Shown one piece after another: positions 1-64,000 of a stretch of DNA of 64,000 nt. The notes under the pieces are model-generated. The model ran no database searches. It was given only the letters and a program-made list of their open reading frames with translations, and had not been told where the DNA came from. Position 1 is the first letter of the stretch. Every line of letters starts with the position of its first letter. The stretch is from NCBI RefSeq assembly GCF_003003885.1, contig NZ_PVWN01000018.1, positions 1 through 64,000 on the forward strand. Direction: 5' to 3'. The position numbers and the translations under genes were made by a program. Source of the DNA: Chlorogloea sp. CCALA 695. Its GTDB lineage: Bacteria > Cyanobacteriota > Cyanobacteriia > Cyanobacteriales > Chroococcidiopsidaceae.

Positions 1-313
1 TATTACTGATGAAAATGCTCTCAATTGGTTTCATCATTGTGGTCTGTTTTTCAGCCCTATTAAATAGCTCTTTTTGTGGCTGGTTTGATCGCAAATTGCT
101 GTAATTGCTCTTGAAACAACTTTACCAATTCAAGAGGATGCTCGTTTGCGCCGCCTAGCTTTAGCAGCCTTAAACGCTCAATTTGAGATTGATGGATGGA
201 ATCCAAGCCGCCGTTTGCGCCTTGTTCAATATCAAAACGATCCGGCGGCTTTTATAGCTTCTACTGCTCAGTTTATTTTTCCCACTCCAGAGATGGATGC
301 GATCGCCCAATAG
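1..313 (+). pseudogene. Decayed or partial coding sequence at the window edge
   Basis: One frame (codons beginning at base 2) reads as protein-like sequence from the edge to the TAG at 311-313 but is broken by stops at 65-67 and at about 83-85. The first segment, with ALNWFHHCG followed by SP, resembles the C-terminal alpha4-beta7 end of small GNAT acetyltransferases. The segment after the stops (from about 104) is arginine- and alanine-rich and I do not recognise it. The in-frame stops suggest a decayed gene, though the 5' part lies outside the window. The GNAT resemblance is weak and is inference only. Confidence 0.3.
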
Positions 314-330
314 TTGTCAGCTTTTCGATA

Positions 331-357
331 AAAAACCCGCTTTGTTGAGAAAGCGGG
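331..357 (-). terminator. Rho-independent terminator of gcvP
   Basis: CCCGCTTT (336-343) pairs perfectly with AAAGCGGG (350-357) across a 6-base loop. On the minus strand the stem is followed by a run of T (complement of 330-335), 25 bases after the gcvP stop. The plus-strand side also has a short T-rich tail near 365, so it may also stop readthrough from the left. Confidence 0.8.
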
Positions 358-381
358 TAGAGTATTTTTAGCCAAAAGGTG

Positions 382-3276
382 TTAGTAATCTGACATTGGC
401 AGACAAGAACAGATAAAATTGCGATCGCCAAAAGCGTTATCTATCCGACTAACCGCCGTCCAAAACTTATACTCTCGCGTCCACGATGCGGGATAAGCAG
501 CGCTGTTACGACTATAAGAATGTTCCCATGCGTCAGCCATTAATACTTCCGCCGTATGGGGGGCATTTTTCAAGACATTATCTTGCATATCTGCGTTGCC
601 TTGCTCAATCTCTGCGATCTCTTGGCGAATTAAAGTCATAGCTTGGCAAAAACGATCTAATTCTGCTTTCGATTCGCTTTCTGTGGGCTCTACCATAATC
701 GTTCCAGCTACGGGCCAAGAAACTGTCGGCGCATGAAAGCCGTAATCCATAAGTCGTTTGGCAATATCATCTACCTCAATACTGGCGCTTTTTTTCAAGC
801 TCCGCAAGTCCAAAATACACTCATGGGCGACGAGTCCAGCTTTGCCTTTATACAATACGGGATAATGATCTTGAAGTTGATGAGCAATATAGTTAGCGTT
901 GAGAATTGCTACTTTAGTGGCTTGAGTTAACCCTTCAGCGCCCATCATGGCGATGTACATCCAGGAAATAGTCAAAATGCTGGCACTACCCCAAGGAGCC
1001 GCCGCTACCGCTCCGATACCTTGTCCGCCCAGAGAAACTACCGCGTGTCCTGGCAAAAATGGCACTAAATGAGCCATTACCCCAATGGGGCCCATTCCTG
1101 GCCCGCCGCCACCGTGAGGGATACAAAAAGTTTTGTGCAAGTTCAAGTGACAAACATCCGCGCCAAAGTCTCCCGGACGACATAAACCGACTTGGGCGTT
1201 CATATTTGCCCCATCCATGTAAACTTGTCCGCCGTGACTGTGAACTATAGCGCAGATATCCTTAATTTCCTCCTCAAAAACACCGTGAGTAGAAGGATAA
1301 GTTACCATCAGCGCCGCTAGTTCGTTGCTATGCTTTTGGGCTTTAGCTTGCAAGTCGGCTAAATCTACATTTCCTTGTTCGTCACAGGCGACGGGAACTA
1401 CTTTCATGCCGCACATTACCGCACTAGCAGGGTTTGTACCGTGAGCGGAAGTAGGAATTAAACAAACATTTCGATGTCCTTCGTTGCGCTGTTCGTGGTA
1501 CTGACGAATTACGAGTAAGCCTGTATATTCTCCTTGAGATCCTGCGTTTGGTTGCAGCGAAATTCCGGCAAAACCTGTAATTTCTCCTAGCCAGTCTTCA
1601 AGTTGGGCAAATAATTCTTGATAACCCCTAGTTTGACTTAGCGGTGCAAAGGGGTGAATGTTACCAAATTCTGCCCAGGTTACAGGCATCATTTCCGCCG
1701 TTGCGTTTAACTTCATCGTGCATGAACCCAAAGGAATCATTGATGTAGTTAAAGATAAATCTTTAGATTGCAAGCGGTACAGGTAACGTAAAAGCTCGGT
1801 TTCGCTCTTGTAACTGTTAAATACTGGATGAGTTAAGTAGCTGCTAGTCCGTTTTAAAGTGGGTGGATTTACTTTAACTTGACTTGCTAATTCTTCAATA
1901 TTAAAAGGCAACTCACTATTCAAGGCAAAAATTTCTAACAGTTCTTGAACGTCTACTAATGTAGTAGTTTCATCTAAAGAAATGCCAAGAGATGTATTGC
2001 TCAAATCCCGGAGATTAATTTTTCGTTCTTGGGCGGCTTTGAGGATGCCCTTGACAATTAGGCGATCGCCCAGTTCTACCCTAACTGTATCAAAAATCTC
2101 TGTACTACCCAACTTATAACCCAACTTTTGCAAGCCTGTAGCCAACACTGCGGTCAAATCGTGGATATCTTGAGCAATGTTTCTTAGTCCTTCTGCGCCA
2201 TGATACACCGCATACATACCCGCCATTACCGCTAGTAAAACTTGCGCCGTACAAATGTTGCTAGTGGCTTTGTCGCGTCTAATATGTTGCTCTCTTGTTT
2301 GCAAAGCTAAACGTAGCGCCGTTTTACCTTTTACGTCTTTAGAAACTCCCACAATTCGCCCTGGTACTTGGCGTTTATACTCCTCCTTGGTGGCGAAATA
2401 AGCCGCGTGAGGCCCCCCGTAGCCTAGGGGAATCCCAAAGCGCTGAGTGCTTCCTACAGCTATATCTGCGCCAAATTCTCCTGGAGGCATGAGCAAAGTC
2501 AAACTCAATATATCGGCAGCTACCGTTACTAAAGCGCCTTGAGTATGAGCTTTTTCTACAAAAGCGCGGTAATCATAAATTGTCCCGTCGGTGGCTGGAT
2601 ATTGCAGCAATCCGCCAAAAACTTGTTGCTCAAAGGTAAAATCTTGATGGTTGCCAACAATTACTTCAATACCTAATGGTTGGGCGCGAGTTTGGATAAC
2701 TTCAATAGTTTGAGGATGACAGCTATTACTAACAAAAAATGCTTTTGATTTATTTTTGCTAATTCCATAGCTCATAGTCATAGCTTCCGCCGCCGCCGTT
2801 GCTTCATCTAACAAGGAAGCATTGGCAATTTCTAACCCTGTTAAGTCAATAATTACGGTTTGAAAATTGAGCAGCGCCTCTAGTCGTCCTTGGGCTATTT
2901 CTGGTTGATAAGGAGTATAAGCCGTGTACCAACCGGGATTTTCTAAAATATTTCTTTGAATTACAGGCGGGGTAATGCAGTTGTGGTAGCCCATGCCAAT
3001 AAAAGAGCGAAAAACATCGTTTTTGAGCGAAATTGCCTTTAATTTGGTTAAAGCTGCTTGTTCGCTCAAAGCTGCGGGTAAATTTAGCCTTTTATTATAC
3101 CTAATTGACTGGGGAACAGTTTTATCTATCAAGTCATCTAAGCTTGCTAGTCCTAATACTTCTAGCATTTGTTGAATTTGAGCGGCGTTCGAGCCAAGAT
3201 GCCGTTGCAGAAAATCAGGCGATCGCGCTAATATTTCCTTGTCATTTATTGCTTGAGTAGGAAGACTAACTACCAC
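382..3276 (-). CDS. gcvP: Glycine dehydrogenase (decarboxylating), P protein
   Basis: This is the PLP-dependent P protein of the glycine cleavage system. It decarboxylates glycine and passes the aminomethyl group to the lipoyl arm of GcvH, a key photorespiratory step in cyanobacteria. The 964-residue length is normal for the fused, single-chain P protein. The PLP-lysine motif [16 protein letters not shown] is seen near residue 715. The start is GTG (complement of 3274-3276), supported by a GGAGAG ribosome site about 7 bases upstream. It lies downstream of gcvH on the same strand with a 118-base gap that contains a long-range stem-loop. Confidence 0.97.
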
Positions 3277-3332
3277 TAAATGGCTCTCCAGGTGTGACTT
3301 TATACATATTCTGCAACATTTTTTTGCAAATG

Positions 3333-3383
3333 GGGACTAGATTATTAATAATTTTGAGTGAAAATTTATAGTTTTCTAGTCCC
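3333..3383 (-). promoter_or_regulatory. Stem-loop between gcvH and gcvP
   Basis: GGGACTAGA (3333-3341) is the exact reverse complement of TCTAGTCCC (3375-3383), separated by an AT-rich loop of 33 bases. It sits in the gcvH-gcvP gap. It could stabilise a processed mRNA end or tune gcvP expression, but it lacks a T-run terminator tail. It has none of the conserved cores of a glycine riboswitch that I would recognise. Confidence 0.4.
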
Positions 3384-3394
3384 GCAATATAAAG

Positions 3395-3784
3395 TTAGTG
3401 ACCTTCTACTAAAGCGCGGTATTCTGAAGCCGTTAAAGCATCATCCGCTTCGCTTTGATCGTCAACGCGGACTTTGAGCAACCAGCCTTCACCATAAGGA
3501 TCTTCAGCTACTTGTTCGGGGGTTTCTATTACCGCCTCATTGCGCTCGATTATCGTACCGCTAATAGCTGATACTAAGTCTTCAACGGCTTTTACTGATT
3601 CTACTGAGCCAAAGGTTTCGCTCTTTGTGACAACTTCGCCAACTTCGGGCAATTCTAAAAAGACAATATCGCCTAATTGGTCTACAGCAAAAGCACTAAT
3701 CCCAATAGTTGCAATATCGCCATCGAAGCGCACGTACTCGTGAGAGTCTAAGTATTTCAAGTCGTCTGGGTATTCTAAAGCCAT
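3395..3784 (-). CDS. gcvH: Glycine cleavage system H protein
   Basis: This is the lipoyl carrier that shuttles the aminomethyl group between GcvP and GcvT and is reduced and reoxidised through the L protein. It has 129 residues, the usual length. The lipoyl-lysine is K65 in the motif [12 protein letters not shown]. It is the first gene of a gcvH-gcvP unit on the minus strand. gcvT is on the same strand but 1.2 kb upstream, beyond two plus-strand genes. No other lipoylation gene is nearby. Confidence 0.97.
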
Positions 3785-3820
3785 AAAATTATTACTTTTT
3801 TGCTCCTAGGATTACTTTTT

Positions 3821-3976
3821 GCGCGATAGCGCAAGCGCGCCCGGTAACGGGCTTCGCACTTTGATAAAAATAGCAATAACAGGGATCGAATTGACAGCAA
3901 TAGGGTAACTTATCTATTTTGCACTGCTTGTAGTATTAGGGAGTGCGAAGCCCTGCATACGCTTGTGCTATCGCGC
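3821..3976. repeat. Pair of inverted ~35-bp interspersed repeats
   Basis: Copy one (3821-3859) begins GCGCGATAGCGCAAGCG and ends GGGCTTCGCAC. Copy two (3943-3976) is its near reverse complement, beginning GTGCGAAGCCC and ending GCTATCGCGC. Together they enclose about 83 bases and could fold into a large cruciform. They fill most of the 333-base gap between gcvH and the GNAT gene (3785-4117), which holds no gene. Such GC-rich interspersed repeats are common in cyanobacteria; their role is unknown. Confidence 0.7.
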
Positions 3977-4117
3977 TTCCTTATAATGAAATTAATGAAA
4001 TTTGAAGCATTTTGCCTTAAACATTATGGATCTCCGGGCAAAATACTGTCCTCTAACGCCAAGTTTGAGATCGAAGCAGATAAAGCCCACTAACACCAAA
4101 AAGTTTGAGGTCTTGGA

Positions 4118-4618
4118 ATGAGCAATAACGAGTTAATTTTGGCATCTAGGCTAATAGTACGTCCAGCAGAAGTCGCAGAAGCAGAAATAATTTTATCTTT
4201 TATTACCAAGAAGTCGGAGTTTGACCGCAATATCGGCGCTTTCTCCGGAAAGATTGAAACTTCCGCACCAAAAATCCGCCAAACTATCTTTAGTACCAAT
4301 CCTTCAGCGCAAGTTTTGTTTGCTGAGATAGAACAACCGATTGGATTTGCTTTGTATTATTTTAGATACTCCTCGTTTAAAGGGTTGCCTAGTATTTGGC
4401 TTGACGATTTGTATGTAGATGAAAAATTTAGAAGTAAACAAGTAGGCGCAGCACTAATGAGTTATTTAGCTCAAGTTGCTAACAATCATCACTGTACTCA
4501 CCTGGCTTGGACGGCTGATGTTCGCAATACTCGCACGGTTGGTTTTTATCATCGCTTGGGCGCAGAAGTTATAGAGCAAAAGGGTAACGTTTGTTTTTTC
4601 CAGTGGATACCGCAATAA
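4118..4618 (+). CDS. GNAT family N-acetyltransferase, diamine-acetyltransferase-like
   Basis: A 166-residue single-domain acetyl-CoA-dependent N-acetyltransferase. The pattern PSIWLDDLYVDEKFRSKQVGAALM is the GNAT beta4-alpha3 region with an R/K-x-x-G-x-A-type pyrophosphate loop (RSKQVGAAL), and NTRTVGFYHRLGAEV is the C-terminal motif. The LDDLYV wording is closest to spermidine/spermine N1-acetyltransferase-like proteins, so a polyamine or small amine substrate is possible but not proved. A GAGG site lies about 7 bases before the ATG. It sits on the plus strand between gcvH and gcvT, and nothing ties it to glycine cleavage. Confidence 0.85.
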   Translation: MSNNELILASRLIVRPAEVAEAEIILSFITKKSEFDRNIGAFSGKIETSAPKIRQTIFSTNPSAQVLFAEIEQPIGFALYYFRYSSFKGLPSIWLDDLYVDEKFRSKQVGAALMSYLAQVANNHHCTHLAWTADVRNTRTVGFYHRLGAEVIEQKGNVCFFQWIPQ

Positions 4619-4697
4619 TGTACCTGCTTGAGGACAGATACAGTTTTTTAACCCAATACGTTAAATTAGAAGTACGCAGTCAGACATTCTCTACAGC

Positions 4698-4955
4698 ATG
4701 AATTTACCTAATCTTGATTCGGAAGCTATCGATCGCATCCTAGAAATGGCGTGGGAAGATCGCACCCCCTTTGAAGCGATCGCCTTACAATTTGGATTAC
4801 AAGAACCTCAAGTTATTGAGCTAATGCGGCAACAAATGCAAGCATCTAGCTTTAAGATGTGGCGCAAGCGCGTCACTGGGCGCAAAACTAAACACCTCAA
4901 ACAGCGCGACTTTATAAGTGGGCGTTTTCGCTCTGATAATCAAAAAGGTTCGTAA
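4698..4955 (+). CDS. TIGR03643 (DUF2805) family small protein
   Basis: An 85-residue basic protein whose opening, AIDRILEMAWEDRTPFEAIALQFGL, matches the conserved TIGR03643/DUF2805 family found in cyanobacteria and other bacteria. The N-terminal half predicts a helix-turn-helix-like bundle and the tail is lysine/arginine-rich, which would fit nucleic-acid binding, but the function is not established. It follows the GNAT gene by 79 bases on the same strand and converges on gcvT with a 3-base gap. Confidence 0.8.
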   Translation: MNLPNLDSEAIDRILEMAWEDRTPFEAIALQFGLQEPQVIELMRQQMQASSFKMWRKRVTGRKTKHLKQRDFISGRFRSDNQKGS

Positions 4956-4958
4956 AAC

Positions 4959-6077
4959 TCAATAAGCTTTTTTATAAAAAGGTTTTTTAACTACCAATGC
5001 TGGGTAAGTTTTCCCTCTAATTTCTACTTCCAATGATTGCCCAATTTTAGCAAGTTCCGTAGGCACGTAAGCCAACGCTACCGGATAACCCAAAGTTGGC
5101 GATATTGTCCCGCTAGTAATTTCCCCTACAATCCGACCGTTTGATAATACTTGGTAGCCGTGACGGGCAATATTGCGCCCCTGCATTTGCAAACCTACAA
5201 GTTTCCTCGGTACTCCTGCTAATTTCTGCTGCTCTAATACCTTTCTGCCAATAAAATCACCTTTAGTATCTAAATGCACTAACCAGCCTAAACCCGCCTC
5301 TAGAGGTGTAGTGGTTTCATCAATATCCTGCCCGTAGAGTGCCATTGCTGCCTCTAAACGCAATGTATCTCTTGCACCCAAGCCGCAGGGAATAACACCC
5401 GCCTCAAACAGATTTTGCCATAACTGTATACCTACAGTTGGCTCTACCATAATTTCAAAGCCATCTTCTCCTGTGTAACCCGTCCGCGCTATAAACCCTG
5501 GCTGCTCTAATACAGTAGCGTTGAGGTGTCCAAAAGCCTGAATTGGGGTTAAATCTTCTTTGACAAATTGCTGTAAATAAGTAGCCGCTTGAGGCCCTTG
5601 GACGGCAATTAATACCTGTGGGGGTAGCTCCTGTAACTGTGCTAAATTTGGGTCTAACTCTTGCAACAACCAGGCTTTGTCTTTAGCATTAGTTGCAGCG
5701 TTGACAATTGCGATCGCGCGCTGCTGCCCCTTGGCATCTTCTCCTTGGTAGTAGAAAATAATATCATCAATAATCCCCCCTTGAGGATTTAATAGTACCG
5801 TGTACTGCGAAGTCCCGCTTTGCAATCGGCTTAAATCTGAAGGAACTAAACGCTGAAATTGAGTAATTAAATCTTTCCCTTGACACGCAAACTTACCCAT
5901 GTGGGAAATATCAAACATTCCTGCCGAAGTTCTCACCGCTTGATGTTCGTTCCCAATTCCTCCAAATTGTACGGGCATTTCCCAACCGCCAAAGCTAGTT
6001 AGCCTAGCTTTGAGTTCTACAGCTAGTTGAAATAGTGGTGTTTGAGCTAGAGGTTGCAGTAATTCTTCGTTCGCCAC
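4959..6077 (-). CDS. gcvT: Aminomethyltransferase, glycine cleavage T protein
   Basis: This enzyme transfers the methylene carbon from aminomethyl-lipoyl GcvH to tetrahydrofolate and releases ammonia. It has 372 residues, typical length. The folate-binding N-terminal part shows MFDISHMGKF; RTGYTGEDGFEI is another conserved motif, and a C-terminal GCV_T beta-barrel starts around residue 290. It is transcribed on the same strand as gcvH-gcvP but not contiguous with them. It is divergent from msrA across a 317-base gap. Confidence 0.97.
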   Translation of the reverse strand: MANEELLQPLAQTPLFQLAVELKARLTSFGGWEMPVQFGGIGNEHQAVRTSAGMFDISHMGKFACQGKDLITQFQRLVPSDLSRLQSGTSQYTVLLNPQGGIIDDIIFYYQGEDAKGQQRAIAIVNAATNAKDKAWLLQELDPNLAQLQELPPQVLIAVQGPQAATYLQQFVKEDLTPIQAFGHLNATVLEQPGFIARTGYTGEDGFEIMVEPTVGIQLWQNLFEAGVIPCGLGARDTLRLEAAMALYGQDIDETTTPLEAGLGWLVHLDTKGDFIGRKVLEQQKLAGVPRKLVGLQMQGRNIARHGYQVLSNGRIVGEITSGTISPTLGYPVALAYVPTELAKIGQSLEVEIRGKTYPALVVKKPFYKKAY

Positions 6078-6394
6078 AGATAGTTATTTTGGTAGGTGAA
6101 TATTACCTTTATATCTTGGTTTCTAACCTTGGCTAGGGAAAGTTCTTTCTACAGCAAGTCTTATAAGAACCAGTATGTAGAATTAGCTAGAGAATCCGGG
6201 GTCATTTTTAAAGCCTAAACCCTCAGTTCTTAAAGCAAGTTCAAAGCGATTCTGGCTTAACAATTTCTGTCTTACCTCAATTAAATTATGGATATATATG
6301 GATATATAGGATCGCTTTACCGCCCGTAAATACGACAATAGGCAATAAACCAGTAAGTTATATTCGTATAGTAGAGCGCTATTGAGAAATCTTT
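6078..6394. other. Divergent gcvT/msrA intergenic region
   Basis: This 317-base stretch holds no gene. It must carry the promoters of gcvT (minus) and msrA (plus). The only repeat I see is a tandem ATGGATATAT at 6289-6308. I looked on the minus strand for a glycine riboswitch ahead of gcvT and saw none of its conserved cores. Confidence 0.5.
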
Positions 6395-7045
6395 ATGATA
6401 TTTGGACTTGGCAAAAAAACAACTCTCCCTACCGCCGAAAAAGCACTGCCTGGGCGATCGCAATCAATGCAAGTACCCAAGAGCCATTTCGTCAATAATA
6501 ATCCCCTCCAGCCTCCTTATCCTGATGGTATGGAAACTGCTGTGTTTGGACTTGGCTGTTTTTGGGGAGCGGAGCGCAAGTTTTGGACGATAGAAGGCGT
6601 TTATACTACGGCGGTAGGCTACGCTGCCGGAATTACACCTAATCCTACCTACGAGGAAGTTTGTTCGGGAATGACAGGACACAATGAAGTAGTTTTAGTT
6701 GTCTTCGAACCCAAGGTTGTCAGCTACGAAACTCTGCTTAAAGTTTTCTGGGAAAGCCACAACCCAACTCAAGGAATGCGTCAAGGCAATGATGCCGGGA
6801 CTCAATACCGTTCGGGCATTTATACTTATTCTGACAGTCAAAAACTTGCTGCCGAAGTTTCTAAAACCACTTATCAGCAAGCACTAACTAAAGCAGGCTA
6901 CAAAGAAATTACTACCGAAATTGTTGATGCTCCTGAATTTTACTTTGCTGAAGGCTACCATCAACAGTACCTCGCCAAAAACCCCGGTGGTTATTGTGGT
7001 TTAGGTGGCACAAATGTTTCTTGTCCTATCGGCGTTCAAGTTTAA
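6395..7045 (+). CDS. msrA: Peptide methionine sulfoxide reductase A
   Basis: It reduces the S-epimer of methionine sulfoxide in proteins. The catalytic motif GCFWG is present with Cys55, followed by AERKFW. The C-terminal [18 protein letters not shown] contains the likely resolving cysteine. At 216 residues it has an N-terminal extension of about 45 residues, common in cyanobacterial MsrA, with no clear signal peptide. It is followed on the same strand by the peroxiredoxin-glutaredoxin gene, so both belong to an oxidative-stress group. Confidence 0.95.
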
Positions 7046-7079
7046 CTTCTTCAGCTAAAAGTAACAAAAACATTGACAA

Positions 7080-7100
7080 GCGTATTCATAATGAGTACGC
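7080..7100. promoter_or_regulatory. 21-bp palindrome before the peroxiredoxin-glutaredoxin gene
   Basis: Nine of ten base pairs match around centre A7090, the tenth being a T-G wobble: GCGTATTCAT/ATGAGTACGC. It is preceded by TTGACA (7073-7078) and followed by an AT-rich TATATAA stretch (7103-7109). It may be an operator for the peroxide-defence gene that starts 37 bases downstream, or a weak msrA terminator. Sequence alone does not decide. Confidence 0.4.
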
Positions 7101-7136
7101 TTTATATAAGTTCACAAAGATTGAGTAGCCAAATTA

Positions 7137-7871
7137 ATGTTGACTAATATTGAAGGGCAAAGAGTCCCTACTGTCACCTTTCGGACTCGCAAAGATAATC
7201 AATGGATGGATTTAACCACCGATGACTTATTTGCAGGTAAGACTGTAGTCGTATTTTCATTGCCTGGTGCTTTTACGCCAACTTGTTCTTCAACGCACCT
7301 CCCTGTTTATAACGAGTTAGCGCCAGTCTTTAAAAAAAACGGTGTAGATAGTATTGTCTGCATTTCTGTTAACGATACCTTCGTGATGAACGAATGGATG
7401 AAAGATCAACAGGCAAACAATCTCACAGTAATTCCCGATGGTAATGGCGACTTTACCGAAGGTATGGGAATGCTAGTAGATAAAACAGATTTAGGCTTTG
7501 GTAAGCGCTCGTGGCGCTATTCGATGCTAGTGAAAGATGGCTTGATTGAAAAAATGTTTATCGAGCCAAATGTACCCGGCGATCCCTTCGAGGTATCGGA
7601 TGCGGATACAATGCTAAGTTATATCAATGCTGAAGCTGTCAAGCCCAAAGTAGTATCTTTGTTCACAAAAGTAGGTTGCCCTTTCTGCGCTAGTGCTAAA
7701 AAAATGCTCACTGAGCATGGCTTGGAATACGAAGAAATAGTATTGGGCAAAGAGATCACTAACCGCTCTTTACGGGCTGTTACGGGAGCAATAACCGTTC
7801 CTCAAGTGTTTATTAATAGCAAACTAATCGGCGACTCTGAGGCATTAGCTTCCTACCTTCAGGCTTCCTAG
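7137..7871 (+). CDS. Peroxiredoxin-glutaredoxin hybrid (Prx5-Grx)
   Basis: A 244-residue two-domain peroxidase. Residues 1-160 form a Prx5-type thiol peroxidase with peroxidatic Cys50 in PGAFTPTC. Residues 168-244 form a glutaredoxin with the dithiol motif CPFC at 181-184, the TVPQVFI cis-proline loop and a GDSEAL glutathione-binding end. Hybrid Prx-Grx proteins use glutathione directly to reduce peroxides. The start ATG follows a 21-bp palindrome. A hairpin repeat follows the stop and probably serves as its terminator. Confidence 0.95.
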
Positions 7872-7878
7872 TGTATTG

Positions 7879-7907
7879 GTAGAGACGTAGCATTGCTACG
7901 TCTCTAC
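7879..7907. repeat. Palindromic repeat of the GTAGAGACGTAGC family
   Basis: GTAGAGACGTAGC pairs perfectly with GCTACGTCTCTAC around a short ATT loop. It lies in the 40-base gap between two convergent genes, so it may act as a bidirectional terminator. The same palindrome recurs in this window at 44156-44219, 46354-46382 and, inside a gene, at 51115-51140. Confidence 0.8.
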
Positions 7908-7911
7908 ATAA

Positions 7912-8943
7912 TTAATTATTAGGGCGATCGCCAATCAAATTAAACATTCCCCCAAAGGTAGATTCTTTCGTTATGGCTAAAAAGTCATGAGGAAAGCCAA
8001 GCTCAATCGTGCTGACATCATCTAGAGCTTTTAAGTGTTCGGTTGATAGCTGAAAATCAAGACAAGCTAAGTCGGCTTGCAACTGGGATATTTTATTTGC
8101 TCCCAAAATAGGGATAATACCTTTGCTGCGTACCCAATTGATGGCTACTTGGGCGGGAGTGCAGCCCGTTTCTTGGGCTATTTGTTGAACAAGGCTGGCG
8201 ATCGCAAATTCGTAATTAGTTAGTTCGCCAAACCCTACTTTGTTCAATGATACGGCTTCCGGGAGCGATTGACTATTGACTTTTCCTTTTAAAAGAATCC
8301 CACTTGCCAAAACAGACCAAGCAACTATGCCAATATTAAGCTTTTGTGCCATTGGCAAAAGTTCGCGCTCTGGAGTACGTTCTACTAAATTGTACTCAAT
8401 TTGGGTAGCAATAAAGGGTGTCCAGCCGCGCAACTCAGCTATAGTATTAGCGCGAGATATCACCCAAGCAGGAGCATCGGCAATCCCAATATAAAGTACC
8501 TTCCCCGATCGCACCAAATCGTCAAAGGCGCGCATAATTTCTTCTATCGGAGTCACAAAGTCCCAAGAATGCAGCCAGAATAAATCGATATAATCGGTTT
8601 TGAGCCGCTTAAGACTTCTTTCTAAAGACTGCACCATATTTTTGCGTTGATTGCCTGCAAGGTTAGGATCGTTTGTTGGTAGGCTATCAGTGTATTTTGT
8701 AGATAAAACAATGCGATCGCGATCGGTGGCGATAAATTCTCCTAAAAACTTCTCACTACTACCACCGTTATAAACTTCGTTGGCGGTATCGATAAAATTT
8801 CCCCCGCCTTCTACAAACGCATCAAAAATTTGGCGGCTTTCTGGTTCGGAAATTCCCCAGCCAAAATCTTCTCCAAAACTCATAGTTCCTAAACAGATTT
8901 CTGAAACCCTTAGCCCACTGTTTCCAAGTAACTTGTATCTCAT
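7912..8943 (-). CDS. Aldo/keto reductase
   Basis: A 343-residue NADPH-dependent oxidoreductase of the AKR superfamily (TIM barrel). The catalytic tetrad can be read: Asp in FIDTAN, Tyr in EVYNGGSSE, Lys in LSTKY and His in FWLHSWD. The C-terminal PILGANKISQLQADL resembles the cofactor phosphate loop of the YakC/Tas-like groups. Physiological substrate is unknown. It converges with the Prx-Grx gene across the palindromic repeat. Confidence 0.92.
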   Translation of the reverse strand: MRYKLLGNSGLRVSEICLGTMSFGEDFGWGISEPESRQIFDAFVEGGGNFIDTANEVYNGGSSEKFLGEFIATDRDRIVLSTKYTDSLPTNDPNLAGNQRKNMVQSLERSLKRLKTDYIDLFWLHSWDFVTPIEEIMRAFDDLVRSGKVLYIGIADAPAWVISRANTIAELRGWTPFIATQIEYNLVERTPERELLPMAQKLNIGIVAWSVLASGILLKGKVNSQSLPEAVSLNKVGFGELTNYEFAIASLVQQIAQETGCTPAQVAINWVRSKGIIPILGANKISQLQADLACLDFQLSTEHLKALDDVSTIELGFPHDFLAITKESTFGGMFNLIGDRPNN

Positions 8944-9169
8944 AACCTTTTGTTATATTTATCTACTGTTTTAAGCCCAAAAAATACTTTTTGGGCAACT
9001 TGGATTAAGGCTTTGCTAATTTTCGCTAAATCTTGATGAAAACACTATTAGGCTACGAATTTTTGCCCGTTACATTTGACTAAACTAGGCAAATACAGTT
9101 AGGATGAATGATTTGCACTGTCTCTAAAATTAGAGAAGCAGTTGTTGGTTGTTTATTAACGAGGTGAAC

Positions 9170-9334
9170 ATGGCAAAGCGCCGTAACCCCAAGAAAGAAA
9201 AGGCGCTACGGAACCAGGCATATGCCCGGAAGTTTCGTAAACGGACTACTACAGGGCGGTTCCAAAGAAGGTTTAATCAAAGATCGCCTAAGAGTGAAGA
9301 AGACGAAGGAGCAGCTACAACGGCTGCTGACTAA
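9170..9334 (+). CDS. Small conserved basic protein
   Basis: A lysine/arginine-rich protein of 54 residues beginning MAKRRNPKKEKALRNQAYAR with an acidic, alanine-rich tail. I place the start at 9170 because GAGGTG lies directly upstream; an in-frame Met at 9149 is possible but has no such site. The composition suggests nucleic-acid or ribosome association, but I do not recognise a characterised family. It is monocistronic and ends in a strong terminator. Confidence 0.75.
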   Translation: MAKRRNPKKEKALRNQAYARKFRKRTTTGRFQRRFNQRSPKSEEDEGAATTAAD

Positions 9335-9364
9335 GTAGCACTCTAAAGTATGATTAATTAAAAA

Positions 9365-9395
9365 AAAGTGGCAGCGAACTAATTGCTGCCACTTT
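9365..9395. terminator. Bidirectional rho-independent terminator
   Basis: AAAGTGGCAGC (9365-9375) pairs perfectly with GCTGCCACTTT (9385-9395), with a T run on the plus side and a matching A run (T on the minus strand) on the other. It serves the small basic protein gene and the convergent LprI-like gene, whose stop is at 9397. Confidence 0.9.
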
Positions 9396-9396
9396 T

Positions 9397-9783
9397 TTAT
9401 TTAGTTAAATAACGTTGCAAGTCTACGGTGCGTTGCTGTGTCACTCTAGAGATGCAAGCGGAGTAAGCAGCAGATGCGCCCGTACCTCCTTCCCATTCCC
9501 CTGCTTCGTATTCACAAGTGCGATCGCGAAATTTAATCCACTCCGACTGAGCTTGGGTTAATCTTTGCCTTTGTTTAGTAGATAGTTTTGGTCTTAATTT
9601 TTGATAGGTTTGGTTAAGTTGGCGATCGGCGGCTTTTGCTTCCCGCGCCGTACATTCATTTATCTCTACGGTATTTGTAGCTTTAACACAATTAATAGAT
9701 AGTGTTAATGGCGGAGCAGCAATACTTTGTCCACCGAATAGAGAAATACTTGCGATAATTATCGTTAATAAGCGCCAATTCAT
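9397..9783 (-). CDS. LprI/DUF1311 family secreted protein
   Basis: A 128-residue protein with an N-terminal signal peptide (hydrophobic residues 4-20, cleavage likely after SIAA). It then has the DUF1311 pattern: a cysteine before [23 protein letters not shown], a charged helix, and [17 protein letters not shown]. The family includes the mycobacterial lysozyme inhibitor LprI, so a periplasmic inhibitor role is possible but unproved. Its ATG overlaps the argH stop by 4 bases (9780-9783), so the two are probably co-transcribed and coupled. Confidence 0.85.
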
Positions 9784-11171
9784 GCTTTAACCTCGATTTG
9801 AACGCGAGCGGTAGCGATCGCACTTTTTACCTGCTCAAAGCCTGTACCACCGTAGCTATTACGGGCTGCAACTACTTGATGGGGTGCGATCGCATCATAA
9901 ATATCTTCCGCAAAGGCTGGGTGCAATTGTTGCCATTCTTGCAGACTTAAATCTTTAAGTAATTTCCCTTCAGCTAAGCAAGTTTTGACTACTTTACCAA
10001 CTAAATTGTAAGCAGTGCGAAAAGGAATACCCCGCGCTGCTAAATAATCGGCGACATCTGTTGCATTAGAAAAATCTTCCGCTACCGCTTGCGCTAGGCG
10101 TTTAGTCTGAAATTCTAAACCTTCTTGAAACAAAATTGTCATTGCTTCTAAGCAAGCCCTAACAGTTTTTACCGTGTCAAATAAAGCTTCTTTATCTTCT
10201 TGTAAGTCTTTGTTATAAGCTAGGGGTAATCCTTTCATTAACATCAATAACCCTTGCAGATGTCCGCAAACTCTCCCAGTTTTGCCCCTAACTAATTCTG
10301 GTACATCAGGGTTTTTCTTTTGAGGCATAATACTAGAACCTGTCGCACAGCTATCTGTAAGCTTGACAAATCTAAATTCTTCTGATGACCACAATATCAC
10401 CTCCTCAGACAGGCGGCTGAGGTGAACCATGATAATGCTGGCTGCACTCAAAAACTCAATGGCAAAATCGCGATCGCTTACTCCGTCTAAACTATTTGCA
10501 TAAACTCCATCAAAATGCAACAGTTCGGCGGTGTAGTGTCTATCAATAGGGAAAGTTGTCCCCGCCAAAGCACCGCTACCGAGGGGAGAGATATTTACTC
10601 GCTTATATACATCTTGCAGGCGTTCCCAGTCACGCTGAAGCATTTGCAAGTAAGCAAGCAGGTGATGAGCCAAACTTATCGGTTGAGCGCGTTGGAGGTG
10701 GGTATAACCGGGGATGAGCGTTTCGACATTTTGCTCGGCAATTTGAAGCAAAGTTTTTTGAAACTTGCGGATATCTGTACTAATAAACTCTATTTTGTCG
10801 CGCAGATATAAGCGAATGTCTGTACCAACTTGATCGTTACGGGATCTAGCAGTGTGTAGCTTTTTTCCCACCTCCCCAGTAATTTCTGTTAGTCGTTTTT
10901 CGACAGCAAAGTGTACGTCTTCCGCGTCAACTCCGGGGGTAAATTGTCCGCTCTTGTATTCAAGGCGTATTTGTTCCAATCCTTGAACTAATTGCTCGGC
11001 TTCCTCTGGGGGAATAATTTTACTATGAGCCAGCATTTTGGCGTGAGCAATGGAACCTGTAAGATCGTACTCAATTAATTCAATGTCAAAGCCAATACTA
11101 GCATTGAAAATTGCGATCGCTGGATGTAAAGCTGATTCAAATCGTTGGCTCCAAGTTGGTTGTTGACTCAC
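9780..11171 (-). CDS. argH: Argininosuccinate lyase
   Basis: It splits argininosuccinate into arginine and fumarate, the last step of arginine synthesis. The fumarase/aspartase superfamily signature [12 protein letters not shown] is present, and [13 protein letters not shown] is the N-terminal substrate-binding motif. Length of 463 residues is normal. It overlaps the LprI-like gene downstream. The dgcN-dgcA pair 2 kb upstream would feed N-acetylglutamate into the same pathway, though in a separate unit. Confidence 0.97.
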
Positions 11172-11334
11172 AGCACCTTATAAGGACGGTTTTCGTCCCT
11201 GATAATACAATAAATAGACATTCAACTATAAAGGTTTTATCTACTTCAGTTTGTCAAAATAGATGCAACGGTTGTGCCAGACTTGGATAAATTATCTTTA
11301 GCTGCTGTTACGCGCTTGGTAAACTAACAATTAG

Positions 11335-11577
11335 CTAGTAGCTAGTCAGACTGCGGAACAAATAGCCGATGATTAATCCTGTAAGCAAAGCCCAAATTTG
11401 ACCAGTGGCGACGAAATGAGCAAAAGCTTTTTGTACGTCGCCTCCTAAGTCTGTTTGTTTGAGAGTTTGAGCTACGATAGTCCAATTGATGGGTAGCTTT
11501 AGCAGTAGTTGAGATATAGGATCGTAGCCTTGGCTGAAACTATCTATAAAAGTGGTTACTGTCTCAATTGCCATCAT
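11335..11577 (-). CDS. Small membrane protein, unknown
   Basis: An 80-residue protein with one confident C-terminal membrane helix (GQIWALLTGLIIGYLFRSL) after an amphipathic N-terminal half. I do not recognise the family. An AGGAG site lies 9 bases before the first ATG, and a second ATG follows immediately, so the start may be one codon later. It lies downstream of ispH on the same strand but is separated by a stem-loop. Confidence 0.65.
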   Translation of the reverse strand: MMAIETVTTFIDSFSQGYDPISQLLLKLPINWTIVAQTLKQTDLGGDVQKAFAHFVATGQIWALLTGLIIGYLFRSLTSY

Positions 11578-11622
11578 TATTTTAAACTCCTAAACTAAAA
11601 ATTCAGTTTTAACACCAAATAG

Positions 11623-11661
11623 CAAATAAGCCTCCAATTGTTAAAGGTGGAGACTTATTTG
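11623..11661 (-). terminator. Stem-loop after ispH
   Basis: CAAATAAG-CCTCCA (11623-11636) pairs with TGGAGACTTATTTG (ending 11661), with one internal mismatch. On the minus strand it follows the ispH stop by about 70 bases and is followed by TTTGCTATTTGG. It may terminate ispH or be a leader element of the small membrane protein gene. Confidence 0.45.
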
Positions 11662-11732
11662 CAAATCTGTCTCTGAGCAATATACAGGAAATTAATAGTT
11701 TTTAGCTAAATGCGTGGCAAGTGTAGATAAAA

Positions 11733-12929
11733 TTAATTTTCTGCTTTTAAGGCAAAAATCTTTTCTACAATATCTGCTACAACTATATCCGGTGTAGAAG
11801 CTCCCGAAGTTACTCCGATTGTAATTGCACCTTTTGGTAGCCAGTTTTGACTTACTTGCAAGTTACCATCTAGCAACCGATGCTCGATTCCTTTGGTATC
11901 AATGCGTTCAACGCAATCGATATGATAGGAAGCTATACCCCTTTCTACAGCGATTTCTTGCAAATGGGTAGTATTAGAAGAATTAAACCCGCCAATGACT
12001 ACCATCAAATCTAGCTTTTCCTCGACAAGCTGAAACATCGCATCTTGACGCTCTTGAGTAGCATCGCAGATGGTATTGAAGGTTTGAAAATGCTCGGTTA
12101 GCTTACTTGGACTATATTTTCGCATCATTGTCCGCTCAAACAACTTGCCAATAAGCTCGGTTTCACTTTTGAGCATGGTAGTTTGGTTAGCAATCCCAAT
12201 TTGTTTTAAGTCTTCATCGGGGTTGAATCCCTCCGAATGAGCATGGTTAAATTTGCTCATAAATTCGTTAGCGTCACCGCCATTGAGAATGTAAGACGCT
12301 ACATACTCCGCTTGAGTGAGATTGAGGACGATTAAATACTTCCCAGCAAAAGAACTTGTGGCGATCGTTTCTTCATGGTTATATTTACCGTGAATAATTG
12401 ATGTATAGTCGCCTTTTTTGTGCTTTTCAACGGTATTCCAAACCTTAGAAACCCAAGGACAGGTAGTATCGACGATTTTACACCCTTTATCGTTGAGTAG
12501 CTGCATTTCTTGGACGCTTGCGCCAAAGGCGGGAAGAATAACTACATCGCCAGAATTGACAACAGAAAAATCTTTGTTACCGTTAGTTACTTCAATAAAT
12601 TTCACCTGCATTTCGCGCAAACGCTGATTTACTGAAGGATTGTGGATAATTTCGTTAGTAATCCAAATTTGTTCGGTAGGAAAATGCTGACGAGTTTCGT
12701 AAGCCATTGCTACGGCGCGTTCTACACCCCAACAAAACCCAAAAGACTCTGCAAGCCGGATCGTGACATCACCGCGCGTAAGAGTGTAGTTATTGTCACG
12801 GATAAGTTGAACTAAATTGCTTTGATACTCGGTTTTCAACAATGTAGCAACTTCGGCGGCTTTACCAAATCCTTTACGGTGGTAGTTTTCCGAATGTTGA
12901 AGCGACTTTTTAAAAGCTTTTGTATCCAT
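11733..12929 (-). CDS. ispH: 4-hydroxy-3-methylbut-2-enyl diphosphate reductase
   Basis: The last enzyme of the MEP pathway, making IPP and DMAPP for carotenoids, phytol and quinones. The three cluster cysteines are visible: Cys66 in GFCWGVERA, one in [11 protein letters not shown] and one in [12 protein letters not shown]. The length of 398 residues is the cyanobacterial/plant form, longer than the ~320-residue E. coli protein. ATG start. It is monocistronic or leads the small membrane protein gene. Confidence 0.97.
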
Positions 12930-12984
12930 TATTTATACGCCTTAAGGCAATTTAGATTAAACAGAATCTATGTCAAATTGTAGA

Positions 12985-14073
12985 CTAATTCGTTTTACCA
13001 GCATTTAATAATATTTCTGCACCAAAACGCACAGGATCGGTACAAGGTAATTGTGTCTCTTTTTGAACTTGCGCGATCGCATCTTGTGCCATATTTTCAT
13101 CCAAATGCGCCGTATTTAAAGCGATCGCTTTCACCTTCACCGCCTTAAACGCTCCCCCCGCCGTCGCCACTGTTTCATAGAGCTTAACGACCTCTGTAAG
13201 CGGTGGAATCAATACATTTGGGTGGTTGCGGACGTTAGTTTGTCCGGCACGGTGAACTAAAATTAATGCCGTTGGTTGCGTACCCCGAATTAAAGGTAAA
13301 GTTGCGGTAGAACCGGGATGTAAGAGCGATCCTTGTCCTTCTACGTGCAAAATATCACAATCGCCATAACGCATAACTAATTGTTCTACCGCACCTGCTG
13401 CATAATCTACTCGCACCGCATCTAAAGCTACACCATCGCCAGAAATCATGATTCCAGTTTGTCCTGTAGCGATAAAATGCGATCGCATTCCCTGTTTTTG
13501 AGCAGCTTTATGTAATTCTAAGCTAGTAGACATTTTACCGATTCCCATATCCGTACCAACGGTAAGGAAGCGGTGACAAGAAAGAGTTTGCGCTTTAGCA
13601 CTAGCAACTTCTATATTGCTTGGTTCTTTTCTAACATCCCAAATCCATTGTCCAGATTTGAGGGTTTGAAATTCTGGCATAGTCTTCATTGGAGTATGCA
13701 AACCATTAACAATTGATAAACCTGCGGCTATAGCTTGCTTAATTTCTGCTAACCATTCAATAGGTAATATTCCTCCAGAAGGCGCAATTCCAATTACTAA
13801 TACGGATGGCGCATAATTCAAAGCTTCTTCTACAGTACCGACAATCGGCACGTTGCGATTAATTCCCGTCAATTGCGGTAACGATTCTCCCGCACACTGG
13901 CGATCAATTACAGCAACAATAGAAGCATTGCTAAACCGCAGTAATGCTAAACCTGTTTTGCCATAAACACCTTTAACCCCATCATGGAGCAAAATAGCAA
14001 CTTTTTTCTTGAAAAGCTTGGGGGAGGTAGAACCATCCCCCCAACTTTCCGCTTCGTTACTTCCCAACCGCAC
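12985..14073 (-). CDS. dgcN: DUF1611 protein, probable N-acetyl-D-glutamate synthase (DgcN-like)
   Basis: A 362-residue DUF1611 protein with an N-terminal Rossmann-like part (residues 1-130) and a P-loop-like segment VGTDMGIGKMSTSLELHKAA, then ILHVEGQGSLLHPG and ILVHRAG. DUF1611 proteins paired with an enolase-superfamily epimerase were characterised in other bacteria as DgcN, which acetylates D-glutamate to N-acetyl-D-glutamate. Here the partner gene overlaps by 17 bases (14057-14073), so the same role is likely. Function is inferred from pairing and family; I have not tested orthology. The reading begins with ATG within the 3' end of the epimerase gene. Confidence 0.72.
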   Translation of the reverse strand: MRLGSNEAESWGDGSTSPKLFKKKVAILLHDGVKGVYGKTGLALLRFSNASIVAVIDRQCAGESLPQLTGINRNVPIVGTVEEALNYAPSVLVIGIAPSGGILPIEWLAEIKQAIAAGLSIVNGLHTPMKTMPEFQTLKSGQWIWDVRKEPSNIEVASAKAQTLSCHRFLTVGTDMGIGKMSTSLELHKAAQKQGMRSHFIATGQTGIMISGDGVALDAVRVDYAAGAVEQLVMRYGDCDILHVEGQGSLLHPGSTATLPLIRGTQPTALILVHRAGQTNVRNHPNVLIPPLTEVVKLYETVATAGGAFKAVKVKAIALNTAHLDENMAQDAIAQVQKETQLPCTDPVRFGAEILLNAGKTN

Positions 14074-15109
14074 GATATTCTACTCCCAAACCTGGTTTAT
14101 TATTAGGCTGCAATCTTCCTTGTTGCATTATTGCACCGCTAAAAGGATCGTCTATTAAATTCAAGTGACTATCCAAGTCGAGATAATCCGCTAAAGGCGA
14201 TAAATGTACGGCGGCGGTATTTGCCAGGGTACTATCAGAATAACAACCAAACATTATTTGCAATCCGTAAGCTTTAGCAGTATGTACCATCCGCAGCGCT
14301 TCACTCAATCCGCCAGCTTTCATTAGCTTGATATTAATCCCCGCTACAGAGTTGGCAAGTAAAGGGATGTCTGCGCTAGTCATACAGCTTTCATCAACAA
14401 ATATCGGTAAAGGCGATCGCTTTTTTAATTCTAATAACTTATTTTCCTCTCCTCTTGGCAATGGTTGTTCTACATACTTTATTCCCAATTTTCCCAGCCA
14501 AGCGCACATTGTCACCGCGTCTTCCAGACTCCAACCGCCATTAGCATCAACAAACAATTCTTGAACGGGTGCTACTTCTTGCACGGCTAACAGCATTGCT
14601 TTATCGGCTTCAATTCCTGCGGTACTTCCTAGCTTTATTTTCAGTACCTTGATATCTACGAATTTCAACCAATCAATAGTTCGTGCTTGCGCTTTTTCGG
14701 GGGAATTGATGCCAATTGTTACCGAAGTTGGGACAATGCGATCGCAATCTAACCCCCACAACTGCCATAAGGGTAAGTTTACCTGTTTCCCTAACCAGTC
14801 ATACAAAGCTATATCTATTGCCGCTTGCGCCGAAGACGGAATCGAGTAGGATTGCAATACTTGCTGAATTTGTTGCCTTTGCAAAGGATGATAATTACTT
14901 AAAATTGGTGCAACTTGTTGTAATGCTATTTGCAGCATTTCAGTAGATTGGCTATGGTTTCCTAACGAAAAAGGCGAAGCTTCTCCCCAGCCTTCAATGC
15001 CATCTTGTGATACTTTCACCCAAATATTAGTTGTTTGCGCCGTTGTACCGCGACTAATAGTTAAAGGAAAACGCTTATTTACAGTGAATAAGTCAATGCT
15101 AATTTGCAT
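14057..15109 (-). CDS. dgcA: Enolase-superfamily epimerase, probable N-acetyl-D-glutamate racemase (DgcA-like)
   Basis: A 350-residue member of the mandelate-racemase/muconate-lactonising subgroup close to L-Ala-D/L-Glu epimerases. Catalytic positions are intact: KIKLG (second Lys), DANGGW (metal Asp), YVEQPL (metal Glu), VDES (metal Asp) and NIKLMKAGG (Lys). Next to a DUF1611 gene, the enzyme is predicted to convert N-acetyl-D-glutamate to N-acetyl-L-glutamate, an arginine precursor. A dipeptide-epimerase role in peptidoglycan recycling is the alternative. A decayed copy of its middle region lies at 16069-16168. Confidence 0.78.
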   Translation of the reverse strand: MQISIDLFTVNKRFPLTISRGTTAQTTNIWVKVSQDGIEGWGEASPFSLGNHSQSTEMLQIALQQVAPILSNYHPLQRQQIQQVLQSYSIPSSAQAAIDIALYDWLGKQVNLPLWQLWGLDCDRIVPTSVTIGINSPEKAQARTIDWLKFVDIKVLKIKLGSTAGIEADKAMLLAVQEVAPVQELFVDANGGWSLEDAVTMCAWLGKLGIKYVEQPLPRGEENKLLELKKRSPLPIFVDESCMTSADIPLLANSVAGINIKLMKAGGLSEALRMVHTAKAYGLQIMFGCYSDSTLANTAAVHLSPLADYLDLDSHLNLIDDPFSGAIMQQGRLQPNNKPGLGVEYRAVGK

Positions 15110-15146
15110 AAGTTAGTATAAGTGCGATCGCAATGGAGAATTTATT

Positions 15147-15308
15147 ATGAAAGAACTACCAGATGAAAAAAACCTACTAGAATTACTTGAACTTGCTAAA
15201 CACTCTGAACGTAAAGCCAGAGAAATGAGTGAAGTCGCCACAAATATAGCCTATAAGTGGCAAAAGAAAGCAGAAGCTAAACGTAAAGCAGCAAGACAAC
15301 AATTTTAA
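15147..15308 (+). CDS. Small charged helical protein
   Basis: A 53-residue frame from ATG 15147 to TAA 15306-15308 with GGAG 8 bases upstream. It is almost entirely charged helix (MKELPDEKNLLELLELAK, ending KAEAKRKAARQQF) and would form a coiled coil or bind acidic partners. No recognised family. It is divergent from dgcA with a 37-base gap. The ribosome site and clean frame make it likely real. Confidence 0.5.
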   Translation: MKELPDEKNLLELLELAKHSERKAREMSEVATNIAYKWQKKAEAKRKAARQQF

Positions 15309-15347
15309 GTAACAGAATAAAATGCGATCGCGCTAAATAAAGCAAAG

Positions 15348-15710
15348 TCACTCTAAAGTTACTTCATTTTCTGAATAATCTGCTGTTAATTTAAAGATTT
15401 TCAGCCATTGAGAACCTAATAAAATCTCTCTAATTTCATCTCCAGCAAATACAGTAACTTCAAATTCCTGGTCGTCTATAACTACCCTACCTAAATAAAC
15501 ATCAAAAAATGATTCCCCTTGGGCTGACTTTAATTTATTTTGACGTAAAAATACCCAATCAAGGCTCTGTACATCTTGTTTATTCATTGCTACAAGTTCT
15601 GTAAAACCAGTATCTAGCATTGCTTCTACAGAAAGACTCAATCCATCTGTATCTATTAAATTGATATCGAAGTATATTTGTCCTTTGTCTCCAAATCGTC
15701 CTTGAATCAT
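15348..15710 (-). CDS. Retropepsin-like aspartyl protease family protein
   Basis: A 120-residue protein with the single-domain aspartic protease signature MLDTGFTELVAM, catalytic Asp-Thr-Gly at about residue 33, and the C-terminal hydrophobic ILLGSQWL that matches the flap-distal psi-loop of the clan AA family. Such proteins act as homodimers. Its start overlaps the stop of the 15707-16024 gene by 4 bases, so both are translated together. Pairs of this type recur in cyanobacteria, but the substrate is unknown. Confidence 0.75.
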   Translation of the reverse strand: MIQGRFGDKGQIYFDINLIDTDGLSLSVEAMLDTGFTELVAMNKQDVQSLDWVFLRQNKLKSAQGESFFDVYLGRVVIDDQEFEVTVFAGDEIREILLGSQWLKIFKLTADYSENEVTLE

Positions 15711-16024
15711 ATTCTGCCACTGACACCAGTTTCATTAATGCCGAAAATATGGTGAATGACATTAGGGTGTTTTTCCCGTGCTTTTCGACTTGCTAGTTCA
15801 TGATCTCGATCGATAAAATAATCTCCGCTATCTGGTTCAATAGCAATATACCAACCGTAGTATTTATCTAATATTTCCGGCTTCAACTGCTCAAAAATCG
15901 GCCAGCAGCGTTGATAAAAAGCTTCCCTTCTTGCTCGATTCTCTGCCTTTTTTTCTTCTGACAATTCAATCCCTGGGAAAACTCTACCGCGTCGGACATT
16001 GGGGTTAGGTGTAGATTGATTCAT
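15707..16024 (-). CDS. Hypothetical partner of the aspartyl protease
   Basis: A 105-residue protein with a charged helical N-terminal half and then YYGWYIAIEPDSGDYFIDRDHELASRKAREKHP, a segment resembling the DUF5678 fold (a small beta-beta-alpha unit found next to retropepsin-like genes). It lies immediately upstream of and overlaps the protease gene. Its function is not known; a role as substrate or regulator of the protease is inference from context. Confidence 0.65.
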   Translation of the reverse strand: MNQSTPNPNVRRGRVFPGIELSEEKKAENRARREAFYQRCWPIFEQLKPEILDKYYGWYIAIEPDSGDYFIDRDHELASRKAREKHPNVIHHIFGINETGVSGRI

Positions 16025-16068
16025 AGGTAATATTTTTTGATTAGTTTTCTCTACTTTAAAAGATCACG

Positions 16069-16168
16069 GGTGTTAACGGAGTTGGAATGAGATCGCCCTC
16101 TAACCCCTACAAAGGTAAGTTTGCCTGTTTTCTCAATCAGTTATGCGATCGCCATATCTACATCCAGC
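16069..16168 (-). pseudogene. Decayed fragment duplicated from dgcA
   Basis: Read on the plus strand, this stretch aligns with 14717-14825 inside dgcA. TGTTA-CG-AGTTGG, ATCGC--TCTAACCCC-ACA, GGTAAGTTT-CCTGTTT and ATATCTA occur in the same order, with small gaps and point changes. It is not open in the corresponding frame. The rest of the 301-base gap 16025-16325 holds no gene. It is a leftover of a partial duplication or recombination event at the edge of the GTPase/nuclease unit. Confidence 0.6.
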
Positions 16169-16325
16169 TAAGAATGTCTCTATTAGCGTGTGGGAGCGGG
16201 ATTTAGAGTAACAGAGAGTCTTTGTGCAAGAAAGCTATTGGATGAATTGTAAGAATTTTGTTAGATATTCCTACATATTGGGAATACTAAGGTCAACCAA
16301 TGAAGCCTAAAGCAGGGTAAATAAT

Positions 16326-18344
16326 ATGTTGACAATACAGTGGCAAGAAGAAATTACATTATTGCAGAAAAGTTTAAAACTTGAAATAAACAAAATATCT
16401 GCTGGTTCGGAAATTAATATAATCAAGCATATTTGCATAAACAACTTAAAATCAAAGCTGGAACGATTACAAGAAATTGAGACGATTCTTAACATAGACA
16501 AATATAAACTTATATTCATCGGTACGATTGGTCAAGGAAAGACAACAGCTATTTGTCATATTTTTAATTTGATAAGCGACTTTAAAGTTTCCAGAATTAA
16601 CAATAAGAAAACTACAAATTTCATTGCAACTAAAGAATTATTATCAACAGGATCGGGACGAACTACTATATGCGAGGTAATTCTTAAAGCTGCGGAAAAA
16701 ACTTATATAGAAATAGAGCCTTATACTGTCGATGAGATGGAAAGTCTTATTTTTGAATTCTGCGACTCTATTGCAAATGAAAATAGTTCTAATCCAGAGT
16801 CTAAACCAATTATTTCTCAAGAGATTGAAAAAGCTATTAGGAATATAGTAGACCTGAAAATAATTTTCAAATCTGTTACGGAGGATAACAAAACTAAAAG
16901 CGTTCCAATTGATAAAGCTAAAGAATTATTTAAAGAGTTTGGAGAAGATGTACTAAGAAAGACTGCATTATTTAATGCAAACCTTGAATCTAGAACTATT
17001 ATCAAAATTGATTTTGACAATCAAAACAAGGAACACGAATGGATAAAAGATACTTTCGCTGCTATTAATAATGTCCAATTACAAGAATTTGCTATACCAA
17101 GAAAAATAAATCTTTACGTCAGCGATAAGGTTTTATCTAGTTCAAATTTGTATCAGTTTGATTCTGTCGTTGACACCAAAGGACTAGATGAAAACCCAAT
17201 TCGTAAAGACTTACAAAAATACATTGAAAGTCAAGATACGATTTGTCTTTTCGTAACTCCCTTCAATTCCGCTCCTGAAGCTAATATTAGTAAATTAATT
17301 AATTATCATCTTGCATCTAAATCAAAAGACTTTCATCATAGATTTGTAACATTGGTATTACCTCACATAAATGAACCTGAGAATGTAAATACTGCTGACG
17401 GAGATGGGGATTTAGGAATTCTAATTAAAAGCCAAGAAATACAAGGCGCGTTTAACAACTTAAACTTAGACTTTTTTCCAGAAAATATATTGTTTTATGA
17501 TGCTTTAAAATATTACCATAGTAATCAAAATGCACTTAGACTGAATGAAGACTACGCAGAAGAAGATGTACAAGCAGATAAAAATAAATTTATTGAAGCT
17601 GTAGCAGGTGTAGTAGAACGTAGGAAAAATATTTTATTAGCCGAGATTAAAAGTATCCGAGAAAGCTTTGCGAAAATTAAGAATGGCGATGCTTTGACAA
17701 AAACAGAAATTAAAGCAATTGAAAACGCTATTCAAAAATTAAAGAGCTTACAACAATTAGGTCAAAGAATACCTGGTTTTGTTTATGAAGACTTTACTAA
17801 AAACTACATTGAATACTATTGCACTATTCATAAAGCATGGAACACTAAACACGCTATTCATAGAAGATTTGGTTACTATGAGCCAAGGGATATAGACATA
17901 TATTATGACGCAAAGGTTTTTGTTGAAGGAACAGATGAAAATCAAATGCTGAAAAAGTTTACTAGAGAAGTGAAACAGGAGTTAGAAAATATTTTAAATG
18001 AGCTTACTTCTGCAAATGAATCTTTAGAGACACTTATCCCGGAATTAGTTAAAGAATTTTACGCATTATATGATAGTTTTATCTACACAGTTGGGACAGA
18101 AATTCAATGTGAGATTGTAAGAAAACTCTCACCTCAAAGTGAACAATCTGATTTTTGGAATGCTCTAATAAATGAAAAAGGTAAGGTTCATCCACCGGGA
18201 GAAACCTACACAGAGAATATATGTGAAATATTTATGCGAGAACTTAAATTAGAAACAAGCTTGAATAAGTTTTTACAAAGCAAAGCTGAATATCATTGGG
18301 AGAAATTAGTTAGTAAGATATTAGACTTTTTTGGGCAAAACTAA
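16326..18344 (+). CDS. Dynamin-like P-loop GTPase, candidate defence protein
   Basis: A 672-residue protein with an N-terminal helix (1-58), a Walker A/G1 loop GTIGQGKTT at 66-74, and a probable switch segment STGSGRTTICEV at about 110. A G3-type motif DTKG lies at 283-286 in a strand-loop context (VVDTKGLDE), followed by TICLFVTPFNSAPEA. A canonical N/TKxD G4 motif is not evident. The C-terminal half is predicted long helix, as in dynamin stalks. No membrane segment. It is AT-rich and free of HIP1 sites, unlike its neighbours, and is followed by a nuclease gene 95 bases downstream. I infer a two-gene defence unit; the exact family is not recognised. Confidence 0.6.
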   Translation: MLTIQWQEEITLLQKSLKLEINKISAGSEINIIKHICINNLKSKLERLQEIETILNIDKYKLIFIGTIGQGKTTAICHIFNLISDFKVSRINNKKTTNFIATKELLSTGSGRTTICEVILKAAEKTYIEIEPYTVDEMESLIFEFCDSIANENSSNPESKPIISQEIEKAIRNIVDLKIIFKSVTEDNKTKSVPIDKAKELFKEFGEDVLRKTALFNANLESRTIIKIDFDNQNKEHEWIKDTFAAINNVQLQEFAIPRKINLYVSDKVLSSSNLYQFDSVVDTKGLDENPIRKDLQKYIESQDTICLFVTPFNSAPEANISKLINYHLASKSKDFHHRFVTLVLPHINEPENVNTADGDGDLGILIKSQEIQGAFNNLNLDFFPENILFYDALKYYHSNQNALRLNEDYAEEDVQADKNKFIEAVAGVVERRKNILLAEIKSIRESFAKIKNGDALTKTEIKAIENAIQKLKSLQQLGQRIPGFVYEDFTKNYIEYYCTIHKAWNTKHAIHRRFGYYEPRDIDIYYDAKVFVEGTDENQMLKKFTREVKQELENILNELTSANESLETLIPELVKEFYALYDSFIYTVGTEIQCEIVRKLSPQSEQSDFWNALINEKGKVHPPGETYTENICEIFMRELKLETSLNKFLQSKAEYHWEKLVSKILDFFGQN

Positions 18345-18439
18345 ATAGTATTGATTAGGAAATCAATACACAATTTGGGGCGCAATATATTTGTGTCCCT
18401 AAAAAATTTTATCAACTGTTACTCAATTTCAAACTATTT

Positions 18440-19186
18440 ATGATTCATTTAAACGCAGAAATGCAAAGCAAGCTTGATATATATCCTAAAAACAATCAGA
18501 AATACACAAGATGTTTAATTAGGAAAACAGAAATTGCACTTAATGGAAGACCAGAGGAGTTAGTCAGACAGATGTTTATTCACTATCTAATTAAAGAAAG
18601 TGGATTATTAGCTAATAAAATTAATATTAAAATTGAATCAAACAATCATGATATAGAAATATATAGAAGAGAAAGAAATCATAATTTTAAGCCTCATCAA
18701 GCTCCGCTAATAATTGTGGAAGTAAAACGAGAAAATACAAATTTGCCAAATCATTACCCTCAGATCAAAAGATATCTAAAAAATGCTCGTTGCAACCTAG
18801 GGATTTTATATAACTATCATCAAATTATACTATTTACTAAAATAGTAAATGAATTAGACAATTTTGAAGATAAACATCTTAGAAATTTTCAAGATGTAGA
18901 AAACTTGATTTTAACAGAAGGCAATGACATTGATAGCAATTTAGTAGAGTTTGAAAAAGCTGAGAATGGAAATTTTGAAAGTTTTACTTACCTCGTGAAA
19001 AAATATGGAAAGTATACAACTAATACAATAGTATTTAAACTGAAAAATCAGCAGCTAAAAACAAAAGGAGCTTTTTTTAACGTTCAAGGAAATAAAGTAT
19101 ATTACGATCCATGCGGTCAATTTGCTGACAAGCAACAATTTTTTGAGCGTCAACATTTTGAAAAATTAGTTTCTATCACGTACTAA
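18440..19186 (+). CDS. PD-(D/E)XK nuclease, HsdR N-terminal-like
   Basis: A 248-residue protein whose N-terminal half carries a type I restriction HsdR-N-like nuclease core: RPEELVRQMF (Glu39/40), then HDIEIYRR (Asp71), then LIIVEVKREN (Glu94-x-Lys96). The order and spacing match PD-(D/E)XK enzymes. Residues 150-248 form a separate region of unknown function. There is no helicase or methylase, so this is not a standard restriction enzyme. It shares strand, AT-richness and lack of HIP1 with the upstream GTPase gene, which could supply NTP-driven control. Confidence 0.65.
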   Translation: MIHLNAEMQSKLDIYPKNNQKYTRCLIRKTEIALNGRPEELVRQMFIHYLIKESGLLANKINIKIESNNHDIEIYRRERNHNFKPHQAPLIIVEVKRENTNLPNHYPQIKRYLKNARCNLGILYNYHQIILFTKIVNELDNFEDKHLRNFQDVENLILTEGNDIDSNLVEFEKAENGNFESFTYLVKKYGKYTTNTIVFKLKNQQLKTKGAFFNVQGNKVYYDPCGQFADKQQFFERQHFEKLVSITY

Positions 19187-19200
19187 ATAGTTACAGGAGC

Positions 19201-19487
19201 GATATTGTACATCTGCAACGGGTAACAGAATCCGCCGCTACTGCACCAGGTGCGATCGCTAGTTAGCAATTAGCAACTGGGATGAAAAGTTTGTTGGTTG
19301 GGGAGGCAAAGCTCAAAATATCATCGAACGATATCTACAAGATGGGCGATTTTTGTCTCAATGCCCAAAACTTGTATACTTACATCTACCTAATCCACCC
19401 AACCAACACCGGACGGAAACAGCTTTTGTATACCAAAATAGACAACACTACTACACCACTATAAAATCTCGATGCAAAGATAATTAA
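19201..19487 (+). pseudogene. Decayed C-terminal part of a family 2 glycosyltransferase
   Basis: Two frames read as one protein interrupted by a frameshift and stop. From 19201 it reads as far as APGAIAS followed by TAG at 19264-19266. The second frame, from about 19266 to the TAA at 19485-19487, reads NWDEKFVGWGG, ERYLQDGRF, then LPNPPNQHR and NRQHYYTTI. The WDE-FVGWGG and H-N-R-Y pattern resembles the C-terminal galactosyltransferase-like domain of GT2 enzymes. The N-terminal two thirds is missing. It converges on the intact glycosyltransferase gene with a 4-base overlap. Confidence 0.45.
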
Positions 19488-20770
19488 GCGCTAACGGCTT
19501 CTTTTTGCTTAACTGTCGCAAGCTGTTTTTTTGGCTGCATTAGATCGGTATATAAATCGCCTAATTGAACTGCTACACCTTCCCAGCTAAACAGTTTTTC
19601 TACTCGTCTTCTCGCTGCAACGCCCATTTTTTCCCGTTCTTCTGGAGATAATGAAAGAATGCGATCTATTGCTTGGGAGAAAGCCGCGTCATCTTTTGCT
19701 GGTGCAAGTAACCCTGTTTCTTCAGGAACTACTGTAAACTGCAATCCGCCTACATCACTGGCAATTACTGGGGTTGCACTTGCCATTGCTTCGATTGCTA
19801 CTAATCCAAAGGGTTCGTAATGACTGGGTACAACGCACACATCCGCCGCCGCATAGTAATTATGCAATGTCTCGTCACCCAAACGACCGGGGAAGACAGT
19901 AATATCGGTCATTCCTAATTCAGCTACAATACTTTCAATGCGATCGCGTTCCATACCGTCGCTTTGTCCCGGACGCGAACCACCACCAATAATTAACTTT
20001 ATATCTTTTTTACCCCGTAGTTGCGATTGACCTACGGCTCTAACTAGCGTTTCAATCCCTTTACGAGGATCGAATCTACCTACATATAAAATTACCAATG
20101 ATTCGGGATCTATGTCTAATTCTTGTCTCGCTTGCGCTCTAGTTACCGAACCAAAACGATGAATATCTGTACCGCAAGGAATTATATCAATATTTCCTTG
20201 TTTCGATACCAACTGTCGCATATGGACTTTTTCTTGAGGACTCGTTGCTACAATACTTTCAGCCGTTTCTAGCACTGCTTTCTCAACATCTAATCGCTTC
20301 TTAGCAATTAAAGGAACTGTTGGAACTGATTTGTATTTGACATAGCCCAAGGAGTGATAAGTATGAACTTGCTTGCTACCTTGAATTTTCTTTAACTGCA
20401 TTCCCACCCAAGCAGAGATCCAGTAGTTAGTATGAACCAAAGCATACTTAATCCCATTATCTTTTTGAAACTTTAATATTTGCTGGACAAATTCAGCAGC
20501 GTAGGGAAATATATTATCTCTTGGTACAAATTCTTCAGGCCCAGCCACTAAACGAATTGTTCTACAATTAGAAGAGTGTTGAACGATTGCGGCTTGCTCG
20601 GCGTTGGCTTTGCGGGTAAACATATCTACTTGCCATCCAAGGAGAGCTAACGCTTCCCCTACTTGGCGCACGTAAACATTCTGTCCACCAGCTTCTTCTT
20701 TCCCTATTTCAATTGCAGGATCGCCGTGAACTGAAATTAAGGCAATGTGCTTTCGATTTGAGGTATTCAT
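19484..20770 (-). CDS. Glycosyltransferase family 4 (GT-B) protein
   Basis: A 428-residue retaining GT-B glycosyltransferase. The N-terminal domain has GGQNVYVRQVGEALA, a loop shared with sucrose-phosphate synthase- and MshA-like enzymes. The C-terminal Glycos_transf_1 domain has ILYVGRFDPRKGIETLV and the EX7E-type nucleotide-sugar motif YEPFGLVAIEAMASATPVIASDVGG. No signal peptide, so it acts on the cytosolic side. Acceptor and sugar are not determined; lipid or polysaccharide assembly is likely. A 441-base upstream region separates it from the next divergent gene. Confidence 0.88.
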   Translation of the reverse strand: MNTSNRKHIALISVHGDPAIEIGKEEAGGQNVYVRQVGEALALLGWQVDMFTRKANAEQAAIVQHSSNCRTIRLVAGPEEFVPRDNIFPYAAEFVQQILKFQKDNGIKYALVHTNYWISAWVGMQLKKIQGSKQVHTYHSLGYVKYKSVPTVPLIAKKRLDVEKAVLETAESIVATSPQEKVHMRQLVSKQGNIDIIPCGTDIHRFGSVTRAQARQELDIDPESLVILYVGRFDPRKGIETLVRAVGQSQLRGKKDIKLIIGGGSRPGQSDGMERDRIESIVAELGMTDITVFPGRLGDETLHNYYAAADVCVVPSHYEPFGLVAIEAMASATPVIASDVGGLQFTVVPEETGLLAPAKDDAAFSQAIDRILSLSPEEREKMGVAARRRVEKLFSWEGVAVQLGDLYTDLMQPKKQLATVKQKEAVSA

Positions 20771-21211
20771 AGCTGATAATTACCAGATTTTAACTAAGTT
20801 TTATATAGAGTCCGCTTTGGGCGGTTTCCTTTTAGTGGAGCAGAATATTTTTGATTCCTGTTAATTAATATAAAGTTGATTAAAATTCTGGGCATCCACT
20901 GCGGGAAAGATTTTATATACTCTAATTGTCCGTCTTGCGGCTTTTTTCAGGCATAAAGTGTATTTTAAAATTTTTGTCAATCCCCCAATCTTGGTATGTA
21001 TAGGGTATTTTAAGCTATTTTAGTTACTAAATAAACTTTTCTCAATTTAATAGACTATCACAGGTATTATTATTTACATTTTATCTTATATTTAGCCTAA
21101 ACGAAGTTAGTTGCAAGCAGTCAAAATTGTTTTGCTTCAACGACTTAAACTAAGTATTAGTTAAAGGTGAAAAGTTTAATAGAGTATTAATTAGTTCATT
21201 ACAATAGCGCT
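20771..21211. other. Divergent intergenic region without a gene
   Basis: The 441 bases between the glycosyltransferase gene and the plus-strand gene at 21212 are AT-rich. I find no open frame, tRNA or strong hairpin. It presumably holds both promoters. Confidence 0.5.
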
Positions 21212-21616
21212 ATGCAATTAGAGTTTGTGCCAATTGAAGATTTTTACTTTGCTTTGACACTGGCAGTCCGACCATTGGAAGATATTGGTGATGAGGATTT
21301 GGTCGCCCTAGTGCGATCGCGTTTAGAGTTATTGTGCGGTCAACCTTCAACGATTGCGGCGGCTACCCAAAATAATTTTAACTATGTCTTTGTCGTTGAT
21401 GACAGCAATCATAGCCCGACTTCAAAGTTAGTCGTATCTATAGCAGATTGGCAAAATAAACTCCGCCTTAGTAGCGATTATGGCTGGGAGTTAGACAAAG
21501 AACGTAAACCTGTGCGTACTGAACTATTTAACCAACGTTCAGATTTTGCTCATCAATTGCGATCGCATTTAGAAGCCTGGCTAGAAATTCCTCTACCAAA
21601 TTCTTCAGTTTCTTAA
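21212..21616 (+). CDS. Conserved cyanobacterial hypothetical protein
   Basis: A 134-residue soluble protein with no recognised catalytic motif. It starts QLEFVPIEDFYFALTLAVRPLEDIGDEDLVALVRSRLELL, an acidic, helix-strand mix, and ends in a helical segment SDFAHQLRSHLEAWLEIPLP. HIP1 sites inside the gene (for instance near 21315) indicate that it is native to this genome. It converges on the RRM gene. Function unknown. Confidence 0.7.
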   Translation: MQLEFVPIEDFYFALTLAVRPLEDIGDEDLVALVRSRLELLCGQPSTIAAATQNNFNYVFVVDDSNHSPTSKLVVSIADWQNKLRLSSDYGWELDKERKPVRTELFNQRSDFAHQLRSHLEAWLEIPLPNSSVS

Positions 21617-21621
21617 AAATA

Positions 21622-21664
21622 GGGTAATGGGCAACAATTACCCATTACCCATTAGCCATTACCC
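21622..21664. repeat. Hairpin and ATTACCC heptamer repeats between convergent genes
   Basis: GGGTAATGGG (21622-21631) pairs perfectly with CCCATTACCC (21641-21650). The right arm is part of four heptamers (ATTACCC, one with a G) from 21637 to 21664. This is a short tandem repeat of the kind common in cyanobacteria. It runs into the 3' end of the RRM gene and supplies its stop codon. It may also act as a terminator. Confidence 0.7.
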
Positions 21665-22171
21665 ATTCGTAGTTTGGGCTGCCAACATTTGCTTGAGCTT
21701 TTCTAAATCCGCAGCCCAGCGAGGATCGGGTTGTACTCCTTCGCTAGTTTCGGTGGTGCTAGTTGTTGTGGTACTAGCAGGGCGACGAGATTTTTTATTG
21801 TTGCTATTGTTGCTGGTGGTGCGCTTAGTTGGGGCTGGTTTATCTGAAGTTACGCTACTGGTAATAGGACTCGCCTCATTATCCATCGGACGCTGTTCGC
21901 CGTCTTCCTCTGCACCTTTGGTACGAGGTAAAGCTTTCTCGATTTTTATAGGTATATCTTTAAATAAATAACCATTAAATTTTTCAATTATTTTGTCAGC
22001 GTGTTCGTCATCATTGACAGTTACAAAGCCAAAGCCGCGACATTTGCCTGTTTTGCGGTCTTTAATTACTTTAGTAACTACTGAATCGCCTTCCTCTGCA
22101 AAAACTGCTTGCAGGTCTTGACGTTCTACTTCTTCTTTGGGCAGATTACCAATATATAAACGAACTGACAT
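21659..22171 (-). CDS. RRM-domain RNA-binding protein (Rbp family)
   Basis: A 170-residue cyanobacterial Rbp-type protein. One RNA recognition motif fills residues 1-82, with RNP2 LYIGNL and RNP1 CRGFGFVTV. The tail (85-170) is disordered, rich in Ser, Thr, Asn and Pro, unlike the glycine-rich tail of cold-induced RbpA types, and is more like the type with a long tail. Such proteins bind mRNAs and help to localise or stabilise them. Its stop codon lies in a tandem ATTACCC repeat. The 523-base upstream gap may include a long leader. Confidence 0.92.
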   Translation of the reverse strand: MSVRLYIGNLPKEEVERQDLQAVFAEEGDSVVTKVIKDRKTGKCRGFGFVTVNDDEHADKIIEKFNGYLFKDIPIKIEKALPRTKGAEEDGEQRPMDNEASPITSSVTSDKPAPTKRTTSNNSNNKKSRRPASTTTTSTTETSEGVQPDPRWAADLEKLKQMLAAQTTNG

Positions 22172-22694
22172 GAACTATTCCTCTACAAATTGACAAAAAA
22201 ATAATTTGGCATCGAACCGCTTAGTTGAGATTTGCTGATAATAAAGTGACATTGACTCTTGCTGCCACTAACTAATTTTTAAATTTTATCTAGCTTATCT
22301 ATACCTTACAGGTGCAGTTTGTTAATTCAGTATTTCAATTATTAATCTCCTGAAAAAAATTTGGCTTTACAACTGCTTTCTCATTTGATGATTTGTTCAG
22401 TTGATCGCCTTTTTGCCATGAGCAACGTTTCTAATGCTACTAACCTGTAACGGTGACACTATTTTTTACAATATCACGCTCAGAGCTTGTAGGGTAGTTA
22501 ATTGCATATAATTCCACCTTTAGCAATACTTGGGTTCTTACCTACCTAATTCCGTCCTTCTTAGTGCGGATATTGGCGGCTGAGAAAATTGTTACCAGTG
22601 ATTAATACTTGCTGCTTGGCTTTTTTTAATTGCAAAAACTATATGTAACTAAATGTAACATTATCAGAAAAAGGCTGCAATTTATTTTTAGATT
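22172..22694. other. Long intergenic region upstream of the RRM gene
   Basis: This 523-base gap holds no open frame or RNA gene I can support. It must include the RRM gene promoter and the end of the M48-like transcript. No strong hairpin is visible. A long 5' leader of the RNA-binding protein mRNA is possible, as in other cyanobacterial rbp genes, but this is inference. Confidence 0.45.
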
Positions 22695-24884
22695 TTATCT
22701 ACCCAAAACGATTGCGGCAGTACCGTAAAGAGCGATCGCACTTGCCATAATAGTAGCCCAAAGCGGTTGAAAACTATGGCTAACTTTGCCAGCTTGGGTT
22801 TGCAAACTATGCAGATCAATCCAGCTATTAGCACCGCGACGAAACCAACCTGTAACTAAAATATGGCGACCTAATAAATCTGTTGGATTGAGGGATTGCC
22901 TTAAAAAAAGATTACCAATAGAACCTAGGGCAGACTGATAATGTAGTTTAACTAAGCCTTGAGGAGAATTCAAGAGCAAGTCTTGTCCCAAGTGGTTAGC
23001 TATACCTTGTCGCCCCAAAAGCTTACCTTTGAGGCGTACAGGATGGCTATCGATAGGCAAAGCTTTTAGGTTTGCCCCTTGGTCGGTTAAACTTGGAGTA
23101 GCGGCGGCAGAGGCGGGTGTAATATCTGGAAACAAAAAATTTATCCGCAAAAATAGGCTAATACTCAACGCAATAGGAATAAAAGCTTTAATTAGCAACC
23201 AGTCGCCATACATCCAAGCAAGCCCTGGAATCCAGATTACTAGAGAAATTGCCCCAATTAGCCAAGCTATTGCTCCCAAAACCAAACCCGAAACCAGTCC
23301 AAAAACCGCAGTAAATTGTAAGAACGCCCTGTTATTAAGTACAAACTGCCATTGCCGTACTAACTTAGGCAAATCGAGCGCTACGTTGGATGAGGGAGGC
23401 AACTTTAGCTCTGTTTCGAGATGCCAAGATTGAGCTATGGTGTTTAGGCGTTGAATGCGATCGCCAATTAGAGGATGAGTATTATTGAGCGCAAGTAAAT
23501 AACGATAAGGATTAAGACAATCCCAAGCCAAAATTGGCTCAATTTCAGGATAAAGACTTCCTAAAGTAATAGCTTGATCACAGCTTATAGGCATAAACAG
23601 GTTTAAGCTTTCTAATAAAAAGCTAGTGCATTCTTTTTGCTGAATGTCTTGAGTAATACCGATCGCCAGTTTGATTAACGCGCGAGTTAAGCCGTTAGGA
23701 TTGCCAGTAAAACTAACAGCGAACCTATCGCTATAATATATTCGCAATTGAGACAACCACAAAGCCGGACGACAGAGCAACCACCACAAACCGTAAGCAA
23801 CGCTAGAAATTGTTACCGCCGCAATTTTCATATTTGCATTGGTCGTGCGATCGCCCCAGATTGCTACGTAGCGATAAACCGCATAAATCCCTTGACTTAG
23901 CACCATAAATAAAGACATAACTGCAAAATCCCAACTAGCAATATGTCCTAGTTGCGCTGTGTAGATACTAGCAATTTCATCTTCAGCCAATTGTTCGAGT
24001 AATCCTTGACTAACAGCAATGCGAGCCGTGCGCCGAAGATTGCCATAGGTGAAGGCTACGGGCGCGGAAGTAGGTAAAATGACTAATTCAGGCAAACGCC
24101 AACCTTGTTGACGGCAAAAGCGTTGTAATACCCGCCCTGATTCGGGGCTATAATTGGCAAGCTGACTAATAGTTAAAGGTTGTATCCCATAACTAGACTG
24201 CAAAAGCCTGTCTAGCAACCAGGGAGAGCCAATGGCTAGTAATAAGAGCAAAAGACGCAACAAATTTGATGGGTCGTGATAAAAGGGTTGAAATGGCTCA
24301 AAATAAGGCAGTTTAACGAGCAGATCGTTGATAAAGAGCATGACAAACTTCAGCAACTCTCGTAGTAGCAAAAAAAGCGCCGTTACACTTCCAGCCATTA
24401 ACAGCCACAAAGGGGCAAAATTAACTTCTTTTAAAGGTTGCCATCGTTGCGCTCTGGAGGCGTGCCATTCAAAAGGGGTAAGTGCTTTTTTAGTTATTGC
24501 TGGCTCTACAGGAGTGATTACAGGCTCAATGGCTACAGAAACCACTTCTTGCTTAACAACTTTTTGCTGTACTTCCTCAAAGGCTACAAATCCTGTTGCG
24601 TCGATAGGTAGGGGTTTTACAAGTTGAGGATAATTATCAGTAGCCCATTTTCTGACTTGAGGATCGCTACTTTGACTAAGAATTTTTAATAAATAAATTG
24701 CTTTACGATCTTCTCCCTTCCCCACATAGGCATCTACCAAACCTTTTTGGGCTTCTACCTTGGTAGCTGTTGGCTGAGAGGAATTTTGACAAACAGTTTC
24801 AAATTCGGCGATCGCCTTATCAAAGTTACCTTGCTTTAACGCCGTCAATCCATCTTCTAGAGGCGATTCGGGAACCGCAGCCAT
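22695..24884 (-). CDS. M48-like membrane protein lacking the catalytic zinc motif
   Basis: A protein of about 729 residues (or 741 from an earlier ATG at 24920). I prefer ATG 24884, which has GGAG 10 bases upstream. Residues 1-110 are TPR-like (LEDGLTALKQGNFDKAIAEFE). Several membrane segments follow, then an M48 peptidase-like region. The HExxH motif is replaced: the expected AHELGH reads TAQLGH, so the first His and the Glu are lost, and the third ligand region reads YYSDRFA instead of rExxAD. THPLIGDRIQRL, typical of M48, is kept. It is therefore probably a non-proteolytic member. A C-terminal soluble domain and a last membrane helix complete it. Confidence 0.75.
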   Translation of the reverse strand: MAAVPESPLEDGLTALKQGNFDKAIAEFETVCQNSSQPTATKVEAQKGLVDAYVGKGEDRKAIYLLKILSQSSDPQVRKWATDNYPQLVKPLPIDATGFVAFEEVQQKVVKQEVVSVAIEPVITPVEPAITKKALTPFEWHASRAQRWQPLKEVNFAPLWLLMAGSVTALFLLLRELLKFVMLFINDLLVKLPYFEPFQPFYHDPSNLLRLLLLLLAIGSPWLLDRLLQSSYGIQPLTISQLANYSPESGRVLQRFCRQQGWRLPELVILPTSAPVAFTYGNLRRTARIAVSQGLLEQLAEDEIASIYTAQLGHIASWDFAVMSLFMVLSQGIYAVYRYVAIWGDRTTNANMKIAAVTISSVAYGLWWLLCRPALWLSQLRIYYSDRFAVSFTGNPNGLTRALIKLAIGITQDIQQKECTSFLLESLNLFMPISCDQAITLGSLYPEIEPILAWDCLNPYRYLLALNNTHPLIGDRIQRLNTIAQSWHLETELKLPPSSNVALDLPKLVRQWQFVLNNRAFLQFTAVFGLVSGLVLGAIAWLIGAISLVIWIPGLAWMYGDWLLIKAFIPIALSISLFLRINFLFPDITPASAAATPSLTDQGANLKALPIDSHPVRLKGKLLGRQGIANHLGQDLLLNSPQGLVKLHYQSALGSIGNLFLRQSLNPTDLLGRHILVTGWFRRGANSWIDLHSLQTQAGKVSHSFQPLWATIMASAIALYGTAAIVLGR

Positions 24885-25012
24885 AAAAAACACGCTCCGA
24901 CAGGGATGTGTTTTTAACATACCCAGATTTAGCTGATAATTAACAATTGTTGTCTAGTTTGAGTTTTCGTGGCGATCGCTACTTTTATGCCCAATCAACA
25001 CCCAAAATCAAA

Positions 25013-25045
25013 CAAGCTCCCTAATCAACAGATTTAGGAAGCTTG
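25013..25045 (-). terminator. Terminator of rpsD
   Basis: CAAGCTCCCTAA (25013-25024) and TTAGGAAGCTTG (25034-25045) form a 12-bp stem with one mismatch. On the minus strand it is followed by TTTGATTTTGGG, about 70 bases after the rpsD stop. Confidence 0.7.
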
Positions 25046-25111
25046 CTCAACACGATAACAATTCTGTAAATGGCTCACCGCAGCCGCACGGTGGTAATAG
25101 CCAATAGAAAA

Positions 25112-25720
25112 CTAAGCTTGTCTGGAATAATACTCAACAACCAGTAGTTCGTTCACTTGCAGCGCTACCCATTCGCGCTCTACTAAGCTATTGACTTTGC
25201 CTACCATCTTGTTTTTGTCAAATTCTAGATGACTAGGCAAATTTGCTAAACCTGGATATTGCAAATTTGCTTCTACCAGTTTGCGCGATGCTTCTCGGTC
25301 TTTGACTGCAACAGTTTCGCCAGGGCGACATTGGTAACTTGCAATATCAACGACACGACCGTTTACGGTTACGTGACCGTGATTTACCAATTGACGAGCA
25401 GCCGGTATAGTGGGAGCCATCCCTAACCGAAATACGGTATTGTCTAAACGCATTTCTAATAGTTGTAGCAATACTTGCCCAGTAGAACCTGTAACTCGTC
25501 TTGCTCTACGCACGTATCTTAGCATTTGCTTTTCGGTCAAACCGTAGTTCATCCGCAGCTTTTGCTTTTCTTCTAAACGAACGGCGTATTCCGATCGCTT
25601 TTTGCGATTTTGTCCGTGCTGACCTGGTGGGTAAGCTCGTTTAGCGCTTTTGCGCGTCAATCCTGGTAAGTCTCCCAGGCGACGAATTATTCTTAATCGT
25701 GGTCCTCTGTATCGGGACAT
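25112..25720 (-). CDS. rpsD: 30S ribosomal protein S4
   Basis: A primary 16S rRNA-binding protein of the small subunit. The 202-residue length and N-terminal [22 protein letters not shown] are typical of cyanobacterial and plastid S4. The S4 RNA-binding domain spans residues 90-155 ([32 protein letters not shown]). It stands alone here, outside a ribosomal protein operon, as usual in cyanobacteria. Confidence 0.98.
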
Positions 25721-26014
25721 GAATTTTCCTGTATCTACTAATTACGCTTAAAGTTTGCCAAATATATGATTGTAGCAGTCAATAGCTACTAGGGCAAGGT
25801 AGTGGCTATTTATTTTCAAAAAATTACTTTGCTTGGCTGTCGGAAAAATGGGCAATAATAGAAGTTGTTAGCTAATAATGAATTTTAATTGCTCTATTGT
25901 ATCCATGACAACTAAGTAAATCAGTGATATTACTTAAGTAAGAGCAAAATAAGTTTGCTTTTGGCAAGAAATTAGTCAAGTGCGATCGCCCGTAGCTAGA
26001 GAAATTGATAGATA

Positions 26015-27217
26015 ATGATAATGACTGTTAATACTTCAACTACCAATAGCCTCGTAAAGGAAATAGAAATCTGTCAACAACAGCAGTTTACAGGCAGGTT
26101 AGAAGTAATAGCTACCGATAATCAGCAATGGAGCTTGTATTTTTGTCTAGGTAGATTGATTTGGGCTACCGGGGGAGTACATTTAATCAAGCGCTGGGAG
26201 CGACTAACAACTCAATACTGCCCTCAAATTAGTAGCCAAAAGCACGTGCCAAAAAATAATTGGGATTTAGGCGAATATCAGCTACTAATTAGTTTAGTAA
26301 AAAAGCAGGAAGTAAAAGGAGAGGAAGCCGTTAGAGTAATTCGCAATACTGTTACAGAAGTATTATTCGATTTGCTACAGCAAGAACAACTCGGACAATT
26401 AACATTTACAAGAAGTCGGCAAAATCTCTCAAATGCTTCATTGACGTTACTTAATCCTAAGCACGCAGTTTTATACTCTAGTCAAGCCTGGGAAAAATGG
26501 TGCAAAGCTGGCTTAAAAAATATCTCACCCAACGCTGCCGTATTGTTGAGCCAAAGAGAACAACTACAGCAGCATACCTCCGCCCCAGTTTACAAAACTC
26601 TTGTAAAAATTGTGGATGGAGAAAGGACGCTGCGTGATTTGGCTGTATTAATGAAGCAAGATTTGCTACTTGTAACACGCTTATTGAATCCCTACATTCG
26701 GCAGGGGATCATGGAGTTAATCAAAATTGGTGATTTACTACCTCCGGCTACGGGAAATGGCTTAGAAAATACTCTAAAAGCGCCAGTCAAAACGCCCACC
26801 ACCAAAGGAGCTAAAGATTCTCCCCTCATTGCCTGCATAGACGATAGCCGAATTATGGGGCAACTAATGGAAAATATTTTAACTGGAGCGGGCTACAGGT
26901 TTGTTGGCATCGATAATGCGGTAGAAGCTTTACCAGTATTGCTCGAAAGTCAACCATCTTTAATATTTCTTGACTTAATGATGCCCATTGCCAACGGTTA
27001 CGAAGTTTGCAGCCAAATTCGGCGAATTTCTCAGTTTAAAAATATTCCTGTGATAATTTTGACAGGCAATGACGGAATTGTAGACCGGGTGAGAGCAAAA
27101 ATTGTCGGTTCGTCAGAGTTTTTAAGCAAACCAATTAAACCAGAGCAAGTGTTAGCCGTTGTCCGCAAGTATTTACCGCTTTTTTCAGACAAAAAAAAGA
27201 TCGATACACAACGATAG
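26015..27217 (+). CDS. pixG: PatA/PixG-type response regulator
   Basis: A 400-residue protein with an N-terminal DUF4388/PATAN domain (FTGRLEVIATDNQQWSLYFCLGRLIWATGG) and a C-terminal CheY-like receiver (residues 268-390). The phospho-acceptor is Asp320 in IFLDLMMP; the acid pair DD is in CIDDSR and the conserved Lys in FLSKPIKP. It opens a five-gene operon in the order pixG-H-I-J-L. PatA-type regulators set motility direction through type IV pili. A second in-frame ATG follows two codons later. Confidence 0.92.
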   Translation: MIMTVNTSTTNSLVKEIEICQQQQFTGRLEVIATDNQQWSLYFCLGRLIWATGGVHLIKRWERLTTQYCPQISSQKHVPKNNWDLGEYQLLISLVKKQEVKGEEAVRVIRNTVTEVLFDLLQQEQLGQLTFTRSRQNLSNASLTLLNPKHAVLYSSQAWEKWCKAGLKNISPNAAVLLSQREQLQQHTSAPVYKTLVKIVDGERTLRDLAVLMKQDLLLVTRLLNPYIRQGIMELIKIGDLLPPATGNGLENTLKAPVKTPTTKGAKDSPLIACIDDSRIMGQLMENILTGAGYRFVGIDNAVEALPVLLESQPSLIFLDLMMPIANGYEVCSQIRRISQFKNIPVIILTGNDGIVDRVRAKIVGSSEFLSKPIKPEQVLAVVRKYLPLFSDKKKIDTQR

Positions 27218-27271
27218 CAAGGTTTTAAAGATTTTTTTCGGTGGCTAAAAGTTTATTGTTTCGGTGGATTT

Positions 27272-27634
27272 ATGCGTACTGTCCTAATTGTTGAAGATAG
27301 CTTAGTTCAACTTCAAATCCTGACTGGTTATTTACAGCAAGCAGGTTTAAGCGTAGTTAGCGTTACTAGTGGCGAGGAGATGCTTGATAAGTTAATTAAG
27401 CACAAACTAGATTTGATTATTTTAGATGTGATCTTACCTGGTCAAAGTGGCTTTGAGTTGTGTCGAGAACTTAAAGCCGATCCTCAAACTCAGCAGATTC
27501 CTGTAGTCCTTTGTTCGACTAAAAATACTGAAGTAGATAAAATGTGGGGGAATATGCTGGGCGCAGACGCTTATTTGCCTAAGCCTGTAGATCGGTTGGA
27601 ATTAATTCAACTGGTGCAAAAACTAATGAAATAA
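27272..27634 (+). CDS. pixH: CheY-like response regulator
   Basis: A 120-residue stand-alone receiver domain. Asp52 in LIILDVILPG is the phosphorylation site, the acid pair is in IVEDS, and the switch Lys is in YLPKPVDR. A second output regulator for the operon's histidine kinase, as in PixH of Synechocystis. It lies 54 bases after pixG and 11 bases before the first CheW-like gene start. Confidence 0.93.
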   Translation: MRTVLIVEDSLVQLQILTGYLQQAGLSVVSVTSGEEMLDKLIKHKLDLIILDVILPGQSGFELCRELKADPQTQQIPVVLCSTKNTEVDKMWGNMLGADAYLPKPVDRLELIQLVQKLMK

Positions 27635-27645
27635 ACCCAGGTTTG

Positions 27646-28182
27646 ATGATTTTTAAACCAGAATTCCTTAATAGTTTGGATGTAGCTACAGATTTCAGTC
27701 AAACTAACGCGCAAAAATTTTTGCACTTTAACTTAAGTCAAGAATTAGCCGCTTTAGTCAAAGTTGAGGACATAGCCGAAGTTCTGCATATACCCAGAAA
27801 TGCCATCCTCCCAATACCACAAATGCCCAAAGGCGTACTAGGTATTTATAACTGGCGGGACGAAATGCTGTGGAATGTCGCTATAGATCAAATAATTGGT
27901 CTACCGCTTGTTAGTACATCAAGCTATGTTTCTAATATAGCCGTGATAGTTGCACAGATTGACAGTCAATATTTGGGGCTAGTAGTGACTCAAGTAAACG
28001 ATATTGAATGGCACGAATTAGACTTAATTCAACCCCCCACCGCGCAGTTGTTTCCAGACCAGCTATTACCCTTTATGCAGGGGTATTTGAGCGATTCGGG
28101 GACAATTATAATCGATGTCAAGGCGATCGCCCATTCACTGCTCATTGGCAATGCAAATTCTAACCTTTATTTAAAAACTTAA
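27646..28182 (+). CDS. pixI: CheW-like adaptor protein
   Basis: An adaptor of about 178 residues that couples the photoreceptor/MCP to the CheA-type kinase. The CheW fold is recognised by FLHFNLSQELAALVKVEDIAEVLHIP and IPQMPKGVLGIYNWRDEMLWNVAID. I place the start at ATG 27646; a TTG one codon earlier is less likely. It lies 11 bases after pixH and 6 bases before pixJ, so co-transcription is close to certain. Confidence 0.9.
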   Translation: MIFKPEFLNSLDVATDFSQTNAQKFLHFNLSQELAALVKVEDIAEVLHIPRNAILPIPQMPKGVLGIYNWRDEMLWNVAIDQIIGLPLVSTSSYVSNIAVIVAQIDSQYLGLVVTQVNDIEWHELDLIQPPTAQLFPDQLLPFMQGYLSDSGTIIIDVKAIAHSLLIGNANSNLYLKT

Positions 28183-28188
28183 CCTACC

Positions 28189-31100
28189 GTGATTAAACTA
28201 TTTTCCTCTCGTGAAGATCGTAGCAGCAACTCGCCAAACATTTCTCAACCCTTGGCGATCGCCCAAACTAACCAAAAACTAAAAATAGATCCGCCCCCCA
28301 ATAGCAACAGCCAAAGCTCTTTTAAAATCCAGCGCCAAAACCTATCGGCGATCGCAGTACAAATGCGCCAGTCGCCGTCTTTGGAGGCTTTATTTGCCAC
28401 AACTGTTAACGAAATTCGCAATACCTTGAAAACAGATCGAGTATTAATTTATCGGTTTGAATCAAATAATAAAGGAATAGTAGTAGCGGAAGCGATCGCT
28501 AGAGAATGGACACCAACTTTAGGTGAAATTCTCCCTGCTACCTGGTTTGGCGAAGATGAAGCCAGTACCTATTTAACTAAGCAAATTGTCGAAATAGCGA
28601 ATAATACAGGTACTACGCCCTACCAACAACAGTTGCTAGAGCGCTTTCAAGTTAAAGCTAGTATCAGCTTACCTATATTAGTAGAGCGGGAAGTGTGGGG
28701 GTTGCTTGTGGTTCAGCAATGCTTTAATCCGCGCCAGTGGGAAGAAGCAGAAATTAGTTTGTTAGAGCGCCTAGCCTTAGAGCTAATGCTTACAGTCCAA
28801 GGGGTAGAATTTAGACTAAAACAAATTCGTCAAAACGAATTTACCCGCGCCTCTACTCAAGTATCCGCTAAGGTGATGGATAAAATTCGTCTTTCCTTTG
28901 ATGTAGATGCAGTCTTTGCCACTACGACTCACGAACTACTGCAACTATTAAAAGCCGATCGCATAGCAGTTTACAAATTTCATCCAGACTGGAGCGGACA
29001 ATATGTCTATGAAGCCGTTGCGCCGGGCTTGATTTCTTTGGTGAAAAATGGAAATAACCCAGTTTGGGACGATACTTATTTACAAGAAAACCAAGGTGGT
29101 AGGTATAGTCGCAACGAAACCTACGCCGTTGATGATATCTACAAAGCTAGTTACACGCCTTGTCATATTAGTAGCTTGGAAGAGTTTCAAATTAGAGCCT
29201 ACGCGGTCGCGCCAATTTTCTTTGGTGGCGATTTGTGGGGATTACTCGCCGCTTACCAAAACTCTGCGCCGCGCCAGTGGGAAGAAGTAGACGTAAATTC
29301 GTTAGCTCAAGTAGGTACGCAATTAGGTGTAGCCCTGCGTCAGGCGGAGTATTTGCAGCAAGTCAATGCCAAAAACGAAGAATTAGCCCAAATAGCCCAG
29401 CAAGAGCGCGCTGTAGCCAAAATTATCGAGAAAATTCGTCAATCCTTAGACATTGATATAGTATTTAACACAACTACCCAAGAAGTCCGCCAATTACTCC
29501 AAGTAGATAGAGTAGTAGTTTATCGCTTCAATGCCGATTGGAGCGGTGAATTTGTCGCCGAATCTGTAGCACCCGGCTGGACTCCGGTAATTAGTAAAGG
29601 GTTTAAAGAAAAAGTAGGCGATTGTGCGGGTTTGCAAAGCCTTAAACCCGGTACTTCTATCTATCAACAACAAGCACTAGCCGCTCAAGATCGTAATAGA
29701 CAATCATTCTCCGTTGACGATATTTATAAAGTAGGATTTTCGGCTCAATACCTAGAATCAATGGAGCAGATAGAAGCCAAAGCCTATCTAACTACATCTA
29801 TTTTTGTCGGCGACAAGCTCTGGGGATTACTTGCTACTTACCAAAATTCTGCACCGCGCCAGTGGCAAAAATCCGAGGAAAAATTGCTAACTCAAATTGG
29901 CACTCAATTTGGTATTGCTTTGCAGCAAGCTGAATATTTACAACAAGTAGAAGCAAAAACTAGGCAATTAACGCAAATAGCGCAGCAAGAACGCACAGTA
30001 GCTAGAGTAATTGATAAAATCCGTAAGTCTCTTGACTTGGATACAATTTTTAGAACTACTAGCCAAGAAGTGCGTAAGTTGTTAGCCGCCGATCGCGTCA
30101 TTGTCTATCGCTTCAATCCTGATTGGAGTGGTGAAGTTGTCTCCGAGTCGGTAGGTGGCGGCTGGACACCTCTGGCGGCGCAAAAACTAAAGAGCGATCT
30201 CGTTGACTGCGATAGCGTGCGCGGTATGGCAAAGGGAAATAATCGCTATGAAGACACTTACCTTAAAGAAAATCAAGGCGGGAGATATCGTCAAGAAAAA
30301 GCAGGCTTTAGGGTTAATGATATTTATGAAGCAGGCTTTTCGCCTTGTTACATTGAAAGCTTAGAACGTTTTGAAGCTAGGGCTTACATTACTATCCCAA
30401 TTTTTGCGGGAGAAAAACTGTGGGGTTTGCTATCAACTTATCAAAATTCCGCCCCGCGTCAGTGGGAAGAATCTGAGGAAAATTTGGTAAATCAAATTGG
30501 GACTCAATTTGGCATTGCCATTCAACAAGCCGCTACTTTAGAAAAAGTCCAAGTGCAAGCGCAAAAATTGCTGGATGCGGGAAAACGGGAAAGAGCCGCC
30601 AAAGAAAAACTCCAGCAAACCGCCGTGCAGTTATTAATAGCTGTACGCCCTGCTTTAGAAGGAGATTTGACCGTAAGAGCAACTATTACTGAAGACGAAT
30701 TAGGCACGATCGCCGATGCTTACAATAATACGATTCAAAGCCTACGCAAGCTGGTAATTCAAGTCAAAAATGCTGCCGATAGTGTGGCTTTAACGTCTAA
30801 TAATAGCGAGTCGGCAATTGTTAACCTGTCAACTCAAGCCCAATACCAAGTTGAAGAACTCAGTGATACCTTAGAGCAAATTCAAGAAATGGTTAATGTT
30901 ACTCAAGTTGTCAGCAACAAAGCCCAACAAGTAGAAGTAGCATTGCAGCAAACAAATCACACGGTAGAAACAGGTAACGCGGCGATGAGTCGCACTGTAG
31001 ACGGGATTTTAGAAATTAAAAAAACTGTCACCGATACCGGGAAAAAGATTAAGCGGTTGGGAGAATCGTCGCAAAAAATCTCACGAGTAGTTAGTTTGAT

Positions 31101-31596
31101 TAGTAATTTTTCAACTCAGACACAATTACTCGCCTTGAATGCGGCAATTGAAGCGACAAGAGCGGGAGAATACGGGCGCGGGTTTGCAGTGGTAGCCGAT
31201 GAAGTACGCTCTTTAGCTCGTCAGTCGGCAAAAGCAACTACAGAAATTGAAAAATTGGTGCAGGAAATTCAAGCTGAAACTATTGATGTAGCTTTGGCAA
31301 TGGAAACAGGAATTGAGCAGGTAAACCAAGGAACTGATTTAGTTAACCAAACGCGCCTTAGCCTAGATGCGATCGCCCTTTCTACAGCGCAAATTGGTCA
31401 ATTAGTTCAGGGAATTACTACTTCAACCTTGGCTCAAACTCAACAATCAGAAGCTGTAACCCAAACCATCGCCGATTTAGCTGTAGTTGCAACCAGAACA
31501 TCAGAAGGATCGATGCAAATTTCTCAATCTTTCCAAGAGTTGCTTGTAACGGCTGAAAATCTGCAATCTAGCGTGCAGCGATTTAGAGTTAGTTAG
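28189..31596 (+). CDS. pixJ: Cyanobacteriochrome methyl-accepting photoreceptor (PixJ-like)
   Basis: A 1135-residue phototaxis receptor, start GTG 28189 six bases after pixI. Four tandem GAF domains are visible. GAF1 (about 60-205) has no cysteine in the binding position. GAF2 (about 220-395) has [15 protein letters not shown] and the chromophore Cys325-His326, as in red/green cyanobacteriochromes. GAF3 (about 415-590) has Gln520-Tyr521 in that place. GAF4 (about 610-790) has Cys720-Tyr721. A HAMP-like linker and a MCP signalling domain ([28 protein letters not shown]) end the protein. There is no membrane segment, so it is probably cytosolic. Confidence 0.93.
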
Positions 31597-31616
31597 TTGA
31601 TGCGCCAAAAATAGAT

Positions 31617-31635
31617 CCCCCCTTTTTTAAGGGGG
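31617..31635 (+). other. Hairpin between pixJ and pixL
   Basis: CCCCCTT (31618-31624) and AAGGGGG (31629-31635) form a 7-bp stem with a TTTT loop in the 61-base gap. There is no T-run after it, so it is more likely an RNA stability or processing element than a full terminator. Confidence 0.4.
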
Positions 31636-31657
31636 AAAATAAATCACCCCTAACCCT

Positions 31658-34465
31658 ATGACAACTAACCGCACTATCAACGACGAGACTCGTGATTTAT
31701 TTTTAATCGAAGCGCCAGAACTATTAGAAAATATTGAGCGCGATTTGTACAGCTTAGGCGAAGATCGTAGCAACGCTAAAGTACACAACTTAATGCGAAT
31801 GACGCATACGCTTAAAGGTTCGGCGGCTTGTGTTGGGTTAGAGACAATTAAAACGGTGGCGCATTATTTAGAAGATGTGTTTAAAACTCTTTATAACCCC
31901 GAAGTAGTTATTGATTCTGAACTAGAAGCTTTGTTATTTCAAATTTATGAATGCTTGCATATCCCTTTAACTGCCGAACTTACAGCTAATACTATTGATG
32001 AAGCAGCTATTCTCAATCGCGCCGCCGATGTATTTGCTCTATTGCAAGTAAAGTTGGGCGATTTCTTTAATAATGAAGCTTTGATGCCAACATCTGCTGA
32101 ATTAGGGTTTGATATTACAGAGTCAATTTTTACAACCGGAGTCAGCAAAAGGCTAAAGGAATTAACCACAGCTTTAGAAAATCCGGAAGTAGAAAGTATA
32201 GCTTTGCTATTGCAAGAACAAGCTACCGTATTTATGGGACTAGCGGAATCGTTGGGTTTACCAGGTTTTGGCGCGATCGCATCCGCTACCCTAACTGCTC
32301 TAAATACACACCCTGATGAAGCTGTAACTATTGCCCGTCTTGCCTTAGCAGACTTTGAACAAGGACAAGAAGCAGTAATAAAAGGCGATCGCACTGAAGG
32401 CGGCGAACCAAGTTTTGCGCTTCAAGAATGGGCGATTAGCAACCAATCTCTAGAATTAGATATGCCCGATCCAGCACTTTTAGAGCAGTTGATTAGTGGC
32501 GAAATAGAGGATGAGCTTTTTACGAGTAATGTCGATAACTGGGACTTTGGCGAAGAATCTCTAGAGTTATCAATGGATGGAGTATTTGGTAACTTAGTTG
32601 ATCAAGAAACCCCAATAGAGGATTTTGAGCTAAAACCAGAACGTTCTAAAGAACCCCTAGTAGCACCTTCTGCCCAAATTCGGGTTGAAATAGCCAAACT
32701 CCAACGCCTCAATTATTTGTCTGGCGAAATGCTCACCAATCAAAACCGCCAAGTTGCAGCCGATGAACGCATCCAAGAAACTATCAATTCATTGCAGCAG
32801 CAATTAGCCCAACATCAAAAAAACCTTAAACAAATCCGCGAATATTGGTCGGATTTGATGTTAGAACCGCAAACTAACGCTAATAATGCTTTGTCAGCAG
32901 ATATTTATCACGAATTTCAACCTCTATTAGATTTAGCCTGGGATGATTCGGTACAAATTGCTGAAAGTATTGAAGAAGTAGATTTATTTAGCGCTTCCTC
33001 AATTCAAATCCTCGAAAAACAACAACGGCTATTAACTAACGTCCGCGATGACTTGCTTTCTGCTCAAATGTTACCTGTGGGAGAAATATTTAATCGCTTC
33101 TATAGAGTATTGCAACAATTGGTTGCCGGACATGGAAAACAAGCCCAATTAGAAATTAGTGGGACAGAAATATTAGTTGATAAAGCAATTGCCGAAAAGC
33201 TCTACGATCCTTTACTGCACTTGGTTCGTAATGCCTTCGATCATGGTCTAGAAAGTAGTGAAACCCGCGCCCAAGCTGGCAAACCAGAGGTTGGGGAAAT
33301 ATTTATCAAAGCTTACAAACAAGAGCGTTGGACGGTTATAGCTGTAGGAGATGATGGCAAAGGTTTAGATTTTGAGAAGATAGGCGATCGCGCTTTAGAG
33401 CTAGATTTAATTGCCCCCGAACAAGCCCAAAGCATTACAGAAGACAAATTAATCGATTTATTATTTACGCCGGGATTTACAACCGCGTCTCAACTAAGCG
33501 ATTTATCGGGGCGCGGGATTGGGTTAGATGTAGTTCGCACCCAAATCGAAGCTTTGCAAGGCACAATTACCGTGCGATCGCACTCAGGGCAAGGTACAAC
33601 ATTTTTACTGCAAATTCCTATCAGCCTCAAAATTGCTAAAGTTTTGGTGGTAGAAGTAGGCGATCGCCTGTGCGGTTTTATCAGCGAAGCGGTTGAGCAA
33701 ATTATCATCCCTCAAACTGACCAAATTAAACATTGGCATGATGGTCAAAAAGTTTGGCAACCACCAGGAAACGGCGCTATAGTACCTATTCGCAAACTAT
33801 CAACAATTTTGCAATCTATTGATTCTTTTGCAGGCGATTCGCTTCCGGTACTTTTAGTGCGTCAAGGTACGGAATTAGTAGGGCTAGAAGTTGATCGCGT
33901 TATTGGCGAACAAGAATTAGTCATCAAACCCGTAGGTAAACTAATTACTCCGCCAAGTTATGTATTAGGATGTTGCGTTTTAGCAGACGGGCGTTTGAGC
34001 TTAATAATTGATAGTAGCGCCTTAATCGCTCAGTTACCGCCCGTAGTTATTAGTACCCAATCAACTCCAACCAATAATCAGTCCCAAATTTTGCTCATAG
34101 ATGATTCGGTTACTGTGCGTCACAACTTAGCTTTAATGCTGCAAAAAGTAGGTTATCAAGTATGGCAAGCTAAAGATGGTACTGAAGCTGTTGCCCAAGT
34201 CTTGCTGCATCCAACTATCAACTTGATAATTTCTGATGTTGAAATGCCGGGAATGAATGGATTTAAGTTTTTAAGCCATCGGTTGCAAGACTCTGTGCTG
34301 CAACAAATTCCGGTAATTATGCTGACTTCTCGTAGTAGCGACAAGTATAGACAGATTGCCCAAGAATTAGGCGCTAATGCTTACTTAACTAAGCCTTACA
34401 TAGATGGAGAAGTTTTAAATGCGATCGCAAGTTTAATTGAAAACAACCCTAAACCAGCTATTTAG
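31658..34465 (+). CDS. pixL: CheA-type hybrid histidine kinase with C-terminal receiver (PixL-like)
   Basis: A 935-residue kinase for type IV pilus phototaxis. It has an N-terminal Hpt domain (His50 in MRMTHTLKGSAA), a long linker with a coiled coil (about 350-400), then a HATPase domain (HLVRNAFDHGLE, VGDDGKGLD and the G2 box LSGRGIGLDVV). A CheW-like domain (about 650-790) and a receiver with phospho-acceptor Asp860 in LIISDVEMPGMNG complete it. Input would come from PixJ through PixI, with output to PixG, PixH and its own receiver. It is the last gene of the operon. Confidence 0.94.
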   Translation: MTTNRTINDETRDLFLIEAPELLENIERDLYSLGEDRSNAKVHNLMRMTHTLKGSAACVGLETIKTVAHYLEDVFKTLYNPEVVIDSELEALLFQIYECLHIPLTAELTANTIDEAAILNRAADVFALLQVKLGDFFNNEALMPTSAELGFDITESIFTTGVSKRLKELTTALENPEVESIALLLQEQATVFMGLAESLGLPGFGAIASATLTALNTHPDEAVTIARLALADFEQGQEAVIKGDRTEGGEPSFALQEWAISNQSLELDMPDPALLEQLISGEIEDELFTSNVDNWDFGEESLELSMDGVFGNLVDQETPIEDFELKPERSKEPLVAPSAQIRVEIAKLQRLNYLSGEMLTNQNRQVAADERIQETINSLQQQLAQHQKNLKQIREYWSDLMLEPQTNANNALSADIYHEFQPLLDLAWDDSVQIAESIEEVDLFSASSIQILEKQQRLLTNVRDDLLSAQMLPVGEIFNRFYRVLQQLVAGHGKQAQLEISGTEILVDKAIAEKLYDPLLHLVRNAFDHGLESSETRAQAGKPEVGEIFIKAYKQERWTVIAVGDDGKGLDFEKIGDRALELDLIAPEQAQSITEDKLIDLLFTPGFTTASQLSDLSGRGIGLDVVRTQIEALQGTITVRSHSGQGTTFLLQIPISLKIAKVLVVEVGDRLCGFISEAVEQIIIPQTDQIKHWHDGQKVWQPPGNGAIVPIRKLSTILQSIDSFAGDSLPVLLVRQGTELVGLEVDRVIGEQELVIKPVGKLITPPSYVLGCCVLADGRLSLIIDSSALIAQLPPVVISTQSTPTNNQSQILLIDDSVTVRHNLALMLQKVGYQVWQAKDGTEAVAQVLLHPTINLIISDVEMPGMNGFKFLSHRLQDSVLQQIPVIMLTSRSSDKYRQIAQELGANAYLTKPYIDGEVLNAIASLIENNPKPAI

Positions 34466-34497
34466 TCTTAAAATTCTTTCAAGTAACTCTAAGTAAT

Positions 34498-35019
34498 ATG
34501 TTTAATTTCAAACAAAATAGTAAGTTTAATTGGTCAATTGCCGCTACTTCCTTCGCAATTTCTGGATTAGCGCTAAATTTCCCGGCGATGGCGGCTTCTG
34601 TACCCTCTACCTACCTCAATGATTATCGTTATTGCTCTGCGCGATTATTAGCGCTCAACGTCTCCGCCGAAGCTGTCTCAACTGCTTGCGCCAACGCTTT
34701 GAATCCCAAAAGATTAGCTACTTGTGTCTACGACATTCAAAGGCAAACAAATATATTAGCAACCGATGCTTTAGCTACTTGCACTCAAGTTAGACAGCCG
34801 GATGAATTGGCTACTTGTGTAGTGGGAATTAGTGTTAATAGCCAAGAGGAGACAATTCCCGAAGTGCTTAATTATTGCCGTCTTAGCTTGCTACCAGTAC
34901 GTTTTGCTGAATGTGTAGTTGGTTTGCGCCGCGAGATTGATGTTACACCTATTCAGGCGATGAATACTTGCATTGATGGTAGCGATCGCGCGATCGTGCC
35001 GATAATTTCTAAGCCTTAG
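34498..35019 (+). CDS. Secreted cysteine-repeat protein, unknown
   Basis: A 173-residue protein with a signal peptide (hydrophobic 14-32, cleavage after MAA). The mature part contains eight cysteines in short repeated units such as LATCVYD, LATCTQV and LATCVVG, suggesting four disulfides in a repeated helical hairpin. I do not recognise a named family. It begins 32 bases after pixL and might be co-transcribed, though no link to motility is known. Its end overlaps mraY (convergent) by 11 bases. Confidence 0.65.
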   Translation: MFNFKQNSKFNWSIAATSFAISGLALNFPAMAASVPSTYLNDYRYCSARLLALNVSAEAVSTACANALNPKRLATCVYDIQRQTNILATDALATCTQVRQPDELATCVVGISVNSQEETIPEVLNYCRLSLLPVRFAECVVGLRREIDVTPIQAMNTCIDGSDRAIVPIISKP

Positions 35020-36100
35020 TCACTAAGCACAGCAACGCCAAAATACCGCCAATTAGGTAAAAGGTAGCTACTACCTGAACTTCTGACCAACCCGAAAGTT
35101 CTAGATGATGGTGTAAGGGAGCCATTTTAAACAACCGCTTACCTACTCCATCCTCGCCTTTTGTTGCTTTGTAATAACTTACCTGTGCCATTACTGAAAG
35201 AGTTTCGACAAAAAAGATCCCACTCAATACAAATAATGCCCACAATGTATTAGTTAACAGCGCTACGGAGGCTAAAGCGCCCCCCAAAGCCAAAGAACCC
35301 GTATCGCCCATAAAAACCCGCGCCTTGTTGCGATTGTGGACGAGAAACCCCATACAGCTACCGCTCGTACAAGCGCAAAAGGTCATTAATCCGGGGTGAC
35401 TTGGTGCAACTAATACCCCTAATCCTAATAATGCGATCGCACTTGTCCCGGCGGCTAAACCATCAACGCCATCCGTTAAGTTAGTTGCATTGCTCTCTGC
35501 TACCAATACAAACACTGCCAATAGCCAAAATAGCAAGCCTAAAGGCAATACAACTTTAAAAGGTAGCGCAATATTGGTAATATCACTGTGACTCCACGCC
35601 AGCCACAAGCAAAACAGCACAGCAAAGCCAATTTGTAAAGCTAATTTTAGTTTGGGCGAAATACCTTTATTAGACTTGTAGCGCAAAATTTGCCAATCAT
35701 CTAACCAACCAATCAGCGCGTAACCCATTGTTAAGGCAGACACCGCCAATACTTCCGCCTTCCACCCCGACAATAATATCGCAAAAATAATTGCTACCGG
35801 GACAAAAAACACCCCGCCCATAGTAGGAGTACCAGCTTTTTTTAAATGAGCTTGGGGCCCGTCTTCTCTGACAATTTGCCCAGTTTTTAGCCTTACTAGC
35901 ATCGGAATTACCCAGTAGCCTAGCAATGCTGTAGCGATCGCACAGAGCAAAAAAGGCAAACTTAGCGAATCTAGTTGCCAAGGTAAGCGACTAGCGATCA
36001 AATCTCTCGTCAACGCCCCACCGCTCAACACTATACTCAGAGCTACCAGTAAGCTAGTTCCCGAAAGATTGAATAATAAGCTAGGAGATTTTGCTTCCAC
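35009..36100 (-). CDS. mraY: Phospho-N-acetylmuramoyl-pentapeptide-transferase
   Basis: An integral membrane enzyme that moves phospho-MurNAc-pentapeptide onto undecaprenyl phosphate to make lipid I. The 363-residue protein has about ten hydrophobic helices. Catalytic motifs are present: LIGWLDDWQILR (Asp pair), NATNLTDGVDGLAAGT and APLHHHLELSGW. It stands apart from a dcw cluster, as is usual in cyanobacteria. The 3' end overlaps the convergent cysteine-repeat gene. Confidence 0.97.
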   Translation of the reverse strand: MEAKSPSLLFNLSGTSLLVALSIVLSGGALTRDLIASRLPWQLDSLSLPFLLCAIATALLGYWVIPMLVRLKTGQIVREDGPQAHLKKAGTPTMGGVFFVPVAIIFAILLSGWKAEVLAVSALTMGYALIGWLDDWQILRYKSNKGISPKLKLALQIGFAVLFCLWLAWSHSDITNIALPFKVVLPLGLLFWLLAVFVLVAESNATNLTDGVDGLAAGTSAIALLGLGVLVAPSHPGLMTFCACTSGSCMGFLVHNRNKARVFMGDTGSLALGGALASVALLTNTLWALFVLSGIFFVETLSVMAQVSYYKATKGEDGVGKRLFKMAPLHHHLELSGWSEVQVVATFYLIGGILALLCLVTKA

Positions 36101-36189
36101 AATATTTTTTTAGATCGGTACTTAGCAAGTAAGAAGCCCTAAGTAGTTTCTCAAAGCTTCTTACCAATAACTAAAATGACTAACAACCG

Positions 36190-36441
36190 TTAACCCGCTT
36201 CTTCTTCTGCTGGCTCGTCGTTATCTTCAAAGTCATCATCGTAGTTAGGATCGTCAGGATCGATAATATCAGCAATGTCTGACAGGGGTTCACCTTGAGC
36301 AACGGGATCTGTTTCACTGCGATCGCGCGCTACTAATCTACCACTAGCTCTTAACCAGTCTAAGATTGACAACTCGTTCCTCGCAGGAATTACCGATGCT
36401 ACTCGATTGCGGGGCTGTTCTTGTAGGGGCGAAGTTGGCAT
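36190..36441 (-). CDS. DUF3134 family protein
   Basis: An 83-residue cyanobacterial protein recognised by NRVASVIPARNELSILDWLRASGRLVARD and a highly acidic C-terminal tail (IIDPDDPNYDDDFEDNDEPAEEEAG). The family is DUF3134, function unknown. It lies upstream of mraY on the same strand with an 89-base gap, so co-expression with mraY is possible. Confidence 0.8.
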   Translation of the reverse strand: MPTSPLQEQPRNRVASVIPARNELSILDWLRASGRLVARDRSETDPVAQGEPLSDIADIIDPDDPNYDDDFEDNDEPAEEEAG

Positions 36442-36558
36442 AGGGAAATGTTTAAATAAACGGATTCAATTATAGTACAAAGTTTAACATTATTTAGAGA
36501 TGCGTTATTTTTCCTGAGTGGGAAAGAGGATAATAATTAGATAATTATTATTAAACCA

Positions 36559-37143
36559 ATGTTTGTAAAATCAGCATTAATAGAAGAACTCGCCGGGAAA
36601 AATCGCGGTTTACTAGCCACCGAGTCAGAAAAACAAGCAATATTAGGTGCGATCGCCCAGTTAGAAGAGCGAAACCCTACACCGCGCCCTATAGAGGCTT
36701 CAGAGTTACTAAATGGCGACTGGCGGCTACTTTATACCACAAGTTCTGGCTTACTGAATATTGATCGCTTCCCTCTATTAAAACTCGGTCAAATTTATCA
36801 ATCGATTCGCGTCAAAACTAGCAGTGTTTACAACATTGCCGAGATTTACGGCTTACCTTATTTAGAAGGATTAGTAAGTGTGGCGGCGGAGTTTGAACCC
36901 TTGAGCGAAAAACGGGTGCAAGTAAAGTTTAAACGCTCAATTTTAGGTTTGCAACGGTTAATTAGCTATCAATCCCCCGCTAGTTTTATTGACCAAATTG
37001 AGTCTAATCATAAGTTTACAGCTATTAGTTTTGCGATCGATAGCCGCGAACAACAAGGATGGTTAGATATAACTTATTTAGATAGCGATTTGCGGATTGG
37101 GCGAGGAAATGAAGGTAGCGTATTTGTATTAGCTAAAGTTTAA
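36559..37143 (+). CDS. PAP/fibrillin family protein
   Basis: A 194-residue plastid-lipid-associated (fibrillin) homologue. The pattern LNGDWRLLYTTSSGLLNIDRFPLLKLGQIYQSI and the C-terminal LDITYLDSDLRIGRGNEGSVFVLAK are diagnostic. Cyanobacterial members bind thylakoid membranes and are linked to photoprotection and lipid or quinone handling. It ends 10 bases before the methyltransferase gene, but base composition and function differ, so an operon is doubtful. Confidence 0.92.
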   Translation: MFVKSALIEELAGKNRGLLATESEKQAILGAIAQLEERNPTPRPIEASELLNGDWRLLYTTSSGLLNIDRFPLLKLGQIYQSIRVKTSSVYNIAEIYGLPYLEGLVSVAAEFEPLSEKRVQVKFKRSILGLQRLISYQSPASFIDQIESNHKFTAISFAIDSREQQGWLDITYLDSDLRIGRGNEGSVFVLAKV

Positions 37144-37153
37144 ACTTGTTGGT

Positions 37154-38206
37154 ATGGGATTTGAGATTGTATCGCTTTTTTCTGGTTGTGGTGGGCTTGA
37201 TTTAGGATTTTCTCAAGCTAGTTTCAATGTCGTATGGGCAAATGAATTTGATAAAGATATTTGGGAGACTTACGAGCAAAATCATCCTTCAACATTTTTA
37301 GATAAAAGAGACATTAGAAAAATTGATTCTCAAGAAATACCAGATTGTGTAGGAATTATTGGCGGCCCACCTTGTCAAAGTTGGAGTGAAGCTGGTACTC
37401 AAAGAGGAATCAATGATGAGCGAGGACTACTTTTCTCTGATTATGTGCGGATTTTGCAAGAAAAGCAGCCTTTATTTTTCTTAGCTGAAAATGTTTCAGG
37501 AATGCTTCACAAAAAACACAGTAGCTCGATTAAAAGTATTGTTGAATCTTTTGAAAAGGCTAACTATAGTGTTTCTTTTAAATTACTTAATGCTGTAAGT
37601 TATAACGTTCCTCAAGATAGGAAACGGGTAATTTTTGTGGGTTATCATCATAGCTTAAATAAGAGGTTTGATTTTAACTCAATAGTAAAAACAACTCCTA
37701 TACCTACCTTACGCACAGCAATAAGAGACTTGCTTGAAACAGTGCAATCTGATCATAAGTTGAAGGCTCAAACCTGTATATTTCCCAATCATGAATATAT
37801 GCAAGGCGGATTTTCTAGCATTTATATGTCACGAAATCGAGTTCGTGCTTGGGATGAATCTTCTTTCACAATTCAAGCTGGCGCTCGTCATGCTCCCATT
37901 CATCCCCAGGCGAATAAAATGATTTGTGTAGGTACAGATAAATGGATTTTTGACACTGAATCTCCAGCACCTTATAGAAGATTATCTGTTAGAGAGTGTG
38001 CAAGGATTCAAACTTTCCCGGATAATTTTATATTTCACTATAAAAACATAGTTGCAGGTTATAAAATGATTGGCAATGCTGTACCTGTCAATTTTAGTTA
38101 TGCGATCGCTCAAGCTATAAAAAAAGATTTATCTGATAGTAATCAATTACAAAACAGTGATACTGCGAGATATGTACCATTACAACTAAGCTTAAATCTT
38201 ATTTAA
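37154..38206 (+). CDS. DNA cytosine-5 methyltransferase, M.HaeIII-like
   Basis: A 350-residue C5 methyltransferase. SAM motif I is LFSGCGGLDLGF, the catalytic Cys74 lies in GGPPCQSWSEAG, and ENV is motif VI. GYKMIGNAVPVNFSYAIA is motif X. The region including MSRNRVRAWDESSFTIQAGARHAPIHPQA, next to the target recognition domain, is close to what I recall of M.HaeIII, so a GGCC target is predicted. It overlaps nothing but is only 2 bases before the endonuclease gene, making a type II restriction-modification unit. Confidence 0.9.
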   Translation: MGFEIVSLFSGCGGLDLGFSQASFNVVWANEFDKDIWETYEQNHPSTFLDKRDIRKIDSQEIPDCVGIIGGPPCQSWSEAGTQRGINDERGLLFSDYVRILQEKQPLFFLAENVSGMLHKKHSSSIKSIVESFEKANYSVSFKLLNAVSYNVPQDRKRVIFVGYHHSLNKRFDFNSIVKTTPIPTLRTAIRDLLETVQSDHKLKAQTCIFPNHEYMQGGFSSIYMSRNRVRAWDESSFTIQAGARHAPIHPQANKMICVGTDKWIFDTESPAPYRRLSVRECARIQTFPDNFIFHYKNIVAGYKMIGNAVPVNFSYAIAQAIKKDLSDSNQLQNSDTARYVPLQLSLNLI

Positions 38207-38208
38207 AC

Positions 38209-39057
38209 ATGACAAATATTTTGCAAGCTGTTCGAGTAATAGTCAATAGTAAGATTCCAGACGTAGCAAGCTTTTACCGTAGCCAAAATAGAATTAATGC
38301 TGTGGGCGATGCTTTGGAAGCTTTTGTTAAAGATATATTTGCTAATACTGTAAGTGAAACTGATGCAAGTTCTAAGTATGAAGCTTATAGCAAGTTATTT
38401 TCCTATTCTGGGAATGCTAATAACCTACCGGATTTAATGATAAAGGGAGGAGATGCAGTAGAAGTAAAAAAAGTAGGATTGGGAACGGGCAAAATAGCAT
38501 TAAATAGCTCTTATCCTTCAGCAAAATTATTTTTTGATAGTCCAATGATTACCTCTACTTGTCGTAATTGCGAAAGCTGGACAGAAAAAGATATTATTTA
38601 TGCTACTGGATGTTTTGCAAATAATAAATTAGAAATCTTATGGTTGATTTATGGAGAGTGTTATGCTGCAAGCCGAGAAACCTATGAAAAGATTAAAAAT
38701 AAAATTTCTCAAGGAGTTAGTGAAATTAGTTCAGTTGAGTTTAGTGTTACAAAAGAATTAGGGAGAGTCAACAAAATAGATCCTTTAGGAATAACTGATT
38801 TAAGAATAAGGGGAATGTGGCAGATAGAAAACCCTAGAAATGTTTACAATTATATTGATATTGATTACAAGTTAAATAAAAGCTTTCGATTGTTTATTCT
38901 AATTCAAGAAACTAAATATCTGTCCTTTCCAATTGAAGATCGAAAACAACTTGAATCTTTAAATAATCCCGATTTAGTCATCAAGAATATCAAAATTAAG
39001 TCACTAGACAACCCAGTTAAACTTATTTCAGCAAAACTTATAAATTATCAAGTCTAA
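38209..39057 (+). CDS. Type II restriction endonuclease, NgoPII family
   Basis: A 282-residue protein whose N-terminus (AVRVIVNSKIPD, NRINAVGDALEAFVKDIFA) and NNLPDLMIKGGDAVEVKKVG (a PD-ExK nuclease core) match the NgoPII family. R.NgoPII cuts GGCC, in agreement with the M.HaeIII-like partner immediately upstream. The gene is AT-rich compared with housekeeping neighbours. It is probably functional, since no stop or frameshift is seen. Confidence 0.85.
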   Translation: MTNILQAVRVIVNSKIPDVASFYRSQNRINAVGDALEAFVKDIFANTVSETDASSKYEAYSKLFSYSGNANNLPDLMIKGGDAVEVKKVGLGTGKIALNSSYPSAKLFFDSPMITSTCRNCESWTEKDIIYATGCFANNKLEILWLIYGECYAASRETYEKIKNKISQGVSEISSVEFSVTKELGRVNKIDPLGITDLRIRGMWQIENPRNVYNYIDIDYKLNKSFRLFILIQETKYLSFPIEDRKQLESLNNPDLVIKNIKIKSLDNPVKLISAKLINYQV

Positions 39058-39208
39058 GAAGACCTAATATAATTAATTTTTTCTTTTGAGTTAATAACGT
39101 TGATAATCAACAAGCTAAAAGTCTAAATCGCGTTCATCTAGGGTGTAAGAAAAATAAACTAAGTAGCAGAAGTAACATCACACTTTAAAAAAAATAAAAT
39201 AGCGATCG

Positions 39209-39546
39209 CTATACTTGTATATGCTGCTCTAGCAAACTAGCAAGCGCTTCCTTAGACATTTCTCCTTGAGCTACTTTCATCACCATGTTGTAAACTTCAT
39301 TTTCTGTCATATTGAGTTCGTAGCCGTTTATCTGCAAAAAAGCGATAGTGGTAGCAAAGGCAGTACGTTTATTACCGTCTAGAAAGGGATGATTCTTAGC
39401 AAGATGATACAAGTAGGCAGCAGCTTGAGTAAAAATAGTTGGATGCAGCAGTTCACCGAAGAAACTAGCTTGTGGTTGAGCGAGGACTGAATCCAATAGT
39501 CCTTCATCTCTAATTCCATTGAGTCCACCAAATCTCTCAATCTGAC
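39209..39546 (-). pseudogene. doc: doc toxin (Fic fold), 3' part after IS insertion
   Basis: This fragment keeps the Fic catalytic motif HPFLDGNKR and the conserved FGGLNGIRDEGLLDSVLAQPQASFF lead-in. Doc toxins phosphorylate elongation factor EF-Tu. The first 17 codons are missing here and lie at 40888-40939 beyond the inserted element. An internal ATG at 39496 could still open a shorter frame of 95 residues containing the Fic motif. I judge it inactivated, but a truncated product is possible. Confidence 0.8.
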
Positions 39547-39566
39547 CAACTGGCGAGCCTTAAATG

Positions 39567-39587
39567 CCCCTGTTTTCAAACATGGGG
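39567..39587 (+). repeat. Left-end subterminal hairpin of the IS element
   Basis: CCCCTGTTT pairs with AAACA-GGGG with one bulged T. A second perfect hairpin, GGGACTT/AAGTCCC, follows at 39599-39614. The bulged hairpin mirrors that at the right end and is the probable binding site of a TnpA supplied from elsewhere. Confidence 0.7.
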
Positions 39588-39656
39588 ATAAGGCGATAGG
39601 GACTTAAAAGTCCCGTGAAGAAACTATATTGCCTTTCTTCATGCTATAATAAATAG

Positions 39657-40871
39657 ATGCTCACACTAACTTACGAGTATCAAATCAAGCCAAATCGCCA
39701 ACAGGAAGAACAAATGTTTTTCTACTTGGAAACTTGCCGCAAAGTATACAACTATGCTTTAGCGGAAAGAAAGGCTTGGATAAATTCTCGATCTTGTGCA
39801 ATAAATTCTTGCAGTATTCGGCATGAATACATCATGAGGGCCGACGCTCCTAAACCTAGCTACCACTGGCAATGTAAGTCATTAGCAGCAGCTAAGAAAG
39901 ATATACCAGAACTAGCATTGCCTCATACCCATGTTCTACAGCAAGCGCTCAGAACACTAGAAGCTTCTTTTGTAGCAATGTGGGAACGGGGGCATGGTTT
40001 TCCAAGATTTAAGAAACCAGGAAGGATGCGTTCTTTTTTGTTTCCGCAAATGGGTGTTAATCCAGTCCAAGAGAATAGATTAAAGCTGCCTAAAATCGGT
40101 AGCGTCAAGATGCGTTTGTCGCGTCCTATTCCTGATGGGTTTGAGTTAAAGCAGGTAAGGATAGTAAAGAAAGCATCCGGCTGGTTTGCCATGCTTTGCT
40201 TGCAATGTGATGTTAGCATTCCCTCTGCTATGCCGCACGGACATAGCTTAGGAATTGATCTAGGATTGCTCAGTTTTCTGGCAACTTCAGATAATGAGAC
40301 TATTGCCAGACCCAAGTTTTTCGTAGATGCTCAACGTAAGCTGAAATTGCTACAAAAAAAAGTGTCTTCTAAATTAATTGGGTCAAGTAATTGGCGCAAG
40401 GCTCAAAATAAAGTAGCTAGATTCCATGAGCATATTTCTAATACTCGCAAAGACTTTCACTTTAAGACAGCACATCATTTATGCAATCAAGCAGGAATGA
40501 TTTTTGCTGAGGACTTGAATCTAAAAGCTATGTCTAGAGGGATGCTGTGTAAGCATACTTTAGATGCTGGTTTTGGTCAATTTCTTAACATCCTAGAGTG
40601 GGTTTGCTCAAAACGCGATGTGTTTTTTGCAAAAGTAGATGCTAATTTTACATCCCAAACTTGCCCAAGTTGTCGAACGCATACGGGTAAAAAAGACTTG
40701 AGTGAGCGAGTACATTCTTGTCCACATTGTGGATATAAAACAGATAGAGACGTTGCAGCAGCGCAAATTGTAATGATTCGAGGAATTGTAGCTGTAGGAC
40801 ATACAGTGTTAAAGCTTTCTGAGGGTAAAGATATTAGTCTCCCCATGAAGAAAGAATCCCCTAGCTTCTAG
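39657..40871 (+). CDS. tnpB: TnpB RNA-guided nuclease
   Basis: A 404-residue TnpB. The RuvC catalytic triad is visible at Asp201 (GIDLGLLSF), Glu285 (FAEDLNLKAM) and Asp365 (TDRDVAAAQI), with a zinc finger CPSC...CPHC at about residues 340-360. It looks intact. TATAAT at 39645-39650 lies only 6 bases before the ATG, so the transcript may be leaderless or nearly so. Such proteins use an omega RNA from the element right end to cut the donor site after excision. No tnpA is nearby. Confidence 0.93.
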   Translation: MLTLTYEYQIKPNRQQEEQMFFYLETCRKVYNYALAERKAWINSRSCAINSCSIRHEYIMRADAPKPSYHWQCKSLAAAKKDIPELALPHTHVLQQALRTLEASFVAMWERGHGFPRFKKPGRMRSFLFPQMGVNPVQENRLKLPKIGSVKMRLSRPIPDGFELKQVRIVKKASGWFAMLCLQCDVSIPSAMPHGHSLGIDLGLLSFLATSDNETIARPKFFVDAQRKLKLLQKKVSSKLIGSSNWRKAQNKVARFHEHISNTRKDFHFKTAHHLCNQAGMIFAEDLNLKAMSRGMLCKHTLDAGFGQFLNILEWVCSKRDVFFAKVDANFTSQTCPSCRTHTGKKDLSERVHSCPHCGYKTDRDVAAAQIVMIRGIVAVGHTVLKLSEGKDISLPMKKESPSF

Positions 40872-40905
40872 CTATGGGGAGTGTCAAGTTTGTGGATACT
40901 AAGTA
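40740..40905 (+). ncRNA. Predicted omega (reRNA) guide RNA of TnpB
   Basis: In this family the guide RNA overlaps the tnpB 3' end and extends through the right-end hairpin into the flank. Here the scaffold would include the hairpin at 40858-40879 and end at 40887. The guide would be the next 16-18 bases of doc, starting GTTTGTGGATACTAAG at 40888. The 5' boundary given is only a guess. The feature is inferred from family knowledge and element position. Confidence 0.4.
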
Positions 40906-40939
40906 CATCTGATTTAGGAATAAAGTTAGGAATCTGCAA
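40888..40939 (-). pseudogene. doc: doc toxin, 5' part after IS insertion
   Basis: The minus strand reads LQIPNFIPKSDVLSIHK plus one base, from a TTG at 40937-40939 that overlaps the antitoxin stop region. It matches Doc N-termini, where a VLSIH-type helix precedes the IERFGG motif. Joined to 39546 it restores IHKRQIERFGG and a full Doc of 129 codons. The TTG start is a guess. Confidence 0.65.
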
Positions 40940-41105
40940 GGCGACGATATACCTCTGACCATTTTTCTTCAGAATCCAAATAGGCTTGGAATGCCTTACC
41001 TTCAAGTGGCTTTACCTGCAAAGCACGCACAAACTCTAACGCCTCCGCTAATAGCGGTTCTGGTAAGTGTTCGATTTCTTGGATAATTTGTTCTTTAGTG
41101 TTCAT
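40926..41105 (-). CDS. Antitoxin of the broken doc module
   Basis: A 59-residue frame beginning MNTKEQIIQEIEHLPEPLLAEALEFV, typical of small DUF2281-like antitoxins of cyanobacterial toxin-antitoxin pairs, with a charged C-terminal toxin-binding part (SEEKWSEVYRRLADS). It overlaps the 5' end of doc by about 14 bases. With doc split by the IS element, it is an orphan. ATG at 41103-41105. Confidence 0.65.
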   Translation of the reverse strand: MNTKEQIIQEIEHLPEPLLAEALEFVRALQVKPLEGKAFQAYLDSEEKWSEVYRRLADS

Positions 41106-41529
41106 AAATGCGATCGCTCTAACTTTAGCTAAATAGAGATATTGCTTGCTCCCTTAAGCATTACCTATTATTCTGTCCACCGTAAGTAACAATATGAGCG
41201 CTAATTCCGTTAATTCAGCTAGATGTAAATTAGCGATGAAAACACTGATTTAGTAGGTACTACAGCTAACCTTAAGCATTTCACACAGTATTAAAGAGAA
41301 ACTAATAATAATTTGCCGATCGCGCTTTATCTGCAAAACTAGACGGGATAGCAGCATTTCGCCTTTTTGGCATCGATGCAGACTTAAAGTAAAGCTCCTT
41401 TGGGTGGAAATACGCCTCTAGTGATGGGCGATCGCCGATCCACCAAAAACCTATCTATTCATACAATGAGTAGATAAAGAAATTTCTATCATCCTACCTT
41501 GACGCACTTAAGGCGGTTTCATAAAGACT
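41106..41529. other. Intergenic region before clpB
   Basis: These 424 bases hold no supported gene. A plus-strand piece near 41321-41391 (frame reading LDGIAAFRLFGIDADLK then stop) and 41394-41474 look protein-like and may be decayed coding sequence. I do not see a CIRCE heat-shock operator (TTAGCACTC-N9-GAGTGCTAA) upstream of clpB. Confidence 0.4.
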
Positions 41530-44157
41530 ATGCAACCAACAAACCCCAACCAATTTACAGAAAAATCCTGGGAAGCGATTTCTCGTACTCCCGACATAGT
41601 TAAAGCTAACAGCCAACAACAAATTGAAAGCGAACACTTGATGAAAGCTCTTTTAGAGCAAGATGGTTTAGCTAATAGTATTTGGACGAAAGCTGGAGTG
41701 AATATGCAAAAACTCCGCGATCGCACTGACCAATTTATTCAAAAACAGCCGAAAGTGTCGGGAAGCGATAACGTCTATGTGGGACGCAGCCTAGATACCT
41801 TATTAGATCGCGCCGAAATCTACCGTAAAGAATTTGGCGATGACTTTATCTCGATCGAACATCTACTATTGGGTTATGTCAAAGATGATCGTTTTGGCAA
41901 AAGCTTAATTAGAGAATTTGGTACTGATGAAACTAAGCTCAAAAATATTATTAAAGAAATTCGTGGGAGTCAAAAAGTGACCGATCAAAGTCCAGAAGGC
42001 AAATACGAAGCACTGGAAAAATACGGACGTGACCTTACAGAAGCCGCCAAGCAAGGTAAACTCGATCCCGTAATTGGACGCGATGACGAAATTCGCCGCA
42101 CAATTCAAATTTTGTCACGCCGTACCAAAAATAACCCCGTATTAATTGGCGAACCCGGTGTAGGTAAAACTGCGATCGCTGAAGGACTAGCACAAAGGAT
42201 TGTAGCGGGTGATGTACCTCAATCTCTTACTGACCGCAAACTCATTAGTTTAGATATGGGTTCGTTGATTGCTGGTGCTAAATTTCGGGGAGAATTTGAG
42301 GAGCGGTTAAAAGCTGTACTCAAAGAAGTTACAGAATCGCGCGGTAATATTATTCTGTTTATTGACGAAATTCATACTGTAGTTGGTGCGGGTGCAACTC
42401 AAGGCGCAATGGATGCGGGAAACTTGCTCAAACCCATGCTGGCGCGGGGAGAATTGCGTTGTATTGGTGCGACAACTTTAGATGAGTACCGCAAGTACAT
42501 TGAAAAAGATGCAGCTTTAGAAAGACGCTTTCAACAGGTGTATATTGAGCAGCCAAATGTTGAAGATACTGTATCAATTTTGCGCGGATTGAAGGAGCGT
42601 TACGAAGTTCATCACGGGGTGAAAATCTCTGATAGTGCTTTAGTTGCGGCTGCTATGCTGTCTAATCGCTATATTAGCGATCGCTTTTTGCCTGATAAAG
42701 CAATTGATCTGGTAGACGAAGCCGCCGCCAAGCTGAAAATGGAAATTACTTCTAAGCCAGAAGAATTAGACGAAATCGATCGCAAGGTTTTACAGCTAGA
42801 AATGGAGCGGTTGTCGCTGCAAAAAGAAACTAGCGCTGTTTCTAAGGAAAGGCTAGAAAGAATTGAAAAAGAACTTGGCGATCTCAAAGAAAGTCAAAGA
42901 GCAATGAGCGCTCAATGGCAATCGGAAAAGGATGTAATTTCCAAAATTCAGAAAATCAAAGAAGATAGCGATCGCGTTAATGTTGAAGTTCAGCAAGCCG
43001 AGAGAGACTACGATCTCAATAAAGCCGCCGAGCTAAAGTATGGCACATTAACCGAGTTACAAAAGCAATTGCAAGAAGCCGAAGCGCAACTAAGCCAAGC
43101 ACAAACAAGCGGTCAATCTTTGTTGCGAGAAGAAGTTACAGAATCCGACATTGCCGAAGTTATTTCTAAATGGACGGGTATCCCCATTAGTAAGCTAGTG
43201 GAATCGGAAAAAGATAAATTACTGCAATTAGAAGACGAGTTGCACCAGCGCGTTATCGGTCAACATGAAGCCGTTACCGCCGTTGCTGATGCCATTCAGC
43301 GATCGCGCGCCGGACTTGCCGATCCTAATCGTCCTACGGCTAGTTTTATTTTCCTTGGGCCCACAGGTGTAGGTAAAACAGAACTTGCTAAAGCTTTGGC
43401 GGCGTACTTATTCGACACTGAAGAAGCGCTAGTTCGCATTGATATGTCGGAATACATGGAGAAACACGCCGTTTCTAGGCTGATTGGTGCGCCTCCAGGG
43501 TATGTAGGTTACGACGAAGGGGGCCAACTAACTGAAGCCCTGCGCCGCCGTCCTTACGCCGTAATTTTGTTTGACGAAATCGAAAAAGCGCACCCTGATG
43601 TATTTAACATCATGCTCCAAATCCTCGACGATGGGCGCGTTACTGATGCTCAAGGTCATACGGTGGATTTCAAAAACTCCATCATTATTATGACTAGCAA
43701 TATCGGTTCGCAATATATTCTCGATTTGGCTGGCGATGATTCTCAGTACGATGAAATGTATCGGCGGGTAATGGAAGCAATGCGCGGGAGTTTTCGCCCT
43801 GAATTTCTCAACCGCATTGATGAAACAATTATCTTCCACGCCTTACAAAAACATGAGTTGCGGCAAATTGTGCAGTTGCAAATAGTTAGACTAACCGAAA
43901 GATTAAGCGATCGCAAAATATCGTTAAAACTCTCTGATTCTGCTTTAGACTTTTTAGCAGAGGTGGGCTACGATCCTGTATTTGGTGCGCGTCCGCTCAA
44001 ACGAGCAATTCAAAAAGAGTTAGAAACTCAAATTGCTAAAGCCATCTTACGCGGCGAGTTTCATGATGGCGATACAGTTTTTGTGGATGTCGAAAACGAA
44101 CGGATTGCCTTTAAGCGATTGCCCTCGGAATTAGTTATAACACAACCTGGGGCGTAA
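41530..44157 (+). CDS. clpB: ATP-dependent chaperone ClpB
   Basis: An 875-residue AAA+ disaggregase that works with DnaK to resolubilise proteins. It has the Clp_N repeats (1-145), the first AAA domain with [13 protein letters not shown], a coiled-coil middle domain (about 400-530) and the second AAA domain with [13 protein letters not shown]. The pore loop is [13 protein letters not shown]. The stop codon overlaps the first of two tandem 32-base palindromic repeats. The length matches the general-purpose cyanobacterial ClpB paralogue. Confidence 0.97.
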
Positions 44158-44219
44158 TAAATATGGAGACGTTGCACTGCAACGTCTAATAAATATGGAG
44201 ACGTTGCACCGCAACGTCT
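44156..44219. repeat. Two tandem 32-bp palindromic repeats
   Basis: Copy one 44156-44187 and copy two 44188-44219 differ at one base. Each has AATAAATATGGAGACG followed by a TTGCA hairpin of the form AGACGTTGCA/TGCAACGTCT. They belong to the GTAGAGACGTxGC family seen at three other sites. They start at the clpB stop and end at the stop of the convergent SRPBCC gene, so may end both transcripts. Confidence 0.85.
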
Positions 44220-44768
44220 CTACGATCCACAAATCACCTGGCGCATTTTTCGCATATTTGCAGGTAATTCTAACTGCATTGCTTGCTGGATAAACATTGT
44301 AGGAATAGGAATATTTGGGGTTGCTTGCACGGCATAGGTTAGCAAAGTACCGCCTTGACAATCTTGCAAGCTCAAATCGGCGGCAAAATCAACAAACGTA
44401 CCCCTTTCTAAACGAAACTGAATTTGCTGCTGTACTACTTCAATCACGTTTAGGTAAACTTCTACTTGCGCCGTAAAAAACAAAAAGGCTTTTTTAGCAG
44501 CTTGATATAAACGCTTTGCTTCGCCTCGGTGCAAAACTTCGCTTTTAGTTACATCAGGAAAATACTGCACCCAACGAGGGTAATCGGTGACTTGTTGCCA
44601 AACGTGCGATCGCACTACAGGTAAATACATTGTAGCTGTTACTGCCCCGCCCCAAGACGAATGCGATCGCGTTTCGACTAAAATTTCTCCCCCAATCATT
44701 GTTATTTGCTGGTGCTTACTCCACTCAGCAACCGATTTACTTACATCATTAGCAGAAAATTTATTCAT
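44220..44768 (-). CDS. SRPBCC (cyclase/dehydrase-like) family protein
   Basis: A 182-residue START-like lipid/ligand-binding fold protein. The pattern RSHVWQQVTDYPRWVQYFPDVTKSEVLHRGE is the polyketide-cyclase/dehydrase N-terminal strand-helix, and the C-terminal helix is IQQAMQLELPANMRKMRQVI. It is soluble. Ligand is unknown. Its stop codon abuts the tandem palindromic repeat shared with clpB. Confidence 0.8.
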   Translation of the reverse strand: MNKFSANDVSKSVAEWSKHQQITMIGGEILVETRSHSSWGGAVTATMYLPVVRSHVWQQVTDYPRWVQYFPDVTKSEVLHRGEAKRLYQAAKKAFLFFTAQVEVYLNVIEVVQQQIQFRLERGTFVDFAADLSLQDCQGGTLLTYAVQATPNIPIPTMFIQQAMQLELPANMRKMRQVICGS

Positions 44769-45193
44769 TCTACGCGCGAGGTTCCCTAGACCAATAAATA
44801 AAAAAAGTGTAAAAAGTTACAGTAATTTAGTTAACTCAAGTAATAATTATCACTCAACTGTTTAGCAGTTTTGTAAAAAGATGCTAAACCTGCGATAAAG
44901 GTTCCAAGAACTTATACATTTTAGGTAAAGAGTAATAAATGTAATTAATACAAAGGTATAGTTATAATTCCCCGAAAATTGTCTGTATAGGTTATTACTA
45001 ACTGTGGGCGATGGTTGGTAACTTGTGAAGTCTTGGCATCAAAAATCACATACCACATAAACCCTTTTCTTAACCCTGGCAAAAATTCCTCTATCCTTAG
45101 AATGAGAGAAATAGAAGGTAAAGCTGTAAATGTAGAGCAAAAACCACCTGTAGGTTGCATTCCTTAAATAATCATCAAGCAGCTTAAACAAGT
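44769..45193. other. Intergenic region between SRPBCC and threonine aldolase genes
   Basis: These 425 bases are AT-rich and hold no gene that I can support. Short open frames on the minus strand here lack ribosome sites and conserved features. It presumably contains both divergent promoters. Confidence 0.45.
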
Positions 45194-46246
45194 ATGAATT
45201 TTTGCAGTGACAATGTAACCGGAATATCGCCGGAAATATTAGCAGCATTAGCTGACGTGAACCAAGGCGCAGCTATGCCTTATGGGGAAGATGAAGGTAC
45301 TAAAAGGTTGCAAACCAAGTTTGCAGAATTATTTGAAACCGACGTTACAGTGTTTCCTGTAACTACCGGAACAGCCGCTAACGCTTTAGCCTTATCTGTT
45401 ATGGTTCCACCTTTTGGGGCGATTTACTGCCATACATCGGCACATATAAATGTCGATGAATGCGGTGCGCCAGAATTTTATACTGGTGGAGCAAAATTAC
45501 TTACAATTCCCGGCAATAATGGTAAATTGTACGATCAAGACTTGACAAAAGCGATCGCACTTTCTGGTATTGGCGTTGTCCATCACGTCCAACCTACGGC
45601 TATTAGTATTACTCAAGCAACAGAAGCGGGGACAGTGTACAGCAAGTCCGAAGTTAGGCAAATTGCTGAAGTTGCCCGTACTTTTAACCTTAGCCTACAT
45701 ATGGATGGGGCGCGATTTGCTAACGCAGTTGCACACTTGGGTTGTTCTCCCGCAGATATTACCTGGCGTTGTGGTGTAGATGTGTTGTGTTTTGGAGCAA
45801 CTAAAAACGGCGCTATGGCGGCGGAAGCTGTAATATTTTTCAACCCTGATTTAGCCCAAACCTTTAGCTACAGGCGCAAACGTAGCGGACACTTGTTGTC
45901 AAAAATGCGGTTTTTGTCAGCGCAGTTAGAAGCTTATATAGATAACGATTTGTGGTTAAAAAATGCGGCTCACGCGAACAAAATGGCGGAAAAACTTGCT
46001 ACAGGACTTAGCAAGCTACCAGAAGTAAAACTTTATTATCCGGTAGATGCAAACGAGATATTTGTACAGTTACCCGAAGCTGTTATTGCTGGATTAATAG
46101 CAGATGGTTTCAAGTTTTATCGTTGGGAAGGAGAAGATTCACTGGTGGTGCGCCTCGTAACTGCTTTTGATACAAAAGAGGAATCTGTTGAGGCTTTAAT
46201 AAAAGCGGCGGATTTTTATTCGGTTGCTGTATCTGGGAAGATTTAA
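45194..46246 (+). CDS. ltaE: Low-specificity L-threonine aldolase
   Basis: A PLP-dependent enzyme that splits L-threonine or L-allo-threonine into glycine and acetaldehyde. The motif LHMDGARFANA binds the cofactor, and the Schiff-base Lys lies in CFGATKNGAM. 350 residues, typical length, aldolase class of beta-eliminating lyases. The product glycine could be used by the gcv system found at the start of this window, but the genes are 40 kb apart. Confidence 0.88.
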   Translation: MNFCSDNVTGISPEILAALADVNQGAAMPYGEDEGTKRLQTKFAELFETDVTVFPVTTGTAANALALSVMVPPFGAIYCHTSAHINVDECGAPEFYTGGAKLLTIPGNNGKLYDQDLTKAIALSGIGVVHHVQPTAISITQATEAGTVYSKSEVRQIAEVARTFNLSLHMDGARFANAVAHLGCSPADITWRCGVDVLCFGATKNGAMAAEAVIFFNPDLAQTFSYRRKRSGHLLSKMRFLSAQLEAYIDNDLWLKNAAHANKMAEKLATGLSKLPEVKLYYPVDANEIFVQLPEAVIAGLIADGFKFYRWEGEDSLVVRLVTAFDTKEESVEALIKAADFYSVAVSGKI

Positions 46247-46353
46247 GGGCAATATTGTCGCCCTTAAAACATAACTCCGATTGACTAGATAGCTTTTGTG
46301 GCGTTGCCCAATTCAGGGCGCGAAAATGATAAATGTGTGATTTCAAAACCAAT

Positions 46354-46382
46354 GTAGAGACGGAGCAGCGCTACGTCTCTAC
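46354..46382. repeat. Palindromic repeat of the GTAGAGACG family
   Basis: GTAGAGACGGAGC pairs with GCTACGTCTCTAC with one mismatch in the stem. It lies between the threonine aldolase gene and the convergent tldD gene. It is one of four sites in this window. Confidence 0.75.
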
Positions 46383-46412
46383 ACCGCGCTGTACGCGATT
46401 GAATTATTTGGA

Positions 46413-47894
46413 TTATCTACCGCCGACAGTAATTGAATCTACCTTGATGTGTGGTTGACCTACAGTCACATAAATACTGCCACTTACAGAGCCACAAAAA
46501 CCTGCTGCTAATCCTAAGTCTTGGGAACACATAGAAATTTTGTTCATGATTTCTTGCGCGTCGCCAATTAGGGTTGCACCTTTGAGGGGTTTAGTTAGTT
46601 TGCCATTTTCAATTAGATAAGCTTCATCGACAGCAAAGTTAAATTGACCTGTTGCGCCGACACTACCGCCGCCCATTTTTTTGCAATAAATGCCTTTATC
46701 GATAGAAGCAAATAAATCCTCTGTAGCGTAGTCTCCTGGAGCGATGTAGGTGTTACGCATCCTTGAAGCGGCTGCAAAGGTGTAATTTTGCCGACGACCG
46801 CTACCAGTGCGGGGTTGCCCGGTACGCATCGAACCTGTGCGATCGCTGATAAAGTTCTTTAATATGCCTTTTTCAATCAATAAGGTACGCTGGGCTGGCA
46901 TTCCCTCATCATCCATATCGATTGTACCAAAAGCTTCGCTAGACAATCCCTCATCCCAAGCGGTTAGGCTTTCGTGGGCAATTTTTTGTCCTTTTTTATC
47001 GGCAAAAGGTGTAGTTTTGCGTTCAATTTGCGTCGTTTCTAATAGGTGTCCGCAGGCTTCATGAAAAATTACGCCGCCAAACTGATTTGCCATAATTATC
47101 GGATAATTGCCCGATTCAACGTAATCGGCGTACAGCATTTTTCCGGCGGATTCTGCCACTTCTGCGGCGGTAGTTGCGTAATCCCATGTTCTCAGGAAAC
47201 TAGGAGAACTTGTATCGCCAACTCTCTGATTAATCGCCGCGCGGTTAGCTCCTTCGGCGCATAGCAAGCTATAACCAACTGATTGACTGAGGCGAATATC
47301 TCTGGCAAAAGTGCCGTCACTTGCAGCAATTAAAACTTCTTGCCAATCTCGAAAATAAACTGCTCGTCTTGATTGTACGTGACTTGCTTTGACTTTTAGT
47401 TGGGCATTTGCGTCTAACAATACTTCGCCCATTTCTTGCATTGAGCTACATCCCGACAGCCAAGTATCTTTACTTTTTTTGGTGGCGTAATCTCTCAGCA
47501 ACTCTAGGTTAATTTCAGGTACATAAGCGTTTGGAGACGGTAGTTGCAAGCCAAGGATAGATAAACCCTTTTCTAAAGCCGCTTTTAGCCCGTTAAATGA
47601 TAAATCGTTGGTGCTAACGTAACAATCCGCCGAGCCGCGAAATACTCTAACTCCCGCGCCCGTAGATAGTCGGGGGGAAATGCTGGTAATAGTGTCTTCT
47701 TCAGCTTGACAACTAATGTAATTTGCCCGCTCTAGGAAAAACTCGATAAAATCAGCACCCGCCGCTCGTCCTAAACCAAGCAGTGTAGAGAGGGGAGCTT
47801 CCCAAGTTTCATCAAAGCGATCGCTTGTAGAATTGTATTGTAAACTTAGTAGTTCTTTTGATAATAGGGTACTTGGGTACGTCGATAGCATCAT
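46413..47894 (-). CDS. tldD: TldD/PmbA family metalloprotease
   Basis: A 493-residue TldD homologue. Zinc ligands are in [16 protein letters not shown] (HExxxH) and in the C-terminal [30 protein letters not shown] region. TldD acts with PmbA (TldE) as a peptidase complex on ribosomally made peptides. No pmbA gene is adjacent. The start has two Met codons and no clear ribosome site. It is divergent from the 48091 nuclease gene. Confidence 0.92.
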
Positions 47895-48090
47895 CGGGTG
47901 TGCGCGTCCTTGGTTGAGGTGATACCTAGCTAAACTAAGTCTAACAAACCCCTCTAAGTCTCGTTGGCTAAAAGCTTTATAAAAATTGCTTGCTTAAGAA
48001 TCTAGAAAATATATCAGCAGACCATGCTTTGATACTGTTACTTTTTCCTAAAAACAGGGATTAATAAAAATACAGTATGAACAAAATTAT

Positions 48091-49239
48091 ATGCCTCGCC
48101 GTATTCGTTACAGTAAAATACCTAGTGAACTCCGCGATATAGTTGTGCAGCAAGCAAAGTTACACGCTAAGTCCAGACAGCGCTCGATAAATGGACAAGC
48201 AATTAGAATGCCTCCATTGAATAAGCTTGTTAAATTAGCAGGGAATACTTGGGAATTTGCCAATGAAATAGCATTAGAAGATTTTATTTGGGATAACTTG
48301 ACTGCTATTTTTAATTTGATTCCCCTAGAACGACAACGCCGGATTAACGGCGAACGATGCGATATTATTTCTGCATCTCAAAATAAACAGCTAGTAATAA
48401 TAGAACTCAAAAACTCACTAGATAGAGGAATTGTTCAGCAATTAACTAGGTATTATGCCAATCTTGCAAAAAATAAATTATTTGATGTAGATTACGATTT
48501 ACCAGTTAAGTTAATTGCAATTACGCCAAGTTTCCATTCACACAACTATATTGATCGAGAGTATAGTAAGCTAAACTTTGATTTTATTGAATTCAAGCTT
48601 GTAGTAACAAAAGATAGCGAACTATATCTTCATTTAAACAATGTTGATACAGCGCAAACTTGGGAAGCTCAAGTTACATACAACTTAGAGCAAGTTCACG
48701 ATATCAAAGATTATTTACCACCTGTACCTAGTGTACTAGCTAAGATGATAGAGGGCTGTTCTGATGAACAGAAACAAATAATTTTACAAGTTAGGGAAAG
48801 ATTTTTATGCTTCCACGAGCGCATTCAAGAAATTAAGGGAGCAAATTTCGTTAAATATGGTAGAGGTAAAAGTAATATATGTGCAGAGATACGTGCAAAT
48901 ACATACAGTGCTGAGATGCGAACCCTAGGTTTCAATCAGCCTGCATTATTTTTATATTTACCTATACCTGATCGCAGAACATCACGTACTTTGAATAACG
49001 ATGAGTTGAATAAATTGTATAGACATCCTTTAGGTAGAATGCAAATTTGTTGCTCTACCAAAGACTGGAAGACATTTCACCCAGTTGTTAGTATTGCAGC
49101 ATATATTCCCCCAGGTAAGAGAAGTTCAATAGGTGGTTACAGCATGGCTTCCTTTGCTCCATTCATAATAAATAAAGCTGATTGCGAATTAAATACCCTT
49201 GTGGACTTAGCACTGCAAAGCTGGCTCAATAAACTATAA
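48091..49239 (+). CDS. PD-(D/E)XK nuclease, NucS/RecB-like core
   Basis: A 382-residue protein with a nuclease core at residues 55-130: Glu63 in ALEDFIWDNL, Asp91 in GERCDIISA, and Glu105-x-Lys107 in LVIIELKNS, then a RxxVxQxxxYY helix. It resembles NucS (DUF91) or RecB-like enzymes. The C-terminal half (210-382) is not recognised. It contains no HIP1 sites, unlike neighbours, and may be acquired. A stand-alone DNA repair or defence role is possible; the sequence does not tell. Confidence 0.7.
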   Translation: MPRRIRYSKIPSELRDIVVQQAKLHAKSRQRSINGQAIRMPPLNKLVKLAGNTWEFANEIALEDFIWDNLTAIFNLIPLERQRRINGERCDIISASQNKQLVIIELKNSLDRGIVQQLTRYYANLAKNKLFDVDYDLPVKLIAITPSFHSHNYIDREYSKLNFDFIEFKLVVTKDSELYLHLNNVDTAQTWEAQVTYNLEQVHDIKDYLPPVPSVLAKMIEGCSDEQKQIILQVRERFLCFHERIQEIKGANFVKYGRGKSNICAEIRANTYSAEMRTLGFNQPALFLYLPIPDRRTSRTLNNDELNKLYRHPLGRMQICCSTKDWKTFHPVVSIAAYIPPGKRSSIGGYSMASFAPFIINKADCELNTLVDLALQSWLNKL

Positions 49240-49379
49240 ATTATTTAAGCTAACGTGCGTGTTGATGATATGCCATATCTTCAATTCCCGTATCAATAAT
49301 AGATTTATCAATTAGTTGCTCAAATTGATCCCACGCAGAATTATAATCAATAATTCGACAATTGTTCAGGAGTCCGATA

Positions 49380-49631
49380 ATGCGCGAGTCTACGATGTAT
49401 CAAGCTATTTTACGGGAAGGTCGGGCTGAGGGACTGCAACTTGGATTGACTCAAGGTCGCACCGTTGAAGGTAAAACATTAGTTCTCAAGCAGCTTACCC
49501 GGAAGTTGGGTAGTTTATCACCCGAAATTACAACAAAAGTGAGCGCTCTGAGTCTTGAAGATTTAGAGGCTTTGGGAGAGGCTTTGTTGGATTTTACAAG
49601 TGTTGAGGATTTGGAATCTTGGTTGGGGTAA
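49380..49631 (+). CDS. DUF4351-containing fragment of an Rpn-family protein
   Basis: An 83-residue frame with MRESTMYQAILREGRAEG then the DUF4351 end LSLEDLEALGEALLDFTSVEDLESWL. This is the C-terminus of cyanobacterial Rpn/transposase-like PD-(D/E)XK proteins; the nuclease domain is missing. AGGAG 7 bases before ATG 49380 supports translation. It is a truncated gene or a stand-alone tail; I favour a remnant. Confidence 0.65.
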   Translation: MRESTMYQAILREGRAEGLQLGLTQGRTVEGKTLVLKQLTRKLGSLSPEITTKVSALSLEDLEALGEALLDFTSVEDLESWLG

Positions 49632-49844
49632 TTCAATGACAAATAAGTTTTCTTTTGGTATTCAAACTAGCAAGAACAATCTTGAATAAGAACTAAGAAA
49701 GTTATGCAAAGACCTTGAGAGCAATAGAAAGCTCTGGCTTTTGTTAGAGCAGATTTTGAAGACGTTGCATATTCAGTTTAACCTGCTCTAGTCATTGAGA
49801 GAAGGAACCCATCCTTCCGGGGTCGAAGCGATATATATTTAATT

Positions 49845-51056
49845 TTAATCCAACACAGCCAACACAGCTTTAGGCAACAACTTGTCTTTAAACCAGATGA
49901 TTTTTGCTGGAACATCAGTTAAATTTACTCCAGCTTTTTCTAAGTTCAATCGTTCAGAAATAGCTAAAATTAAATCGTCTCTTTCGGCGCGGCGCACTTG
50001 GGAAAACTTTTTTTGTAGATATTCTGGTCGCCAATAACCAACTATTTCTAGTAATAAGCTGCGCCCGTCAGGATGTACTAATCGAAAATCGGGAATCATG
50101 ACACTACCAGGAATCGGAATTAAATCAACTTCCCTCTCTAATACCCAATCGGATTTCAAAGATTCCCAGCGACTAGCAAAGGCTTCTTCTAACATACTGT
50201 CGTAAGGTTTACCTGGCGGATAATGAGATACTAAACCGCAATTGGCATCAAGGCTAAACTTTCCTGTTTTCCAATTGTTAGTATAAAAATCGCGGGTTTG
50301 TAAGGTGGCGCTAAGACTCCATTTTGTAACGTGCAACAGTGCGGGAATCATTTTTGCGATCGCAAGTCCATACCTCGTACTAGGCTTAAATAAGCTAGTT
50401 GCCCCATCTATAGTAATTGTAAACCCATGATCGGCATCCCCTTCTATATAAGCCATCAATTGAAACAGTTTCAAATACCGAAACAGCAGCTTATACTCTC
50501 CCGGAACATTGCGATGAGCATTTAATACTAATTGACTAGCACGATAAAATACTCCCTGTACTTGCGAAAGATTGTATTTATGTAGCAATTGCTCTGGTGT
50601 TGGTTCTTCAAACTCCATCAAAACCTTATTTTCTGCCAAGTCTGCGTAAAGTCCTTCCCGAATGTGCGCGGGTAAAACTTCTCGTTCTAATTCCTGACTA
50701 AGTTGCAAAGCCAATGTATCCAAAGTTTGACAGCTTTGAGGAGAACTTGGAACACTCAACGCCGATAAACTAAATACTCGCTCTCTTAATAATGGTGGTT
50801 CTAAAGGACTAACAACTTCAAACTCACACGCACTTTTAAGTAAATGAGCAAGTCCCCTTTTAAAGCGATAATCGGGGCTATCTCCTTCCAATTCTTGCAA
50901 CTGACTATCTAATTGTCCTTGAGTACCGCCCCGCGCTGCTAAAAAACAATCAATCAATTCTCTTGCAACAGCTAAAGTTTGCTCATCAATCCTCAACCTT
51001 TTTGGGGTTATTGTCTCCCCATTTAGCCGATGAGTCAGCAACTCGCTTGGTAACAT
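49845..51056 (-). CDS. Bax1-like DUF790 nuclease
   Basis: A 403-residue DUF790 protein. Its opening MLPSELLTHRLNG is typical. The C-terminal part has a PD-(D/E)XK-like core (SVMIPDFRLVHPDGRSLLLEIVGYW). Archaeal DUF790 protein Bax1 binds the XPB helicase and cuts DNA at bubble edges. Here the gene overlaps the XPB-like helicase gene upstream by 71 bases, so the pair is translated together and likely forms a helicase-nuclease complex for DNA repair. Confidence 0.82.
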   Translation of the reverse strand: MLPSELLTHRLNGETITPKRLRIDEQTLAVARELIDCFLAARGGTQGQLDSQLQELEGDSPDYRFKRGLAHLLKSACEFEVVSPLEPPLLRERVFSLSALSVPSSPQSCQTLDTLALQLSQELEREVLPAHIREGLYADLAENKVLMEFEEPTPEQLLHKYNLSQVQGVFYRASQLVLNAHRNVPGEYKLLFRYLKLFQLMAYIEGDADHGFTITIDGATSLFKPSTRYGLAIAKMIPALLHVTKWSLSATLQTRDFYTNNWKTGKFSLDANCGLVSHYPPGKPYDSMLEEAFASRWESLKSDWVLEREVDLIPIPGSVMIPDFRLVHPDGRSLLLEIVGYWRPEYLQKKFSQVRRAERDDLILAISERLNLEKAGVNLTDVPAKIIWFKDKLLPKAVLAVLD

Positions 51057-52509
51057 GATTATTCACTCCATACAACGGTACAATTTCTAGCTGTTTTGGC
51101 TCTGGTGGGGGTGGGAGACGTAGCACCGCTACGTCTCTACGTTGTTGTTCGCCTCGCCGCCGCGCCGATGTACCTTCTTCGCTAGTATCTTCTGCCACTA
51201 CTTCATACATTATCGCCAATTTATGCTCGTCTCCCTTACGCAGCACCCGCCCCAACCTTTGCACGTATTCCCGCGCCGAACCCGTACCAGATAAGATAAT
51301 CGCTACACTAGCGGCGGGTACATCTACCCCTTCATTTAAGACGTGAGAAGCTACTAAGGTTTTATATTCACCTTCTCGAAACCGCGTTAAAGTCTCGTGA
51401 CGCTCTTTTACGGGGGTTTGGTGAGTAAGGGCGGGAATCAAAAATTCTTGGGAAATTCGGTAAACTGTAGCGTTATCGGCGGTAAAAATTAGCGTCCTTT
51501 CGGGGTGGTGTTGGGCGAGGATATTGCTCAAAATCCGCATTTTGCCGTCTGTACCTAAAGCAATTTCCTTCGCTTCTTTGTGGGCTAACATCGCTCTACG
51601 TCCGGCTGTAGAGCGCGCGCTGGCTTGAACGAACATTTGCCAGCCTTTGAGACTTCCTAGGGAGATTTTTACATCTTTTAAAAAACTATTGCGCTGTTCG
51701 ATTAATTGCTTGTATCTTTCTCTTTCTAAATCTGAGAGTTTGACCTTAATTTGGACAATTTCATGCTTGGCTAAAGCGCTTCCGGCTAGTTCTTCCGCCG
51801 TTTTGCGATAGACTTCTTTGCCAATAAGTAGGTTTAAGTCTGCGTGTTTGCCATCGGTACGTTCGGGGGTTGCCGATAATCCTAACCTGTAAGGCGCGAT
51901 CGCATATTCGGCAATAACTCGATTAAAATCTGTAGGTAAGTGGTGACACTCATCAAAAATTAGCAATGCGTAGCGGTTTCCGAGGGCTTCAGCGTGGATG
52001 GCGGCGCTGTCGTAGGTAGAAACTAATATAGAAGTGCGATCGCGCGATCCTCCCCCCAATAACCCGATCTCTGCGTCGGGAAATGATACCAGTAATTGAG
52101 CATACCACTGGTGCATTAAATCTATAGTCGGTACTACGATTAATGTGCTGCGTGGAGTCGCTTGCATTGCTAACAATGCTAAATAAGTTTTTCCGGCGGC
52201 GGTAGGAAGCACCACTACACCATTACGCCCTGCTTGTTTCCACGCTTGTAATGCCTCGCTTTGATGAGGATAAGGCTCTCTTTCCATACTAGAAAAGAGT
52301 TCTAAAGTCTCAAAAGCTCTAGCATTATCAATAAAATCCGTTTTTTCCCCTTGCAAAGCTTCGATAAAAGCTCTGTAATAGATAGCAGGGATGCGAAATT
52401 TCTCAACGCGATCGTCCCAAGTAGCGTAATCTACCCAAGTTTTACCTTTAGGTGGTGGATGCACAATTAACGTGCCGCGATCAAAGGATATTGTCGGGAT
52501 TCGAGCCAT
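50986..52509 (-). CDS. XPB/Rad25-like superfamily 2 helicase
   Basis: A 507-residue SF2 helicase. Motif I is LPTAAGKT, motif II IFDECHHLPT, motif III LSATPERTDG, and motif VI YVQRLGRVLRKG. The N-terminal 60 residues match the short XPB/Bax1-partner domain. The gene contains an in-frame copy of the GTAGAGACG palindrome at 51115-51140, coding for RRDVAVLRL near the C-terminus. Its 3' end overlaps the DUF790 gene by 71 bases. Confidence 0.85.
   Translation of the reverse strand: MARIPTISFDRGTLIVHPPPKGKTWVDYATWDDRVEKFRIPAIYYRAFIEALQGEKTDFIDNARAFETLELFSSMEREPYPHQSEALQAWKQAGRNGVVVLPTAAGKTYLALLAMQATPRSTLIVVPTIDLMHQWYAQLLVSFPDAEIGLLGGGSRDRTSILVSTYDSAAIHAEALGNRYALLIFDECHHLPTDFNRVIAEYAIAPYRLGLSATPERTDGKHADLNLLIGKEVYRKTAEELAGSALAKHEIVQIKVKLSDLERERYKQLIEQRNSFLKDVKISLGSLKGWQMFVQASARSTAGRRAMLAHKEAKEIALGTDGKMRILSNILAQHHPERTLIFTADNATVYRISQEFLIPALTHQTPVKERHETLTRFREGEYKTLVASHVLNEGVDVPAASVAIILSGTGSAREYVQRLGRVLRKGDEHKLAIMYEVVAEDTSEEGTSARRRGEQQRRDVAVLRLPPPPEPKQLEIVPLYGVNNHVTKRVADSSAKWGDNNPKKVED
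51115..51140. repeat. Palindromic repeat inside the helicase coding sequence
   Basis: GAGACGTAGC and GCTACGTCTC form a perfect hairpin with an ACC loop. The whole unit is in frame and adds about nine residues between EQQ and PPPPEP. Other copies in the window lie in gaps between genes. Confidence 0.8.
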
Positions 52510-52779
52510 TTAAGCCAATATTTTAGGGCAGATTTATATTTCCAGTCTAAGGATTAATGGTGTTTTCTGAAACTGTACTGTTGCGGCTCAAATTAATGTA
52601 ATAGTTTATACTTTTGACGGTATATATCTACTACTTTTGATAGATTCCTAGTTGAAAGTATACTCAGGGGGGATTTTTTAAGGAGACAATAATTAGTTAG
52701 CGATCCCTCTCAATTAGGTTTTGGGGAAATTGTTTAACTAGCTGCTCATGCAATTCTACAGTTCTACGCGCCCATTTCG

Positions 52780-55700
52780 ATGAAACTAGATCCCCTAAAA
52801 AGCATTAAATCTCATAGAGCGTGGATTCCGTATTTTGTGTTAGCGATCGCGCTTCTATTTACTGGTGCAACTACGTCTTATGTGTCAGTAACAGCTAAAG
52901 CAAATGATAAATTACGCTTTGAAAATACTGCTGATCGCGCAAAGCAGGATATTCAAGCTCAGTTTGAAACTTATATTACCTTGCTACGGGCTAGTAGCGG
53001 TTTATTTGCAGCAAGCGATCGCATTACCCGCTCGGAGTTTGCGGCTTTCGTTGACAGATTGAGATTAAAAGAGCGTTATCCAGGCGTACAAGGAATAGGC
53101 TTTTCGGTAAAGGTGCAGCCAGGAGAAAGAGCCGCCTTAGTCGCCGATTTGCAACAACAAGGACTAAAAAACTTTAATATTCGTCCAGATTTTGCCCGTA
53201 ACGAGTATCACTCAATTATCTATTTAGAACCGTTGGATCGACGCAATAAGGAGGCAATTGGCTACGATATGTTCTCTGAAAAAGTGCGCCAAGCTGCGAT
53301 GATTCGCGCCCGTGATACTGGCACACCCGCCGCTTCAGGAAAAGTCACTCTAGTACAGGAAATTGAGCAGCAAAAACAAGCAGGTTTTCTACTTTATATT
53401 CCCGTTTACCGCAATGGCACAATACCCGACACTGTAGCCCAAAGACAAAGAGACTTACTAGGTTTTGTTTATAGTCCGTTTCGCGCCAACGATTTAATTC
53501 AAGGGATTTTTGGAGATGACAAGCATCCAGGAATCGACTTTGCAATCTACGAGGGGAAAGATATTACCCCAGAAAATTTGCTGCACAATTCTCAAATTGC
53601 CGCAAATAACCCTAATTACAAACCATTTTTTCAGCAACAATCAACTATCGATATTGCTGGGCGCACTTGGAGCATTGTATTGAGTTCCCGTCCAGAATTT
53701 GAATTAAGTTCTGAAACTAGACTTGTACCTTATATTGGGTTTGTGGGCATTGCGATCGCACTTATTCTATTTGGCGCAACGCGAAGCCTAGTTATCGCCC
53801 GTGACACTGCGGAGAAATCTTCTGAAGAACTCCGAAAAAGCAGCACTCGGTTAAGATTTGCTCTAGATGCGGCACAATTAGGCGATTGGGATTTTGACCT
53901 TGCAACCCAAGCCACCCGGCGAAATCTTCAGCACGATCGCATATTTGGTCACAATACTTTGCTCCCAGAGTGGAGCTACGAAATGTTTTTAGAGCGCGTC
54001 CATCCTGACGATCGCCAAGACGTTGATCGCCAGTTTCAACACACTTTAGCTACCAATGAAAATTTGAATTTTGAATGTAGAGTATTTTGGGACGACCGAA
54101 GCATTCATTGGATTTGGATAACAGGTAGTGTTTATCGCAATGAGGAAGGTAAAGCAATACGGTTATTAGGAATAATTAAAGAAATAAGCGACCGCAAATT
54201 ACTCCAAGACACGCTAAAACAAAAAGCTATCGAGCAAGAAGTATTATTAGATTCTGTTCCCGCCGTAGTTTTTTACAAAGACTTGGAAGCAAAATATATT
54301 GCGATCAACCGCCGGGGTGCGGAAATTATTAATAAACCAGTTGCGGAAATTATTGGTAAAACTGATAATAATTTCTTTCCCCAAGACCAAGCAACAGCAT
54401 TTTATCATGACGACCGCGAAGTTATGACATCGGGCCAACCCAAACGCAGCATAGAAGAACCTGTAACGGGCGCTGATGGTAAGACAATGTGGGTAATAAC
54501 TTACAAATCTCCTTACTTTAACTCCCAAGGAGAAGTTGCAGGGTTAGTCGGAATTACCATGGACATTAGCGATCGCAAATATGCGGAGATCGAACGCGAT
54601 CGCTTTTTTACCTTATCCCTCGACTTGCTGTGTATCTGTGGGTTTGATGGTTATTTTAAACGCATAAATCCAGCCTTTGAAAAAATCCTCGGTTATACTT
54701 CAGCAGAAATACTTGCCAAACCATTTCTTGATTTTGTTCATTCTGAAGACGTAACCGTAACAATAAACGAAGTAGACAAATTGGCTATAGGCGAGCCTAC
54801 TAAGTATTTTGAGAATCGCTACCAGTGCAAAGATGGTTCCTATCGCTGGTTAGCTTGGACAGTGTTTCCTGTAGTGGAGGAAGGATTGATGTATGCTGCA
54901 TCTCATGATATTACGACACGCAAAGCCGCCGAAATAGAACGCGAACGACTCTTAGAGAGCGAACAAACTGCCCGTGCTACCGCCGAAGCTGCAAATCGGA
55001 TGAAAGATGAGTTTTTAGCGACCCTTTCCCACGAGCTTCGTACCCCTTTAAATGCAATGGTAGGCTGGATTCAATTGTTGCGGACTCGTAAGTTTAATGA
55101 AACTACTACGGCTAAAGCTTTAGAAACTATAGATCGCAATACCAAGTCTTTACAGCAATTAATTGAAGATATTTTAGATGTATCGCGGATTATTACTGGA
55201 AAAATCCGCTTAGATTTCGCTTGTATATCACTGCAACCAATTGTAGAATCCGCCCTTGAGACAGTTCAAAGTGCAGCCCAAGCAAAAAATATTCGCTTAG
55301 AGTTTTATGTAGCACCAGAAATTAATCGAGTCCAAGGAGATTCTAGCCGCCTGCAACAAGTTTTATGGAATCTGTTATCTAATGCCGTCAAATTTACGCC
55401 CAAAGGCGGACGAGTTGAAGTGCGATTAGAAGTCCATAATTCTCGCGTCCAAATTAGTATCAAAGATAGCGGACAAGGTATTAGTCCAGACTTTTTACCT
55501 TATGTATTTGAGCGTTTTCGCCAAGAAGATGGGACAACGACAAGAACCTATGGCGGTTTGGGACTAGGTTTAGCAATTGTCCGTCATTTAATTGAACTTC
55601 ATGGCGGAACAGTAAAAGCCGAAAGTGAAGGGATGGACAAAGGATCGACTTTTATAGTAACTTTGCCTATTAGCTCGGTAGTAAATACGGTAAAAGAAGT

Positions 55701-56139
55701 ACCGCTACAAATGCCTGTAGTTGCTACTGAAGAACCAATTTTTTGTTTACCGTCCCTAGAGAATTTACGAGTATTAGTTGTAGATGATGAAGTAGATGCG
55801 CGAGAGGTAGTTAGTGCGGTATTGCTAGAGTATGGAGCCGAAATAAAAGCTGTAGCTACCGCTCAAGAAGCATTGATAGAAATTAGTCAATTTCAGCCTC
55901 ATGTATTGGTAAGCGATATCGGAATGCCAGGAGTTGATGGCTATACACTAATTCGGAAAGTCCGGGCGCTTACGCCAGCACAAGGGGGGAAAGTTCCTGC
56001 TCTTGCTTTGACGGCTTACGCTAGAGCCGAAGATCGCAAAAAAGCTTTACTTGCAGGGTTTCAGTTGCACGTCCCCAAGCCGATAGATGCCGCAGAATTA
56101 GCGGTTGCGATCGCTCGTTTAGCCGGAAGAAATGTATAA
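52780..56139 (+). CDS. CHASE-PAS hybrid sensor histidine kinase with receiver
   Basis: A 1119-residue membrane-bound kinase. Transmembrane helix 1 (residues 15-35) and helix 2 (about 312-335) flank a periplasmic CHASE domain (LRASSGLFAASDRITRSEF...YPGVQGIGFS). Three PAS/PAC units follow (about 355-480, 490-610, 610-735). The HisKA box is FLATLSHELRTPLNAM, and the ATPase domain has the G-boxes DSGQGIS and GGLGLGLAIV. The receiver (about 995-1112) has Asp in LVSDIGMPG. The ligand is unknown. No partner regulator is adjacent. Confidence 0.93.
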   Translation: MKLDPLKSIKSHRAWIPYFVLAIALLFTGATTSYVSVTAKANDKLRFENTADRAKQDIQAQFETYITLLRASSGLFAASDRITRSEFAAFVDRLRLKERYPGVQGIGFSVKVQPGERAALVADLQQQGLKNFNIRPDFARNEYHSIIYLEPLDRRNKEAIGYDMFSEKVRQAAMIRARDTGTPAASGKVTLVQEIEQQKQAGFLLYIPVYRNGTIPDTVAQRQRDLLGFVYSPFRANDLIQGIFGDDKHPGIDFAIYEGKDITPENLLHNSQIAANNPNYKPFFQQQSTIDIAGRTWSIVLSSRPEFELSSETRLVPYIGFVGIAIALILFGATRSLVIARDTAEKSSEELRKSSTRLRFALDAAQLGDWDFDLATQATRRNLQHDRIFGHNTLLPEWSYEMFLERVHPDDRQDVDRQFQHTLATNENLNFECRVFWDDRSIHWIWITGSVYRNEEGKAIRLLGIIKEISDRKLLQDTLKQKAIEQEVLLDSVPAVVFYKDLEAKYIAINRRGAEIINKPVAEIIGKTDNNFFPQDQATAFYHDDREVMTSGQPKRSIEEPVTGADGKTMWVITYKSPYFNSQGEVAGLVGITMDISDRKYAEIERDRFFTLSLDLLCICGFDGYFKRINPAFEKILGYTSAEILAKPFLDFVHSEDVTVTINEVDKLAIGEPTKYFENRYQCKDGSYRWLAWTVFPVVEEGLMYAASHDITTRKAAEIERERLLESEQTARATAEAANRMKDEFLATLSHELRTPLNAMVGWIQLLRTRKFNETTTAKALETIDRNTKSLQQLIEDILDVSRIITGKIRLDFACISLQPIVESALETVQSAAQAKNIRLEFYVAPEINRVQGDSSRLQQVLWNLLSNAVKFTPKGGRVEVRLEVHNSRVQISIKDSGQGISPDFLPYVFERFRQEDGTTTRTYGGLGLGLAIVRHLIELHGGTVKAESEGMDKGSTFIVTLPISSVVNTVKEVPLQMPVVATEEPIFCLPSLENLRVLVVDDEVDAREVVSAVLLEYGAEIKAVATAQEALIEISQFQPHVLVSDIGMPGVDGYTLIRKVRALTPAQGGKVPALALTAYARAEDRKKALLAGFQLHVPKPIDAAELAVAIARLAGRNV

Positions 56140-56208
56140 GCTATATAAAATCGTCTTCGTTGGCTTGATGCTCGTTAGGGGTTGAATCTTTCACTTGATA
56201 GACTGCTG

Positions 56209-56418
56209 CTACCTTTGCAACACGGCAGAAACGATAACTGTAACTGTAGCAGCAGAAATTAAAGCAAAAGCAAGATTTACTACTTGATTAGACGCTTTTT
56301 GATAAGCATCTATTCTAGTGTTGCTCTCTAACTGCTTTATTTCTAAAGCTTGAATTTCCCTATCTAGTTTGTCAAATCTATTTAATACTTGCTGTTGGAA
56401 ATCTTCTGTAGATTGCAT
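56209..56418 (-). CDS. Small tail-anchored coiled-coil protein
   Basis: A 69-residue protein with a coiled coil (RFDKLDREIQALEIKQLE) and a C-terminal membrane helix (VVNLAFALISAATVTVIVSAVL). No known family. It converges on the kinase gene. The architecture resembles small membrane-linked hemolysin XhlA-like proteins, but this is not more than a resemblance. Confidence 0.6.
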   Translation of the reverse strand: MQSTEDFQQQVLNRFDKLDREIQALEIKQLESNTRIDAYQKASNQVVNLAFALISAATVTVIVSAVLQR

Positions 56419-56523
56419 TATTTTTTTACCTAATAGTTAAATTTTTCGGCGTTGCTGAAAGTATGATAATTTTTCTTTATCTCCTCCTCATTCATACCGC
56501 ATTAGGAATTGTTCATTAAAATC

Positions 56524-56551
56524 ATTACCAATTACCAATTACCAATTACCA
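56524..56551. repeat. Short tandem repeat (ATTACCA)4
   Basis: Four perfect heptamers ATTACCA lie just downstream of the molybdopterin gene stop. This heptamer type is the usual short tandemly repeated repetitive (STRR) sequence of cyanobacteria and differs by one base from the ATTACCC array at 21637. Confidence 0.85.
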
Positions 56552-56561
56552 TTTTCTTAAA

Positions 56562-57281
56562 TTACAGCCCTGCAAACCATTCATACCCTTGGTCTTCCCA
56601 ATAACCTTTAATCGGTAATAACTTCTCAACTAAAACTATGCGTGTCACCCATTTACTTTGTTTATATCCAAGTTTAATTGGCGATGCCAAACGCAAAGGC
56701 GCACCATTTTCGACGGGCAAAGGTTGACCATTTTTTTCATAAGCCATCAAGGTTTGAGGATGCAAAGCCGAAGCTATATCCCAACTTTCGTAATAGCCAT
56801 CCGCCGATTCAAAATAGATGTAGCGGACGTTTGATTTAGGTTTAGCAAGCACAACAATATCTCGCAATTGTAACCCGCCCCATTGGACAATTGCCGCCCA
56901 TCCTTCAACGCAGACATGACGAATTATCATTGATGTATGGGGCATTTGTTGAATATCTGCCATGCTCAAACTTAAAGGATTATCAACATCGCCTTCAACT
57001 AATAACCTAAATTTTACTGTGTCAATTTTTGGCGTAAACCTATAACTATTAATAATTAAAGCGTCAGGTTCAATAGCACTAATACTAAATTCTGGTACAG
57101 GCTGCTGGGGATTTAATAATAATTCTTCTAATCTTTGATTTAGCGGTTCAAAAGCTTGTCCAACAACTTCTTCAAATAATCTGATTCCACACCCACTTAA
57201 TAACAAGCTAAGGCTAGAAAAACCTGATAACTGTAAAAAACGACGACGTAATAATAGGCGATCGCGTTGCATCGGTTCCAT
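56562..57281 (-). CDS. Molybdopterin-dependent oxidoreductase (MsrP/sulfite oxidase-like)
   Basis: A 239-residue protein with a Tat signal (LLRRRFLQLSG) that runs into a lipobox-like LLSGC at Cys31. The molybdenum ligand Cys124 is in RHVCVEGW, followed by the sulfite oxidase-like fold (PLRLASPIKLGYKQSKWV). It is shorter than typical MsrP. With the adjacent cytochrome b gene (6-base gap) it would form a MsrPQ-like or related electron transfer unit in the membrane or periplasm. Substrate is not known. Confidence 0.85.
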   Translation of the reverse strand: MEPMQRDRLLLRRRFLQLSGFSSLSLLLSGCGIRLFEEVVGQAFEPLNQRLEELLLNPQQPVPEFSISAIEPDALIINSYRFTPKIDTVKFRLLVEGDVDNPLSLSMADIQQMPHTSMIIRHVCVEGWAAIVQWGGLQLRDIVVLAKPKSNVRYIYFESADGYYESWDIASALHPQTLMAYEKNGQPLPVENGAPLRLASPIKLGYKQSKWVTRIVLVEKLLPIKGYWEDQGYEWFAGL

Positions 57282-57287
57282 AATATA

Positions 57288-57884
57288 CTACCAAAACATT
57301 GATTCTTGTAAACGCGAACCGCCAACTTTTAGCCCTAAAAGAGAATGAACTACAGCAAACATAATTACTATCGGTACAGTGCTAAAATGCACAATCCGTA
57401 AGGCTTGCCAATCGCCAAAACAGTCCACAATCCAGTAAAATTGAGCAGGCTTATACATACCCGCACCACTAAATACAGCTAAGAGCAAAATAGGAATAAT
57501 TGCTGTATACGCCAACCGATGCCAAGCGTAGTTTTTTCTTTTTTGATTATTACTTACTTGCAAAGCTTTAACATCTTTGCCGCTAACAAATCTGTGCTTC
57601 CAGCGTCGAGTTATGGCAATATAAACCCCGTAAAACAATAAATTAAGGGCAAACAACCACATAGCGGCAAAATGCCAGTGTCTACCCCCCGCCAGCCAAC
57701 CACCGAGGGCAAATATTGGGGGAATCTGCAACCCATCGCGCCCACCAAATACCGGATTAGCGTTGTAAATTTGTATACCACTTGTCATCATTAACAGCAG
57801 GCTAACTAGGTTAACCCAATGAAATACCTTAGCAAATAAAGCTTGATGTATGGGGCGCAGAAAGGGAGAAATAGAAGAATCCAT
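57288..57884 (-). CDS. Cytochrome b561-type membrane subunit
   Basis: A 198-residue protein with four membrane helices and candidate heme ligands in KVFHWVN, GRHWHFAAM, WHRLAY and IVHFSTV plus AVVHSL. It is the thiosulfate reductase/formate dehydrogenase gamma-type cytochrome b family. It is the first gene of a two-gene unit with the molybdopterin protein and would pass electrons to it. Confidence 0.83.
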   Translation of the reverse strand: MDSSISPFLRPIHQALFAKVFHWVNLVSLLLMMTSGIQIYNANPVFGGRDGLQIPPIFALGGWLAGGRHWHFAAMWLFALNLLFYGVYIAITRRWKHRFVSGKDVKALQVSNNQKRKNYAWHRLAYTAIIPILLLAVFSGAGMYKPAQFYWIVDCFGDWQALRIVHFSTVPIVIMFAVVHSLLGLKVGGSRLQESMFW

Positions 57885-57984
57885 AGATTTTAGTTAACTA
57901 GAAATAATTTAATATTGTCTCAAAAGTGCGATCGCCTCCCTCAATTGTAAAATAGTTACAACGTGCGAAGTCTTACTAAAAAAA

Positions 57985-58317
57985 ATGCCGCTCAAAATCA
58001 TCGAACACTTTGATAGTAGTTTTACCCTTGCGCCTGTTGCCCAGGCGGCTTTGTTTAGCTTATTACGTGGTGAATCTTTCCTTAGCCAACTATCGGCGCA
58101 AATAGAGGGCAAAACTGTAGAGTTTACCGAGTTGTTGTTTCAGCCTGTACCTTATACTACGGCGACACCTAAAGGAATGCCAGCAGAGTTTGAAAAGTAC
58201 CACGCCGACGCAAATTATATTATTATCAACGTCCCGCCTAACTTTATGTTTCAGGCAAAAATCTTTAAACCCAGTCGCCTTTGTGCAATTTACCGCCGAT
58301 TAGATCATGACAACTGA
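57985..58317 (+). CDS. Conserved hypothetical protein
   Basis: A 110-residue protein without a recognised motif (PLKIIEHFDSSFTLAPVAQAALFSLLRGESFLSQL..., then NYIIINVPPNFMFQAKIFKPSRLCAIYR). It overlaps the GIY-YIG gene by 11 bases, so the pair is co-translated. Function is unknown. Confidence 0.65.
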   Translation: MPLKIIEHFDSSFTLAPVAQAALFSLLRGESFLSQLSAQIEGKTVEFTELLFQPVPYTTATPKGMPAEFEKYHADANYIIINVPPNFMFQAKIFKPSRLCAIYRRLDHDN

Positions 58318-58843
58318 TACTCCTAGCCTTGTTAGTTTAGAATATATCCCGTATTTAGATGAAGACGGTCAATTACCTGCACAATTTTCAGGAAAAGTCG
58401 GAGTTTACGCCATTTTTGACAAAGATAAAGTGTTGCAATACGTGGGTTATTCCCGAGATGTCGATCTTAGCCTCAAACAGCATATAGTTCGCCAAGCAAC
58501 AAAATGTTACTGGCTTAAAGTTCACTTAAGCGATCGCCCCAGCCGAACTATTTTAGAATCTATTAAAGATGCTTGGATAAGCGAAAATAGTGCGAGTCCC
58601 GCCAGCCTAGCATCAGAATCCGCACAGTGGACAGATCCCATTGATGCCACTCTCACAATGACGGTGGAAGAACAAAGTAGTTACAAGGCGGGTGACGGAT
58701 TAATTCAAGATAAATTGCTCAAAAATATTGCTCGTCGAGTAGAGCAACAGATATTAGCACAATTGAGCGATCGCGGCTTAAAAATGCCAATACGTTTCAA
58801 TCCTAAACTTAAAGAAAAAGGTTTACTCGATTTAAAGCAGTAG
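58307..58843 (+). CDS. GIY-YIG nuclease family protein
   Basis: A 178-residue protein with a GIY-YIG-like core in the N-terminal half: GKVGVYAIFDKDKVLQYVGYSRD supplies GVY and YVG, the equivalents of the GIY and YIG triads. A C-terminal extension of 80 residues is less conserved. It overlaps the upstream hypothetical gene. It may work in DNA repair, but some members of this cyanobacterial group are not proved nucleases. Confidence 0.78.
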   Translation: MTTDTPSLVSLEYIPYLDEDGQLPAQFSGKVGVYAIFDKDKVLQYVGYSRDVDLSLKQHIVRQATKCYWLKVHLSDRPSRTILESIKDAWISENSASPASLASESAQWTDPIDATLTMTVEEQSSYKAGDGLIQDKLLKNIARRVEQQILAQLSDRGLKMPIRFNPKLKEKGLLDLKQ

Positions 58844-58874
58844 AAATATTTAAAGCTACCTCTATATTCCCTTA

Positions 58875-58910
58875 TTAGCCTAGGATTTAAACCCTGGGCT
58901 AACTGCTTTT
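58875..58910 (+). terminator. Terminator after the GIY-YIG gene
   Basis: TTAGCCTAGG (58875-58884) pairs with CCTGGGCTAA (58893-58902), with one T-G wobble. It is followed by CTGCTTTTTAG. It closes the two-gene unit 57985-58843. Confidence 0.6.
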
Positions 58911-59070
58911 TAGTAAATATTCAAACAGTTAACAATTTTGTTGTGCCACTTTAAAAACAGTCTATTAACTTCCAATTTATCTTTATAAAAATGTTAACAA
59001 AAATCTGTTTTCTGTAAAAACCTTTTAACAACATCGGAAACTTTTTAAGCAGTTATTCGACTATAAAAAT

Positions 59071-59622
59071 ATGAAAGTAAAAACACTAACACTTATGAAA
59101 TCATCTCTTAAACAATCTGTCAAGCTTGCCGCGTTATCTGCTTTATTAATTGTTCCAGTATTATCCGCCCAGTCAGTATCAGCAAAGCCTTCAGGCACTA
59201 GAGCCAGTTACTTAGGCGCAGGAATTTCTACCGGGGTTACTAATGGTGGACAAACTGGAGATGCGGCAACATTCGGCGGTAATATTCAAGGGCGTTTCGC
59301 AATTCCTAATACACCAATTTCAGCGCGGGGAGCAATTCTATTTAGTGATGAAACTAGTGCGATTATGCCAATGATTTCCTACGATGTTCCTATTACTAAT
59401 AAAGCCAATGCCTATGTAGGTGCAGGCTACTCTTTTGTAGAAGCAAATGGTAAACCAACACCTTTAGGTAACAAAGATTCCGTTGTGCTGACTACTGGCT
59501 TAGAAAAGGAACTAACCAAAAACATCATGTTTTACACCGATGCCAAATTAGGTATAAAAGCTTATGAAAATAGCCCAGCCTCGGCGGTAAGTTTCCAAGT
59601 TGGTGCAGCTTATCGGTTCTAA
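59071..59622 (+). CDS. Outer membrane beta-barrel protein
   Basis: A 183-residue protein with a signal peptide (cleavage about SVSA, residue 38) and an alternating beta-strand pattern that ends in aromatic VGAAYRF. The terminal Phe is the usual signature of outer membrane barrels. It is small enough to form an eight-stranded barrel. A second Met at 59095 may be the true start. No substrate is suggested. Confidence 0.72.
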   Translation: MKVKTLTLMKSSLKQSVKLAALSALLIVPVLSAQSVSAKPSGTRASYLGAGISTGVTNGGQTGDAATFGGNIQGRFAIPNTPISARGAILFSDETSAIMPMISYDVPITNKANAYVGAGYSFVEANGKPTPLGNKDSVVLTTGLEKELTKNIMFYTDAKLGIKAYENSPASAVSFQVGAAYRF

Positions 59623-59652
59623 TTTTTAGGTTTGGTAAGGTTCAATTAAATT

Positions 59653-59697
59653 AAAGTTGGGTTGTTTGGTCATAAAGGAGGCAAACCCCAACTTTTT
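59653..59697 (+). terminator. Terminator after the beta-barrel gene
   Basis: AAAGTTGGG plus GTTTG on the left arm pair with CAAAC plus CCCAACTTT on the right with a small bulge, and TTTTT follows. Strong rho-independent terminator. Confidence 0.8.
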
Positions 59698-59831
59698 ATC
59701 GTGTTAAAATCAAGGTATTCCTCATAATACCGACGGATTTACCGGAGATTGAACAGCCGATTGGGGTGTTTGTAATTCTACTGGTGCGGCGGTGAACGTT
59801 GTAGTCTTAAAATCTCCCCTAATCAAGTGCA

Positions 59832-61856
59832 ATGGTAAAGTCCTCTATTTCTACTCCTACTGCGTCGCGTAAACCTTCTAAAGTTGAAGGCTTAAAAGAA
59901 CGTAGTAATTTTTTGCGTGAGCCTGTAGCTACTGAACTAAAACAAGATACAACGCATTTTTCCGAAGACGCAATCCAAATACTCAAGTTTCACGGCTCTT
60001 ATCAGCAAGATAACCGCGATAATCGCGTCAAGGGACAAGAAAAAGATTATCAATTTATGCTGAGAACCCGCAACCCCGCAGGTTTTGTACCTCCCGAACT
60101 GTATTTAACTCTAGATAGGTTAGCCCAAGAATACGGCAATCAGACGCTTAGAGTTACAACTAGACAAGGCTTTCAGATGCACGGGATTTTAAAGAAAAAT
60201 CTCAAAAGTGCGATCGCAGCCATAATAAAAAGTATGGGTTCGACTTTGGGCGCGTGTGGCGATGTCAACCGCAATGTCATGGCTCCCCCCGCTCCCTTTA
60301 AAAATCAACCAGCCTATCAATACGCTTGGGAATACGCGGATAATATTGCTCAGTTACTAACACCGCAAACGGGCGCATATTACGAAATTTGGCTCGATGG
60401 CGAAAAAGCAGTTAGCGCCGAAGAAAACCCCGAAGTAGTCGCCGCTCGTCAAAGCAACGGTACAGGTACAATTATTCACGATAACCCCGAACCAATTTAC
60501 GGTACATACTATATGCCCCGTAAGTTTAAGTGTTCGGTAACTGTACCAGGGGATAATTCTATTGATTTGTATTCTCAAGACTTGAGTTTGGTAGTTATTA
60601 CGGGCGAAAAGCAAGAGTTACTAGGTTTTAATGTCTTTGCTGGTGGAGGATTGGGGAGAACTCACAACAAAGAAGAAACCTTTGCACGCATGGCTGACGA
60701 GATTTGCTATGTAGCCAAAGAGGACGTTTATGAGCTAATTAAGGCAATTGTCGCTACTCAAAGAGATTATAGCGATCGCACTGACCGCCGCCACGCCCGT
60801 TTAAAATACTTGATGAACGATTGGGGCGTTGACAAATTCCGCGCCAAAGTTGAGGAATACTTCGGTAAAAAACTTGCTCCCTTCCAAGCTTTACCAGAAT
60901 TTAAGTATGAAGATTTCCTCGGCTGGCAAGAACAAGGAGACGGTAAGCTATTTGTAGGTATATCGGTAGAAAATGGACGAGTCAAAGATGAAGGCTCTTT
61001 GCAATTACGGACAGCATTACGTGAAATTGTCCAGCAATTTAATTTACCAATTCGTCTTACCGCCCACCACAATATAATTTTCTACGATATCGAGCCAAGT
61101 CAAAAGCAGGCGATTCAAGACATTTTGACTCGTTGTGGCGTACAAACTGACCCCCAGGCTATTAATGCTCTAGTACGCTACTCTATGGCTTGCCCAGCTA
61201 TGCCTACGTGCGGATTAGCAATCACTGAATCCGAGCGAGTTATGCCTAGTGTTCTCAAGCGGATTGAAACATTACTTGAACAAGTAGGTTTAGAAAACGA
61301 GCATTTTGTAGTCAGAATGACTGGTTGTCCTAATGGTTGCGCTCGTCCGTATTTAGCAGAATTAGGCTTTGTGGGGAGTGCTACAGAGTCTTATCAAGTT
61401 TGGTTAGGTGGTTCGCCAAGTCAAACACGGTTAGCAGTTCCCTATATGGAACGGATGCACATTAACGATCTGGAAACGCAATTAAAGCCAATTTTTGCTT
61501 ATTTTAAACAAGAAAAGCAAGAAAACGAAAGTTTTGGTTGTTTTTGCGATCGCCTGGGCTTTGATGCAATCCGTGAATTTGCCGCCAATTACGAAGTAGA
61601 AAACGTCGTTGAAGCTTACTCCACCGATGATAGTGATGGCTTAGTCGAAGCAATGGCAGATTCTGCCGTTACCGATGATTCTAACGGGCAATTAGTCGCT
61701 ATTGGCAACACTACTACAGCTAAAAATAAATTACGCCGTCGCCTCAGCTTAAGTGATGATATTTACCTCCAGCTAAAAGCCGCCGCTACTAGCCAAGGTA
61801 AATCGATGACTCAAATTGCTAATGCGGCAATTGAGGCTTACTTGAAATCTGATTAA
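59832..61856 (+). CDS. sir: Ferredoxin-sulfite reductase with ribbon-helix-helix-like tail
   Basis: A siroheme and 4Fe-4S enzyme that reduces sulfite to sulfide with six electrons from ferredoxin. The substrate motif [13 protein letters not shown] and the cluster cysteines in [16 protein letters not shown] and [14 protein letters not shown] are intact. The plant/cyanobacterial Sir is about 630-640 residues; this one has 674. The extra end, after an acidic linker, reads [18 protein letters not shown]...[16 protein letters not shown], like a ribbon-helix-helix DNA-binding domain. Its stop overlaps the rsmE start (TAATG). Confidence 0.93.
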
Positions 61857-62572
61857 TGGCACAATTACAAAGACTTGCGATCGCATTTTCTCAGTTGCAA
61901 GACAAACAAATTTTGCTAAAACGAGAACAACTGCACTATCTCAGCCATGTTTTACGGCTGAAAGAGGGCGAGTCTTTTATTGCTATGGATGGTCAGGGTA
62001 ATTCGTGGCTGGCGGCGCTAGAAGCCCAACAAGGGCGAATTTTAGAGCCGCTAGAAGTTACAAGCGAATTACCTATAGCCATTACTTTAATTGCCGCTTT
62101 ACCAAAAGGAAATGGCTTTGATGAAGTAGTCCGTTGCTGTACAGAACTAGGTGTAACAACAATTATGCCCGTAATAGGCGATCGCACTATTCTTAATCCC
62201 AGTCCCCAAAAACTAGAAAGGTGGCGGCGAATTGCCACTGAAGCGGCGGAACAATCGGAAAGGGCAATTATCCCAGCTATTTTAGAGCCTGTGGCTTTTA
62301 GTTCCGCGATTAGCACCATTAGCGCTAATTATCGTTATTTGTGCGTAGCGCGGGGCGAACATCCCCATTTACTAGACGCAATTAATTCTGGACAAAGTGG
62401 GGAAATTGCGATCGCTATTGGCTGTGAAGGAGGCTGGACAGGGGCAGAAATTGACAAAGCGATGGAGTTGGGGTTTCAAAAATTTTCTTTAGGAAGCCGT
62501 ATTTTAAGAGCAGTTACCGCGCCAATAGTTGCTTTGTCTATTGTGGCGGCGGCTTTTGAAACGGACAAATAA
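61856..62572 (+). CDS. rsmE: 16S rRNA (uracil(1498)-N3)-methyltransferase
   Basis: A 238-residue SPOUT-family methyltransferase that makes m3U1498 in the decoding region of 16S rRNA. The N-terminal PUA-like part has HYLSHVLRLKEGE, and the SAM knot has IAIGCEGGWTGAEIDKAMELGF and LGSRILRAVTAPIVAL. It starts at the ATG overlapping the sir stop, so is translated together with it. Confidence 0.95.
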   Translation: MAQLQRLAIAFSQLQDKQILLKREQLHYLSHVLRLKEGESFIAMDGQGNSWLAALEAQQGRILEPLEVTSELPIAITLIAALPKGNGFDEVVRCCTELGVTTIMPVIGDRTILNPSPQKLERWRRIATEAAEQSERAIIPAILEPVAFSSAISTISANYRYLCVARGEHPHLLDAINSGQSGEIAIAIGCEGGWTGAEIDKAMELGFQKFSLGSRILRAVTAPIVALSIVAAAFETDK

Positions 62573-62650
62573 TTAAGCGCCACAGCACCAATTAGTTATA
62601 TTGAGCTAGTAAACTGGGATTTTAGATTTTTTATAACTATTTTCATCGTT

Positions 62651-63739
62651 ATGTTTGATGATGTTATCGCTGCTTTTGAACGCCAAGATTACGGAGCCGT
62701 CGCCCAACTATTGCAACCCTTATTACAAACATCCCCTGACAATCCTTGGGTACAATTTTACGCGGGAAGACTGTATGAGGAGCTAGGCGAACTAGAAGCC
62801 GCCCAAAATGTCTATCGAAAACTCCTAAAAGACGTTACTAATACAAAACTTTTAGCTCGAACACGTCAAAGTTTACACCGCCTAGAAACCCTAATTTCCG
62901 AACTTGGGCAACGGGGGATTGCTCAAGCTACTACGCAGCCCCATAATAATCAATTAGGGGTATTAGTTTTAGAAGCCATAGCTAGTGAAAGCAAAACTGT
63001 AGCGGCTCAAAACTTTGCTCAAATTATGCAAATCGAACCCTACGCCGCACGGCTACAGCTTCCTAGTCGCGGTTGGCGGTTTTATAAAAGCGGGGCGATT
63101 GGTGAATTAAAATTTTTAGGTCAGCAACTCTGCGCTGCGGGTATTCCTTGTATTTGGGCAACTCTGACAGAAATTAACCAAATCCGCGTTTTCCAGGTCA
63201 GCTATATACAATACGCCGAACCTCAAGCTACCGTCATTTGCCAAAACGAACAAGGTCAAAGGGGCGCTATGACTTTTAATTGGTCGGAAGTAAGCGATCG
63301 CACTTTAGGATTATTACCTATTTTTGAACAAGTAGTAGATCGAGACGTGCGGGGAAAACTTCAGCGCAAAACCAAAACTCAAGACTACGCCCACTTTTGC
63401 GATTTACTTCTGCCTAGTCGAGGTTGTATTTTGCGTATCCACGATCATAGCTACCAATACCAAGAAGGCGTTACAAAGATCGATAAATGCGATCGCTCAA
63501 CCATTAGAATTAGCTGGAATAGCCTGCTCGATTTTCTCTCCCTTCAACTACCATCTACCCCAATTTGGTCTGATTTTTCTCCTTTTGCGGAAACTATAAT
63601 CGACCAAATCGAACTATTGAAGCGCATTCCTTCTCATATTCATCTTTTGCGCCGCACTCAATCTAGTTGGGATTCGGCGTTTACCCTGTACAGCACTCTA
63701 GTCTCGATTAAAGCTGCTAATAAAATAGAGGAGAAATAA
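62651..63739 (+). CDS. TPR-containing cyanobacterial conserved protein
   Basis: A 362-residue soluble protein with N-terminal TPR repeats (YGAVAQLLQPLLQTSPDNPWVQFYAGRLYEELGELEAAQNVYRKLL) and a long C-terminal domain I do not recognise. It begins 78 bases after rsmE on the same strand, probably in the same transcript. Widespread tetratricopeptide proteins of this form in cyanobacteria are uncharacterised. Confidence 0.75.
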   Translation: MFDDVIAAFERQDYGAVAQLLQPLLQTSPDNPWVQFYAGRLYEELGELEAAQNVYRKLLKDVTNTKLLARTRQSLHRLETLISELGQRGIAQATTQPHNNQLGVLVLEAIASESKTVAAQNFAQIMQIEPYAARLQLPSRGWRFYKSGAIGELKFLGQQLCAAGIPCIWATLTEINQIRVFQVSYIQYAEPQATVICQNEQGQRGAMTFNWSEVSDRTLGLLPIFEQVVDRDVRGKLQRKTKTQDYAHFCDLLLPSRGCILRIHDHSYQYQEGVTKIDKCDRSTIRISWNSLLDFLSLQLPSTPIWSDFSPFAETIIDQIELLKRIPSHIHLLRRTQSSWDSAFTLYSTLVSIKAANKIEEK

Positions 63740-63760
63740 CTTTTCTCCCCTTAACTCTAA

Positions 63761-64000
63761 CTAATCTTTAGCTTGTTTTTTTACCTGATTTGCCATATCA
63801 AGGAAGTTAGTCATATTTGCTCCAGGGCGACGACGGCTAGTCGAACTATTAGCTGGGTTAAGATACTTGGGCGCAAAAGTTGTTTCAGTTTTGTTTTGCC
63901 CATTGCTGCTTGCTGCTATAGAAATGCTCGGTTTTGCTGGTTCTGCTTTCAACCCTTCTGCTGTTTGCACTAACTCAACTTTACTCTTTTTAGTAGCTAC
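63761..64000 (-). CDS. Hypothetical protein, C-terminal part
   Basis: An open minus-strand frame runs from the window edge to the stop at 63761-63763. The visible end is low complexity, with SISIAASSNGQNKTETTFAPKYLNP and RRRPGANMTNFLDMANQVKKQAKD. It continues past the window, so the start is not seen. No family can be named. It converges with the TPR gene. Confidence 0.55.
   Translation of the reverse strand, partial: VATKKSKVELVQTAEGLKAEPAKPSISIAASSNGQNKTETTFAPKYLNPANSSTSRRRPGANMTNFLDMANQVKKQAKD

Follow-up and report, generated by a model that had tools for sequence, protein, structure and literature searches.

The stretch of DNA analysed here (64,000 nucleotides of Chlorogloea sp. CCALA 695, hereafter the window) contains a conserved and mobile pair of genes that is inherited as a genuine two-gene unit. 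The pair probably belongs to the known kind of defence systems that combine an NTPase with a nuclease. Gene A (16326-18344, forward strand) encodes a predicted dynamin-like GTPase of 672 aa with an N-terminal P-loop NTPase half and a C-terminal, helical, stalk-like half. Gene B (18440-19186, same strand) encodes a 248-aa PD-(D/E)XK nuclease of the HSDR_N_2 family and is separated from A by 95 bp. These coordinates, lengths, the size of the gap and the motifs agree exactly with a first-pass annotation made from the sequence alone. With a probability of about 0.6, the pair is a small mobile immune unit, in which A would detect an intruder cue or assemble in response to it and B would be recruited or licensed by A for cutting DNA, while remaining idle and harmless without A. 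No description of this gene pair was found in the literature searched, the scope of which left out preprints and most subscription journals.

All 27 intact copies of A detected in 218 Nostocaceae genomes were accompanied by an adjacent intact B, and no intact close homologue of A lacked B in this set; these counts were taken from tables and, since the genomes are related, do not represent independent events. Intact B was present in 35 of these genomes, including eight in which the neighbouring A was truncated, frameshifted or interrupted. A 490-aa open reading frame, which by its look we take to be an IS66-type transposase, lies inside A of one of these eight, a Nostoc genome (L175, 3159-4631), with B intact downstream. 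In the Nostoc genome G607, the A family is represented by three copies (C67, C87, and C111), of which one is intact and accompanied by B while the other two are broken. Across 386 genomes sampled from the phylum, strong matches to B (>300 bits) were confined to seven, and these were also the seven that matched A strongly, although A was reduced to its C-terminus in one of them (G278). Overall, the distribution is patchy (42 of the 218 Nostocaceae genomes and nine of the 386 in the phylum sample). Among 18 related loci retrieved from genome contigs, B followed A in all those not cut by a contig end, and gene order and strand were conserved in every intact locus examined. A pair located on a Pseudanabaena plasmid displays 43% (A) and 32% (B) identity to that of the window and has no spacer.

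The evolutionary distances of the two proteins are correlated (r 0.93 with outgroups and 0.90 without them). The dN/dS ratios of both genes are in the range of 0.15-0.33, except for one very close, uninformative pair, and point to purifying selection on A and B alike. The two-gene unit proposed in the first-pass annotation was thus borne out by strict linkage, matching trees, mobility and patchy occurrence. Neither unlinked homologues, nor a conserved housekeeping locus, nor a PADLOC match, all of which that annotation had named as evidence against its proposal, were found for the close family. The linkage applies to this close family; distant relatives of A also occur unpaired.

A selfish, toxin–antitoxin-like addiction module, with a toxic B restrained by A or a harmful A moderated by B, would also be a mobile two-gene unit, and toxin–antitoxin genes were located near the unit at two loci (L028 and L093). 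However, a toxin gene would not be expected to be tolerated without its antitoxin gene, and in eight genomes B is intact although the A next to it is broken. B is thereby excluded as a toxin that is constitutively lethal unless restrained by A; the pattern fits a B that is idle without its partner. The asymmetry between eight cases of broken A with intact B and none of intact A with broken B would agree with an A that is harmful without B, but it is not significant given the gene lengths ((672/920)^8, about 0.08), and a nuclease in the role of an antidote would be unusual. We regard addiction as an unlikely explanation of the unit.

The composition of the unit differs from that of its surroundings. 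The AT-richness noticed in the first-pass annotation corresponds to a GC content of 29.7% versus 40.9% in the window, and just 0.06% of all 2861-bp windows have a lower value. The HIP1 sequence GCGATCGC, which was said to be absent, indeed does not occur in the unit, versus 1.33 per kb in the window, and no HIP1-free interval of the window is longer than the one of 3107 bp in which A and B lie. The same features were observed in 18 copies carried by different hosts: the GC content was 28.5-31%, and HIP1 was absent from 51 kb of unit DNA versus 257 occurrences in 251 kb of flanking DNA (1.02 per kb). HIP1 depletion of the unit is, therefore, beyond chance. Since the copies keep a low GC content and zero HIP1, the unit is compositionally foreign at every site.

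Comparison of the flanking regions revealed the unit at about eight unrelated chromosomal sites, in addition to the Pseudanabaena plasmid. In the window, it is located between menC and a glycosyltransferase gene. At the same site in another genome of this genus (G003), the pair is absent but the DNA for the last 31 residues of B is retained (77% identity, 4e-11), while the sister genome G004 possesses other genes instead of the pair. A single site within one genus thus displays presence, replacement and loss of A-B, and the menC-glycosyltransferase interval is a chromosomal turnover spot. The alternative cassette in G004 (L130, 2946-6640) includes a TnpB-like protein. Aliterella atlantica has only the left side in common with the site in the window.

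Decayed gene pieces had been reported on both sides of the unit. This is true for the right side only, where 19187-19480 looks decayed, since the small genes on the left side are intact. The latter form a neighbouring two-gene module outside the unit (15348-16024, reverse strand), encoding an aspartyl-protease-like protein of 120 aa and a protein of 105 aa. It is intact at the same site in G004, with 92% identity, and is located on the opposite side of A-B in Aliterella atlantica. The left flank of one further locus (L014) probably also contains this separate mobile module.

The N-terminal half of A displays the G1, G2 and G3 motifs of GTPases (GxxxxGKTT, TT, and DTxG), all of them invariant. 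The P-loop comprises G66-TIGQ-GKTT74 (16521-16547), with G66, G69, G71, K72, T73 and T74 invariant. The candidate switch I/G2 is TTICEV at residues 113-118 (16662-16679), in which T113, T114, C116, E117 and V118 are invariant in the A1 alignment. The G3 motif (DxxG) is D283-T-K-G286 (17172-17183), followed by D288 and R293xD295; D283, T284, G286, D288, R293 and D295 are invariant in A1 and, with the exception of D288, also in the wider family. Overall, the P-loop, TTxCEV and DxxG are invariant in 17 homologues, and most of their residues are also kept in the wider family, except for K285 of DTKG, which is variable among distant relatives. The G4 motif (N/T)KxD was not found in A, and a loosely conserved stretch of the LPxxxEP/EA type occupies its place. 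Because this motif is missing, specificity of A for GTP is presumed rather than proven.

No convincing assignment of A was obtained with Pfam, NCBIfam, PHROG or PADLOC, the models of the latter giving no match up to an E value of 10, and PDB sequence searches with A and B also yielded nothing convincing. The GTPase family of A is, accordingly, named by none of the searched libraries. The Dynamin_N profile did not match A of the window and matched three relatives below the cut-off (best value 5.5e-4). When the closer A family was compared with cyanobacterial dynamins using hhalign, the match fell exactly on the DxxG region, with a probability of 77% (P 2e-5). For the profile of the wider A family, the corresponding probabilities were 30% (dynamin), 15% (Der GTPase), 1.3% (AAA+ protein MoxR) and 0.3% (reversed dynamins). 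The AlphaFold model of A has a mean pLDDT of 52.9, with values below 50 in the GTPase part, and contains helices at residues 412-669 in this low-confidence structure. A pLDDT of 53 and the lack of a clear NKxD leave the nucleotide and the fold of A uncertain. The dynamin-like character suggested in the first-pass annotation is weakly supported, and A is best read as a GTPase with a remote likeness to dynamins.

Upstream of A, alignment of loci with different flanks revealed a conserved promoter-like element, TTGTTAGAT ... GGGAATACT (16258-16288, forward strand). The pattern TTGTTAGAT-N13-18-GGGCATACT is exact in 10 loci, and the element was absent from the list produced by a generic promoter scan. 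This putative promoter appears to travel with the unit. The spacer between A and B contains a hairpin (18372-18403, forward strand), the 8-bp stem of which is kept in 17 loci, with 96.3% of cells paired and four pairs changed on both sides, a sign that covariation maintains it. A search of Rfam gave no match. We considered this hairpin as a specific RNA element but abandoned the idea: similar hairpins of the GGGACGCAAT...ATTGCGTCCC type are dispersed in G004 (76 matches at E<1; seven in the window's own genome). Given this dispersal, the hairpin probably has a generic role as attenuator or insulator.

The assignment of B to the PD-(D/E)XK nucleases on the basis of Asp71 and Glu94-x-Lys96 stands. 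Residues 38-133 match the HSDR_N_2 profile (PF13588; 2.5e-12; 47.3 bits versus a cut-off of 25), and the cut-off of PDDEXK_3 was also passed; these are the sole Pfam matches of B. The catalytic core (18650-18775, forward strand) comprises D71, E94-x-K96 and, in addition to the motifs recognized earlier, Q108-x3-Y112, and is invariant in 18 homologues. The D, E and K residues are retained in the Pseudanabaena homologue. The structure model of B has a pLDDT of 86.6, and its top Foldseek matches are to the nuclease domains of DrdV, HsdR and BpuSI, suggesting a similar fold. The C-terminal domain (residues 165-248; 18932-19183, forward strand) is modelled as two helices and a small beta barrel. 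These last 84 residues display a fold-level resemblance to Hfq/Sm (Foldseek TMt 0.65), but hmmsearch, Pfam and hhalign gave no support for homology, the Hfq sequences used being approximate. PADLOC yielded a weak domain-level match of B to mad2 and nothing else.

The layout of the unit resembles that of McrBC, a two-gene operon in which the gene for the McrB GTPase comes first and that for McrC, a separate PD-(D/E)XK nuclease, second (PMC11090510). One could therefore suppose that A-B is a type IV restriction system of this kind, diverged past recognition. McrB is, however, an AAA+ GTPase with an NxxD/NxD motif, whereas A has DxxG (G3) and scores higher with dynamins than with the AAA+ control. 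McrC combines DUF2357 with PD-(D/E)XK, whereas B lacks DUF2357; moreover, no McrB, McrC or DUF2357 match was found in Pfam or PADLOC, and the unit has no methylcytosine-reading domain. Descent from McrBC is, therefore, very improbable, and A-B is best read as McrBC-like in logic but non-homologous to it. B also resembles the N-terminal nuclease domain of Type I HsdR in family and fold, but it has no helicase motor, carries the extra C-terminal barrel and is only 248 aa long, and no hsdM- or hsdS-type reading frame adjoins the unit in the window.

Among defence dynamins, DynA confers phage resistance in Bacillus (PMC8844932), and the Eleos systems (LeoA-LeoBC) belong to the same group. A shares with them the appearance of a large dynamin-like GTPase with a helical half, but its similarity to dynamins is remote, its partner is a nuclease, and it has no match to the LeoA or LeoBC profiles of PADLOC.

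Within cyanobacteria, A-B usually stands alone among housekeeping genes, with no defence island around it. When 76 neighbours were scanned with PADLOC, the matches were scattered, were not assigned to individual members and formed no consistent defence island; no phage records encoding A were found. Because of these mostly housekeeping neighbours, the association with defence islands depends on distant relatives of A (approximately 23-30% identity), and it is this association that constitutes the main positive evidence for a defence role. Such relatives occur on proteobacterial plasmids (Rhizobium, Agrobacterium, Sphingopyxis, Sphingobium, Roseomonas, Mesorhizobium and Citrobacter), on three IMG/VR contigs and in prophages. 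On one of the IMG/VR contigs (L134), which looks like a P2-like prophage, a decayed relative adjoins a phage integrase gene, possibly in an accessory-gene hotspot. Most full-length wider relatives possess an N-terminal Xre-type HTH. Genes adjoining the wider relatives encode Septu PtuA (3.7e-165) and PtuB (7e-111), DUF262/GmrSD_N (twice), DUF3800 or HsdM, while some relatives have no evident partner. Thus, HTH-GTPase relatives of A are found next to complete PtuAB or DUF262 genes, but no A homologue is a defined part of Septu or GmrSD-type systems, and A of the window is partnered by B. Unpaired relatives of A exist (L025-L027, G557, and G639), so B is not needed by the whole A family; in cyanobacteria, such unpaired relatives occur both with and without HTH.

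The combination of a nuclease with an NTPase is also a theme of DNA repair. A function in repair, recombination or the maintenance of plasmids and transposons, rather than in defence, would agree with the one copy on a plasmid and with the distant relatives on many plasmids. The patchy presence of the unit, its frequent decay, loss and replacement, and the restriction and Septu genes next to relatives of A speak against such a role, which we consider improbable. The preferred reading remains that of an immune unit, in which A would use GTP and physically interact with B, sensing the intruder or gating the nuclease, and B would act as a nuclease on phage or plasmid DNA. A broader possibility, which we put forward tentatively and hold to be less probable, is that A founds a new (HTH-)GTPase family of immune regulators with interchangeable effectors; cyanobacterial members would work with the HsdR-type nuclease, and proteobacterial ones with GmrSD-like, DUF3800, HsdM or Septu proteins.

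If the immune reading is true, the pair would represent a second, unrelated route to a GTPase-gated restriction nuclease, and dynamin-like GTPases would become linked to DNA-cutting effectors. Cyanobacteria would then possess a compact, two-gene defence unit of 2.9 kb that is directly testable, for which the natural strains with broken A and intact B would serve as ready-made controls.
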